From contig JANXSX010000172.1 of the NCBI GenBank assembly GCA_025356475.1, positions 1 to 46,357 of the forward strand: a DNA stretch of 46,357 nucleotides. Direction: 5' to 3'. The translations under genes were made by a program, and so were the position numbers. The stretch is from Isosphaeraceae bacterium. Its GTDB lineage: Bacteria > Planctomycetota > Planctomycetia > Isosphaerales > Isosphaeraceae. This document shows, piece after piece, positions 1 through 46,357 of the stretch; the first letter of the stretch is position 1; the number at the start of each line of letters is the position of its first letter. Below the pieces are notes generated by a model. The model was not told the DNA's origin. It saw only the letters and a program-made list of their open reading frames with translations, and did not search any database.

Positions 1-2
1 TC

Positions 3-500
3 GTTGAACTTGTCACTGCGATCACCTTGATGACGATTCTGGTTGCGGTCGGAGTCGGGATCATTAACGTCCTGATGAAGGTTGAGCAATCAGGTCGCCG
101 CCGAATGGTCGAAGCAAGCACGGCCGATGTGCTCGCCCACAGCTTTCGTGCCGACGTCAGGGCCGCGACGAAGGTTGAGCCACTCGAAGCGAAATCCGGG
201 CTAGTCGCATCCCTGACCCTCACTCGTCCTGGCGGATCGTCGGTCTCATATCAGGTGGGGCCGACCGAAGTGAAGCGGGTGGAGCAGAAGGAAGGTAAGG
301 AAGCGCGGAACATAATCTTCCGAGTTCCCAAGCGCTCCTCGACAGGGTTCGATGTCCATCAAGATCGTGGGCTAACAGTCGTTAGCCTAGTCTACGACCG
401 TGAATCCGCGCTGAACGCGGAATCTCATTCAACCTCGTTCCGAGCCGAGGCTGTGCTTGGCAGAGATCAACGGTTCGATCGCGTTGAGGAGTCTAAATAA
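3..500 (+). CDS. Prepilin-type pseudopilin, 5'-truncated by the window edge (GspJ/PulJ-like)
   Basis: The reading frame is open from the first bases and starts upstream of the window. It begins inside a hydrophobic segment, VELVTAITLMTILVAVG, which is the usual continuation of a type IV prepilin leader; the E at the second visible residue would be the Glu5 of the mature pilin. The rest is a soluble domain of about 140 residues with basic and charged stretches, of a size fitting a minor pseudopilin of a type II secretion or type IV pilus-like machine. The family is known to be cleaved by a prepilin peptidase and to assemble at the inner membrane. The stop at 498-500 lies one base before the next ATG, so the two genes form an operon. 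Assignment to GspJ specifically is a guess based on gene order; the prepilin assignment is firmer. Confidence 0.7.
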   Translation, partial: VELVTAITLMTILVAVGVGIINVLMKVEQSGRRRMVEASTADVLAHSFRADVRAATKVEPLEAKSGLVASLTLTRPGGSSVSYQVGPTEVKRVEQKEGKEARNIIFRVPKRSSTGFDVHQDRGLTVVSLVYDRESALNAESHSTSFRAEAVLGRDQRFDRVEESK

Positions 501-501
501 G

Positions 502-930
502 ATGATGCTCGCACGTTCGAATCGTCGTAGCGGAGCCGTTTTAGCGGTCGTGATGGTCACGCTTTTTCTGATTTTGATCGTTGGAACAGCGCTCATTCGT
601 ATGGGGTCGCTCCAGCGTCGCCAGACAATGGTCGCAGAGAGGCGGGCTCAATCCGAGTGGCTGGCCGAGAGCGGTCTTGAACGGGCAAAGGTCAAGATCC
701 AGGCTTCGGAAGGGTATCAGGGCGAGACCTGGACGATCAAGTCGGCCGACCTGGGGGGACGCGGCGACGGGGTCGTTGTGATCACGGTCACGCCTGCGTC
801 CGGTCGTGAGGACCGACTCAAGGTCCAGGTCCAGGCGAATTACCCGGTCGGGGTCACACTCGACTCGCAAACCTCGAAAAGTGTGAAGATGGGTCGAAAA
901 TCTGTCACCAAAGGGGAGAAATCCCCATGA
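502..930 (+). CDS. PilX/GspK-like membrane-anchored pilus assembly protein
   Basis: A 142-residue protein. I take the ATG at 502, directly after the upstream stop, because it gives a short basic N-terminus (RSNRR) followed by one membrane segment (AVLAVVMVTLFLILIVGTAL). An upstream in-frame ATG at 457 would overlap the previous gene and put 15 polar residues in front. After the membrane segment comes an arginine/glutamate-rich helix with the motif WLAESGLERA, typical of PilX/GspK-like minor components of planctomycete pilin loci. The protein likely acts with the upstream pseudopilin at the inner membrane. The stop TGA overlaps the ATG at 927 that opens a decayed gene. The 3' end (802-930) is repeated in diverged form at 999-1128. 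Confidence 0.65.
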   Translation: MMLARSNRRSGAVLAVVMVTLFLILIVGTALIRMGSLQRRQTMVAERRAQSEWLAESGLERAKVKIQASEGYQGETWTIKSADLGGRGDGVVVITVTPASGREDRLKVQVQANYPVGVTLDSQTSKSVKMGRKSVTKGEKSP

Positions 931-1128
931 CGACACGGCCCAAGCTTGGCATCACGACGATCGAAGTCCTCCTCATAATTACGGTCTCTCTCATCCTAGG
1001 TCATGAAAATCGACTCTAGTGTCCAGGCACAAGTGAATTACCAGCTTAGTGTCACGTTCACATCCCACGATACCAAGAAGTTGATGATGGATCGGATACC
1101 GACCACCAAACCGGAGAAAACCTCATGA
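927..1128 (+). pseudogene. Collapsed second pilin/PilX cassette
   Basis: The ATG at 927 opens a 30-codon frame whose start (KLGITTIEVLLIITVSLILG) is a prepilin leader: G before the cleavage site, E as fifth residue, then a hydrophobic helix. It ends at TAG 1017-1019, far too short for a pilin. From 999 to 1128 the DNA is collinear with the 3' end of the preceding PilX-like gene (802-930), 130 against 129 bases. A one-base insertion just after the shared CGACTC puts that part out of frame. In the shifted frame it reads VQAQVNYQLSVTF where the intact copy reads VQVQANYPVGVTL, and it still ends in a TGA overlapping the next ATG. I infer the remains of a duplicated pseudopilin plus PilX pair fused by an internal deletion. 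A functional micro-pilin is possible but unlikely. Confidence 0.7.
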
Positions 1129-2060
1129 AGACGCGCTTGAAGTCTGGTTTCACCCTGATCGAACTCCTGGTCGTGATCGCGATTATTGCGGTCCTGATCG
1201 CGCTCTTGCTGCCCGCTGTCCAGGCCGCTCGCGAGGCGGCCCGCCGCTGTCAGTGCGTGAACAACCTGATGCAGATCGGGGTCGCTCTCCAAAACTACCA
1301 GGTCTCCCATGAAGTCCTTCCGCCCGGATCTGTCAACGATACGGGACCGATCGTGGCAACGCCACAAGGATATCATTACAGTTGGATCGTGCAGATTCTA
1401 CCATACATCGAACAGAAGAACCTCCAGAAGAAGTTCGATTTTAACGTCGGACTCTACAGCGCAAAGCACGAGACGGCTCGCTCTTTCGTGATCAACAGCT
1501 TCCTTTGCCCCTCGGACGGGGCGAGCTTCCGGGGCGCTATCCAAGGTGGGGGTGGGTTTCTCGCCCAGTCGAGCTACATGGGGGTCCATCATGACGTAGA
1601 ATCGCCCATTGATGTCACTAACAATGGCGTTCTCTACTTGAACAGCTCAGTCCGATATGAAGACGTTGAAGACGGGGTATCAAACACGCTCTACATTGGA
1701 GAGTCGCGTCATTCTGGGGCCGACCTCGGTTGGGCTTCTGGCACGCGAGCCACCCTCCGGAACGGTGGCTCGGGTATTAACCTCAACCCCTCCAGAAACA
1801 TGATGTCCGGAACCCTAAGGGCGTCTGAGCTCGCTGAGACCAAGCCTGAGGGAGCCGCGAACACCGCGATCCCTGATCCTTCGAAGCCAAAGCCTCCTCC
1901 CGAGCCCGTAGGTGGCTTTAGTAGCCCGCATCCGGGTGGGAGTAACTTCGCATTCGGTGACGGCTCGGTTCGATTCATCAAGACGACGGTTGCGTCAAAT
2001 ACCTTTAGAAAGCTCTGTAATCGAAATGATGGAGATGCTGTCAGCGCTGACAGCTATTGA
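1125..2060 (+). CDS. DUF1559 prepilin-like protein with H-X9-DG C-terminus
   Basis: A 311-residue protein with a textbook prepilin N-terminus: SGFTLIELLVVIAIIAVLIA, then LPAVQAAREAARR, the hallmark of DUF1559 proteins, a family greatly expanded in planctomycetes. Near the C-terminus HPGGSNFAFGDGSVRF gives the H-X9-DG motif found at the end of these proteins. They are expected to be processed by a prepilin peptidase and placed in the envelope; the function is unknown. The ATG at 1125 overlaps the stop of the decayed upstream copy and starts a short basic leader (MKTRLKSG), which decides the start. It closes the pseudopilin operon and is followed by a hairpin at 2073-2120. Confidence 0.9.
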   Translation: MKTRLKSGFTLIELLVVIAIIAVLIALLLPAVQAAREAARRCQCVNNLMQIGVALQNYQVSHEVLPPGSVNDTGPIVATPQGYHYSWIVQILPYIEQKNLQKKFDFNVGLYSAKHETARSFVINSFLCPSDGASFRGAIQGGGGFLAQSSYMGVHHDVESPIDVTNNGVLYLNSSVRYEDVEDGVSNTLYIGESRHSGADLGWASGTRATLRNGGSGINLNPSRNMMSGTLRASELAETKPEGAANTAIPDPSKPKPPPEPVGGFSSPHPGGSNFAFGDGSVRFIKTTVASNTFRKLCNRNDGDAVSADSY

Positions 2061-2072
2061 TTCGATGAATGC

Positions 2073-2120
2073 AAACGAGGACAGATGCTCAAGGTCTAAC
2101 CTAAGCAACTGTCCTCGTTT
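2073..2120. terminator. Hairpin between convergent genes
   Basis: A perfect 12-bp stem pairs 2073-2084 (AAACGAGGACAG) with 2109-2120 (CTGTCCTCGTTT), with a 24-base loop. The stem ends in A/T runs on both strands, so it can work for both the DUF1559 gene to the left and ilvD to the right, which converge here. Confidence 0.65.
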
Positions 2121-2139
2121 CAGCGTCACTAAAGTTCGT

Positions 2140-3828
2140 TCAGATCGAGAATTGTGCCTGAGTGATCGCCCCTTCGGAGGCCGACGAGACGAGAACCGCA
2201 TACTTGGCGAACACGCCTGTTGTGTAGCGAGGGGCAGGGGCCTTCCAGCCCGCCAGACGAGTTGCAAACTCATCAGCGGAGATCTCGACGTCGAGACGTC
2301 TGTTGGGCAGGTCGAAGATGATCGAGTCTCCTTCCTTGACTGCCGCAATTGGACCACCGCGTGCGGCCTCGGGGGCCACGTGTCCTGCCATCAAGCCTTT
2401 GGTGGCACCGCTGAAGCGGCCATCGGTGATCAACGCAACTGAGTCGCCCAGTCCTGCACCAACGAGGGCGCTGGTCACTCCCAGCATTTCGCGCATCCCT
2501 GGCCCGCCTCGTGGCCCCTCGTAGCGGATCACCAGCACGTCGCCCGACTGGATCTTGCCCGCAGTCACCGCAGTCATGGCATCTTCTTCTCGGTCGAAGA
2601 CCCGAGCTGGACCTTTGTGGTAGGTCCGTTCATGACCAGCAACCTTGACGACACAGCCTTCGGGAGCGAGGTTGCCCTTGAGGATGACCAGCCCGCCGGT
2701 CTTCTTGAGCGGCTTTTCGATCGTGGTCACCACAAGCTGACCGGGAGTCTCCTGCGCCCCCTCAATCTCGGCGGCGAGCGTGAGGCCACTGGGGGTAAGC
2801 TGGTTTCCGTCGAGCTTCCCAGCTTGGAGGAGCCGACATGCAACGAGCCGAGTTCCGCCCGCCTTGTCGAGATCCGCAGCGACATACTTACCGCCTGGCT
2901 TGAGATCGGCCAAGGTCGGCGTTCGTTCGCTGACTGTGTCGAAGTCGTCGATCGTCAGTGGTACGCCAGCTTCGCGGGCGATCGCCAGCAGGTGCAGTAC
3001 GGCGTTCGTTGAGCCTCCCGTCGCTGCGACTCCGGCGATGGCGTTCTCAAAAGAGAGTCGAGTCAGGATCTGCCTGGGGGTTAATCCACGTTTGAGCTGG
3101 TCCATGACGAGTTTACCCGACTCGTAGGCCACATCCCCTTTTCGGGGATCCATTGCGGGTGGGCTTGCCGAACCGATGGGTGAGAGGCCAAGGAACTCGA
3201 GCGCGAGCGCCATCGTGTTGGCCGTGAACTGACCACCGCAGGCACCCGCACCCGGGCAGGCGTTATTTTCGAGTTCGAGGAAATCTTCGTCCGACATCAA
3301 ACCGCGGGCGTTCGCACCCACTGCTTCGAACACGTCCTGAATCGTGACGTCCTTTCCCTTGAAACGGCCAGGTGCGATCGACCCTCCATAGACAACCATG
3401 CCAGGGATGTCCAGCCGGATCAGGCCCATCGCAGCCCCAGGGATGGTCTTGTCGCAAGCGACTAGGGCGATCACCGCGTCGAACATATGCCCACGACCGA
3501 CCAACTCAATCGAGTCGGCGATGACCTCTCGACTGACAAGACTCGCCTTCATCCCTTCCGTTCCCATGGTGATCCCATCGCTAATCGCGATGGTGTTGAA
3601 CTCCATGGGGGTTCCACCAGCGTCGCGAACCCCTTGCTTGACCCGCTCGGCGAGGTCGCGGAGGTGGTAGTTGCAAGGCATGGTCTCGGTCCAGGTGTTG
3701 GCGATGCCAATGATCGGACGCGAGAGGGCCTCTTCATCGAAGCCGATCCCCTTCAGATAAGAGCGAGCAGGGGCACGATCGCGGCCATCAAGGATGGTCC
3801 GGCTTTTGTGTCTAGTGTCGAACGACAT
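2140..3828 (-). CDS. ilvD: Dihydroxy-acid dehydratase
   Basis: A 562-residue IlvD/Edd-family enzyme. It dehydrates 2,3-dihydroxy-isovalerate and 2,3-dihydroxy-3-methylvalerate to the 2-keto acids in valine, leucine and isoleucine synthesis, using an Fe-S cluster and Mg2+ in the cytoplasm. The sequence shows the conserved cysteine blocks MPCNYH (about residue 52), [11 protein letters not shown] and [11 protein letters not shown], and the C-terminal [12 protein letters not shown] and [13 protein letters not shown] motifs. Three such cysteines fit the [2Fe-2S] class known from cyanobacteria and plants. I start at the ATG at 3828 (MSFDTRHKS), which matches the family length; the frame continues 33 codons further up but that part looks non-coding. 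It is monocistronic here, with no other ilv gene nearby. Confidence 0.95.
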
Positions 3829-4237
3829 CGGACTCGTGGGGCTAAAGGGAGAGTTCCAACCAAGGAGAGGCAGTCGAGCCACCTCCCACGAAGGAAGGAT
3901 TGTACCCACTTCGCAAAGTCCGGCCAATCAGTGAGTCGATCGAGCCGGGGGCCCTTTGGTTCTCGAACGTGGGTACGCCCCGTATTGGGGTCGTTTGAAC
4001 TGAGGATCACATGCGTATCCGTACCAGTCATCAGCAACTCGCGGATCTTCTCTCAACTGGTCACGGGCGAAGATCGATTGGAGATGAGACTTGAACAAAG
4101 GAAGTGTCGCTTCGGTGCCACGATCAGCCCGAGGGCCGTCACGATCGACTCAGCGAGCCCGTATCGTGACAGGTTTTGCTAGGCCTGTCACCCACGTGCC
4201 TAAACCCCATCGTCGCTTTCGAATCTGGGACATGCAA
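3829..4237. other. Intergenic region upstream of ilvD and the DUF1592 gene
   Basis: About 490 bases separate the divergent starts at 3828 and 4317. The long plus-strand open frame that crosses this region runs antisense into ilvD and has no family resemblance, so I treat it as chance. Apart from a candidate promoter just before 4317, I see no gene, RNA or repeat. Confidence 0.5.
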
Positions 4238-4266
4238 TTGTGCAATCAGATTCGAGCTTCTACAAT
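4238..4266 (+). promoter_or_regulatory. Candidate sigma70-type promoter for the DUF1592/DUF1552 operon
   Basis: TTGTGC at 4238-4243 and TACAAT at 4261-4266 are separated by 17 bases, about 50 bases before the chosen ATG at 4317. The -10 box is close to consensus and the -35 box is moderate. Planctomycete promoters are poorly defined, so this is only a candidate. Confidence 0.3.
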
Positions 4267-4316
4267 AAATGTTAGAAAACCCGCCTGGGCTGCCGCCCGC
4301 ACCTTGGGGTCTGCTG

Positions 4317-6677
4317 ATGGTTCGCCCCTCCCGCCTCGTCGTGCTCTTTGCCCTGTTCACTCTCCTCATCTCGCCATTGGCTGCGGATGAGCCAAAGCCC
4401 AATGGCAACAAACCAGTCCCAGTCCCAGTCCCAGTCCCAGTCCCAGTTAGCACGGTCTCGCCAAAGTCGGCGACCTTCAAAGACAATATCCAACCTTTGT
4501 TGACCAAGTATTGTTTGACGTGCCACGCGGGAGCTAAACCCAGTGGCAAGCTCGATTTGGGTCAATATTCAGACGAGAAGGCGATCGGCACCAATCGTAA
4601 AATTTGGAGCTTGGTCAAGGAGTACGTCGAGTCCGGCGAGATGCCACCGGAAGACAAACCCCAGCCGACTGAGGCGGAGGCCGACCTGATCGCTCGCTGG
4701 ATTGGGAACAAGCTCGACATTGTTTCAACCAACTGTCAGGGCCAGAACGACCCTGGTCGGGTGACGATGCGGCGCCTGAATCGGACGGAATACAACAACA
4801 CCATCCGTGACCTGATCGGGGTCGACTTCCACCCCGCCGACGATTTCCCTTCCGACGATGTTGGCTACGGATTCGATAACATCGGCGACGTCCTGACGCT
4901 CCCCCCATTGTTGATGGAACGCTATCTGGGTGCCGCCGAAAGCATTGTCGAACAGGCGATTATTGTCGACGGCAAGATCCCAGTGAAATCGCTCAAATCC
5001 TTTGCTAGCAATACGTTACTATCATCGACCGCCGATGTTGTGTTGGATGTGAATATGCCCCGCGATGGCGATTATCTCGTAAAGGTCACCGCTTACGGCC
5101 AGCAAGCCGGACCGGAAGTCGCGGCCATGGCCTTCAAACTTGATGGGAAAGTGCTCCAGACGGTCAAGGTTCCCGCAACCGAAGCGAGCGCAGGGACTTA
5201 CGAGCAGAAGATTAAGACACGTAAGGGGATCCACAAAGTCGCTGCCTCGTTCACGAACGACTTCTATCTGGAAAAAGGCCCAGGTGGGAAACCTCAGGAC
5301 CGAAACCTCTTCATCGAGAAGATTGAGATTCTCGGACCGCTGCCGCGAAGCACAATCGACCTGCCCCCATCCCACAAGAAGATCATCTTTAAGAATCCCA
5401 CCGGGCCAGGAGATCGCGAAGTCGTGGCTCGGCAGGTCATCGAGAAGTTTACCATCCATGCCTATCGACGACCGACACGACCGGCGGAACTCGATCGGCT
5501 AATGGATCTCTACAAGCTCGCTGTGCTCAATGGCGAATCGTTCGAGGGAGGGATTCGCCTGGCAGTGGAAGCGGTCCTGGTCTCACCCCACTTCCTGTTT
5601 CGGGTTGAGACTGAGCGGAAGGTGAAGCGAAATAACCTGGAACCCTCCGACCTCAACGACTACGAACTCGCCTCACGACTCTCGTATTTTCTCTGGTCAA
5701 GCATGCCCGATGACGAACTCTTCGACCTTGCCAGTCGCGAGAAACTTCACGATCTGGCCACCTTGGAGGCTCAGACCAGGCGCATGCTCAAAGATCCCAA
5801 GGCCCGCGCCTTGACCGATAACTTTGCAGGCCAATGGCTGCAACTCCGCAACCTCAAAATGATTATGCCGGATCCGAACCGATTCCCGAATTGGGATGAT
5901 GCGCTAAGGCAGTCAATGCTCCGTGAGACCGAAATGTTCTTTGAGTCGGTCGTTAAGGAAGATCGGTCGATCCTCGAGTTTCTCGACTCAGACTACACTT
6001 ACGTCAATGAGCGACTCGCCAAGCACTACGGGATCGTGGGGATCAAGGGGGAGAACTTCCGGAAGATCCCGCTCCGTGATGGAAAGCGAGGCGGCTTGCT
6101 CACCCAAGCCAGTATCCTTACCGTGACTTCGAACCCGACCAGAACTTCTCCCGTCAAACGCGGGAAGTGGATCCTTGAGCAGGTTCTGGGCACTCCGCCT
6201 CCACCCCCTCCGCCCGACATCCCTGAGTTAATGGCTGAGGAAGAGAAACTCAAGGGCTCCCTACGCGAGAAGATGGAGAAACATCGCTCGAACGTGAGTT
6301 GTGCCACGTGCCATAACCGTATGGACCCGTTGGGCTTCGGCTTCGAGAACTACGATGCAATCGGTGCTTGGCGTGAGAAGGATGGGGAATACGCTGTCGA
6401 CTCGTCCGGGGCACTCCCTGGCGGCCAGACGTTTACGGGTCCCAAGGAACTCAAGTCGGTCCTGAAGACCAAAGACAAGGCCTTCACGCAGTGCCTGACC
6501 GAGAAGATGCTGACTTACGCAACGGGCCGAGGGGTCGAACCAAGCGATTCTTGTGTCGTTGAGACGATCTCCAGCTCCGTCGCCAAAGACAGCCACAAGT
6601 TTTCCAGGCTGGTGGTCGGAGTTGTCACGAGCGACCCATTCCGTAAACGGACCGTCGAGGGAGCGAAAAAGCCATGA
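4317..6677 (+). CDS. DUF1592-type planctomycete cytochrome (PSCyt1/DUF1587/1595/1592/1588/1585)
   Basis: A 786-residue exported protein. The ATG at 4317 is chosen because it gives a signal peptide directly (MVRPSRLVVLFALFTLLIS...AADEP); the frame is open 16 codons further up. A (Pro-Val)n linker at residues 33-44 is followed by a CxxCH heme site (CLTCH, residues 66-70) in the planctomycete cytochrome c domain. Next come the DUF1587 block (RRLNRTEYNNTIRDLIG), a beta-rich middle part, the DUF1592 block (YELASRLSYFLWSSMPDDEL), the DUF1588 block with TSPVKRGKWILEQ, a second CxxCH (CATCHNRMDPLGFGFENYD) and the DUF1585 block (TYATGRG). Such proteins are typical of planctomycetes and Verrucomicrobia and are thought to work in periplasmic redox or polysaccharide metabolism, but no reaction is proven. 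Its stop overlaps the next start (ATGA), indicating coupling to the DUF1552 gene. Confidence 0.92.
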   Translation: MVRPSRLVVLFALFTLLISPLAADEPKPNGNKPVPVPVPVPVPVSTVSPKSATFKDNIQPLLTKYCLTCHAGAKPSGKLDLGQYSDEKAIGTNRKIWSLVKEYVESGEMPPEDKPQPTEAEADLIARWIGNKLDIVSTNCQGQNDPGRVTMRRLNRTEYNNTIRDLIGVDFHPADDFPSDDVGYGFDNIGDVLTLPPLLMERYLGAAESIVEQAIIVDGKIPVKSLKSFASNTLLSSTADVVLDVNMPRDGDYLVKVTAYGQQAGPEVAAMAFKLDGKVLQTVKVPATEASAGTYEQKIKTRKGIHKVAASFTNDFYLEKGPGGKPQDRNLFIEKIEILGPLPRSTIDLPPSHKKIIFKNPTGPGDREVVARQVIEKFTIHAYRRPTRPAELDRLMDLYKLAVLNGESFEGGIRLAVEAVLVSPHFLFRVETERKVKRNNLEPSDLNDYELASRLSYFLWSSMPDDELFDLASREKLHDLATLEAQTRRMLKDPKARALTDNFAGQWLQLRNLKMIMPDPNRFPNWDDALRQSMLRETEMFFESVVKEDRSILEFLDSDYTYVNERLAKHYGIVGIKGENFRKIPLRDGKRGGLLTQASILTVTSNPTRTSPVKRGKWILEQVLGTPPPPPPPDIPELMAEEEKLKGSLREKMEKHRSNVSCATCHNRMDPLGFGFENYDAIGAWREKDGEYAVDSSGALPGGQTFTGPKELKSVLKTKDKAFTQCLTEKMLTYATGRGVEPSDSCVVETISSSVAKDSHKFSRLVVGVVTSDPFRKRTVEGAKKP
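4413..4448 (+). repeat. Hexanucleotide tandem repeat inside the DUF1592 gene
   Basis: Six copies of CCAGTC, the last ending in T instead of C, encode a (Pro-Val)6 stretch between the signal peptide and the cytochrome domain. Being a multiple of three, copy-number change would alter linker length without breaking the frame. Confidence 0.9.
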
Positions 6678-8026
6678 TGAAACCCATCTCACGTCGGACG
6701 TTGTTACGAGGTGTTGGCGTAGCAATCTCTCTCCCCTCTCTCGAAGCGATGTCGCACGGCATCGCCCTCGCGGATGCGGCGACGACGAGTCGGCTCGGAT
6801 CGCCTCCCAAGCGGCTGGCGTTCCTTTATGTGCCCAACGGGGTTCACATGAAGGATTGGACCCCTACCCAGCAAGGGTCGTCATTCGAGCTGCCGAGCAC
6901 GTTGCAGTCTCTGAGTGCGTTCAAGAATGACTTGATGATTTTGACCAACCTGGCCCAGGACAACGCCCATGCGAAGGGTGACGGTGGTGGTGACCACGCT
7001 CGGTCGTTGGCCTGTTTTTTGACAGGAACCCATCCCAAAAAGACAGATGGGGCCAACATCAAAGCAGGCGTCTCCGTTGACCAGGTTGCCGCTGCGAAGA
7101 TTGGAGTCCAGACCCGATTTCCGTCCTTGGAACTGGGGATCGAACGAGGTGGTCAATCGGGCAATTGCGATTCAGGGTATAGCTGCGCGTATTCGTCGAA
7201 CATTGCCTGGCGGAGCGAGTCCCAGCCCGTCCCCAAAGAGATCAATCCGCGTCTGGTCTTCGAGCGTCTCTTTGCCGCGCGAGACTCCGGCCCCGCAGCC
7301 GTCAAACGCGATAAGCTTCGCCGAAGCGTCCTCGACTTCGTGGCGGAAGACGCGCAATCACTCAAGACACGTCTTGGCCGCAACGATCAGCGGAAGGTTG
7401 ATGAGTACCTGACGGCTGTTCGGGAACTGGAGGTACGCCTCGCGCGGGCTGGGAAACCGATCCCCGCATCGGAGACCCTGGGGCTCAGTCGCCCGAACGG
7501 CGTTCCCGAGGATTACCAGGAACACATCCGCCTGATGTTTGACCTCATGGCAATGGCGTTCCAAACAGATAGCACGCGGATCTCGACCTTCATGTTCGCT
7601 AATGAAGGCTCGAACCGAAGCTACCAATTTCTAGGTGCTCCCGAGGGCCATCACGACCTTTCACACCATGGGAATGACCCGGAAAAGCACGAGAAGATCA
7701 AGAAAATAAATACCTTTCATGTTCAGCAACTCGCGTATTTCCTGAACAAGCTCAAGGCCATGAAGGAAGCCGACGATAAGTCCGTTCTAGAACATTCCAT
7801 GATCGTTTATGGCAGTGGGATCAGTGACGGCAACCGGCATAATCACAACGAGCTGCCGATCATTCTCGCGGGGGGTGGCGGAGGAACCATCAAGCCAGGC
7901 CGGCACGTGATCTATCCTGAGAACACCCCTCTCAATAATCTCTACCTGTCCCTACTCGATCGCCTTGACGTCAAGACCGATAGCCTGGGCGATAGCACCG
8001 GGCGATTGAATAGTCTCGAAGGTTAG
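6674..8026 (+). CDS. DUF1552 Tat-exported protein
   Basis: A 450-residue protein of the DUF1552 family, which almost always follows a DUF1592 cytochrome gene in planctomycetes; here the start codon overlaps the cytochrome stop. The N-terminus has a twin-arginine signal (SRRTLLRGVGVAISLPSLEA). The family signature PPKRLAFLYVPNGVHMKDWTP follows, then a conserved C-terminal half with MAMAFQTDSTRISTFMFANE, HHDLSHHG and MIVYGSGISDGNRHNHNELP, rich in His and Asp and resembling the sulfatase/DUF1501-type fold. Function is not established; genetic coupling suggests it acts with the cytochrome in the periplasm. The adjacent ATG codons at 6674 and 6677 make the exact start ambiguous by one residue. Confidence 0.9.
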   Translation: MMKPISRRTLLRGVGVAISLPSLEAMSHGIALADAATTSRLGSPPKRLAFLYVPNGVHMKDWTPTQQGSSFELPSTLQSLSAFKNDLMILTNLAQDNAHAKGDGGGDHARSLACFLTGTHPKKTDGANIKAGVSVDQVAAAKIGVQTRFPSLELGIERGGQSGNCDSGYSCAYSSNIAWRSESQPVPKEINPRLVFERLFAARDSGPAAVKRDKLRRSVLDFVAEDAQSLKTRLGRNDQRKVDEYLTAVRELEVRLARAGKPIPASETLGLSRPNGVPEDYQEHIRLMFDLMAMAFQTDSTRISTFMFANEGSNRSYQFLGAPEGHHDLSHHGNDPEKHEKIKKINTFHVQQLAYFLNKLKAMKEADDKSVLEHSMIVYGSGISDGNRHNHNELPIILAGGGGGTIKPGRHVIYPENTPLNNLYLSLLDRLDVKTDSLGDSTGRLNSLEG

Positions 8027-8051
8027 GCCCCGTTGATCGCGAGGGAGTCAG

Positions 8052-8108
8052 AGTTGACCATACTCTTGGAATCCGCAAGATTTCAATCGTATGGCCAACT
8101 TCTTTTTT
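8052..8108 (+). terminator. Terminator hairpin after the DUF1552 gene
   Basis: A 12-base arm AGTTGACCATAC (8052-8063) pairs with GTATGGCCAACT (8089-8100) with one mismatch, and is followed by TCTTTTTTC, with a T run at 8103-8108. This fits an intrinsic terminator for the plus-strand operon ending at 8026, just before the convergent gene at 8125. Confidence 0.6.
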
Positions 8109-8124
8109 CAGACTCGAATGAAAC

Positions 8125-10140
8125 TCAACGTGCGGGCTTCAGTTTCCACTCGTCGCTAAAGAAGTCGGCAGCGACGATCTTGCCTGGAGCGCGACTATCC
8201 GGCGGAGTGTTCAAATCGATCACCGCCCAGTCGGGAAGTTTGGGTACTTGTCTGGCGTTGTTCAGATAATCATATTCGCGATACGTGAATCCGCTGTTGA
8301 TGACCACATAGTGCTCGGGGTTGAGCGGGTTGGGGTAGATCAGGACCAGCGCATGATCCGAAGCAGGGTAGCTCTGACCGTTCACCACGATCGAGTCGCC
8401 TGACCACCGGATAGGTAGCTTGTCCGCGATCTTGGCCAGAATGGCGTTACTCTTAGGATCACCCCAGAGGACGAGATTCATGGTGGCGATCTGCTCGGCA
8501 GTGACCGCACTATCCTCCACCACACGAGCCTCGCCTCGGAACTGCCTCCGCCAGTGTTCGATGGCGTGGGCAGACTCGGCCTCGACCCACGATTGAACCT
8601 TGGGGTGCATCGCATGGCCGGACGGCTTGACCATCAGGAATGAACTCATGAAAGCATCATCGATCGGTCCTTGAAGGTCGTGCCGCTTCTGGAGTTGAGT
8701 CCCAGCCTCGCTGTCGTTTTTCCAAGTGGTCCCGCTGCGAACATACCGACCCGTCAGTGAACCGTCGGTCCCCACTTTGCCTATCATGCTCTCCGCGTTG
8801 AGATTGACCACAATTGTCAAATCGGAAAGCGAGCCTGGTGGGAAGAATCCCGCAGGAAAGTTAAGCTCAAATCCATTCACGTTATCGTTGAGCTTGATGT
8901 CAAGAGTCCGCGTGTCCAACGCAACGGATCCCGACAGGCTTGCGCGTTCCCAGTGCTCCTTCATTGCGGTGATTGTGGCCCAATGCATAGTGTTGTACTT
9001 GAGCGTGTAGGTCACGAAAGCGACTTCAAGGGGCATCCGATTTCGCCCTTTTGCCGCCAAAGAATCAATCTTGCGATCGATCTCCCGTTTGGTATCTGGA
9101 TGATACGCATGTTTCGTTTTGGGACCGATCAAGTGAGTGAGTTCGAGATTTGTCTCGGCACGAAGTGCTTTCTCCATCATGTCCGCCGCTTGCTTCTGGG
9201 CGTCAAGCTCTCCGCTATAGGCCACCGTCGGCAGTTGGGTTAAGTTAACCACCCAGTCTGTGCAATCGTACATATGCCAGAGTTTCTTCTCATACCAGGT
9301 TGGCTCGACCTTCTCGCTTTGGAAGACCTTGAGGAAGTCGGGGGTCTCTGAGAATCCGGCACCCGGTGCCGCAGCAAACCACTTGTCCGTCTGATGAACT
9401 GCGAACTGCCAGCAGGCTGCCCCTCCCATCGAGAAGCCTCGAACGGAAACACGGTCCTCATCAATGTGATAGGTCGCCTTGACCGCGTCGATCGCTTCGA
9501 GAACATCGACCTCACCGGCGAACTTGAAGGCGTTGCAGTAACGGCCGTAGGGGTGAAGGACAATCGTGTGGGCGGGTGTGAACTGGCCAGGCTGTTTGAG
9601 TCGCTCGTCGATAAAGTTGACTTCGCTGAGCACCTCACCTCGCCCGTGAAACCAGACATCGAGCCTGGTCGCGACCGCAGGATGGTAGGACGGTGGAATG
9701 ACAAGCCCGAAGGGTTGGGCGCTTCCGTCGATCTTCGAGAAGTAACCTCGTGCCACAAGACCGGTCGCGGAAGTCCATGGGTGTCTCCCTTCCCTCAGAG
9801 ACTTCGCCCGTTCCAAGCCCACAACCAAGAGACGTCGAGCTTTGTTGATCTCCTCAGGGGCGAAGAATTCTTGATATGTGATTGCGTCGGAAACTGCCTT
9901 ATGAAAGATCACAACATCTGCGCGAAGCGGGCTATTCTTGGGAACCACCTTGGGGTCGATCGATTCCAGAACAGCTTGTAGTTCTGCGAGACCCGTTGTC
10001 AGCTCGAGCTGATCCTTTTCGACGACAGAGATCCCCAGCTTGGGAACTCTCCGCACCGATTCCGGCTTGTTATCAGAGGGTCCATCGGCGTAAAGAACTC
10101 CAACAAAGCAAGTCAACGGTAAGAGCCAACGGAAACGCAT
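8125..10140 (-). CDS. Secreted alpha/beta hydrolase, prolyl-oligopeptidase/esterase type
   Basis: A 671-residue protein with a short signal peptide (MRFRWLLPLTCFVGVLYADG). Residues about 145-330 form an alpha/beta-hydrolase core: FGLVIPPSY, LDVWFHGRGE (oxyanion-type HG), VLHPYGR, then the nucleophile elbow RVSVRGFSMGGAACW with Ser at about residue 237. A His-containing stretch (GPKTKHAYHPDTK) follows. The C-terminal half (about 350-671) has no motif I can name; it includes LVLIYPNPLNPEHYVVINSG and ends in DFFSDEWKLKPAR, a pattern I associate with large planctomycete peptidase/esterase proteins. It is likely exported and acts on an ester or peptide. Alone on this strand, it converges with the DUF1552 gene. 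The substrate cannot be read from the sequence. Confidence 0.8.
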   Translation of the reverse strand: MRFRWLLPLTCFVGVLYADGPSDNKPESVRRVPKLGISVVEKDQLELTTGLAELQAVLESIDPKVVPKNSPLRADVVIFHKAVSDAITYQEFFAPEEINKARRLLVVGLERAKSLREGRHPWTSATGLVARGYFSKIDGSAQPFGLVIPPSYHPAVATRLDVWFHGRGEVLSEVNFIDERLKQPGQFTPAHTIVLHPYGRYCNAFKFAGEVDVLEAIDAVKATYHIDEDRVSVRGFSMGGAACWQFAVHQTDKWFAAAPGAGFSETPDFLKVFQSEKVEPTWYEKKLWHMYDCTDWVVNLTQLPTVAYSGELDAQKQAADMMEKALRAETNLELTHLIGPKTKHAYHPDTKREIDRKIDSLAAKGRNRMPLEVAFVTYTLKYNTMHWATITAMKEHWERASLSGSVALDTRTLDIKLNDNVNGFELNFPAGFFPPGSLSDLTIVVNLNAESMIGKVGTDGSLTGRYVRSGTTWKNDSEAGTQLQKRHDLQGPIDDAFMSSFLMVKPSGHAMHPKVQSWVEAESAHAIEHWRRQFRGEARVVEDSAVTAEQIATMNLVLWGDPKSNAILAKIADKLPIRWSGDSIVVNGQSYPASDHALVLIYPNPLNPEHYVVINSGFTYREYDYLNNARQVPKLPDWAVIDLNTPPDSRAPGKIVAADFFSDEWKLKPAR

Positions 10141-10241
10141 GGATTTCGTCCCTGATGTGTTGAGGTTTTGCCCATCGTTCTTGGTCCGAACCCTAGCGTC
10201 AAGAGTCCGACCGTTGATGTGGAAAGCAGTTACGCAGGGAT

Positions 10242-10385
10242 GATGAAGCTCCGTTGAGCAGATCGAGGATGGAATCCGGCGTCCATCAAAGTATGAATGC
10301 CGGATTTGATGTTCATTTGACGAAACCAGTGGACTTCCATCAGTTGCAATCGACGCCCAAGAGACTGATGGAAGCCAAGAAATCC
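10242..10385 (+). pseudogene. Relic of a response-regulator receiver domain (C-terminal end)
   Basis: Between two minus-strand genes, a plus-strand frame reads ...APLSRSRMES.. and then NAGFDVHLTKPVDFHQLQ. This matches the end of a receiver domain: the helix before the AGFD turn, the conserved Lys-Pro (KPVD) and the last helix (FHQLQSTPKRLMEAKKS). Nothing upstream contains the phospho-acceptor Asp, as an in-frame stop lies at 10215-10217. It lacks a start codon with a ribosome-binding site. The variant AGFD.HL.KPVD is typical of receivers fused to hybrid histidine kinases. I read this as the leftover 3' end of a lost two-component gene. Confidence 0.6.
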
Positions 10386-10415
10386 TTATTCGTTAGAAAT
10401 GATTCTAGACTCGGA

Positions 10416-11438
10416 TTAGAATCCTTGCCCCTTGGTCGTTGTTTTGACACGGCCAAGGTACATGTCTGCGGTAACATAAAGAGCACTGCCGTCTTCGCCC
10501 CAACCGACGTTGGCAGTTGCCTCTCCGGTATCGATCGTCCCCAGGTGTGTCCCATCGGGGGCGAAGATCAGGACGCCTCCGGGGCCTGTCGCGAAGATGT
10601 TCCCAGCCTTATCGACCTTGAGTCCATCGGGTAGCCCCTTCTTGGCACCCACCGATTTGGTCGCATCGAAGAAGACCCGACCATTCTTAATCGTGCCGTC
10701 GGTCTGGACGTCGTAGGCCATCCAGATCGCCTTTTGGGGGTCGGAAACAGCAACATACAAAGTTTTTTCATCAGGTGAAAGCCCGATCCCGTTCGGGTAT
10801 GTCAATTCTTTGGTCAACAGGGTTACCGTCCCATCCTTCTTGAGTCGGTACACACCGTTGAAGGGAAGTTCCTTGGCGGGATCATCGTTCTTCTTCATCA
10901 ATCCATAAGGAGGATCGGTGAAATAAAGATCACCATTGGACTTGTAGACGCCATCATTTGGGCTATTGAAACGCTTGCCTTCATACCGATCGACAAGAGT
11001 TGTGAACTTCCCTTCTCCATCCAGCCTAGCGACACGACGATCGCCATGCTGACAAAGAACGAGTCGCTTCGATTCTGGTTCGAGGAGCAAGCCATTGGAG
11101 CCTGGTTCCCCAGTACGGGCAACGGTGCCCGTATAGCCGCTGGGCTTCAGATAAGTCGCCAGCGGCTCGCCCGCCTTGTACTTGTAGATGGTATTCATCG
11201 GTACATCGGAGAAAACCAACGCATTCTCTTTGGCGATCCAGACCGGGCCTTCGGACCAGTCGAAGCCTTCGGCAAGCTTCTCGATCACGGCCGATTTGGG
11301 GATCAGGGCATCGAGACGAGGGTCGAGCCTCTCGATCTTTCCGAACGTGGTCGTTGGGGTCTTGGCTTCTTGTGCGATGAGCGGGGTGCTGAGTAACGCG
11401 AGTGATACGAAGAGGGCGTTCGGGCGGTAGTGAGGCAT
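10416..11438 (-). CDS. SMP-30/gluconolactonase-like secreted protein
   Basis: A 340-residue protein with a signal peptide (ALFVSLALLSTPLIAQE) and a six-bladed beta-propeller of the SMP-30/gluconolactonase/LRE family (PF08450). Visible family motifs are EGFDWSEGPVW (metal-binding Glu), RFNSPNDGVYKSNGDLYFTD (Asn/Asp site), TYPNGIGLSPDEKTLYVAVS and GLPDGLKVDKAGN. Related enzymes hydrolyse sugar lactones such as gluconolactone in a metal-dependent way; many planctomycete copies are periplasmic and of unknown substrate. ATG at 11438 is preceded by AGGATC in the sense direction. Its upstream region is shared with the divergent cobalamin-riboswitch operon, but nothing suggests shared control. Confidence 0.88.
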   Translation of the reverse strand: MPHYRPNALFVSLALLSTPLIAQEAKTPTTTFGKIERLDPRLDALIPKSAVIEKLAEGFDWSEGPVWIAKENALVFSDVPMNTIYKYKAGEPLATYLKPSGYTGTVARTGEPGSNGLLLEPESKRLVLCQHGDRRVARLDGEGKFTTLVDRYEGKRFNSPNDGVYKSNGDLYFTDPPYGLMKKNDDPAKELPFNGVYRLKKDGTVTLLTKELTYPNGIGLSPDEKTLYVAVSDPQKAIWMAYDVQTDGTIKNGRVFFDATKSVGAKKGLPDGLKVDKAGNIFATGPGGVLIFAPDGTHLGTIDTGEATANVGWGEDGSALYVTADMYLGRVKTTTKGQGF

Positions 11439-11608
11439 GGAGAGATCCTCAAGTCACGATTTGGCTTGACAACTTGCGAGCAAGGCCATCCCTTGCCGAC
11501 GTATTGATCAGAGTAGCCCAGCCTCTGCGTGGGAGCAACACTTTCAACGCCCCTGACGGGCAAGTGGCTGGTATTTTCATTGGATATCGACTAGGGTTAG
11601 TGACGCAA

Positions 11609-11783
11609 CGTCCGATGGGCGTCCAGCCTCCTAGAGGTTGGACAGGAAGCCGGTGCAATTCCGGCGCGGGACCGCCGCTGTAAGCGAGGAGGTCTTCGAG
11701 CATTCTGCCACTGCAAGCATCCGCTTGTGGGAAGGCGCTCGAAGACCGTTTGACTCGCGAGCCAGAATACGGCCCTTCGGACG
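11609..11783 (+). ncRNA. Cobalamin (B12) riboswitch
   Basis: All conserved blocks of the cobalamin aptamer are present in order. A P1 stem pairs 11609-11615 (CGTCCGA) with 11777-11783 (TCGGACG), extended by GGGC/GCCC. A P2-like stem pairs 11621-11630 with 11634-11643. The core reads GCCGGTGCAATTCCGG, then ACCGCCGCTGTAAGCGAGG. A perfect 11-bp arm pairs 11691-11701 with 11737-11747. GCCACTG lies at 11707-11713 and GGGAAGG at 11729-11735. The closing B12-box-like element GAGCCAGAATACGGCC ends near 11774. It lies on the plus strand in front of the DUF1559 gene at 11899. Cobalamin riboswitches normally repress B12 synthesis or uptake genes when adenosyl- or methylcobalamin is abundant. Confidence 0.93.
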
Positions 11784-11784
11784 T

Positions 11785-11889
11785 CCCAGCGATGCTTCGG
11801 CCTAAAGCATCTGGGGGGTAATGTTCGTGCGCGCAATTGTTGCGTGCCGATGCCTCTCCGTCCGGCCGAAGCACCTGGCCACCGGAGGA
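11785..11889 (+). promoter_or_regulatory. Putative riboswitch expression platform and ribosome-binding site
   Basis: Right after the aptamer, CCAG..ATGCT (11786-11795) can pair with AGCATCTGG (11806-11814). No T run follows, so a simple transcription terminator is not evident. The Shine-Dalgarno GGAGGA at 11884-11889, 9 bases before the ATG at 11899, can be partly paired by TCCGG (11861-11865) with CCGGA (11882-11886). This would suit control of translation, but the switch itself is inference. Confidence 0.45.
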
Positions 11890-11898
11890 CATCGTGTC

Positions 11899-12741
11899 AT
11901 GCCCCGCCTCATGCGTGCCCGCCCCTCGGGCTTCACTTTGATCGAGCTGCTGGTCGTCATCGCGATTATCGCGGTACTGATCGCACTCCTGCTTCCAGCG
12001 GTCCAAGCTGCCCGCGAAGCTGCAAGACGGATCGGTTGCGTCAACAATCTTAAACAGATTGGGCTGGCCGTCCACGGCTACCACGACACCCAATCGGTTT
12101 TTCCGGCTGGTGGCTGGATCAACCTGTTCAGCCAACCTACAACCAAAAACATGAACATTGGTTGGTCAGCAGTCAGTCTTCCCTGGCTGGAGCAACGGGC
12201 CCTCTTCGACAGCTTGAATTTGATGCTGCCGTATCAGAACGATGTGAATTCCACAGCATCGCACACATCACTCCAGGTTTACCTCTGTCCATCGGAGCCG
12301 AGGAGTACGCTCTGGAATCGCGCGCCTGGCGATCAATTTGACTGTGCGGATGCCGATTATGGCGGGATGTACGGTGAACGGGGCTTGAGCAGTCCAACGT
12401 CGAATAATAATCCGCCCCGCGGTTCGATGATCTTTAATCAGGCTCTGGGAATTGTGGCGATTCGAGACGGACTCTCGATGACGATCATGATCGGCGAAGC
12501 CCCCGAGGCGATCAATGCCCTCTGGGCGAGCGGGCACAACATCTTTGATCAGTCCGCGCCGATCAATGCCCGCCCCAAGTTCGAATTTGGCGAAGAGCTC
12601 ACGAGTCAGCATCCCGGTGGAGTCAATGTGCTCCTCGGTGATGGCTCGGTCCGCTTCCTCAAAAACACTACAGATTCTCGTGTTCTCGCTGGGTTGTGTA
12701 CCCGCGATGGTGGTGAAGTTCTTGACGCGGGTTCTTACTGA
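11899..12741 (+). CDS. DUF1559 prepilin-like protein under B12-riboswitch control
   Basis: A 280-residue DUF1559 protein. The start at 11899 is chosen for its GGAGGA ribosome-binding site and because it gives a short basic leader (MPRLMRARPSG) before the prepilin helix FTLIELLVVIAIIAVLIALL. The frame is open back to an ATG at 11821, but that would add 26 residues in front of a leader that must be short. LPAVQAAREAARR follows, and the C-terminus has HPGGVNVLLGDGSVRF, the H-X9-DG motif. Processing by a prepilin peptidase and location in the envelope are expected from the family. The cobalamin riboswitch lies 115 bases upstream and a DUF4465 PEP-CTERM gene follows after 56 bases, so both are likely on one B12-regulated transcript. 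What it binds or assembles is unknown. Confidence 0.9.
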   Translation: MPRLMRARPSGFTLIELLVVIAIIAVLIALLLPAVQAAREAARRIGCVNNLKQIGLAVHGYHDTQSVFPAGGWINLFSQPTTKNMNIGWSAVSLPWLEQRALFDSLNLMLPYQNDVNSTASHTSLQVYLCPSEPRSTLWNRAPGDQFDCADADYGGMYGERGLSSPTSNNNPPRGSMIFNQALGIVAIRDGLSMTIMIGEAPEAINALWASGHNIFDQSAPINARPKFEFGEELTSQHPGGVNVLLGDGSVRFLKNTTDSRVLAGLCTRDGGEVLDAGSY

Positions 12742-12797
12742 CCCCTCGCGAACTTTGCCCAGAATGCTTACCACTTTCCGAGTTGGAGATTGATTTA

Positions 12798-13601
12798 ATG
12801 CGTCGATCGTTCGTCCTTTCGTTGGCTGTGGCCACACTGCTTTCTGTCGGTTTGCGTGCCGATTTTGTTGCCGGATTCGAGGATCAGGGGCTGGCTGCGA
12901 ACTCGCACAACAACAACGCCGGAAATGCCGGCGGATTCACAAGCGGCAATATGTTCTTTAGCAACTCGTTTAGCATCCAGAACTTTGGCGGGACCAACTA
13001 CGAGATCTGGTCCGGGTTCGCGATCTCAAATAGGGCGGTCACCGTTTCCGAGAGCGTCACTGCGGCCTCAACCAACGAGTACAGCGACTTTCAGTTCGAT
13101 GCTTACCCTGGTTCTGGAGCTGCAGGGACACCAACCTACGCGGTCGGCTTCTCAACTGGGTTCATGAATCTGCCCGCCGGGAAGCAGGCGTACTCCATCG
13201 ATATCGCCAACACCCTCTATGATTACCTGGCGATGTTGAAGGGCAACCGCTTCTCAACCGCATTTCATGCCGGGAGTTTCTTTAGTGTCACTCTCAGTGG
13301 ATATGCCGGTCTGGGAGCCACGGGGGCTAGCCTAGGAACGCCGGTCAGCATCGACCTGGCTCGTTATGTAACTGATACTGATCACCCGCTCCAAGGATGG
13401 TCAACGATCAACTTGACTCCGCTGTCGGGTGCGAAGAGCATTGGCTTCAGCTTCAGTTCATCGGACACAGGAGACTTCGGGATCAATACGCCGTTGTACT
13501 TTGCACTCGATAACCTTCGGGTCGTCCCCGAGCCTGCGAGTTGGGTGTTGGGGTTGATCGGCGGAACGTCCCTCTGGGTCTTGGCTCGTCGTCGAGTCTA
13601 G
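12798..13601 (+). CDS. DUF4465 protein with PEP-CTERM sorting signal
   Basis: A 267-residue surface protein. ATG at 12798 has GGAG 9 bases upstream and opens a signal peptide (MRRSFVLSLAVATLLSVGL). Residues about 22-240 match the DUF4465 pattern: GGFTSGNMFFSN, WSGFAISN, TYAVGF, NTLYDYLAMLKGNRF, FFSVTLSGY, WSTINLTPL and GFSFSSSDTGDFGINTPLYF followed by ALDNL. The last 25 residues are a PEP-CTERM signal: VPEP, a hydrophobic helix, then ARRR. Exosortase would cut there and fix the protein at the cell surface; no exosortase gene is in the window. As I recall, DUF4465-type lipoproteins of Bacteroidetes occur in cobalamin-riboswitch loci and include B12-binding proteins (BtuH type); I cannot verify this here. 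Together with the riboswitch, this makes a corrinoid-related role plausible. Confidence 0.85.
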   Translation: MRRSFVLSLAVATLLSVGLRADFVAGFEDQGLAANSHNNNAGNAGGFTSGNMFFSNSFSIQNFGGTNYEIWSGFAISNRAVTVSESVTAASTNEYSDFQFDAYPGSGAAGTPTYAVGFSTGFMNLPAGKQAYSIDIANTLYDYLAMLKGNRFSTAFHAGSFFSVTLSGYAGLGATGASLGTPVSIDLARYVTDTDHPLQGWSTINLTPLSGAKSIGFSFSSSDTGDFGINTPLYFALDNLRVVPEPASWVLGLIGGTSLWVLARRRV

Positions 13602-13619
13602 CCCAGTCAAACGATACGC

Positions 13620-13646
13620 CTCACGCCCGGTCATGCCGGGCGTGAG
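13620..13646. terminator. Strong bidirectional hairpin terminator
   Basis: A perfect 11-bp GC-rich stem, CTCACGCCCGG (13620-13630) with CCGGGCGTGAG (13636-13646), has a 5-base loop and is followed by ACGTTTCTT. It closes the B12-riboswitch operon at 13601 and sits 12 bases from the end of the convergent gene at 13659. Confidence 0.8.
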
Positions 13647-13658
13647 ACGTTTCTTGGC

Positions 13659-14714
13659 TCAAGAAACCTGGGCGACGGCATCGAGCAGGGTCGCCCACTT
13701 CTTACCTTGTCGGGCCTTCCAGGAGCCGACGTGGTAGGCATAACCGGCGATCAGAGGAACGGCCAGCGTGGCTTCGCTGTAGACCATTTGCTCGTAGGTC
13801 GTGTCCACTTTGCCCCAGCTCGAAGCTTCCTTGAGGGTACTCCCGGAGAGCGCTCCATCCCGAACGTCGGCCACGGTGATCTGGATCGCGTACTTGTGCA
13901 TAGGCGCATCTTCACCGATGATCTCGGCGGCGACGACGATATCTTGGGCGAAATTCTTGGGAACCCCACCACCGATCATGAACAAACCGGTCGAGGGGTT
14001 CTTGACCTTGAGTTGGGTCAGCTCGTAGAAATCCTTCACGCTGTCGATGGAGACCTTGGGTCCATCCCCTCGCTCATGCTGGTGGGCCACAAGGCCAAAG
14101 CCAGCGGAGCAGTCACTAAAGGCTGGACAGAAGATCGGTACGTCCGCTTTGTAGGCCTCGTAAATGATGCTATCGGTCGCCTTGCAGCCGACTCGATCGA
14201 GGTACGCACCCATCTCGCGGATGAACTCGCGTGATGAGTAGGGACGGTGTTCAAGAGAGTCGGCCACAATCTTTGTGGCTTCGTCACAGATCCTCAGTTC
14301 ATCTTCATCGATCAGTGTGTCGTAAATGCGGTCGATGTGCAGGTCTCGAAGTGTCGAGTCATCGAGACCGGCACGGAGACGCTCTTCGGCGATGTAGTGT
14401 CGGAAGCCGAGGGCCTCAAAGAAGTCTTGGTCGACAATATTCGCGCCAGTGCTGACAATGGCATCAACCATGTTGGCGCGGATGAGGTCGACGAACACCT
14501 TCTTGAGGCCGGCGCTGATCAACGAACCAGCGAGGCAAAGGATGACTCCGCAATCCGTATCCGCCAGCATCCGATCATAGATCTCAGCGGCGCGGGCAAG
14601 ATCGCGGGCTGAGAAAGCCATCTTGCTCATTGCATCCACGATGGGTCGGACATCGTGATTGAGAATGTCGATGTGTTCAATTGTCGAGGCGAGGAAGTCG
14701 CTCTTCACGGGCAT
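13659..14714 (-). CDS. Deoxyhypusine synthase-like protein
   Basis: A 351-residue member of the deoxyhypusine synthase family. In eukaryotes and archaea the enzyme moves an aminobutyl group from spermidine to a lysine of eIF5A/aIF5A using NAD+. The sequence keeps the NAD-binding blocks LAGSLISAGL, STGANIVDQD and SDCSAGFG, and the active-site region ASSWGKVDTTYEQ, in which Lys at about residue 302 corresponds to the catalytic Lys329 of the human enzyme. Bacteria have no eIF5A, so such bacterial proteins probably act on a small amine, as in homospermidine-type synthesis. That is inference. It lies 98 bases downstream of the HisKA-only gene on the same strand and could be cotranscribed with it, though no functional link is obvious. 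Confidence 0.9.
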   Translation of the reverse strand: MPVKSDFLASTIEHIDILNHDVRPIVDAMSKMAFSARDLARAAEIYDRMLADTDCGVILCLAGSLISAGLKKVFVDLIRANMVDAIVSTGANIVDQDFFEALGFRHYIAEERLRAGLDDSTLRDLHIDRIYDTLIDEDELRICDEATKIVADSLEHRPYSSREFIREMGAYLDRVGCKATDSIIYEAYKADVPIFCPAFSDCSAGFGLVAHQHERGDGPKVSIDSVKDFYELTQLKVKNPSTGLFMIGGGVPKNFAQDIVVAAEIIGEDAPMHKYAIQITVADVRDGALSGSTLKEASSWGKVDTTYEQMVYSEATLAVPLIAGYAYHVGSWKARQGKKWATLLDAVAQVS

Positions 14715-14812
14715 GTTCAGGTTCCTTCATCATTCGGCTCGGACTACGCTCGCCGAGGAAAGAATATGATAGGGGCGAACACGCGATTTTTCAAGGACAA
14801 CTGAGCGGCGAT

Positions 14813-15202
14813 TCAATCGCTGACCAGTGCCTGGAGCTGCTCGGAAGCGAAGCGAATTCTCGCAAGGTCGCAGAAGAAGGGGGGGTCGTCAAGGTTCTTC
14901 GCATGCGCGACGACCTCGTTCAACTCCCCCACGATGGAGTCGAGTTTGGGTGAGACCACCTCGCGAAGCCAAGCCCTCTCGCTTACCAACGTGGGTATGG
15001 TCGCGACAGAGTACGACACCGAGCGACCGATATCTCGAATATGTTTCAAGAAGACGATCAGATCGAGTCGTTGATGATCTTGGGCGGTCTCGATCAGCAA
15101 CTCGCTATAGCCCAGAATATGGTTCAGCGGGGTGCGGATGTCGTGGCGTAACCGATCCACTTCGGCTCGCGATTTCATCAGCGCGACAGATAGTGTGTTC
15201 AC
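14813..15202 (-). CDS. Stand-alone HisKA (dimerisation/phosphoacceptor) domain protein without ATPase
   Basis: A 129-residue protein starting at GTG 15202. Residues 13-40 read VDRLRHDIRTPLNHILGYSE, the H-box of histidine kinases with the phosphoacceptor His at about residue 20. The remainder is helical and lacks every ATP-binding box (N, G1, F, G2), and no HATPase gene lies next to it. It follows the receiver-SpoIIE gene by 59 bases on the same strand, so they are almost certainly one operon. I infer that it works as a phosphotransfer or scaffold partner of that receiver, receiving phosphate from a kinase elsewhere. A kinase truncated by mutation is possible, but the intact small frame with a clean stop argues for a real gene. 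Confidence 0.75.
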   Translation of the reverse strand: MNTLSVALMKSRAEVDRLRHDIRTPLNHILGYSELLIETAQDHQRLDLIVFLKHIRDIGRSVSYSVATIPTLVSERAWLREVVSPKLDSIVGELNEVVAHAKNLDDPPFFCDLARIRFASEQLQALVSD

Positions 15203-15261
15203 TGGAGTCGATCCTTTGGGAGATCAAACACTCACTTCACCCAAGGAAACTCTAGGCCACG

Positions 15262-16494
15262 TCACGAGGCGTTCCCTTTGTAGATTACCCCAAGTATCGA
15301 AAGATCATCACGAAATGTTGCTTCCGCCATGAATGTGATGACGTCATTTTGCAACACTTCCAGACTCTCTTGGAGTGGAAGCTTGGACGAGCTTACCAGC
15401 GAGGCGATTAAACGATCCCCGCCGAACTGCTCGTGGTTCGGGTTCATCGCTTCCGGTAATCCGTCCGAATAGGCAACGAGCCGATCTCCAGGCGCAAGTT
15501 GAACCTGGTGTTCGACGTAAGGCTCTTCGGCCCAACCGATCGGGTAGCCGGGAATCTCAATCAGCCGAGGCTCTCCTTGGGCAGGGATGTGGGCCAGGCC
15601 GGGATGTCCTGCGGTGACATACCGGAACAGACCATCTTGCAAGTCGAGGATTCCGTAGACAATCGTGAAGTACTGTTCTGTGCCACTATCAAAACTGAAC
15701 CGCCGATTCAGGCCCTCAGCGACTTCGACTGGTGGGACGATCCTTGGTTGGGCTGCCCCTTCGACCAACTGGCGGACCAATGACGAGGAATCGGCTAGTG
15801 GGGAGAGCACCTGGCTGAGTGTCACCGAGAGCAGAGCGGAGGCGACGCCGTGTCCGCTGACATCAAGGAGATAAATCCCAATATGTCTCTCGTCGAGCTT
15901 GAAGACGGAGAGGCCATCACCGGCCAACTCATCACAAGGGCGGAAGACCCAGGCAAATTCTGCCTGAATGGTCTTCGGGGACTTCTTAGGGAGGGTCGAT
16001 TCCTGCACCTTGGCGGCAGCTTTGAGATCTTTCTCCATCCTCGCATTGATCTGCTCTAGCTTCTTATTCCGTTCCGCGAGGTCGCGTTCGAGCCTCTTGA
16101 CGGCATCGATAGCCCTCTTGAGAGCCATCTGGGTCTCAATACGCGCCACGACGACCGCGAGGTCCAGGGGCTTCGTCACATAATCATTCGCGCCGGCTTG
16201 GAGGGCCTGGACAATGTCTTCCGACTGATCCTTGGCCGTCGCCATGATGACCGGTAAGTCGGTCGCCGACATGGTTTCGCGAAGAATCTTGAGTGTTTCA
16301 AAGCCGTTCAAATTGGGCATCATGACATCAAGGAGGATCAGGTCGAACTCACCTTCGGCGATGACCCCGAGCGCGTGCTCGCCGTCGACAGCGGTCGCAA
16401 CTTTATACCCCTTGCGCTGGAGGCGGCGTGAAAGCATGTCTCGATTGTTTTCATCGTCGTCCACAACGAGGAGTCGCCCGGATTCATTCGCCAT
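15262..16494 (-). CDS. Response regulator with SpoIIE/RsbU-type PP2C phosphatase output
   Basis: A 410-residue two-domain regulator. Residues 7-120 are a receiver domain: acidic pocket VVDDDENNR, phosphoacceptor Asp at about residue 56 (LILLDVMMPN), Thr near 87 (MATAK) and Lys at about 108 (YVTKPLD). A coiled coil (about 125-165, KRLERDLAERNKKLEQINAR) joins it to a SpoIIE-type Ser/Thr phosphatase domain (about 170-405) with metal-binding motifs LAGDG, LLDVSGHGVASALLS, AYSDGLPEA and RDDLSILGV. RsbU-type phosphatases dephosphorylate anti-sigma-factor antagonists, so the output is probably a partner switch controlling a sigma factor. No antagonist or anti-sigma gene is in the window. It heads an operon with the HisKA-only gene. 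Confidence 0.92.
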   Translation of the reverse strand: MANESGRLLVVDDDENNRDMLSRRLQRKGYKVATAVDGEHALGVIAEGEFDLILLDVMMPNLNGFETLKILRETMSATDLPVIMATAKDQSEDIVQALQAGANDYVTKPLDLAVVVARIETQMALKRAIDAVKRLERDLAERNKKLEQINARMEKDLKAAAKVQESTLPKKSPKTIQAEFAWVFRPCDELAGDGLSVFKLDERHIGIYLLDVSGHGVASALLSVTLSQVLSPLADSSSLVRQLVEGAAQPRIVPPVEVAEGLNRRFSFDSGTEQYFTIVYGILDLQDGLFRYVTAGHPGLAHIPAQGEPRLIEIPGYPIGWAEEPYVEHQVQLAPGDRLVAYSDGLPEAMNPNHEQFGGDRLIASLVSSSKLPLQESLEVLQNDVITFMAEATFRDDLSILGVIYKGNAS

Positions 16495-16675
16495 GTTTAC
16501 CCTTTCAATCGATAAGCGGAATGCTAATAGCCTACGTCAAAGATGCCATAGACGCGAGTACTCGGCAGGTTCTCAACGGGCTACGGACGATTCGAAGTAA
16601 GACGGGAGGTCGTATCTCGATGCCTGTGCGACTATGCTCGTTCCTTTGAGCCCTGAACTAGGAGGATGGACCGTA

Positions 16676-18382
16676 ATGGGCTGGAATTTTGGAACAGGCC
16701 CGGTTTTTGTTTGCGAGTCGATCATCGGTGCCAGGCGTTGGCAGATCTATGGGGCGCGAGCTTGCTTTGTCGCCTTGTTACTGCTTTGCCTGATGAGCTT
16801 CACGCTTCGTCAGCCAACTCAGCCAATCCTGTACGCCTCCCAACTTGCACAAATCGGACGCGAGTTCTTTGAGATTCTCTCCTTCACACAGATCACGTTA
16901 ATTCTGCTTGCGGCACCAGCGAGCACAGCGGGCTCGATCTGCCTGGACCGGGCTCGGGGGACCTTGACCCACTTGCTCGTAACGGATCTTAGCTCCGGCG
17001 AGATCGTTCTGGGGAAATTTGCCGCCAAGTTGCTACCCACCCTCGCGTTGATCGTTGCCGGTTTACCCGTCTTGATGATGTCGGCTCTGCTCGGAGGCAT
17101 CGACTTCGAAGCATTGGCTGGGCTGTTTCTCATCAGTCTCGGCCTTGCATTCCTGGGCTGTAGTCTGGCCCTTTTGCTCTCCGTCTGGGCCGGCAAGACA
17201 CACGAAGTGCTTTTAGCGATCTTCAGTTTGTGGGCCGTCTGGCTCCTGGGCCCGATTCTGATTGACGAGGCAGTACGATCCCTTAGGTTTGGCAACACGT
17301 TTGAGATATTAGGTGCCATCAATCCCTATGTTCTCGCAAACCGGCCCTATTCCATGCCTCTCCAATTTCGACTCTGGCACGACCTCGTCTTCCTCACCGT
17401 CTGTTTCAGCCTGAGTGCCCTCTTCCTCGGTATTGCGATCGGCAAGATTCGACATGTGAGCGCTCGTGTGAAACGTGAAGCCCGCCCTCGGCGAGCCTCC
17501 ACCTTATTTGCTTGGTTGCCATCCCCTTCGCTTGACACCAATCCCGTTCTCTGGCGTGAGTGGAATATGGCTCGTCCTTCGCGTTGGGCGCGCGTGGTTG
17601 GCAGGATTCTCAGCAGTTTCTATGCCCTGTTAATCATCATACTCTTTTACCAAGTGGCTAAGGATTATCGAATTCCGCAATGGCGACCGGGTGAATTTGG
17701 TCCGCTGTTGAATGGATTTGCGATCGCCGTCGGACTTCTGATGCTCGCGGTGAATTCAGCCACATCATTGGCCGAGGAGCGAACGCGAGGGAGCCTAGAT
17801 GTCCTGTTGACAACCCCGCTCTCAACACAATCGATCGTTCTAGCGAAATGGTTGGGAGTTTTTCTCAGAGGCTCGAAGCTGGCGATCGCGCCGACACTAG
17901 TGATTGCGGCCATGCTTACTACATATCAAGGTTCTTCGGTTGCACTGGTCTTGATGCCCGGACTGATCCTCGCTTATGCCGCGGTTGTGACAAGCATCGG
18001 CCTCTTGATGGCGACCCTTACTCCCAGATTAGGGCGAGCCGTCGCTTGGACAGTCGCGTTTTACGCCATGATTGCGGTTGGCGGCTACATCGTGCCCTTT
18101 GTTGTTTTGAGACCGATCCACAATGACTTCGCGATCAGAATGGCTTGCGGAAGTCCGTTTGTTGGCGTAGCGATGACGACCTTCATCGCTATGGATCAGA
18201 ACGAGTCTCTTCCCAGTTTGGGGCCTGCCATTGTGATCTGGTCTGTGATCTACGTCGTGCTCGCCGGAGCTTTGCTCCTCATGAACGTAATGATATTCGA
18301 TCGACGGCTCGGCCGGGTGAATGACAGGAGACCTCCGAAGCCACAATCCGTGAGTCGGCTGAATGTCGAGCCGAAGGTGTGA
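16676..18382 (+). CDS. ABC-2 type permease with two homologous halves
   Basis: A 568-residue polytopic membrane protein. The start at 16676 follows AGGAGGA by 9 bases; the open frame extends 14 codons further up without a site. Roughly 12 hydrophobic segments fall into two sets. Each half carries the same cytoplasmic motif: DRARGTLTHLLVTDLSSGEI in the first, ERTRGSLDVLLTTPLSTQSI in the second, both followed by VLxKxxx. That motif is typical of ABC-2 permease subunits such as the GldF/NatB group, so the protein is probably a fused pair of permease halves. No ATPase gene is adjacent, so the motor must be encoded elsewhere. The substrate is unknown. It is divergent from the SpoIIE regulator gene. 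Confidence 0.8.
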   Translation: MGWNFGTGPVFVCESIIGARRWQIYGARACFVALLLLCLMSFTLRQPTQPILYASQLAQIGREFFEILSFTQITLILLAAPASTAGSICLDRARGTLTHLLVTDLSSGEIVLGKFAAKLLPTLALIVAGLPVLMMSALLGGIDFEALAGLFLISLGLAFLGCSLALLLSVWAGKTHEVLLAIFSLWAVWLLGPILIDEAVRSLRFGNTFEILGAINPYVLANRPYSMPLQFRLWHDLVFLTVCFSLSALFLGIAIGKIRHVSARVKREARPRRASTLFAWLPSPSLDTNPVLWREWNMARPSRWARVVGRILSSFYALLIIILFYQVAKDYRIPQWRPGEFGPLLNGFAIAVGLLMLAVNSATSLAEERTRGSLDVLLTTPLSTQSIVLAKWLGVFLRGSKLAIAPTLVIAAMLTTYQGSSVALVLMPGLILAYAAVVTSIGLLMATLTPRLGRAVAWTVAFYAMIAVGGYIVPFVVLRPIHNDFAIRMACGSPFVGVAMTTFIAMDQNESLPSLGPAIVIWSVIYVVLAGALLLMNVMIFDRRLGRVNDRRPPKPQSVSRLNVEPKV

Positions 18383-18523
18383 AGCTGTTCATGCGAGACC
18401 CAGGTGACTGCACCCAAAATCCGCATTGACTCTGTTTTGTAAAGGAGATCTTGCCGCTGCGGGCTCAATCGCCCACCTTGAGATTGGGAAGTCGTTTCAA
18501 TCTCCAATCATTGAGTCGACCTC

Positions 18524-19021
18524 ATGGGATCCGAACGCATCAAACCAGGACCTGGCCAGGAATCAGTCTGGGATTACCCCAGGCCACCTCGTATCGAGCC
18601 CTCGACCAAACACATCGTCGTGAGCTTTCATGGCCAGATCATCGCCGAAACCCAGAGGGCCTACCGAGTCCTCGAAACCAGTCACCCTCCCGTTTACTAC
18701 ATCCCCAAGGAGGATGTGAACCCCGGCTTCCTCCGAAACGCTGTGGGGAAGCGGACCTTCTGTGAGTGGAAAGGGCCAGCGGTCTACTTTGACATTGTGG
18801 TTGGTGAGAGGTCGAGTAAAGCGGCGGCCTGGTCGTATCCTCAGCCTGCTCCTGCCTTCAGAGCGCTGCGGGATTGCCTGGCGTTCTATCCCAGTCGGGT
18901 TGATGAGTGCCGGGTCGACGGTGAGGTTGTGGAGGCTCAACCAGGGGACTTCTATGGAGGTTGGATCACCCAAGATGTGGTTGGCCCCTTCAAAGGTCTG
19001 CCAGGAACCTTGGGGTGGTGA
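18524..19021 (+). CDS. DUF427 domain protein
   Basis: A 165-residue protein matching DUF427 (PF04248) over nearly its full length. Visible motifs are HIVVSFHGQIIAETQRAYRV, LETSHPPVYYIPKEDV, the conserved CEWKGPAVYFDI, AAWSYPQPAPAF, and CRVDGEVVEAQPGDFYGGWI at the end of the domain. Members are small cytoplasmic beta-rich proteins of unknown role that are widespread in bacteria and fungi. The ATG at 18524 gives the usual length. It lies 141 bases behind the permease gene and ends 30 bases before the convergent acyltransferase gene, with no obvious terminator between them. Confidence 0.88.
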   Translation: MGSERIKPGPGQESVWDYPRPPRIEPSTKHIVVSFHGQIIAETQRAYRVLETSHPPVYYIPKEDVNPGFLRNAVGKRTFCEWKGPAVYFDIVVGERSSKAAAWSYPQPAPAFRALRDCLAFYPSRVDECRVDGEVVEAQPGDFYGGWITQDVVGPFKGLPGTLGW

Positions 19022-19051
19022 CTCGCCTCAGAAACGCAGAACTCGCGGGAT

Positions 19052-19762
19052 TCACTCCGAGTTTGAAGGAACGGAATCGCTAGGTGTGGGAGGGGTCCTG
19101 GGAACAGCCATCTCAAGCAGGGACTCGTTGACGGTGTCCCCCATTGCAGCTTGGAGTCGCGCAGTTAATGCGGCCTGTGCCTGGTCGCGGGGGAGGTCCG
19201 CGAAATCGCTTGGGTAGATAGGCGGCTGAATCGCGACTTCGACTCGGCTCCAGGGGGTGGGAGGATGAGCGGAATAGTTGAGGCGGACCGGCACGATCGG
19301 GAACTTGGCGATATCCGAATCCTTCTGACAGGTGAAGGCGATCCAAGCCACACCCGGCTTGATGGGATGGACCTGGTTGGGACCATAGTAAAAGATCGTT
19401 CCCTCCGCAAAGATCACCAAGCAACGCCCATCACGAAGCAATTCGCGGCATGCTTTGATGGCACCCGCGCCTGGCTTACGAGTGTCCACCGGGAACGCGC
19501 CAATCCGACGCATAAACCAGCCCTGTGGTCCCACAAATTCGTCATGACTCGTCATCGGTCGAAGCGAGCGGGCTGTGGCTTTTTGGAGGAAGAGGGCATC
19601 CAATCTTGAACGGTGCGTGGGCACGAGAATCACAGGCCCGCTGGTCGGAATGTGCTCTCGACCCTTAATTGTGACTCTCAAGAAGCCCCTCACGACGACC
19701 CAGTGCCATACTCGAACGATGGCAAGCACCACTGGGTTGATTTTCGCCGTCACGGTTGCCAT
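19052..19762 (-). CDS. 1-acyl-glycerol-3-phosphate acyltransferase-like protein (PlsC family)
   Basis: A 236-residue acyltransferase. An N-terminal hydrophobic segment (about residues 10-28) is followed by the PlsC signature H-x4-D (THRSRLDALFL, His 50 and Asp 55). A second block, GAFPVDTRKPGAGAIK, precedes the FAEGT motif (about 118-122), equivalent to the FPEGT substrate-binding block. KPGVAWIA and PIVPV complete the pattern. The family transfers an acyl chain to lysophosphatidic acid or related lipids at the cytoplasmic membrane face. The ATG at 19762 is preceded by GGGGGA; a GTG one codon further up is an alternative. Whether it is the main PlsC of the cell or a paralogue cannot be decided. 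Confidence 0.9.
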   Translation of the reverse strand: MATVTAKINPVVLAIVRVWHWVVVRGFLRVTIKGREHIPTSGPVILVPTHRSRLDALFLQKATARSLRPMTSHDEFVGPQGWFMRRIGAFPVDTRKPGAGAIKACRELLRDGRCLVIFAEGTIFYYGPNQVHPIKPGVAWIAFTCQKDSDIAKFPIVPVRLNYSAHPPTPWSRVEVAIQPPIYPSDFADLPRDQAQAALTARLQAAMGDTVNESLLEMAVPRTPPTPSDSVPSNSE

Positions 19763-19765
19763 CAC

Positions 19766-20135
19766 GATCCCCCGATCTTTCCCTTGGCCGTAGAACGGAA
19801 TGATCCTAAACCAAATCTCGCTCTCACGCGAATGGGGTCTTCCATCGTGATAGGGTTCCCATTGGATTGTGCCCGTGAACGATCCTTCTTAGCAGTCGCA
19901 TTGGCCCTGATCCAGATCTAGACCGGCTGGCTGGCCTAGAGACAGGTTCGAGGTCGATGCTTGACCTCCAGTTGATCGTATGCCTGGAGACTCTCCTCTT
20001 CGTCGCACTTCGATGTTGGGTCACATCTTGCGGAAACGCCTCGTGACGATGGAACCATTGCGAGCTGCGCTCTGTTCACTGAACAGATGATCAAGACGGG
20101 CAGGGTCGGGGAGGGTGAATAAACCTTCGAAATGA
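19766..20135. other. Intergenic region without recognised features
   Basis: About 370 bases lie between the acyltransferase start and the terminator at 20136. Short antisense open frames exist but none has a family motif or a ribosome-binding site. I see no RNA gene or repeat. Confidence 0.5.
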
Positions 20136-20170
20136 GAAACCCCTCGGTGGCAGCTCCACCGAGGGGTTTC
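20136..20170 (-). terminator. Perfect 15-bp hairpin terminator
   Basis: GAAACCCCTCGGTGG (20136-20150) pairs perfectly with CCACCGAGGGGTTTC (20156-20170) around a 5-base loop. It lies 26 bases beyond the stop of the minus-strand gene at 20196 and most likely terminates it. Confidence 0.85.
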
Positions 20171-20195
20171 GTGGATTGGCATTACCCACTCGTGA

Positions 20196-22094
20196 TCATT
20201 GACGACCGAAGATCCCACCAATTCCACGCCAGGGGAGGTAGTAGACATCCTTGGGGAGCTTATCGCCGGGGCGGTAATAGCCCAGGTCGTACTCAGGCTC
20301 CCAGATCGGGTCGACGATCAGGTTGTAGGGAAGGGCTGCAATTTGTCCAGCAAACAGACCTGCCGAGAAGATCGGCTGGAGGATCTGGATCCGTTGCTTC
20401 GACTGCTTGGGGTCGTCGATCGGATAGGTCATGAAACGACCCGCTCCACCGAAGAAGGTCTCGACCGAGTGCCCATAGCGCTCCAGAGAAGCGTCCTGGA
20501 AGTATAACGGTCCGTGGCACGTGGCGGCGGCGGACCAGTATTTCCGCTGAGGGGTCCACTGCCGCGCCTGGAGTGGCTCGAAATCCTCGGGAACCGGGAT
20601 CGCCTTGATCGGACGCGCTTCGGTCGGACTGGGTGCCCGAGGGATCACCAATTCGCGACTTCGTCGATTCGGGTCTGTCGAGTCACTGATCAATGCAGGA
20701 GGGGCAGGATTGCGTCGGGCTGCTTCATCCTGGGCATTTGCGATCCGCTCGACCTCTCGTTTGAGTTCCGGTGTCAGCGTCGACTCGACCTTAATGTCGG
20801 GCCGTCGGAAAAACCCAGGGCCATCGGCAGAATTGGTCAGTGCTCTCGGGTTCGCCCGAGCACGTGTCGGGTAGTTCTCGACCACTGGCGTTACCGGTAG
20901 TGGGGTCGGCTGACTTAGATTTGTATCCGGCAGCGGGGGTAGGAGGTCGGCCTCCGGAGGAAGTGGCGGGTCACCCGACGGGGGATTTGTCCCCGGATCG
21001 GACGCCAGATCACTCATTAATGCATCGACGGGAGGAGCCGGGGGCTGGTCGGGGAGTGGGGGGAGTGGCTCGGGAGCGTCGCTCGGTACCGGCGTTGGCT
21101 CCGGGACCATTTCCATGGCCGGTGCCGCCGGTCGAGTTGCCTCAACAGATGGTAGCGAGCCGGGCAAAGGAGGCAACTGGTCCGCTTCCTCGGAGGGAAG
21201 CGGGGTCTCCATTTCAACGGCCGTTGCTGCCCTCTGAACTGGCGGATCTTCCGGAGGCAGCGGTGTGGGTGAATTCTGGTCTGCGATCGGAACCACCATC
21301 TCGCTGGGAGGTGCCTGAACCAGGTCAGGTGCCGGGAGCGGAAGTGGAGGCTCAAGCTCGGCCGACGTGACTGGCAATGGAACGCTTGACTGCGGGCTTT
21401 CCGCAACGACCGGGGCAGGTATCGCCTGATCCGAAGCGAGAGCCAACGCTTGTGGCTCCTCGACCAGAGGGGCACCCGCAACAGCGGCCACTGGTGCCGC
21501 CGCCGGCAAGAGTTTCTCTTGCTTGGGGAGGTAAGGGAGCTTCGTTCCGTCTTCCATCTTCGGGGGTGGAACCACGGTCGAGGCGAGCTGAACCTGCTTA
21601 TCCTCGCCGGGGGGCTTGGCCAGTGCGATTGCGCCCGGGCGTTTCGATGGACCTTTCGCATATCGTTGCGCGGATCCGTTGACTGGCCCGCGTAAGCCGG
21701 TCATCCCCTTTTCCAGGGCAGCTTTGAGATCTTGCTGCTCGGCCGCATTGAGCTCGTCCTTACGAGACTCTGCTTCACGCAGATATTTGAGCGCACGGTT
21801 GTACTCCTGGTAGCCCAGGTAATCCTGCCCGTTACGCAACAAAGCACGGGCCGTGCGTCCGCTCAGAGCGGAACTGGTTCCCGGGGTCGAGGACGACGGG
21901 GCATCGGTCGCGGAGGGGGTGCCTCGCGGAGATTGCTGACCACGAATCATTGTGGCCGACAGCGCGACCACCAGGGTCGCTGCAGTCAAAGCCTTGGTGG
22001 GGCGACGCACGCCACGCCTCCTTGCTGACGAGTGCCACTCGATCGGCCGAACCGTTCCGACCAACCGCCGATTCAATCCATTCGACTCAACCAC
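20196..22094 (-). CDS. Large proline-rich exported protein, function unknown
   Basis: A 632-residue protein starting at GTG 22094; a later start is possible. A basic N-terminus and one hydrophobic segment (ALTAATLVVALSATM, about 35-49) suggest export or a membrane anchor. Residues about 75-120 look like a TPR-type helical pair (ALLRNGQDYLGYQEYNRALK). A long low-complexity region (about 150-430) is full of Pro, Ala, Glu and Leu with recurring units such as PLPPLPD, LPPLPG and PLPPE. The C-terminal 110 residues are ordered: QARQWTPQRKYWSAAATCHG, YFQDASLERYGHSVE and NLIVDPIWEPEYDLGYYRPG. That last part recalls planctomycete-specific envelope proteins, but I cannot name a family. A spacer spanning the periplasm with a C-terminal binding domain is one reading. 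Confidence 0.7.
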   Translation of the reverse strand: MVESNGLNRRLVGTVRPIEWHSSARRRGVRRPTKALTAATLVVALSATMIRGQQSPRGTPSATDAPSSSTPGTSSALSGRTARALLRNGQDYLGYQEYNRALKYLREAESRKDELNAAEQQDLKAALEKGMTGLRGPVNGSAQRYAKGPSKRPGAIALAKPPGEDKQVQLASTVVPPPKMEDGTKLPYLPKQEKLLPAAAPVAAVAGAPLVEEPQALALASDQAIPAPVVAESPQSSVPLPVTSAELEPPLPLPAPDLVQAPPSEMVVPIADQNSPTPLPPEDPPVQRAATAVEMETPLPSEEADQLPPLPGSLPSVEATRPAAPAMEMVPEPTPVPSDAPEPLPPLPDQPPAPPVDALMSDLASDPGTNPPSGDPPLPPEADLLPPLPDTNLSQPTPLPVTPVVENYPTRARANPRALTNSADGPGFFRRPDIKVESTLTPELKREVERIANAQDEAARRNPAPPALISDSTDPNRRSRELVIPRAPSPTEARPIKAIPVPEDFEPLQARQWTPQRKYWSAAATCHGPLYFQDASLERYGHSVETFFGGAGRFMTYPIDDPKQSKQRIQILQPIFSAGLFAGQIAALPYNLIVDPIWEPEYDLGYYRPGDKLPKDVYYLPWRGIGGIFGRQ

Positions 22095-22183
22095 TGAGAC
22101 AAGGTCCGACTTTTCATGTCAAACCAGACAGCCGACCGACCGATCTTCCTGATCTGCCGACCGGAGTCGCTTTGATTTTCGGG

Positions 22184-23692
22184 TTACCCTGCGGTTCGAC
22201 CGAGGTCGCCATCATTCGTAAAGCTCGAATAATTCGGCGCTTCTTGAGTGATCGCGATGTCGTGAGGGTGACTTTCCTGGACAGAAGCACCGGTGACTTG
22301 GATGAACCGGGACTTGGTTCGAAGCTCCTCAATGGTTCGGGTACCGCAATAGCCCATACCCGCGCGGAGCCCACCAACGAGTTGGAAGACATAATCCGCC
22401 ATCGGCCCCTTATAAGGAACACGGCCCTCGACCCCTTCGGGGACGAGTTTCTGAGGGGGGAGATTCTTGCCATCCGCCGAACGAATGCCCGAGTCCTGGC
22501 GATAACGCTCGTGGGAGCCTTTGGCCATCGCGCCCAGCGAACCCATTCCACGGTAAGCTTTGAAGCTTCGTCCTCGGTAGATGATCATGTCGCCCGGGCT
22601 CTCGGCCAGTCCGGCAAAAAGACCACCGATCATGACGGAGTGCGCTCCTGCGGCAAGAGCCTTGCTGATATCGCCCGAGTAGCGGATACCCCCATCAGAG
22701 ATGATGGGAACCCGGCCAGCCGCCGCCTTCGCAGCGTTCCAGACAGCGGTGATCTGAGGGACTCCGACCCCGGAGACAATGCGGGTTGTACAGATTGAGC
22801 CCGGCCCGATCCCAACCTTGACCGCGTCGGCCCCGGCCTCGATCAAGTCACGAGTTCCCTCGAAGGTGGCCACATTTCCGGCGACCACCTCAATGTTGAA
22901 GTCACGCTTGATCTTGCGAACGGTCTCAATCACGTTCTTACTGTGTCCGTGCGCTGAGTCGACGACCAAGACATCGACATCAGCTTCGAGCAATGAACCG
23001 ATCCGCTCGTAATCGTGGACACCGACCGCCGCCCCGACACGAAGTCGTCCGCGACTATCCTTGCAAGCGTTCGGATAGCGGTGGAGCTTGTCGATGTCCT
23101 TGATCGTGATCATGCCCTTCAGTCGATATTCTTCGTCCACAAGGAGAAGTTTCTCGACCTTATTTTTCGTTAAAATCCGATCAGCCTCTTCAAGTGACGT
23201 ATCCGCCGGGGCTGTGACCAGGTTCTCCTTGGTCATGACCTCTTCGATCCGTAGCTCATTCGACTCCAAGAATCGAAGGTCACGGCGCGTCAAGATCCCC
23301 TTGAGTCGTCCTCCGACTGTGATCGGGACTCCCGAGATATTGTGCCCCGCCATGATCTCGCGAGCCTCACCCACCGTCGCGGAGGGAGGCAACGTGATCG
23401 GGTCAACAATGATCCCATTCTCGGATCGTTTGACCTTATCGACCTCGCGGGTCTGGTCTTCGATCGAGAGGTTCTTGTGGATGATCCCCAGCCCACCCTC
23501 TTGGGCGAGCGCGATCGCAAGCTCAGCCTCGGTCACCGTATCCATCGGCGCGGACAGGATCGGAATGTTCAGGGCGATCTTGGCGGTAAGCTGGGTTTTC
23601 GTCTCAACCGTCCGAGGCAATAGCTCGGAATAGCCCGGTTCGAGCAGGACATCGTCGAAAGTGATGCCCTGATATGCGATGCGATCCTGCAT
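22184..23692 (-). CDS. guaB: Inosine-5'-monophosphate dehydrogenase
   Basis: A 502-residue IMPDH, the enzyme that oxidises IMP to XMP with NAD+, the first committed step of GMP synthesis. A (beta/alpha)8 barrel begins at [16 protein letters not shown] and SAPMDTVTE. Two CBS domains (about residues 95-205; [33 protein letters not shown]) are inserted. The active-site loop is [13 protein letters not shown] with the catalytic Cys at about residue 301, then [35 protein letters not shown] and the mobile flap [10 protein letters not shown]. Length and order are normal. It lies between the proline-rich protein gene and a methyltransferase gene, each separated by 90-190 bases, so it may be transcribed alone. 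Confidence 0.97.
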
Positions 23693-23879
23693 TGGGGAAA
23701 AGCCTCCACCCCGACGTTGGGAAATGTTCGGATTTCCAGTCGTCGAGGGACCCAGGTTGCCTTTCCTGGTCTATTAGACCCACCTTGGCCCCAGGTGGCA
23801 AGGTCAACACGACCAGCTTGGACACAGGTCCATGCATGATATGAGTAGTCGCACATCAAACTCATCGCGAAATTGCCCG

Positions 23880-24695
23880 TCAACCAACCGATGAGACCGC
23901 GATCCAATAATAGGGTTCAAAACGACTGGCCTTGCGAACCTCATAAGGATTAACAAGTCGTACCGATGGAGGGTTCGAACCTAAGATGGCTTGGCAGACG
24001 TTCGCCCGAAGACCTGGAGGCATGTCCGACCGGACCGCTGGGCAGAGCCAGGAAGTGAGTCTCCAGTACCCTCGGATGCGCCTCCAGAACGACTCCTCGG
24101 CAGACAGACTTTGCCAATTCCACCAGGGCGCGGCCTTGAGTGTTTGGCCATAAAGGTGGGTCACGCCAAAATGAGGCTTGAGGAGATCTAAGAACTCTGC
24201 GCGATCGAATTCCCGTTGGTGAAACGGGTTATGCTTCGATTCCGGACTGTAGACCGGTCGGTTCGGAGTCGAGACGATCAAAGTTCCGCCGGGTGCGAGC
24301 ACGCGCGCACACTCCCTGAGGAACGCCAATGGATCGGTGACATGCTCTATCGTCTCAAATGAGACCACAACATCCACACTTGCATCCTCAAGTGGGATTG
24401 TCATGGCATCTCCCTGGCGAAAATCGAGTCCGTATTTGGCTCGGGCGTGCTCGCAGACCTCTAGGGAGATGTCGACTCCGATCACGCAGGAGGCTCCTGC
24501 TTTCAGGAGTGCAGCGGTGCCATACCCCTCTCCACAAGCGATGTCGAGGACACGCTTTCCGACGACGTGCCTACACGCGAACTTGTACCGCTCGACATGT
24601 TCCCAGTAGATCCTGGCTGCCGAGAGCTCGGGGACCATCCGCTCGCCAGTTTCGGGAAGGATCGCAGCATCATCCGACATCGTCTGACGGTCCAT
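23880..24695 (-). CDS. Class I SAM-dependent methyltransferase
   Basis: A 271-residue methyltransferase. Motif I is RVLDIACGEGYGTAALLKAG, with Asp-Ile at the end of the next strand (CVIGVDIS), and the later motifs are VSFETIEHVTDPLAFLRE and RVLAPGGTLIVSTPNR. This is the Methyltransf_11 pattern often found in polysaccharide or lipid biosynthesis. The sequence YSPESKHNPFHQREFDRAEF resembles methyltransferases next to glycosyltransferases. The start at 24695 is tentative; ATG at 24680 is equally possible, and the open frame extends to 24749. The flippase gene diverges from it 124 bases away, which supports a role in exported glycan assembly (inference). Confidence 0.85.
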   Translation of the reverse strand: MDRQTMSDDAAILPETGERMVPELSAARIYWEHVERYKFACRHVVGKRVLDIACGEGYGTAALLKAGASCVIGVDISLEVCEHARAKYGLDFRQGDAMTIPLEDASVDVVVSFETIEHVTDPLAFLRECARVLAPGGTLIVSTPNRPVYSPESKHNPFHQREFDRAEFLDLLKPHFGVTHLYGQTLKAAPWWNWQSLSAEESFWRRIRGYWRLTSWLCPAVRSDMPPGLRANVCQAILGSNPPSVRLVNPYEVRKASRFEPYYWIAVSSVG

Positions 24696-24819
24696 CGTGA
24701 TCGGTTTCGACCTAAATTCAGTCTGTTCCGGGCGACCGCGCCTCCCCATTGACCTGTCGAGAATTCAGGTCGGCTATTATGATCTTCAGGCAACGAGGGT
24801 TGGTTTCCTAGGGGTACGA

Positions 24820-26406
24820 ATGGTCACATCCGCTGCGGTCTCTCTCAATGAACCTGAACGTGCCCAGCCTCCAGTGCTGAGCCGACTCCTGCATGGGACG
24901 TTCTGGCTCACGTTGCGGACACCGATTCAAGCCATCCTCTCCTTTTGGACGGTTCGCCTCATGATCGAGGCGATCGGCAAAGATGCGAATGGAGCCTACA
25001 CCTTCGCCTGGGGCTTTGGATTTCTGCAATTCCTCCTCGAGTTTGGGATGGCGTCAGCGCTCCAGAGACGCGTCTCCGAAACCTGGACGACCGGTGATCG
25101 TGAAGGACTCGATCGCGCGGTCGCTTGCGGGATCAGCTTTTATGCGAGCATCGCGCTCCTTCAGTCGGCCTTCCTGATCGCGATCGCATATTTTGCGCTT
25201 CCGTACTCCGAGTGGAAGGGTCCCTCCTACGACCTGATCGTCAAGCTCCTTTGGCTTCAAGTCTTTACATCGCCCTGCTACGGGGTGGCGATGGTCGTGT
25301 CGAGTGTCCTGCAGGCGGCGCGTCGATACGACGTGATTCCTCGTCTCGAGCTGCTGATCGTGGTGTTACGCTTCTTCATCCTGGTCGACGGCCTTTGGCT
25401 TGGTTACGACTTTTTCTCCGTCGTCGTCGTCCAGCTCGTGACCGGGATCGTGCTCTCACTCGGTCCAGGACTCTGGGTGATGGTGAAAGAGCTCGGCTAT
25501 CTCCCGCAGATCGGGGGGGTGCGGCTGGTTGACTTCAAACAGCTCTGGCAAATCGGGTTCTCGATGTTCTTGATCCAGTTGAGTGTCGTGCTGGCCGACA
25601 AGATGGATACGACGGTGCTAGGATTCGCACTTGATGAGCCCGGTCCTGCGAACACGATTTACTCGGTTGTCAGTAAGCCATTTATGCAAATCCGTCAGAC
25701 GGGCTGGATGGTTTCATCTCTGGTCATGCCTGCGGCCGCCAGCCTGGTCGCCGCGAACGATCTGGCGGCGATCGAACGGGTAAAGTATGACGGATCTCGG
25801 CTCTTGATCGGCCTCTTACTCCCGGTGGCCCTTCTGGCGGGCATCTACGCCAGCCCATTCCTCGCACTGTGGATCGGCCCCGAGTTTGCTCAGGAGGGAT
25901 ACTTGCTTCAGCTCTTCCTCCTGGCAGCGGCACCTCTCACACTAACGATCCTGGTTCAGATCGCCATTGCAACCGGTCGGCTGGACTTTATTGCATGGTC
26001 CTCGCTCAGTGGTGCAGTCGTGAACCTACCTCTAAGCTACATCTTGACGTTGCGGTACGGGGTTGCCGGGGTGATTTGGGGCTCGGTGCTTACGGTCCTG
26101 GTGGCGAATCTGATCGTCCCAGGCGTCTACCTGTTCCGGATTCTCGAGGTCACTCCTCGGGGATTCTTGAAGCGGACACTGAGCGCCCCTCTCACCGGTG
26201 CAATGGCGTTGGTACTGGCGACAGTCGGCTTCCAGATTCTGATACCGCCGATGAGTCATGCGCCGGGGTTTCTCAGCAGGGCCTGGCCCCTGGTCCTGAA
26301 TCTCTCGGTGGGAACCGTGGCCTACCTGGTTGGCTATCAACTGGCCCCCTCCGGTCGGGGCGACTTTGCTCAACTTCGCCAGAAGCTATTCCGCCGAGCA
26401 GCCTGA
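24820..26406 (+). CDS. Polysaccharide/oligosaccharide flippase, Wzx-like (MOP superfamily)
   Basis: A 528-residue membrane protein with about 12-14 hydrophobic segments. The start at 24820 has AGGGG 5 bases upstream; the frame extends further up into the promoter region shared with the methyltransferase gene. The N-terminus LLHGTFWLTLRTPIQAILSF and the polar gaps between helices fit the polysaccharide biosynthesis export family (PF01943/PF13440). Features include FGFLQFLLEFGMASALQRRV, LADKMDTTVLGFALDEPGP and YGVAGVIWGSVLTVLVANL near the end. Wzx-type proteins flip lipid-linked sugars across the inner membrane. No polymerase or glycosyltransferase is adjacent, so it may serve a locus elsewhere. 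Confidence 0.87.
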   Translation: MVTSAAVSLNEPERAQPPVLSRLLHGTFWLTLRTPIQAILSFWTVRLMIEAIGKDANGAYTFAWGFGFLQFLLEFGMASALQRRVSETWTTGDREGLDRAVACGISFYASIALLQSAFLIAIAYFALPYSEWKGPSYDLIVKLLWLQVFTSPCYGVAMVVSSVLQAARRYDVIPRLELLIVVLRFFILVDGLWLGYDFFSVVVVQLVTGIVLSLGPGLWVMVKELGYLPQIGGVRLVDFKQLWQIGFSMFLIQLSVVLADKMDTTVLGFALDEPGPANTIYSVVSKPFMQIRQTGWMVSSLVMPAAASLVAANDLAAIERVKYDGSRLLIGLLLPVALLAGIYASPFLALWIGPEFAQEGYLLQLFLLAAAPLTLTILVQIAIATGRLDFIAWSSLSGAVVNLPLSYILTLRYGVAGVIWGSVLTVLVANLIVPGVYLFRILEVTPRGFLKRTLSAPLTGAMALVLATVGFQILIPPMSHAPGFLSRAWPLVLNLSVGTVAYLVGYQLAPSGRGDFAQLRQKLFRRAA

Positions 26407-26484
26407 CCTGACCTGGCCTGGGCGAGCGAACGAGTCGATCCTACAATCTCTTCGATACCTTGTGCCCGACGGTTGGGAGTTCCT

Positions 26485-27030
26485 ATGTCATCAAATGGCC
26501 ATGTCTCTCCTCCTCGTGTGCGGCTTGACACACCGAAGGGACCGTCAGACTCAGGCGCGACGGGGGTCTCGGGACGCAAGGTTGTCATCGCGATCTGTAT
26601 TGTCGTGCTGGCCCTTTGGGGTGGATTGACGCTGGCGATGAACGCGTGGAAGACCGCTTATGCAGCCAAAGCGGAGTACGGCAGAACTCAGATTGCGACC
26701 TTGGTCGACCCACTCCGGGAATTGACCCCACCGGGAGTGCAACCTAAAGAGTGGGAAAACGCCGTTCAGGATACTCATGCGATGCTGCAAGCGCTGACAG
26801 CGTCGAATCTGTTAGAGATGGACGCGCTCCAGGCGCTGAGATCCGACCTCATGAGTCGCTTTGAGGGTGCAACACCCGCGACTGCTCGCGCAACGCTGGT
26901 CCAACTTTGGGACGATCTTGAGAGAAAAGCAGGTCCGGTGCTGAACGCCTCGACTCCCGCCCCTCCGACATCGAGACACGCTACGCGGGTTGAGAGGCCG
27001 GAACGCCCAACGATTCTCACTGATCGCTGA
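26485..27030 (+). CDS. Small single-pass membrane protein, unknown function
   Basis: A 181-residue protein. ATG at 26485 has GGGAG about 6 bases upstream. The first 30 residues are polar and Pro/Ser-rich, followed by one membrane helix (VVIAICIVVLALWGGLTLAM), a helical region rich in Ala, Leu and charged residues, and a Pro/Arg-rich tail. I recognise no family. It lies 78 bases after the flippase gene and is followed by a terminator at 27060-27095, so it may be the last gene of the flippase unit. Confidence 0.65.
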   Translation: MSSNGHVSPPRVRLDTPKGPSDSGATGVSGRKVVIAICIVVLALWGGLTLAMNAWKTAYAAKAEYGRTQIATLVDPLRELTPPGVQPKEWENAVQDTHAMLQALTASNLLEMDALQALRSDLMSRFEGATPATARATLVQLWDDLERKAGPVLNASTPAPPTSRHATRVERPERPTILTDR

Positions 27031-27059
27031 TCCTTAATCTTTGAGCCAATCTGCTCACG

Positions 27060-27095
27060 AAACTCGTTCCCAGGGTCCTCCGTGGGAACGAGTTT
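27060..27095. terminator. Hairpin terminator between convergent genes
   Basis: AAACTCGTTCCCA (27060-27072) pairs perfectly with TGGGAACGAGTTT (27083-27095), a 13-bp stem with a 10-base loop and T runs on both strands. It separates the gene ending at 27030 from rsmA ending at 27128. Confidence 0.8.
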
Positions 27096-27127
27096 TACAC
27101 AACTTGAAGCATACGAAAGTGCGACTC

Positions 27128-28144
27128 TCACTCTTCGTCGTTGCCCTCGTCATCGTTGTCCGCGTCGTCCTCATCCTCGCCAGCGGGTTCTTCAGATTCC
27201 TCGTCCTCAGACTCATCGTCAAGTTCGATGATCTCTTTCACTGGCCTCAACCTCGACTTCATCACTTCGGCCAAGGCGACGAACTCATCGACATTCATTG
27301 ACTCTGCGCGGATCTCGCCGGTCAAGCCAATCGATTGGAGCATATCGTCAACCTCGGACTTCTCCCATTGGTCACGCCAGAGGCTGTAGATCACGCGTCT
27401 GAGGTTCTTACGCCGATGGAGAAAGATCTTTCGGACCACAGAGTGGAACCAAGGAAGATCCCCAATCGCCGCTCGTTTGACGGGGTCGGGGGTGATCGCC
27501 ACGATCGCCGATTCCACTTTGGGCCGGGGCCAGAAGACGGAAGGGGGAAGAACGCGAACGATCTCGATGTCCGCCTGAGCCTGGAGAGTGACCGAGAGGG
27601 CACTATAGTGCTCAGAATGCGGGGCCGCCTGCATTCGTTCGGCGAGTTCGAGCTGGATCGTCACGACCATCAACTTGATGTCGAACTCAGGATGGACAAG
27701 TAAGTTGGAGACGAGCGGGGTCGCAATGCTATAAGGCAAGTTGGCCACGAGTTTGAACGGTCGATCGGGCATCGCTGCCACTGCGGATCGGAGATGATCC
27801 ACAACGACCGGGTTCAGTCGATTCTTACCCTTAAGTGCATCGGCATGGATGACTCGAACTCCGGGATATTGCGCAGTCGCGTCGGTGGTGAGCCCCACCA
27901 TCCCGGGGTCGATGTCCACAGCGACGACAGTGCCGCCCATCTCGGCCATCATTGCCGTGAGAGCACCTGCTCCGGGACCGATTTCCAGAATCAGGTCGCC
28001 GGGTACGACCTCGGCCCGAATGGCAATAACGTCATGAAGATTCAAGTCAATCAGGAAGTTTTGACCGTATCGATGGCGTGGGGCTATCCCTCGTCTGGCG
28101 AAGAGTTCGCGGAGGTAGGATTGCGTCTGGCGAGGTGCGGGCAT
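27128..28144 (-). CDS. rsmA: 16S rRNA (adenine1518-N6/adenine1519-N6)-dimethyltransferase with acidic C-terminal tail
   Basis: A 338-residue KsgA/RsmA enzyme, which dimethylates two adjacent adenines in the 3' hairpin of 16S rRNA during small-subunit maturation. Motifs are RHRYGQNFLIDLNLHDVI, LILEIGPGAGALTAMMAE (SAM site), VVAVDID, VIHADAL and the catalytic NLPYSIATPLVSNLL (135-138 NLPY), then FWPRPKVESAIV. The ATG at 28144 is chosen for its GAGGAAG ribosome site; the frame continues 25 codons into ribE. The last 35 or so residues are almost only Asp and Glu (DDESEDEESEEP... DNDDEGNDEE), which makes the protein longer than the usual 260-290 residues. It starts 8 bases after the ribE stop, so the two are cotranscribed. 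Confidence 0.95.
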   Translation of the reverse strand: MPAPRQTQSYLRELFARRGIAPRHRYGQNFLIDLNLHDVIAIRAEVVPGDLILEIGPGAGALTAMMAEMGGTVVAVDIDPGMVGLTTDATAQYPGVRVIHADALKGKNRLNPVVVDHLRSAVAAMPDRPFKLVANLPYSIATPLVSNLLVHPEFDIKLMVVTIQLELAERMQAAPHSEHYSALSVTLQAQADIEIVRVLPPSVFWPRPKVESAIVAITPDPVKRAAIGDLPWFHSVVRKIFLHRRKNLRRVIYSLWRDQWEKSEVDDMLQSIGLTGEIRAESMNVDEFVALAEVMKSRLRPVKEIIELDDESEDEESEEPAGEDEDDADNDDEGNDEE

Positions 28145-28151
28145 TTCTTCC

Positions 28152-28757
28152 TCAGCTCTCAAAGTTCTTGTCAGGCCGGATGAGCTTGGCGACATGTTTT
28201 GCCAGCATATCGGCCTCAATATTGACGCGATCCCCCGGCAAGAGTGTGCCGAGTGTCGTGACCGACAATGTGTGAGGAATCAGCATGATAGAAAACTGTT
28301 GGAAAGTGACATCCACCAAGGTCAGACTCACGCCATCAACCGCAATGGAACCCTTGGGAACCATCAACTCTGTCCAACGCGATTCAAGTCCGAAGTTGAG
28401 GAACTCCCACTCACCTTCGGGATGTCGTGCGATCAGTGACGCCGTCGTATCGACATGACCTTGAACGAAGTGACCACCGAGGCGATCACCAGCCTTGAGC
28501 GACCGTTCCAGGTTGACCGGATCGCCCGGTTTCTTGGTCCCGAGGTTGGTGCGCAGCAATGTTTCAGGGCCTGCTTGGACGACAAATGAGTCCTGATCCG
28601 TTTCGATGAGCGTCAAGCAACACCCATTCACCGCAATGCTTTCACCGAGATCGAACGAGTCGCGAAATTTGGGCCAAACGATATTGAGCCGACATCCTGG
28701 GCCCTCGGCTTCAATAGCTTCGATCCTGCCGAGAGCTTGCACAAGACCAGTGAACAT
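28152..28757 (-). CDS. ribE: Riboflavin synthase, alpha chain
   Basis: A 201-residue lumazine-binding protein that dismutates two 6,7-dimethyl-8-ribityllumazines to riboflavin. It has two similar barrel halves. The first begins MFTGLVQALGRIEA with SIAVNGCCLTLIE and a second strand set. The other half is marked by GGHFVQGHVDTTASL, KGSIAVDGVSLTLVDV and IPHTLSVTTLG. Length and motifs match the family (ribE in most bacteria, ribC in E. coli). It heads the ribE-rsmA pair. No FMN riboswitch is seen upstream. Confidence 0.95.
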   Translation of the reverse strand: MFTGLVQALGRIEAIEAEGPGCRLNIVWPKFRDSFDLGESIAVNGCCLTLIETDQDSFVVQAGPETLLRTNLGTKKPGDPVNLERSLKAGDRLGGHFVQGHVDTTASLIARHPEGEWEFLNFGLESRWTELMVPKGSIAVDGVSLTLVDVTFQQFSIMLIPHTLSVTTLGTLLPGDRVNIEADMLAKHVAKLIRPDKNFES

Positions 28758-29072
28758 AACAACGATCGATCCTGAAGTTTTTCGAGGATGTGATTCCTAC
28801 GTAGGAAAGTGCCACGGTTTCAGAACTGACCGGGGCGACCACGAGGATTGCAAGGTCCGCCCCTTCTTGCATCGGGAGAAGGTGGCTGTACGCCGCGTTC
28901 CGGCAGCTTCTCCCGAGGAAGAAGCGAGGGGATCCAACTTTGCAACTCTCCTGCCGAGTCGACTTCCCTATAGTACCAGGAACGCCCGCCGGTTAGTATC
29001 ATTTTCACCATATCTCGCGTTTCGTGCTCCCACTCTCACTCTCACTCTCCCCAGACTTGGAGGACCGAACTG
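28758..29072. other. Intergenic region between ribE and the aldo/keto reductase
   Basis: These 315 bases hold the divergent start regions of two genes. A 10-bp hairpin, TCGGGAGAAG (28872-28881) with CTTCTCCCGA (28907-28916), has an unusually long 25-base loop. Close to 29033-29052 CTCACT-type units repeat three times just before the GGAGGA ribosome site. I see no gene and no full riboswitch. Confidence 0.5.
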
Positions 29073-29966
29073 ATGTCACCCGTGAATCGTCGCGATTTTC
29101 TGGCCCAAGCGAGTGCAGCAGGCCTGGCCCTGGCGACCGCGAACGTCGCCCATGCTGCCTCCGCGCGTGCTCTTCCGAAGTCAGCGACCGACAAAGTGAC
29201 CTTGGGGAAGACCGGTATCCAGACGTCCCTGATCGGGATGGGAACGGGGAGTATCGGGAGTGGCCAGGCGAGTAATCAGACCAAACTTGGAGTCAAGGAA
29301 TTCACTCGGGTCGTCCGGCACGCCTTGGACCACGGTGTCTGCCTGTTTGACGTCGCCGACCAGTATGGCTCACATGTTTACCTGCGAGAGGCACTCCGAG
29401 GCGTTCCTCGCGACAAGTATGTGATCCAGACGAAAACCCACGCGACCAAGTTCCCTGACGCCAAGAGCCACATCGAACGCTATTGTCTCGAACTCGGTGT
29501 CGAGATGATCGACATCGTGCTCCTGCATTGCATGCAGAAGCCGAACTGGCCTGAAGAAAATGCGGCGTCGATGGAATACCTGATGAAGGCGAAAGAGCAG
29601 GGGATTATCCGTGCTCACGGGACAAGCTGTCACGGGATGGACCCGCTGCGCATCGCCGCCAAAAGCCCATTCGTCGAGATCGACCTCGCCCGAATCAACC
29701 CCGAAGGGTTGATTATGGACGACAAAGCCCCCGACCAAGTCGCCTCCGAACTCGAAGAGATGCACAGCGCAGGCAAAGGGGTCATCGGCATGAAGATCCT
29801 CGGCGAAGGTCGAATCACGACCCCCGAGCGTAAAGATGCCTCGCTCCGCTACGTTCTCGGTCTTGGCACAGTGAACGCATTCATCATCGGCTTCGAGTCA
29901 ACAGGCCAGATCGATGACATCCTGACCCGGACCGAGGATGCCATCGCCTTCCTGGGCAAGAAGTAA
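29073..29966 (+). CDS. Tat-exported aldo/keto reductase
   Basis: A 297-residue aldo/keto reductase-like protein with a twin-arginine signal (NRRDFLAQASAAGLALA). The barrel starts at VTLGKTGIQTSLIGMGTGSI, followed by LFDVADQYGSH (Asp/Tyr of the catalytic tetrad), VIQTKTHA (Lys) and IVLLHCM (His). The later part, IGMKILGEGRITTPERKD and NAFIIGFESTGQIDDIL, matches the planctomycete periplasmic AKR group. These proteins use NAD(P)H in the cytoplasm as a rule; export by Tat suggests a preloaded cofactor, as in glucose-fructose oxidoreductase relatives. ATG 29073 has GGAGGA 8 bases upstream. A clear terminator follows. Confidence 0.88.
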   Translation: MSPVNRRDFLAQASAAGLALATANVAHAASARALPKSATDKVTLGKTGIQTSLIGMGTGSIGSGQASNQTKLGVKEFTRVVRHALDHGVCLFDVADQYGSHVYLREALRGVPRDKYVIQTKTHATKFPDAKSHIERYCLELGVEMIDIVLLHCMQKPNWPEENAASMEYLMKAKEQGIIRAHGTSCHGMDPLRIAAKSPFVEIDLARINPEGLIMDDKAPDQVASELEEMHSAGKGVIGMKILGEGRITTPERKDASLRYVLGLGTVNAFIIGFESTGQIDDILTRTEDAIAFLGKK

Positions 29967-29993
29967 CCGAGGCAAGGTCTTATCCAGCCACCA

Positions 29994-30036
29994 AACGCCT
30001 CGCCCAGGTTACTTCTTGAGCGAGGCGTTCTTTTTT
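29994..30036 (+). terminator. Rho-independent terminator after the aldo/keto reductase
   Basis: AACGCCTCGC (29994-30003) pairs perfectly with GCGAGGCGTT (30020-30029), followed by C and six T residues (30031-30036). The T run reaches the end of the convergent gene at 30035. Confidence 0.88.
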
Positions 30037-30427
30037 ATCTCATCTTCGAGAAGAACGAAATCGCGGAGGGAATCCCCTCTCGGATCATCGAGTCATAATG
30101 ATTACCGTTGGGCACGACCATCAAAGTGACGGGCACCCCAATAGCCTTCATCCTGGCCTCGGCAGCCTGGCTCTCGGCCACTTTGACGTTGGAATCGTCT
30201 AAGGCGTGGAACAAGAAGACCGGTTTATTCCGGAGCTTGCCCTCATTCGTATGGGGTGAGTAGTCGGTCGCCAGGTCACTCACGCCCGCTTGCCGTAATC
30301 CCTGGATCAGATCCGCAGGAAAGCGAGTCTCCAGATTGATCGCAGGAGCGAACGCGGCGACCCCTTGGACTCGCTCGTCGTTCGCTGCAAGGATTAGTGC
30401 GAGTGTACCCGTCGAGCTATGGCCCAC
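30035..30427 (-). pseudogene. C-terminal part of a frameshifted alpha/beta hydrolase (carries the nucleophile)
   Basis: The frame contains VDKRRVFAVGHSSTGTLALI: the elbow GHSSTG is the nucleophile site of a dienelactone-hydrolase or peptidase-type enzyme. FAPAINLE, then FLFHALDDSNV (catalytic Asp region) and VVPNGNHYDSM (catalytic His) follow in the right order. There is no good start; the GTG at 30427 lies inside the elbow strand. It is therefore the second half of the gene that starts at 31430 and is separated by a one-base frameshift in a four-C run at 30455-30458. Removing one base joins KLP to CVDKRRVF. A sequencing error, a real mutation or programmed slippage are possible. Confidence 0.8.
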
Positions 30428-31430
30428 CGCGAAAACTCTCCGTTTGTCGACGCAGGGGCAACTTCTGTTCGACGAAGTTCAACGCGGTTTGACCGTTGAT
30501 GATTCCCGCCTTGGCGTTGTGAAAGGCGAGGATTGCGCGTTGCATTTCCTGGTTGGACGGGGAGTCGCTCGCAAGTGGTCCATCCTCCTCGAACGCAACG
30601 ACAACGTAACCGGCTTTTGCCCAGGGGAGGTGTTCAGGGCTTCCGACCTGCTCTTCCTCAGGGTCCCAACTGATGCCATGGAACAGACCCGTCCCTGCGC
30701 TCGTGATCAAAATGCATGGGTAAGTACCTTCCTGGGCTGCTTGAGGTCCGCCCGGGAACTCCACTCCGGCGGGGAGGTACACGAGCAACTTTCCCGACCT
30801 CCCCGGACCAGGGCCACCACCGATCCGGATCGTGGTCAACCTGACGCCTCCAACAAGGTTTCGCCAGCCATTCGGTTCGGAAAAGGTGGGAGGCCCCAGA
30901 TTTCTCCGTGCCGGAGCCTGAGATTGTTGGGTGTTGTCGATGAAACCCAGGTTATCCTGCGAAATTCCTGGCAGAAGGGCTCCCTGGGGCGATGGTCCAA
31001 GAAAGGGACGAAGGATCCTCGCAATTACACCCAGAAGGATGAGCGTTACCCAGACCCCTCCCGCGATTTTTGCCCATCCTCCCATTCGACTTAGGGTGGG
31101 ACTTGAGGTTCGGACGGAGGCTCGCTTGGGAAGCGCTGGGCTGTCGAGCCCGCTTCCACGTTGAGTTCCATTCGCTTGCCAGCGTTGAGCAGGAACGGCC
31201 GCAAACCCGGGGACAGATCGCGAGCTTACAGGACTGAGGTCGAAAGTTTCGTCCGGGTCACTGTGCTTGTCGTCGAGTAATAGAACCGCGTCCGCCACCG
31301 ATTTCGAAGCCGTTCGTCGCGGTATCGTCTGCTTCCTTCGGCACCGCTTACACAGGAACAGACGACTCGCCATGTGGTCGAGAGCTTGATAACGTTGACC
31401 GCATTGGTCACAGCGGAACGCAATACCCAT
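30417..31430 (-). pseudogene. Zinc-ribbon/TM/hydrolase protein, N-terminal part before a frameshift
   Basis: The N-terminus MGIAFRCDQCGQRYQA has one CxxC and LFLCKRCRRK a second, together a small zinc ribbon common at the start of planctomycete proteins. A polar linker (about 45-115) leads to a membrane helix (GGVWVTLILLGVIARIL). After it comes the start of an alpha/beta hydrolase: LLVYLPAGVEFPGG, CILITSAGTGLFHG, AGYVVVAFEEDG and ALNFVEQKLPL. The frame then runs into a stop at 30417. The nucleophile elbow is found in the next frame (see 30035-30427). Corrected, the protein would be about 463 residues. Start: ATG 31430, with GTG 31436 as alternative. Function: probably a membrane-tethered esterase or peptidase. 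Confidence 0.75.
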
Positions 31431-31584
31431 GACCACACCCTAACAATTCGGAATGACTGGTCTGCCGTTCGCATGAGATCATGAGCGATCAACGCGATGC
31501 CGTCAATCCACTCATCCCCTCTTGAGATTTTGCAGTTGACGACGAATACAGTTCAGCAAGCCTTTTACACCTGGGGAGGATCTC

Positions 31585-32031
31585 ATGACCGCCGACCAAT
31601 GGACCCAACGGATTAAGAAGTGGTTGCCGAAAGGCAAACCCATCGATACAAAGCGATATGTAGGCAATGACTTCGAGAACGAGGCGATGGTTCGCAAGGG
31701 GTTCGTGGTGAAGGCCAAACGTTACCTCAAGCACTTTCCCTTGGCTCGCGAAGCGGTCGCAATGTACTTCTGTATGCTCGATGCCAGGACCCCACTCTGG
31801 GTGAAGACCACGGTCGCAGGCGCTCTTGCCTACTTTGTCCTGCCGTTCGACGCGATACCAGACTTCCTGCCGTTCATTGGGTTCGGCGACGATCTCGGGG
31901 TGATCGCCGCGACCCTCTCTGCCATTTCGACCCACGTCAATGCGGACCATCGCGAGAAGGCTGAGCAGTGGATCGCAGGTGAATCGATTGTGCTCGACGA
32001 AGGGGTGATCATTGACGTTGTCACGAAATAA
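31585..32031 (+). CDS. DUF1232/YkvA family membrane protein
   Basis: A 148-residue protein with the DUF1232 core at residues about 70-110: WVKTTVAGALAYFVLPFDAI followed by PDFLPFIGFGDDLGVI. The PFDAIPDFLP...DD pattern defines the family, which is widespread in bacteria and not functionally characterised; it is thought to be a membrane-associated helix pair. The N-terminal 65 residues are basic and helical. ATG at 31585 has GGGGAGG upstream. It is 149 bases before the giant membrane protein on the same strand and has its own space upstream. Confidence 0.88.
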   Translation: MTADQWTQRIKKWLPKGKPIDTKRYVGNDFENEAMVRKGFVVKAKRYLKHFPLAREAVAMYFCMLDARTPLWVKTTVAGALAYFVLPFDAIPDFLPFIGFGDDLGVIAATLSAISTHVNADHREKAEQWIAGESIVLDEGVIIDVVTK

Positions 32032-32180
32032 ACGACCTGTTCATAAGTCGGGGTTGCTAGATTCCTAACCAGGGGGATTGTGTCAGTTGGTCGGTGGGTG
32101 AATGATGGGGGCGTTGATCCCGGACGCGACCCGAACAACGCGGCCGGTTGTTCAACCCCCCTGTCGTCCTCCGAGGCCTG

Positions 32181-35100
32181 ATGATGCTCGATCCTGCGTT
32201 AATCCCTGCTCTCTTAGAGCCGCAGGCTCAAGAAGAGATCGGCAAGATCGAGTATCTCCTGTCCGAACTCGCAAGCCTGAGTGACAGAAAACTCGTGAGC
32301 CCTGAGGTAGTGGAAGCCGTCCGCACTGAAAAGCAGGGTCGTCTTGACCAGATTACGCGGCTTGGTCGATTTGCGGAATCACTTCAGCGTTGCAATCGAC
32401 TCGCCGCGAGTGCTCCAGATAAAGCCCTGGTGTGGGCTGAGGCCGCTCGGCTCCTGGCCCCTGAGCGGAAAGCGGGCTGGGATCAGGTAGTCGCCCTTCT
32501 TCAGCGCCTGGGACAACACCCAAGGGCGATCGAACTCGTCGATGAAGCCAAGTTAGAATTCGGCCATATCGTCCGACTCCAGCCCATCCCTGCCCCGAAG
32601 CTATCACCGGTGATTGTGACTCAGGACGATTCACATGGCGCCACCCGGGAAGGGGCTCGCTTCTGCAGTTCCAAGGGGGACTATCTCGGCGCGGCCGCCA
32701 TATATAAGAATTTACTTGCAATTAATCCCGACGATAACGAGATGCTCGTCAGTGCGGCCTGGGCTTTCGATCAGGCAAACCAGCTTGGAGAATCCAGAGA
32801 CTGTTGCGAACGCCTCTCTCGTCTTCGACCAAGTGAGGGAAAGTGGTGGAGCTCAAAGGTCGCTGAACTCGATCGGAGGATCGAGAAAGCGAATCTATTA
32901 CCTGCCCCCACATCATCCGAGGCTGTATTCCAGATCTCTGAGCCGCCCCCGGTTTTACAACTCGTTGCACCGAAGCTTGAGGCAAGCGTTCCCTTGGTTC
33001 CGAAAGTCTCTTGGCCGAAAGTTGCTGGGGAGTTTGTCGAGGTCCACTGGCAGAAACTCCTGTTAGGTCTCGCGGTTCCTTTGATCATCGTAAGTTCGAC
33101 GGCCGTCGCGGCGAACATGTTGGGCGATCAACTCTGGCGACCGGAGGGCAAATGCCTGCTCGCCTTGGGGTATACGCTCGCATTCGCATTCTTTGGAAGA
33201 GGGGTCGTCCGTTGGGGAGCTGACCGGGCTGGAAGAATCATGCTTCTGACCACACTGTTCATCGTCCCTGTCAATTTCACACTTGCCGGCGAATTACCCA
33301 CGCTCGCGGAGCGATCACCACTTGCGTTTGCCGTACTAGGGATCGTCGCTTTTGTATTGATGGGGCTTTGCTGGCGGCTCTGCGCCGTTCTGAAGACTTC
33401 GGGAGGAAATGTCACCCCTGTTGCGTTAATCGCTCTCGGGTTGATGACGGCGATGACGCCGCGAGGGGCTTCGTTTTCCTGGGGATTCACTGGATTCATC
33501 GGGACTGCAGTGATCTTTGCGGTCGCAGTGAGCCGTCTTAATTTGAGACTTCGCCGACGTGAGGAGGAAGAGGAGGATCCGTCGGGACCCTACTTCGCAC
33601 TCGGACTCCTGGGATTCACCTACGCCTGGTCGATCATACGAATTGGCGTCTTTGTCCTCGAGATCGGTTGGTCAGATGCAACTCTGTATGCCTTGCCAGT
33701 GATGCTGGGGGCGCTCGCCTGTTTTTGGTCCGCAGACGGAATCAAGGAGATCGCAGCATCCGCTCGTTCGGCTGCCCTTCTGAAGTACGGCGGATTTGTG
33801 CTCTCCGCACTGGGTTTTGCCCTGGCACTCGCAAAACCTTCAACCTATCAGGCGCTTTATAGTGGAAACACTTTGATCACAGCGTTGGTCGGATTGGGGA
33901 TCTACGGGCGCACACTCAGGCTCGAACGCAAGCCGGTCTATCTGTATGTCTCGTTTGCAGCTCTCTTTGTGGCCTATTTCGGTGCTTATGACTTTGTACG
34001 TGACCTCATGTCGAACGTTGAGGCGGCAGCAAGTACCGCGCTCGGTTATTCTGGGAAACTCCCTCCCTCGTTCCGGGCGCTGAACGGGTTGGTTTTCAAC
34101 GTGATTTTGGCCGGTATGGCCTGGTTCATGACCGAGCGTTGGAATGATCCCAAACTCGCTCGACATTGCCATTACATTGGGCTTCCCCTCTCGATCCTCG
34201 CCTGTGCGTTTTCTTGCCTGGAACCCACAGCCGCGTTATTGACTCTCCCGGGTTACACGGTCCTCTATGGGCTTGCCATCTGGCGATACAAAGCCCCTTG
34301 GATAGGTTATTTCGCTTGTGCCACATTTACAGGCTCGGCAGTGGCAGGCTCGACCTTCCTGGGAGATCTGACGTTCGGTGCTCAAGCGTTGGCCGCTTCA
34401 TCAATCGCACTTGGGCTCTGGCTGGCTTGTCCATGGCTTGAGTGGCGGGGGATCTCTGAAGAGTACCGGACACCGTTGCTTCGCTCGGCGCGGGTTGTTT
34501 CATTCTGCGGACTCTTGCTCGCACTCCTCGCCGCAGTGCAGCCTGGTTCGCCGAACTGGACAACAACGCTGGCCTTTGCCTCGCTCGCAATTCTCTACGT
34601 TCTGATCGGTATCGAATCGCCACGTGTCTCGCTTGCACACGCGGCGACCGGGTGCGGATCGCTCTCCATGCTCCTGGCAATCGGGCTAATGACACCCTCC
34701 CTCGGCCTGAAAGTTAGCCCGGCGTGGCTGGGGTTCTGGGCGTCGCTCGTCTCGGTCATTCTGACCCTGACGGCAGTCCCCTTGGCGAGGCGCACCAATC
34801 CGCGATTGGTAGTCTATCCCCCAGCCTTTCGACACCTAGGCCTGTCTCTCGCCGGCTTGGGAATGTTGCTCGGGACAATTCAATCTATTGATGCGGGGCT
34901 ACTTTTCACGGGCTGGGATCTGGCTGAGACAATCCTTGCCTTTGCTATGGCAGCCATTGCTTTTGCCCTGGCGCATCACGAACGCCCGAGCCACGTTGGA
35001 GTCGTGTTTGCGATGCTTTCCGGCATGATTGCGACGATTCTTGGTGTTGCTTTTGTGATGGGTGGTATCCCAAAAGTCGAGCCGTATATCGGCTCCATCG

Positions 35101-38100
35101 CACTTAGCTATGTGCTTTCACTGATCGTTTTGGCCAAAGCGAGATCGTCGGAAGAACTCTACTGGCACCTATTCCAAAGGATGTTATTTGGATTTAGTCT
35201 CGTGGTCGTTTTCTGGGGCTTACTGGGCATCCCTGCGACCATCGACCTTCACAAAGGCGGCTTGCCACTCACTCTGCTCTCGTTCGTAGCCTGCCTGGTT
35301 GTTGGTGGCTTGACGGGACTTCATCAACTGCCTGGTCTCTGGCATGTGATGCTCGGACTAGCTGCGTCGACAGTTGCCTCGTTTGCAGTCTGGAACCTAG
35401 ATTCAACCTCCGGCAACTATGACCATATCATCGCTCTCAGGATCGCCTGGATAGGACTCGCCGCAGCACTCTCATCGTTCATTCTCGCGGTGGTCCGAGG
35501 GCTTGCAATACGTCGTTCCTGGACGATGTACTATGCGCTCCCCCTTCTCTCGATGTCGCTCATCACCGGTCTCGTCGCATTCGTGATCTCAATCGGATTT
35601 GCCACAGGTCTCCCAACCAATTTTGCTCCAAAGTTCGGTTCACTGATCCTAATCGCGGCCGGTCTCTTGACACTTGCCGGCATCGAAGGATGGGTAATTC
35701 TCTCCTACGCTGGTCTCGCGAATCTCGTGATTGCGGCCTATGTGATCCTCTTTGAGATCGGCCGCAATAGATCGGGTCATATCAGCGCACTCGGTGTTTT
35801 AGCGACCGGATTATCAGTCGGTTTTTGGTCGGCTGGATACTCGGCTCATAGGTTTCTTCGGGAGAAGTGGCAACGACCGTATACCCGACCGCTGAACATT
35901 GCATCACTCGTCATGGGTGGGCTCGCTGTAGCCCCATGTCTCGAGGCCCCCAAGGCACTGGCGTTCGCCGCGATTCCATTCCTGTTGATGATCAAGACCT
36001 TCCCAGCGGCCGAGTGGTTGTATGTGGTCTTTGCACTGTTTGCCTTGGCGACGTGGGGGCAGCTCGAACCCTGGCTCACTCCTGCGGCGAGAGGCCCGAT
36101 CTTCCTGGGAATCGCGTTCGTGTTCTACCTGATCGGGATGCTCACGTCACGCGTGAAGGCACTAATCTGCCAACGGCTCGGATTGATTGAAAAGACTTAT
36201 GAGCAACCGATTTTTGTGTCGGCTCTCGTTGCCGGTGTGGTCACTTTGCTGTTCCGACTGACCGACATCACCCAGAATGGCCAGGCATGGTATGAGATGC
36301 CTTGGATGTATCTCGGAATGGGTGTTTTCTCACTCGTCATGCTCAATCTCTATTCAACGCGTGAATGGATTGACGGCTTTGTCATCTTCGTCTCACTGGG
36401 GCTCGCGGCGCTCGCGGGTCGGTGGATCACGTTCATCGAACCCTCACTTTTGGTTGTTTCGATACTGGCACTCGGCTGGGTAGTGGCCGGTCGGTGGACA
36501 AAATTGTTTGAAGGGTCGCTGTTGAACCGTTTGGCACTCCCAATGGTCCCGCTGGGCGAAATCTTCTTGCAGTGGTCAACTGCGATGGGCCGACTCTGCA
36601 TCGGTGTCACCGGTTTGTGGGTATTTGTCGTCTCCTTTGATGCAGTTTACGACATAGGACTCGTAAAGCCAATCGACCCGTCGATGACGTGGTGGTCGAT
36701 CCTGGTGGCGATTGGAATTCTCAGTCTTCACACGGAAACTGCCATTTGGTTTGGGAAACGACGGATCGTCGGCTCGCAGTGGCCCCTTCTGGCGGTCCTA
36801 CTCTGGCTGGCAGGAACGGGTTCGCCGGCTGCGAGTTTGGTCGCGCCAACCCTTTATATTCCTCTGGTCACGGTCTTGGTCGCAGTCGTTACGGCACTCG
36901 CGAATTTCTGGTTCATGTCGGAACGGGATCATGTCATTCCGGCCCTAGGTCTCCGGTTCACGACGGAGGAGGCTCGAGCGCGTGGCTCCGCTAGCCTCTT
37001 GGATGTCGTGACTTTGGTGTCGCTCGCCGTTCTGTTCACCAGATTGACGATCTCTCCTTTTACGATATTGACCTTCGTTTTAAGTGCTTTTGCAACCGGC
37101 TTGATCGCACTGGGACACAGAAGGGGAGACATCGCCCAGATTGCGGCTCTACTTTGGTCAGCGGCATGTGTTTATACAACCCTTGAACAAGGTGGTCAAT
37201 TCATCACACTGGGCTTTATACATCAAGAGCAGCTTTCGGTAGGACTGGCCGCTGCCGCTTTGAGCCTCATGCTCCTCTGTGAGTGGCTTAGAAGATCTCA
37301 AAAGGAAGTGGTTCTGGGTCTGGAGTCGGTCGCTCTTGTGGGCTCCTGCCTCAGCGTTCTGTCGGTTTTCAGCGGCAGGCTCATGAATCAACCATGGGCC
37401 GGCGTCGGAGTGGGCGTTCTGCTGGTCGCGGCTGTCACTTGGACGATCATTGCGAACCATAGGCAATCGCTGGTTCTCGCCTACGCCGGCCAGTTTCTGC
37501 TTCTGGCTGCCTATGCCACGTATCGGTCGAGTTATGAGCTAGGTGTGGCTAGCGATGCCACAGTGATGCTGTTTTTCGGTGTCGTTGAACTAGGTCTAGC
37601 GGAAGTCCTCGAACGGTTGGGCCGCCCACTGTTCGCCAGACCCGCTCTGACTGCAGCCTTGGTTCTCCCTGCGTTGGGAATGGCTTTATCCCTGCGAGCG
37701 GGACTCGAATCCGATCGGAACTTGTTCATAACGTTTGCAGTCGCAACCTTGTATGCGATGCTCGGCTTCCGCCAGGCTTCGAAGTGGCTTTGGTACGCCG
37801 CTGCGATTGTTTATAACGCGTTCTTGTGGTTCTTATGGTCGCGATTCGGCTGGGAACTTGCCAAGAACCCGCAGTTTTACGTCGTTCCAGTGGGCCTTTC
37901 CGCGATCCTCTTTGCCGAGGGAAACCGGAAGCAACTGGGTAAAACCACCGTGAACGCGATCCGGGGCGTTGGCATGATGTTGATCTATCTGGCCCTCGCT
38001 GTGCCGATCTGGCAATTTGATAGCCTGGCAGCCTGGGCCTTTGCCCTGTTCATCTCGATGGCGGCGATCTTCGCGGGGATCGGCCTTAAGGCCCCAACCT

Positions 38101-38300
38101 TTCTCTGGCTTGGCTTGGCCGGCTTCGGCCTCACTGTGATCTTCCAACTCGGGCAGCTCAGCTATGATTATCCAGTCGCCAAGTGGGCGATCATGCTGGG
38201 ATTGGCCGTCTTCCTCTTCCTCTTCGTCGCGTTCAACGAGAAGAAGGGGATCAGTCTGTCGATGAGAAAGTATCTCGATCGAGTCCGCGAGTGGGATTAG
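32181..38300 (+). CDS. Giant polytopic membrane protein with N-terminal TPR-like region
   Basis: A 2039-residue protein. The first ATG of the ATGATG pair at 32181 is taken, with GAGG just upstream; the frame is open 11 codons further back. Residues 1-245 are soluble and helical, with TPR-like units (ARFCSSKGDYLGAAAIYKNL, LAINPDDNEMLVSAAWAFDQ) and a Pro-rich linker. Hydrophobic segments begin near residue 295 (WQKLLLGLAVPLIIVSSTAV) and continue with short polar or charged turns to about residue 2020, giving several tens of membrane helices. The end is a short basic tail. I recognise no transporter motif. Large multi-TM proteins of this type occur in planctomycetes and cyanobacteria and are usually listed as hypothetical. 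No frame disruption is visible over 6.1 kb, so it is under selection. Function unknown. Confidence 0.85.
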   Translation: MMLDPALIPALLEPQAQEEIGKIEYLLSELASLSDRKLVSPEVVEAVRTEKQGRLDQITRLGRFAESLQRCNRLAASAPDKALVWAEAARLLAPERKAGWDQVVALLQRLGQHPRAIELVDEAKLEFGHIVRLQPIPAPKLSPVIVTQDDSHGATREGARFCSSKGDYLGAAAIYKNLLAINPDDNEMLVSAAWAFDQANQLGESRDCCERLSRLRPSEGKWWSSKVAELDRRIEKANLLPAPTSSEAVFQISEPPPVLQLVAPKLEASVPLVPKVSWPKVAGEFVEVHWQKLLLGLAVPLIIVSSTAVAANMLGDQLWRPEGKCLLALGYTLAFAFFGRGVVRWGADRAGRIMLLTTLFIVPVNFTLAGELPTLAERSPLAFAVLGIVAFVLMGLCWRLCAVLKTSGGNVTPVALIALGLMTAMTPRGASFSWGFTGFIGTAVIFAVAVSRLNLRLRRREEEEEDPSGPYFALGLLGFTYAWSIIRIGVFVLEIGWSDATLYALPVMLGALACFWSADGIKEIAASARSAALLKYGGFVLSALGFALALAKPSTYQALYSGNTLITALVGLGIYGRTLRLERKPVYLYVSFAALFVAYFGAYDFVRDLMSNVEAAASTALGYSGKLPPSFRALNGLVFNVILAGMAWFMTERWNDPKLARHCHYIGLPLSILACAFSCLEPTAALLTLPGYTVLYGLAIWRYKAPWIGYFACATFTGSAVAGSTFLGDLTFGAQALAASSIALGLWLACPWLEWRGISEEYRTPLLRSARVVSFCGLLLALLAAVQPGSPNWTTTLAFASLAILYVLIGIESPRVSLAHAATGCGSLSMLLAIGLMTPSLGLKVSPAWLGFWASLVSVILTLTAVPLARRTNPRLVVYPPAFRHLGLSLAGLGMLLGTIQSIDAGLLFTGWDLAETILAFAMAAIAFALAHHERPSHVGVVFAMLSGMIATILGVAFVMGGIPKVEPYIGSIALSYVLSLIVLAKARSSEELYWHLFQRMLFGFSLVVVFWGLLGIPATIDLHKGGLPLTLLSFVACLVVGGLTGLHQLPGLWHVMLGLAASTVASFAVWNLDSTSGNYDHIIALRIAWIGLAAALSSFILAVVRGLAIRRSWTMYYALPLLSMSLITGLVAFVISIGFATGLPTNFAPKFGSLILIAAGLLTLAGIEGWVILSYAGLANLVIAAYVILFEIGRNRSGHISALGVLATGLSVGFWSAGYSAHRFLREKWQRPYTRPLNIASLVMGGLAVAPCLEAPKALAFAAIPFLLMIKTFPAAEWLYVVFALFALATWGQLEPWLTPAARGPIFLGIAFVFYLIGMLTSRVKALICQRLGLIEKTYEQPIFVSALVAGVVTLLFRLTDITQNGQAWYEMPWMYLGMGVFSLVMLNLYSTREWIDGFVIFVSLGLAALAGRWITFIEPSLLVVSILALGWVVAGRWTKLFEGSLLNRLALPMVPLGEIFLQWSTAMGRLCIGVTGLWVFVVSFDAVYDIGLVKPIDPSMTWWSILVAIGILSLHTETAIWFGKRRIVGSQWPLLAVLLWLAGTGSPAASLVAPTLYIPLVTVLVAVVTALANFWFMSERDHVIPALGLRFTTEEARARGSASLLDVVTLVSLAVLFTRLTISPFTILTFVLSAFATGLIALGHRRGDIAQIAALLWSAACVYTTLEQGGQFITLGFIHQEQLSVGLAAAALSLMLLCEWLRRSQKEVVLGLESVALVGSCLSVLSVFSGRLMNQPWAGVGVGVLLVAAVTWTIIANHRQSLVLAYAGQFLLLAAYATYRSSYELGVASDATVMLFFGVVELGLAEVLERLGRPLFARPALTAALVLPALGMALSLRAGLESDRNLFITFAVATLYAMLGFRQASKWLWYAAAIVYNAFLWFLWSRFGWELAKNPQFYVVPVGLSAILFAEGNRKQLGKTTVNAIRGVGMMLIYLALAVPIWQFDSLAAWAFALFISMAAIFAGIGLKAPTFLWLGLAGFGLTVIFQLGQLSYDYPVAKWAIMLGLAVFLFLFVAFNEKKGISLSMRKYLDRVREWD

Positions 38301-38311
38301 GGATCCAGAAG

Positions 38312-38347
38312 TGATCGAGGAGTTGGATCTGCCCATCTCCTCGATCA
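38312..38347. terminator. Hairpin terminator after the giant membrane protein
   Basis: TGATCGAGGAG (38312-38322) pairs perfectly with CTCCTCGATCA (38337-38347), an 11-bp stem with a 14-base loop, between convergent genes ending at 38300 and 38367. No strong T run follows on the plus strand. Confidence 0.65.
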
Positions 38348-38366
38348 TCGACCCATTCGCCATCGA

Positions 38367-39482
38367 TCAGGGATTGCCAACCCGGCCAACCCCAAATTGA
38401 TCGCCGGCGGCGACAAACTTACCGTCTTGGGTATCAATTTCGAGCATCTTTTCACTCATTACAGGACGACCCTCTTCATCAGCCAGGGTGGCGATAATCT
38501 TGCGCGTCTTGACGTCGATGATCTCGCCAGTCGAGGGGTAGGCAAGATCGCCTCGAATCGTGAAAGTCACCCAGCCTGGTTCGTCCCTCACTTTGAGACT
38601 GGCAACTTTCTGCGGAGGCATCATAGTCGCATCAAATATGTGGACGAGTTGATTGAAGGCATCGACGACCCAGAGTTCTTTCTCGTCGGGGGTGAAGCCG
38701 ATTCCGTGACTCGGGCAGCCGTGCCGCTTCACAGGACCTTGTTGGAAGCCTTCGATTTCGACCCTGTGGAGCTTCTTACCGGTCGTCAAGTCGCCGATCT
38801 CAAAGCCGAGCAGTCCATTCACATTCACAAAGCAAAGCGTGCTCTTGCCGTTGACCGTGAACGGCCTGATCGCGGCTGAGAATGGACCGATGGTCTTCTC
38901 GGTCTTATGAGTGCTCGTGTCGGCGACGGTCAGGAGTGGCGACTTCAAACCCGCGAGGTAGGCATGTTTGCCGTCGCGACCATACACCGTGTTGTGGGAA
39001 CCCGATTTGGGTTCGATCTTGGCGATGACCGCCCCGCTCATCGCATCAACCACGTTCCAATGATCTTTTTCGAACGAAGGGAGATACAGATTCGAGCCAT
39101 CAGGGGCAAGCGAAGGGCGGTCCGTGCCCCCTTCATAGGACTTCTCCCAGAGAACCTTCTCGGTTTCCAAGTCAAGACATGCTAACGTTTTTGTTGTCGT
39201 GATATAAAGTCGCTTGGTGGCTGCATTTGCACAGATACCCTTTACGTTGTCCGGCTTGCCGCTATCGTCGAAACCAGAGTTGAGTGGGATCCGCTTGACC
39301 AGCTTGTGACCGTGATCAATGTCGTATACGAGGATCCCGTGCCCACCATATTCGAGATAATTCCGAATCCCGGGGGTGGCCACGTAGAGCAACCGTCGAG
39401 GTTGCTCGTCTGCTCCCGAGGCAAGACCCGCCAGGCGAAACAGGGCCAACGCGATGCAAACACGAGTGAGAACCGTGGGCAT
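38367..39482 (-). CDS. Secreted YncE-like beta-propeller protein
   Basis: A 371-residue protein. ATG at 39482 gives a signal peptide (MPTVLTRVCIALALFRLAGL...GADEQP) and is preceded by GGGAG; the frame is open 46 codons further but that part looks non-coding. The body consists of repeated beta-blades with recurrent patterns such as RLLYVATPG, RLYITTTKTLACLDLETEKV, SLAPDGSNLYLPSFEKD, GRDGKHAYLAG and FTPDEKELWVVDAFNQLVHI. This fits the YncE/cytochrome d1-like or quinoprotein-like seven-bladed propeller group, without obvious heme or PQQ ligands. It is probably periplasmic; no substrate can be stated. It follows the Dabb gene by 95 bases on the same strand, so they may be cotranscribed. Confidence 0.82.
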   Translation of the reverse strand: MPTVLTRVCIALALFRLAGLASGADEQPRRLLYVATPGIRNYLEYGGHGILVYDIDHGHKLVKRIPLNSGFDDSGKPDNVKGICANAATKRLYITTTKTLACLDLETEKVLWEKSYEGGTDRPSLAPDGSNLYLPSFEKDHWNVVDAMSGAVIAKIEPKSGSHNTVYGRDGKHAYLAGLKSPLLTVADTSTHKTEKTIGPFSAAIRPFTVNGKSTLCFVNVNGLLGFEIGDLTTGKKLHRVEIEGFQQGPVKRHGCPSHGIGFTPDEKELWVVDAFNQLVHIFDATMMPPQKVASLKVRDEPGWVTFTIRGDLAYPSTGEIIDVKTRKIIATLADEEGRPVMSEKMLEIDTQDGKFVAAGDQFGVGRVGNP

Positions 39483-39577
39483 ACGACTCGCTCCCAGACA
39501 GATGGTGGAGGTCGCATGCCCGAATTGAGAGGGCATGCGGTTTGAATTGGAGAGGGACGGCAAGACCGAGGCATCGT

Positions 39578-39979
39578 TCAAGGGACGAGGTAGGAGTCGA
39601 AAACCCGCACCTTGGCCCATGAGTCCTTATTTTCTGCGATGAACTGGAGGTGGCGAGGGGCGTCCTGATAGGTGTCGTGGGCAGCCTTGTTCTTGAAGAC
39701 GATGTTGAGAGCGATGTCCCACTCGCGGTCGTTGACTTCTCGTTTCAGGTCGTCGGCGAGAACTCCGACCGAGAAGTAGACGGTCCCTTCGTGATCCACA
39801 AGATATTTCTTGCAAGCTGCGGCCAGCTTATCTTTGGCCGCCTTGGAGTCGTCCTTCAACTTGAAATAGACCATGTGGGCGACTTGGGGATCGGCCGCTT
39901 CAGCAGTCCCACCGACTGTGAGCAAGGTAAAGCACGCCAAAGCGGCGGGCACGAGTTGCAGTATCAGACTCTTCAACAT
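39578..39979 (-). CDS. Exported Dabb (stress-responsive alpha/beta barrel) domain protein
   Basis: A 133-residue protein. ATG at 39979 follows GGGAGAG and starts a signal peptide (MLKSLILQLVPAALACFTLL...AEAADP). The mature part matches the Dabb domain (PF07876): VAHMVYFKLKDDSKAAKDKL at the start, FSVGVLADDLKREVNDREWD in the middle, and HDTYQDAPRHLQFIAENKDS towards the end. Dabb proteins are dimeric ferredoxin-like barrels, including plant stress proteins and some cyclases; exported forms in planctomycetes have no known role. The open frame reaches 40264, but the extra 95 residues contain no signal and cross a terminator hairpin, so I reject them. Confidence 0.88.
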   Translation of the reverse strand: MLKSLILQLVPAALACFTLLTVGGTAEAADPQVAHMVYFKLKDDSKAAKDKLAAACKKYLVDHEGTVYFSVGVLADDLKREVNDREWDIALNIVFKNKAAHDTYQDAPRHLQFIAENKDSWAKVRVFDSYLVP

Positions 39980-40115
39980 CGAACATCTCTCCCAATCGAA
40001 CACGACGAAATCATCGAGCATCCACGCAGAATCCCGGCGCTGGCGAACACATAATGACGCCTGGTAAGACGGTTCGCAAGCGGTGATGAGTCTCGGAGAT
40101 CTTCGAAACGAGAAA

Positions 40116-40146
40116 GGGTAAGGACCGGTCGCCCGAATCCTTACCC
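40116..40146 (-). terminator. Hairpin after the second PEP-CTERM gene
   Basis: GGGTAAGGA (40116-40124) pairs perfectly with TCCTTACCC (40138-40146) around a 13-base loop, 27 bases beyond the stop of the minus-strand gene at 40173. In that direction the stem is followed by TTTCTCGTTTCG. Confidence 0.7.
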
Positions 40147-40172
40147 TCATTGAACTCCGGGTATTACCCCCC

Positions 40173-41105
40173 TCACAACCCGACAAGACGCACGGATTGG
40201 CGGTCGTTTCGACCCTTCTCCCGAATCCAAGCTCCGATCCCAACGAGCACAGCCAGACCTGCACTTGCCAATGTCGAGGGCTCAGGCGCGGGAACCGCCT
40301 GGGAAATGATCAAGCCAGAGATCGAGCCGTTGAGCGCGACCCCATCGTTGGTGCATTCTTCAAACTCGTGGAGCGTAAAGCCCCCTGTGGTACTCCGCAA
40401 CAATGATGTATTGAAGGAGAAGCCATAGATATAATTACCGGCCGGATCAGCTCCGAAGTGGGCGAAATTCAGACCACGCCCTGCTAAGGATGCCGAGTCT
40501 AACAATGTGATGTCACCCAGGCGATTTCCGCTGGTGATACTGGTCATCATCAAGCCACTGCCGAGGTAACCTTTGACATCAACATTACTCGATTGGAGGT
40601 CCCCCATCGCTGCGGCAGTACGACCGAAGCCATGGTCAATATACTGCTGCAGCGACGAATAACCAAGATTTTGTCGGGCCATGGAAGTCACAGAGAGACC
40701 GCCATAAACCCCGAGTGTCGTGTTGGGACGGGCAGCGGTGTTCCCGAGCGAATCATTCGCTGCATCGTAGCGGATCCCGAAGACTTTGGGATCGTTGAAC
40801 TTGCTCGCTGCATCAAGGTTATGGCCTGAAAAATTCAGGAACATATCCCCATGGGCGACGGTTCCGTTGAGCGAGCCTGCCTCAATGTTTCCCCCGAGCT
40901 TCATCCCCGAACTGATTGCAATGAGCAGGTTTGAGCCCTGCTGAGAGTAGGCCAGGCCCCGATCTTCATAGATTGCGCCTCCCGAACCGTCGTTCTGCGA
41001 GTCGATCCCATAGGTCCATTGTCCAAAATTCACACCGGCGTAAGCGTTTCCTCCTAGCTCGATCCCTCCCATGATGACGATCACCAAGACCAAGCAACGT
41101 TTCAT
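40173..41105 (-). CDS. PEP-CTERM exosortase-dependent surface protein
   Basis: A 310-residue exported protein. ATG 41105 has AGGGG upstream and opens a signal peptide (MKRCLVLVIVIMGGIELGGN...YAG). The mature part starts WTYGIDSQNDGSGGAIYEDR, then GLAYSQQGSNLLIAISSGMK and GDMFLNFSGH, and further on GNYIYGFSFNTSLL. Near the C-terminus is a PEP-CTERM signal: PAPEPSTL, a hydrophobic helix and basic residues (REKGR), followed by an unusual extra tail of about ten residues. The N-terminal pattern resembles the XDD-type exosortase-dependent surface proteins; that name is tentative. It would be anchored at the surface or in the matrix by exosortase. It is transcribed alone, with a terminator behind it. 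Confidence 0.82.
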   Translation of the reverse strand: MKRCLVLVIVIMGGIELGGNAYAGVNFGQWTYGIDSQNDGSGGAIYEDRGLAYSQQGSNLLIAISSGMKLGGNIEAGSLNGTVAHGDMFLNFSGHNLDAASKFNDPKVFGIRYDAANDSLGNTAARPNTTLGVYGGLSVTSMARQNLGYSSLQQYIDHGFGRTAAAMGDLQSSNVDVKGYLGSGLMMTSITSGNRLGDITLLDSASLAGRGLNFAHFGADPAGNYIYGFSFNTSLLRSTTGGFTLHEFEECTNDGVALNGSISGLIISQAVPAPEPSTLASAGLAVLVGIGAWIREKGRNDRQSVRLVGL

Positions 41106-41305
41106 GACAACCCCTTAAGAAACCCAAATCGATCGTTCTACCCACGCTTCCTACGTTTGGCTTCACCTCCTCGGGGACAGACGCACCTCAAATGCGACAC
41201 GACGTGGCGGAAGAGCGACGACAGTGGGTCAATCATGTGGCAGAATTCACACTCGCCCTTGTCGAGATCACTGGAGTAGACTACGCAGAAAGGAGGGACA
41301 GGCGA

Positions 41306-41851
41306 ATGACGGTTTTGGAGACCGAGCGGTTGATCTTGCGGCACCTCGTGCCTGAAGATCTTGATGCGTTGGCACGTATTCAGTCCGATTCTGAGGTGAT
41401 GGCCTACTTCGCCACGGGCGTCCGGTCTCGGGAACAGACTGCGGATGACATTGCTCGCTGCCAGCAACTCCAGGCGGAGTATGGCTATAGTTTGTGGGGG
41501 GTAATCCTCAAGCAGAATGGCGAATTCCTGGGCCGATGCGGACTTCTTCCCCAAGAGATCGCGGGTCAGGGGGAGGTGGAAGTCGCCTACATGATCGCCA
41601 AAGAGTATTGGGGGCAGGGGATCGCGACCGAGGCTGCCACAGGAATCCTGAATTATGGGATGAAAGCATTCGATATCAATCGTATCGTATCCATCATTCA
41701 TATCAACAATCTGGCATCGCGGCGAGTTGCGGAGAAGATCGGCATGCGCCGGGATCGGCTGATCCAGTTCTCAGATCTGAAGTGTTGGCTTTATGCGACC
41801 GGGGCACTCATCAAAATCGCATCGAGTAATCCTGGGTTGAAGCTTTGTTGA
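41306..41851 (+). CDS. GNAT-family N-acetyltransferase (RimJ/RimL type)
   Basis: A 181-residue acetyltransferase. ATG at 41306 is chosen for its AGGAGGG ribosome site 8 bases upstream; the frame begins earlier at 41192 without one. It starts with the RimJ/RimL pattern LETERLILRHLVPEDLDALA. The acetyl-CoA-binding motif A region is VEVAYMIAKEYWGQGIATEA (the R/QxxGxG/A element is WGQGIA), and INRIVSIIHINNLASRRVAE follows, then KIGMRRD. The family acetylates protein N-termini, antibiotics or small molecules; the substrate is not predictable. It stands alone between a PEP-CTERM gene and a sialidase-like gene. Confidence 0.92.
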   Translation: MTVLETERLILRHLVPEDLDALARIQSDSEVMAYFATGVRSREQTADDIARCQQLQAEYGYSLWGVILKQNGEFLGRCGLLPQEIAGQGEVEVAYMIAKEYWGQGIATEAATGILNYGMKAFDINRIVSIIHINNLASRRVAEKIGMRRDRLIQFSDLKCWLYATGALIKIASSNPGLKLC

Positions 41852-42018
41852 TTTGTCAAATGGTTATCGACTTGCCTCCATCCGGGCGGAAGAGGTCCGC
41901 GAAAAGACGTGGCGCGTTGATCTGATCATGGTTTCGGTTCTAATGACTGGTGACTCGTTACCAATCTGCTACGATCTTTGCTATTGCACAACACCTGAGA
42001 CGGTTGGCGACGAGACAA

Positions 42019-43095
42019 ATGATGCAACGAATCGCAACGGTTCTGGCGTTCTGGCTCCTGATCGGACTTGGATCTCAGGCGGGTGAACTCGTCACTGAAC
42101 GAGTTTTCGGGCCCGAGATCCCCACTGGCCCGTACAAGCACCCTGCGTGTCTGACCGAGCTGAAGAACGGCGATTTCTACCTGGTCTACTACGGTGGAAA
42201 GGGAGAATATGCCAAAGATACAGCGGTCTTTGGGTCCAGACGAAAACTCGGTGAGACTCACTGGTCCGCCCCAGTAGCGATTGCACGCGACCCGTTCCAT
42301 TCGCTCGGGAATGGGGTGATCTGGGAGGCACCCGATGGGGTCGTCTGGCTCTTTTATGTGGTGAGATTCGGCGATACCTGGTCGTCTTCACGAATCGCTT
42401 GCAAGATCTCGACCGATCAAGCAAAGACCTGGTCGGATGCGTCGATCTTGGCACTAGATGAGGGGATGATGGTCCGGAATCGGCCTATCGTCCTGGACTC
42501 GGGCCAGTATCTACTCCCGATTTATCGAGAGACCGGAGCGGACCCCGAATCGGTGGGCCGGGACAGTGTGTCGCTCTTCCTCAAGTTTGACCCGAAGTCC
42601 AAAAAATGGACAACCAGTCAGGCGATCCGATCTCATAACGGCAACATCCAGCCTGCCGCAGTGGAACTCAAGCCTAATCATCTGGTCGCATACTGCCGAC
42701 GCGGGGGCGACTATTCACCTCAGACGAAGGGCTTCATCGTCCGATCCGAGTCTCGCGACGGTGGGATGACCTGGGCACCTGGGGTTGACACCGCATTCCC
42801 CAACCCAAACGCGGCGGTCGATTTTCTCAAGCTCAAAAATGAACATCTCTTGCTAATCTTCAATGATTCGTTCACAAGTCGGACTCCGCTCAAGGTCGCA
42901 CTCTCGACAGACGGGGACAAGACCTACCCTCGGGGCCGAAACCTCGTGGAAGGGGCCGGCGATTTTGGTTATCCGCTTGCATTTCAAGCGAAGGATGGCC
43001 GGATCCACGTTGTGTACACATCCGAACGTAGAAGCGTAATCAATCATGCAACTTTCGATGAGTCTTGGCTTCTTCAGGGAGATGCGCCGCGATGA
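42019..43095 (+). CDS. Secreted sialidase-like (BNR-repeat) protein
   Basis: A 358-residue exported protein. ATG at 42019 (or 42022) gives a signal peptide (MMQRIATVLAFWLLIGLGSQ); the frame is open 23 codons earlier. The body fits the BNR_2/sialidase-like six-bladed propeller: an N-terminal block GPYKHPACLTELKNGDFYLV, then GVIWEAPDGVVWLFYVVRFG. Asp-box-like motifs follow: STDQAKTWSD, SRDGGMTWAP and STDGDKTYPR. MVRNRPIVLDSGQYLLPIYR is typical of the sialidase/arabinosidase-like group in planctomycetes. It may cleave a terminal sugar from a glycan. The classic arginine triad of true sialidases was not checked. The stop overlaps the start of the next gene (ATGA), so the two are coupled. Confidence 0.85.
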   Translation: MMQRIATVLAFWLLIGLGSQAGELVTERVFGPEIPTGPYKHPACLTELKNGDFYLVYYGGKGEYAKDTAVFGSRRKLGETHWSAPVAIARDPFHSLGNGVIWEAPDGVVWLFYVVRFGDTWSSSRIACKISTDQAKTWSDASILALDEGMMVRNRPIVLDSGQYLLPIYRETGADPESVGRDSVSLFLKFDPKSKKWTTSQAIRSHNGNIQPAAVELKPNHLVAYCRRGGDYSPQTKGFIVRSESRDGGMTWAPGVDTAFPNPNAAVDFLKLKNEHLLLIFNDSFTSRTPLKVALSTDGDKTYPRGRNLVEGAGDFGYPLAFQAKDGRIHVVYTSERRSVINHATFDESWLLQGDAPR

Positions 43096-44606
43096 TGATG
43101 ACAAGGTGGATGGTGTTAGGGTGTTTGGCGTTAGTCTTGCCAGGGGCGGGCCATCCTGAGAAGATTCGGGTGGCGACCTTTAACGCATCGCTCAATCGCG
43201 ACAAACCGGGAACCTTGCTTGCGGATCTTCAGCGAGGCGATGACCCGCAGATCAAGAACGTCGCCGAGATCTTGCAGATCGTTCGACCGGACATCGTACT
43301 GATCAACGAGTTCGATTACGACGCCGAGGGTAAAGGGGCAAAACTCTTTCAGGAAAGGTACCTTGCCGTCGGCCAGAATGAGGCCAAGCCGCTGACCTAC
43401 GAATATCGTTACGTTGCCGAGACAAATACGGGCATCCACAGCGGCAGAGATCTCGATAACAACGGTCAGGTCGAATCCGCAGTCGGCTCGCGAGGGTACG
43501 GCAACGATGCCTTCGGATTCGGACAATTCCCTGGTCAGTACGGATTTGTGGTTTACAGCAAGTTTCCTATTGATACGAAGGCTATCAAGACTTTTCAGAA
43601 AGTTCTCTGGAAGGACATGCCGGGCGCGCTCATGCCCACCAAGCCTGATGGAACATCTTGGTATTCCCCCGAATCGCTCGATGTTCTTCGGCTCTCATCG
43701 AAAAACCACGGCGACGTCCCGGTGACTTTGGGCAAAACCACAATCCACCTGCTGGTCAGTCATCCGACGCCTCCGGCCTTCGACGGTCCAGAAAAACGAA
43801 ACGCCAAACGTAACCACGACGAGATCCGCCTCTGGGCCGACTACCTCACGGGAGGGGAAAAAGCCTCGTACCTGGGCAAGATATCGTCTCCTTCAACCTT
43901 CGTGATTCTTGGAGATCTCAACGCCGACCCCAAGGATGGTGGAGGAGTTGCCGGTACGGCAGATCAGCTTCTAAAACATGCCAAAGTGAACGCCTCGTTC
44001 ATTCCCAAGAGCGAAGGGGCGCTCGAAGCGAGCAAGCTCCAAAAGGGCAAGAACGAAAGCCATATCGGCGACCCTGCGCAGGATACAGCCGACTTCAACG
44101 AGAACGTTGGCAACTTGAGAGGTGATTATGTTCTCCCCTCAAAGGATTTGAAGGTCCTCTCAGGGGGTGTCTTCTGGCCGACCGAAGGCGATCCCCTGGC
44201 CCGGTTAGTCGCGATGAAGCCAACCGTGGCCAGCTCCGACCATCGGCTTGTCTATCTCGACCTGGAATTACCGCAGGCGAGCGCCCAATTGCCCGCGACT
44301 CAGGCTAAGGATCTGATCGGAACGCAAGCAACCTTCGCCATGAAGGTGGCTTCGGGCAAAAAGATTGAGGCAGCCCAGGCCTATTTTCTCGATAGTGAAA
44401 GTGATTTCCGCTCAGACACGAACCTTGCGATCGTAATCAAGTTCGTCGATGAACCAGCCTTCGTGAAGGCTGGGATCGACTCGATCCTCGGTCGTTATGA
44501 AGGGAAATCGATCGAGGTCACAGGTGAGGTTGTGCGTGAAAGACTGTTCACACGAATCTATGTGACTACGCCCGAGCAAATTAAGGTCATCGAGTTGCCG
44601 AACTGA
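43092..44606 (+). CDS. Exported endonuclease/exonuclease/phosphatase-family protein
   Basis: A 504-residue protein starting at the ATGATGATG run at 43092, which overlaps the upstream stop. A signal peptide (WMVLGCLALVLPGAGHPEK) is followed by an EEP domain (about 30-400): IRVATFNASLNRD (Asn), PDIVLINEFDYD (metal Glu), HLLVSHPTPPAFDG (His), FVILGDLNADPKDGG (Asp-Leu-Asn) and ASSDHRLVYLDLEL (catalytic Asp-His). The length of insertions, such as the part after EYRYVAETNTGIHSGRD, fits the secreted EEP group rather than DNase I. The last 100 residues (LIGTQATFAMKVASGKK.. and on) resemble an OB-type add-on. It likely hydrolyses a phosphodiester outside the cytoplasm. Confidence 0.87.
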   Translation: MMMTRWMVLGCLALVLPGAGHPEKIRVATFNASLNRDKPGTLLADLQRGDDPQIKNVAEILQIVRPDIVLINEFDYDAEGKGAKLFQERYLAVGQNEAKPLTYEYRYVAETNTGIHSGRDLDNNGQVESAVGSRGYGNDAFGFGQFPGQYGFVVYSKFPIDTKAIKTFQKVLWKDMPGALMPTKPDGTSWYSPESLDVLRLSSKNHGDVPVTLGKTTIHLLVSHPTPPAFDGPEKRNAKRNHDEIRLWADYLTGGEKASYLGKISSPSTFVILGDLNADPKDGGGVAGTADQLLKHAKVNASFIPKSEGALEASKLQKGKNESHIGDPAQDTADFNENVGNLRGDYVLPSKDLKVLSGGVFWPTEGDPLARLVAMKPTVASSDHRLVYLDLELPQASAQLPATQAKDLIGTQATFAMKVASGKKIEAAQAYFLDSESDFRSDTNLAIVIKFVDEPAFVKAGIDSILGRYEGKSIEVTGEVVRERLFTRIYVTTPEQIKVIELPN

Positions 44607-44643
44607 GCCTGAGGACCGCCGCTCACATGGGACCCACAGGCTC
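44605..44643. terminator. Weak hairpin between convergent genes
   Basis: GAGCCTG (44605-44611) pairs with CAGGCTC (44637-44643) over a 25-base loop, in the 42 bases between the EEP-family gene and the convergent glycosyltransferase gene. The stem is short, so support is weak. Confidence 0.35.
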
Positions 44644-44648
44644 CATCT

Positions 44649-46229
44649 TCATCGAGTTTCCAGGGCTATCCTGGGCGGAGGGGTCGGAAATAGGGCTTCG
44701 GGTCCGCTGAAGCCGAACGCGAAGGGATCGGTCTGGCGAACACAGCGATAGACCTGAATGGTTTCCATCGTCACGCCTCCGCGAACGATCGGAACCGAGG
44801 CGAGTGGTTCAAGGCGGCTGAACCAGGGGTTGTAGTAGTCGACCTCACCTTGACCCTCATCAACCCGAATGAAGATCCCGTCGCGGCCCACCCAGTCCTG
44901 GGGCTTGCTCCAAAATGTGAAGCTTCGAGCATCACGATGGAAGCAGGCCACTGGCCGCTTATGGTTCGTCGCCATCGCCAGTTCCGCACTCAGACGCCAA
45001 CTATTCGTGAAGAGATAGCTGTTCGGCTCATCGAGCAAGCCTCTCTGCTCCAGAGCCGAAGCCAGTTGATCCCATCGCACAGTGTCGACTGTGGGATCTT
45101 TCTTGGGCGAAACAAGTCCGAGTAAACGACCCTGGCGATCCTGAAACACTCCATAGTTCGCGTGGACCAAGAACAGAAACGCCAGCAGAGCGGGGGGGAT
45201 CAGCAGGGCGGTTCCGAAGCGTGTCCACTCGCGACTTGTCCTGGCGGCATATCGTTCCGACCACGTCCTCGCGAGCAAGACCATCAGAGGAAGGAACCCG
45301 ACTAATGGCCAGTGGGGCATGATCCGGCGGAAGGTCGCGACCCCCATGAAGAGTCCCAAGGCGGGTATCGCCTGGCTCATCAGGAACGCTTCGGAGTCGC
45401 TCCAACCAAGCGGACCTTTTCGGATCAGTCTCGCCAGGACAATGATCAGGCCCAACCAAACCCAGGGCAGGAGGTATAGGAACTGAGCAACTAACGCTTC
45501 AACGAACATCTCGGGATCGAATCCGTGAAATCCCCCTGCGCGAGTTCCTTGGAAGGCAAATGAGGCCCAACCATGGGTGGCGTTCCAGAAGATCACGGGC
45601 GAGAAGATCACGATCCCGGTCAGGATCGCCAGATAAGGCCCTGGCATCTTCAAGCAACGGCGGGCTTGCGGTCTCAGAAGCAGGTAGAGTCCAAACCCGG
45701 CTGGAAGTAGGACCGCATGGTACTTGCTGAGCATGGCCGCTCCCCACGCCGCACCCATCGCAACCCAGGTTGAGGTTCTCTCGGGAGCGTCCAGAGTCGC
45801 GGAGAGTCGCTCCAATGTCAGTAGCCAAAAGAAGAGCAACGGGCCATCAGGGCCAGCGAGCATACCGACCATCACGCCATAGAAGACGGTCGCGTTGAGT
45901 AAAACGGCCGCGAGCACTCCCGTTCGCTCGCCATAGAAGCGAGATGCCAGCCGAGCGATCAGCCAGGTTGAGCCGGCGAACATCATCACGAATCCGAACC
46001 TGAGCCCGAAAATGGGAGATACCCAACTCCCTAAGCTCAGCCCAACCGCCGAAACCACCCCAACCATAGGGGGGTGGTCAAAATAGCTCCAGTCGAGGTT
46101 TTGGGCGTACATCTCATAGTACGCCTCATTGGTGTACCCACCCATGCTGGCAGCGAAGGCAAGCCGTAGGAGCGTCGTGATTCCGATCAATGCCCATAGG
46201 GCTCGTACTACGGTCCGTTGCTCAGTCAT
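44649..46229 (-). CDS. GT39/ArnT-like (PMT_2) membrane glycosyltransferase
   Basis: A 526-residue integral membrane protein with about 11 hydrophobic segments. Near the N-terminus, after the first helix, GGYTNEAYYEMYAQNLDWSY and FDHPPM is the acidic-residue loop of the PMT_2 family (PF13231), where Glu/Asp residues serve catalysis. A later loop reads MLAGPDGPLLFFWLLTLERL, and MLSKYHAVLLPAGFGLYLLL is also typical. The C-terminal 140 residues form a soluble domain (YLFTNSWRLSAELAMATNHK and on). These enzymes move a sugar from a polyprenyl carrier to lipid or protein on the periplasmic side. The start at 46229 (MTEQRTVVRALW) is preferred; the frame continues to 46310. Nothing is seen in the last 47 bases of the window. 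Confidence 0.88.
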   Translation of the reverse strand: MTEQRTVVRALWALIGITTLLRLAFAASMGGYTNEAYYEMYAQNLDWSYFDHPPMVGVVSAVGLSLGSWVSPIFGLRFGFVMMFAGSTWLIARLASRFYGERTGVLAAVLLNATVFYGVMVGMLAGPDGPLLFFWLLTLERLSATLDAPERTSTWVAMGAAWGAAMLSKYHAVLLPAGFGLYLLLRPQARRCLKMPGPYLAILTGIVIFSPVIFWNATHGWASFAFQGTRAGGFHGFDPEMFVEALVAQFLYLLPWVWLGLIIVLARLIRKGPLGWSDSEAFLMSQAIPALGLFMGVATFRRIMPHWPLVGFLPLMVLLARTWSERYAARTSREWTRFGTALLIPPALLAFLFLVHANYGVFQDRQGRLLGLVSPKKDPTVDTVRWDQLASALEQRGLLDEPNSYLFTNSWRLSAELAMATNHKRPVACFHRDARSFTFWSKPQDWVGRDGIFIRVDEGQGEVDYYNPWFSRLEPLASVPIVRGGVTMETIQVYRCVRQTDPFAFGFSGPEALFPTPPPRIALETR

Positions 46230-46357
46230 GGGTCCATCCCAAAAGTTCTTCGCCGCCTGCTTTCCTCGGCCGTTGCGAACTCGCAAAGGCAGTGGGATAG
46301 CCTCTTTCACAGTGACTACTGAGATTGAGCCGAAAGGTACGGCTGGCCATCACCAAT

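Follow-up and report, generated by a model that had tools for sequence, protein, structure and literature searches.

The 46,357-nucleotide contig of an Isosphaeraceae bacterium analysed here (JANXSX010000172.1, referred to below as the window) carries a cobalamin riboswitch followed on the same strand by two genes, the first coding for a pilin-like DUF1559 protein and the second for a DUF4465 protein. We consider it probable that they form a riboswitch-controlled, TonB-independent operon for B12 scavenging, in which the DUF4465 protein would be the binder and the DUF1559 protein its pilin-type partner. The DUF4465 identity of the second gene explains the riboswitch, B12 binding by this family being already known. 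The new result is that, by comparison of sequences across the order Isosphaerales, the pilin-like DUF1559 recurs in the B12 regulon of these bacteria, a membership so far without explanation.

The riboswitch and the operon

The locus comprises the following features:

11599 to 11792, + strand: cobalamin riboswitch aptamer (RF00174, cmscan)
11608 to 11784, + strand: P1 closing stem, ACGTCCG (11608-11614) with CGGACGT (11778-11784), read directly
11691 to 11747, + strand: 11-bp arm (11691-11701 with 11737-11747, perfect complement), a peripheral stem enclosing the GCCACTG box
11793 to 11898, + strand: expression platform and leader, with the Shine-Dalgarno sequence GGAGG at 11884-11888
11899 to 12741, + strand: DUF1559 pilin-like gene, 280 aa (longest open frame from 11821; Pfam and NCBIfam)
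12798 to 13601, + strand: DUF4465 (BtuJ-like) predicted B12-binding protein, 267 aa (PF14717)
13620 to 13646, + strand: terminator-like hairpin of 12 pairs, closing the operon

The aptamer is the sole Rfam match returned by cmscan in the window (11599-11792, + strand). It scores 90.8 bits, where the gathering score is 31.5 (E-value = 2.6 × 10-21), with an alignment covering the whole model (1-189), and it is the only place in the 5.9-Mb genome where RF00174 is matched. A chance or degenerate riboswitch is ruled out by this score and by the full-length match. An earlier sequence-only reading had placed a cobalamin riboswitch with an intact aptamer at 11609-11783, which is the core of the match, and had proposed to score it with Infernal against RF00174. 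The outcome, far over the gathering score, bears out that reading, as do the exact pairing of the P1 stem and that of the 11-bp arm, of which the two strands, GGTCTTCGAGC (11691-11701) and GCTCGAAGACC (11737-11747), are perfectly complementary. Like other members of the RF00174 class the aptamer is full-length with an intact core, and in itself it is ordinary; what is new is the gene that follows it.

The ATG of this gene (11899) is located 106 bp 3' of the aptamer, which thus lies in the 5' leader of that gene and on the same strand. No terminator-like site was found between the aptamer and the start codon, so that translational control of the operon appears likelier than terminator-based control; sequestration of the Shine-Dalgarno sequence was not clearly seen in the folding of 11784-11925. 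The DUF4465 gene starts 56 bp after the DUF1559 gene, and the terminator-like hairpin that follows makes the locus look like a two-gene B12-capture operon. Both flanking genes, a gluconolactonase-like gene (10416-11438) and a deoxyhypusine-synthase-like gene (13659-14714), are on the opposite strand. These flanks, together with the hairpin, delimit a unit consisting of the riboswitch, DUF1559, DUF4465 and the terminator. Planctomycete gene families (DUF1552, PSD/cytochrome) are found around the operon. The gene at 13659-14714 (- strand), of the deoxyhypusine-synthase family and convergent with the operon, scores above the equivalog cut-off of the NCBIfam model for 1,9-bis(guanidino)-5-aza-nonane synthase.

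The DUF4465 protein

The second gene matches PF14717 with an E-value of 3.1 × 10-35 (122.5 bits, cut-off 25). Its product exhibits an N-terminal hydrophobic leader (MRRSFVLSLAVATLLSVGLRADFV) and a C-terminal PEP-CTERM-like tail (VPEPASWVLGLIGGTSLWVLARRRV), in which the PEP motif, the transmembrane helix and the basic end are all seen, the Pfam score (19.5 bits) being just under the cut-off of 20.7. Exosortase has three matches in this genome and is present in all 45 genomes of the order. By sequence, the protein matches the PDB chains 9HMU, 9FCT, 9QPM and 9I2L. Its structure is predicted with a pLDDT of 90, and the nine best PDB fold matches to the model are all DUF4465 proteins (E-values from 6 × 10-17 to 4 × 10-10). 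As the rmsd of these matches is 4-10 Å, we claim for the model the overall fold alone, an augmented jelly roll.

Eight distant DUF4465 proteins, namely BtuJ1, BtuJ2 and six others, have been tested and bind cobalamin (PMC13398666; for BtuJ also PMC12751083), and one of the eight is planctomycetal, from Mucisphaera (PMC13398666). The two pocket tyrosines named as core residues for B12 binding in these proteins (PMC13398666) are both kept in the window protein: NTLYDYLA corresponds to NTTYDYLA of BtuJ1 in the DE helix, and NTPLYF to NTPSYF in the HI loop. The proven function of the family and the conserved pocket residues give good support to the prediction that the DUF4465 protein of the operon is a B12 binder.

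The window protein shares its domain, predicted fold, pocket tyrosines and riboswitch control with BtuJ1, BtuJ2 and other DUF4465 proteins (IPR027828), and with the B12 operons of Bacteroides thetaiotaomicron (PMC13398666, PMC12751083). However, the BtuJ proteins are lipoproteins encoded in operons with the TonB-dependent BtuB, whereas a lipoprotein cysteine was sought in the leader of the window protein and is absent, and a PEP-CTERM-like tail is present. In further contrast to the BtuJ operons, the first gene here is pilin-like and the TonB plug is absent from the order. Lacking the leader cysteine, the protein is filed as a DUF4465 protein and not as a BtuJ lipoprotein; a lipoprotein signal is found in most members of the family, though not in every one. 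BtuH, another candidate relative of the second gene, was replaced by BtuJ/DUF4465 on published evidence. A separate open frame of 1283 aa (L120:3098-6946) carries, in addition to DUF4465, SdrD_B and eight Big_2 repeats of the Ig-like type, and would be a large version of the B12 binder at the cell surface.

In the 45 genomes of the order, 36 of the 39 DUF4465 matches follow a codirectional RF00174 match at a distance of 311-2398 bp; of the remaining three, one is partial and the other two start close to a contig end (172 and 710 bp away). DUF4465 is rarer in a sample of the phylum (11 of 392 genomes, our own included), where a riboswitch is found upstream of 10 of 11 further loci, the exception beginning 128 bp from a contig end. 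The same arrangement is seen at 13 of 16 DUF4465 loci from several phyla (planctomycetes, verrucomicrobia, proteobacteria and others), with riboswitches called by Rfam, a regular expression having missed most of the real ones. Related DUF4465 loci were searched for with a 7-row alignment as query, and the best match to the window protein that carries a name is from Isosphaeraceae. This match and the planctomycete gene families around the operon point to that family. DUF1559 is absent between riboswitch and DUF4465 in 16 of the 34 DUF4465 riboswitch loci, and a pilin motif was found upstream of DUF4465 in none of the loci checked outside planctomycetes. Thus, DUF4465 does not need DUF1559 in order to function.

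The DUF1559 protein and its linkage to cobalamin riboswitches

The first gene matches PF07596 (E-value = 6.8 × 10-46), and its product exhibits a prepilin leader (GFTLIELLVVIAIIAVL), resembling that of type II pseudopilins, and an H-X9-DG tail; the predicted structure (pLDDT 48) is too poor for fold comparison or for the recognition of a B12 pocket. In Planctopirus, no paralogue group is larger than DUF1559, with 68 copies of which two are essential, and its function is not known (PMC10632474). We counted 60-110 copies per genome, and about 60 in the genome studied here. The window member has the leader, domain and tail common to the planctomycete paralogues of this family (PF07596, SBP_bac_10). 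It differs in that it would be vitamin-regulated and belongs to a clade that, within our sample, is found only behind cobalamin riboswitches. A second DUF1559 gene of the window (1221-1994, + strand; L156) has no riboswitch link and falls outside the riboswitch clade.

The 45 genomes of the order contain 92 cobalamin riboswitches, 91 of them with a codirectional gene. DUF1559 is among the first two genes behind 43 of these 91 and is the very first gene behind 40, in 35 genomes. This recurrence rules out a solitary oddity of one genome. Eighteen of the 43 DUF1559-linked riboswitches are at DUF4465 loci; the remainder head other genes or stand alone. DUF1559 thus heads riboswitch operons with BtuF/BtuC (L111, L114), with BtuF, a PP-loop gene and DUF6580 (L144), with PepSY_TM (L078, L066), or with a TolC-like OEP gene (L090). 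Further riboswitches of the order control CobN, MetE and ribonucleotide reductase, which are expected members of a B12 regulon.

A maximum-likelihood tree was built from 42 riboswitch-linked and 69 other DUF1559 proteins. It groups 27 of the 42 linked proteins in one exclusive clade (100/99) and seven in a second, and requires about seven changes of riboswitch linkage, six of them forced by well-supported branches; the unlinked background comes from three genomes, so these clade and change counts may shift.

The surprise expressed in the sequence-only reading was half right. The pilin-like nature of the first gene holds, with its N-terminal methylation motif and H-X9-DG tail, and the suspicion of a misassigned gene family falls away, DUF1559 being upheld by both Pfam and NCBIfam. 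The statement that the riboswitch does not precede a B12 gene is correct for the first gene and incorrect for the second, which was overlooked 56 bp downstream and belongs, within the same operon, to a proven B12-binding family. The view that such riboswitches rarely precede pilin-like genes is contradicted in this order by the 43 cases out of 91, and the B12-regulated function outside the textbook ones that it envisaged is likely. Our literature search found no publication treating cobalamin riboswitches and planctomycetes together, and the DUF4465 study does not mention DUF1559, pilin or PEP-CTERM (PMC13398666).

B12 requirement and uptake in the order

Every one of the 45 genomes of the order has B12-binding domains. 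In the genome studied here, a 1250-aa open frame with such a domain would, by its domain and length, fit methionine synthase MetH. The TonB plug (PF07715) was detected in none of the 45 genomes, with positive results for the E. coli, Caulobacter and Bacteroides controls; the order thus seems to lack the TonB-dependent outer-membrane receptor of BtuB-type uptake. Full-length FecCD was found in 8 of the 45 genomes and CbiC in 10, neither being present in this genome. DUF4465 occurs mostly where CbiC is absent (27 of 35 genomes, versus 2 of 10 with CbiC; Fisher p = 0.0017, relatedness not corrected). No B12-acquisition locus other than the operon is recognised in this genome, in a search that left out the ECF, BtuM and DUF6580 carriers.

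Proposed mechanism and alternatives

By analogy with the known behaviour of the families concerned, the operon would be off in the presence of B12; when the vitamin is scarce the aptamer would be empty, and both proteins would be made. The DUF4465 protein would be exported and, as is typical of PEP-CTERM proteins, held at the surface or envelope by its tail, gripping B12 in the loop pocket of the jelly roll as BtuJ does. The DUF1559 protein may be processed like a type IV pilin and enter a pilus or pseudopilus, and this fibre would present, gather or deliver B12, either alone or bound to the DUF4465 protein, at an outer envelope free of TonB receptors. It is above all the role of DUF1559, as a dedicated pilin-type partner in B12 capture, that is inferred here.

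DUF1559 might instead have no contact with B12, and serve as a secretion or assembly factor (type II-like pseudopilus) that only places the PEP-CTERM DUF4465 protein on the surface. The likeness of its leader to type II pseudopilins agrees with such a role, as does the fact that, in most Isosphaeraceae, DUF1559 immediately precedes the PEP-CTERM gene of the DUF4465 loci. On the other hand, DUF1559 also heads riboswitch operons without any PEP-CTERM gene, including those with BtuF/BtuC, or operons that end after DUF1559 itself. Moreover, a PEP-CTERM gene is found downstream of only one of the 29 further DUF1559 loci that could be read in this genome, so that DUF1559 is no general partner of PEP-CTERM proteins. 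We regard the assembly role as possible but rather unlikely. That DUF1559 is a bystander, placed behind riboswitches by chance or through capture of a promoter-riboswitch segment, is highly improbable. The great abundance of the family and the repeated linkage changes on its tree would suit this explanation, but DUF1559 is the first gene behind 40 of 91 riboswitches (binomial p = 4 × 10-43 at an assumed background of 2 percent, an optimistic value since the genomes are related), and a lineage of 27 proteins has kept its riboswitch link across many genera. Least probable of all is an operon with a different ligand or a role other than uptake, for instance in biofilm matrix or in storing B12 as a public good: PEP-CTERM proteins are often tied to extracellular matrix, and a search for FecCD as inner-membrane carrier of B12 gave none in this genome, but the distant DUF4465 proteins that bind B12, the planctomycetal one among them, the retained pocket tyrosines, and the presence of B12-binding enzymes in a genome without CbiC all speak against it.

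As a speculative extension, which we think doubtful at present, DUF1559 would be a nutrient-capture pilin system of planctomycetes, its B12-regulated lineages being TonB-independent importers of the outer envelope that replace BtuB. If so, the many DUF1559 paralogues per genome would be sibling systems for other nutrients. Control by a single vitamin provides a concrete guess at the substrate of some members, and the question of how large molecules pass the outer membrane without TonB receptors becomes testable by deletion of a single gene. Passages of a study on Planctopirus and Gemmata describe dextran binding to pili-like fibres from crateriform structures, with some dextran apparently internalised (PMC5394234). 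These fibres are an appendage of comparable type from the same phylum, with a proposed role in capturing large nutrients (PMC5394234). Those passages (PMC5394234) do not name DUF1559 as the subunit, and the link to the operon is our hypothesis.

Other genes at riboswitch loci

DUF6580 (PF20221) recurs in riboswitch loci beside BtuF and a PP-loop (Diphthami_syn_2) gene (L134, L142, L144, L150, L063:6320-6955, L075:4453-5325), and in L075 it lies directly behind DUF4465. Where FecCD is absent, it may serve as an inner-membrane carrier of B12. In one genus (g17), a gene for a TolC-like outer-membrane efflux protein (OEP) recurs behind DUF4465 or DUF1559 (L071, L106, L125, L126, L076, L090, L092, L108); it may provide a conduit through the outer membrane, or be no more than a neighbour in conserved synteny. 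A second PEP-CTERM family is located directly behind cobalamin riboswitches (L104:2048-2929, L131:1865-2938, L138:2077-2940, L143:5714-6979, L148:2111-2956), with more members at L085:1975-2874, L073:5575-6678, L091:5636-6700 and L145:1993-2856 and, identified by eye, L075:2906-3682. Apart from PEP-CTERM it has no Pfam domain, and none of its relatives has a solved structure; it is a candidate for a new B12-binding family.
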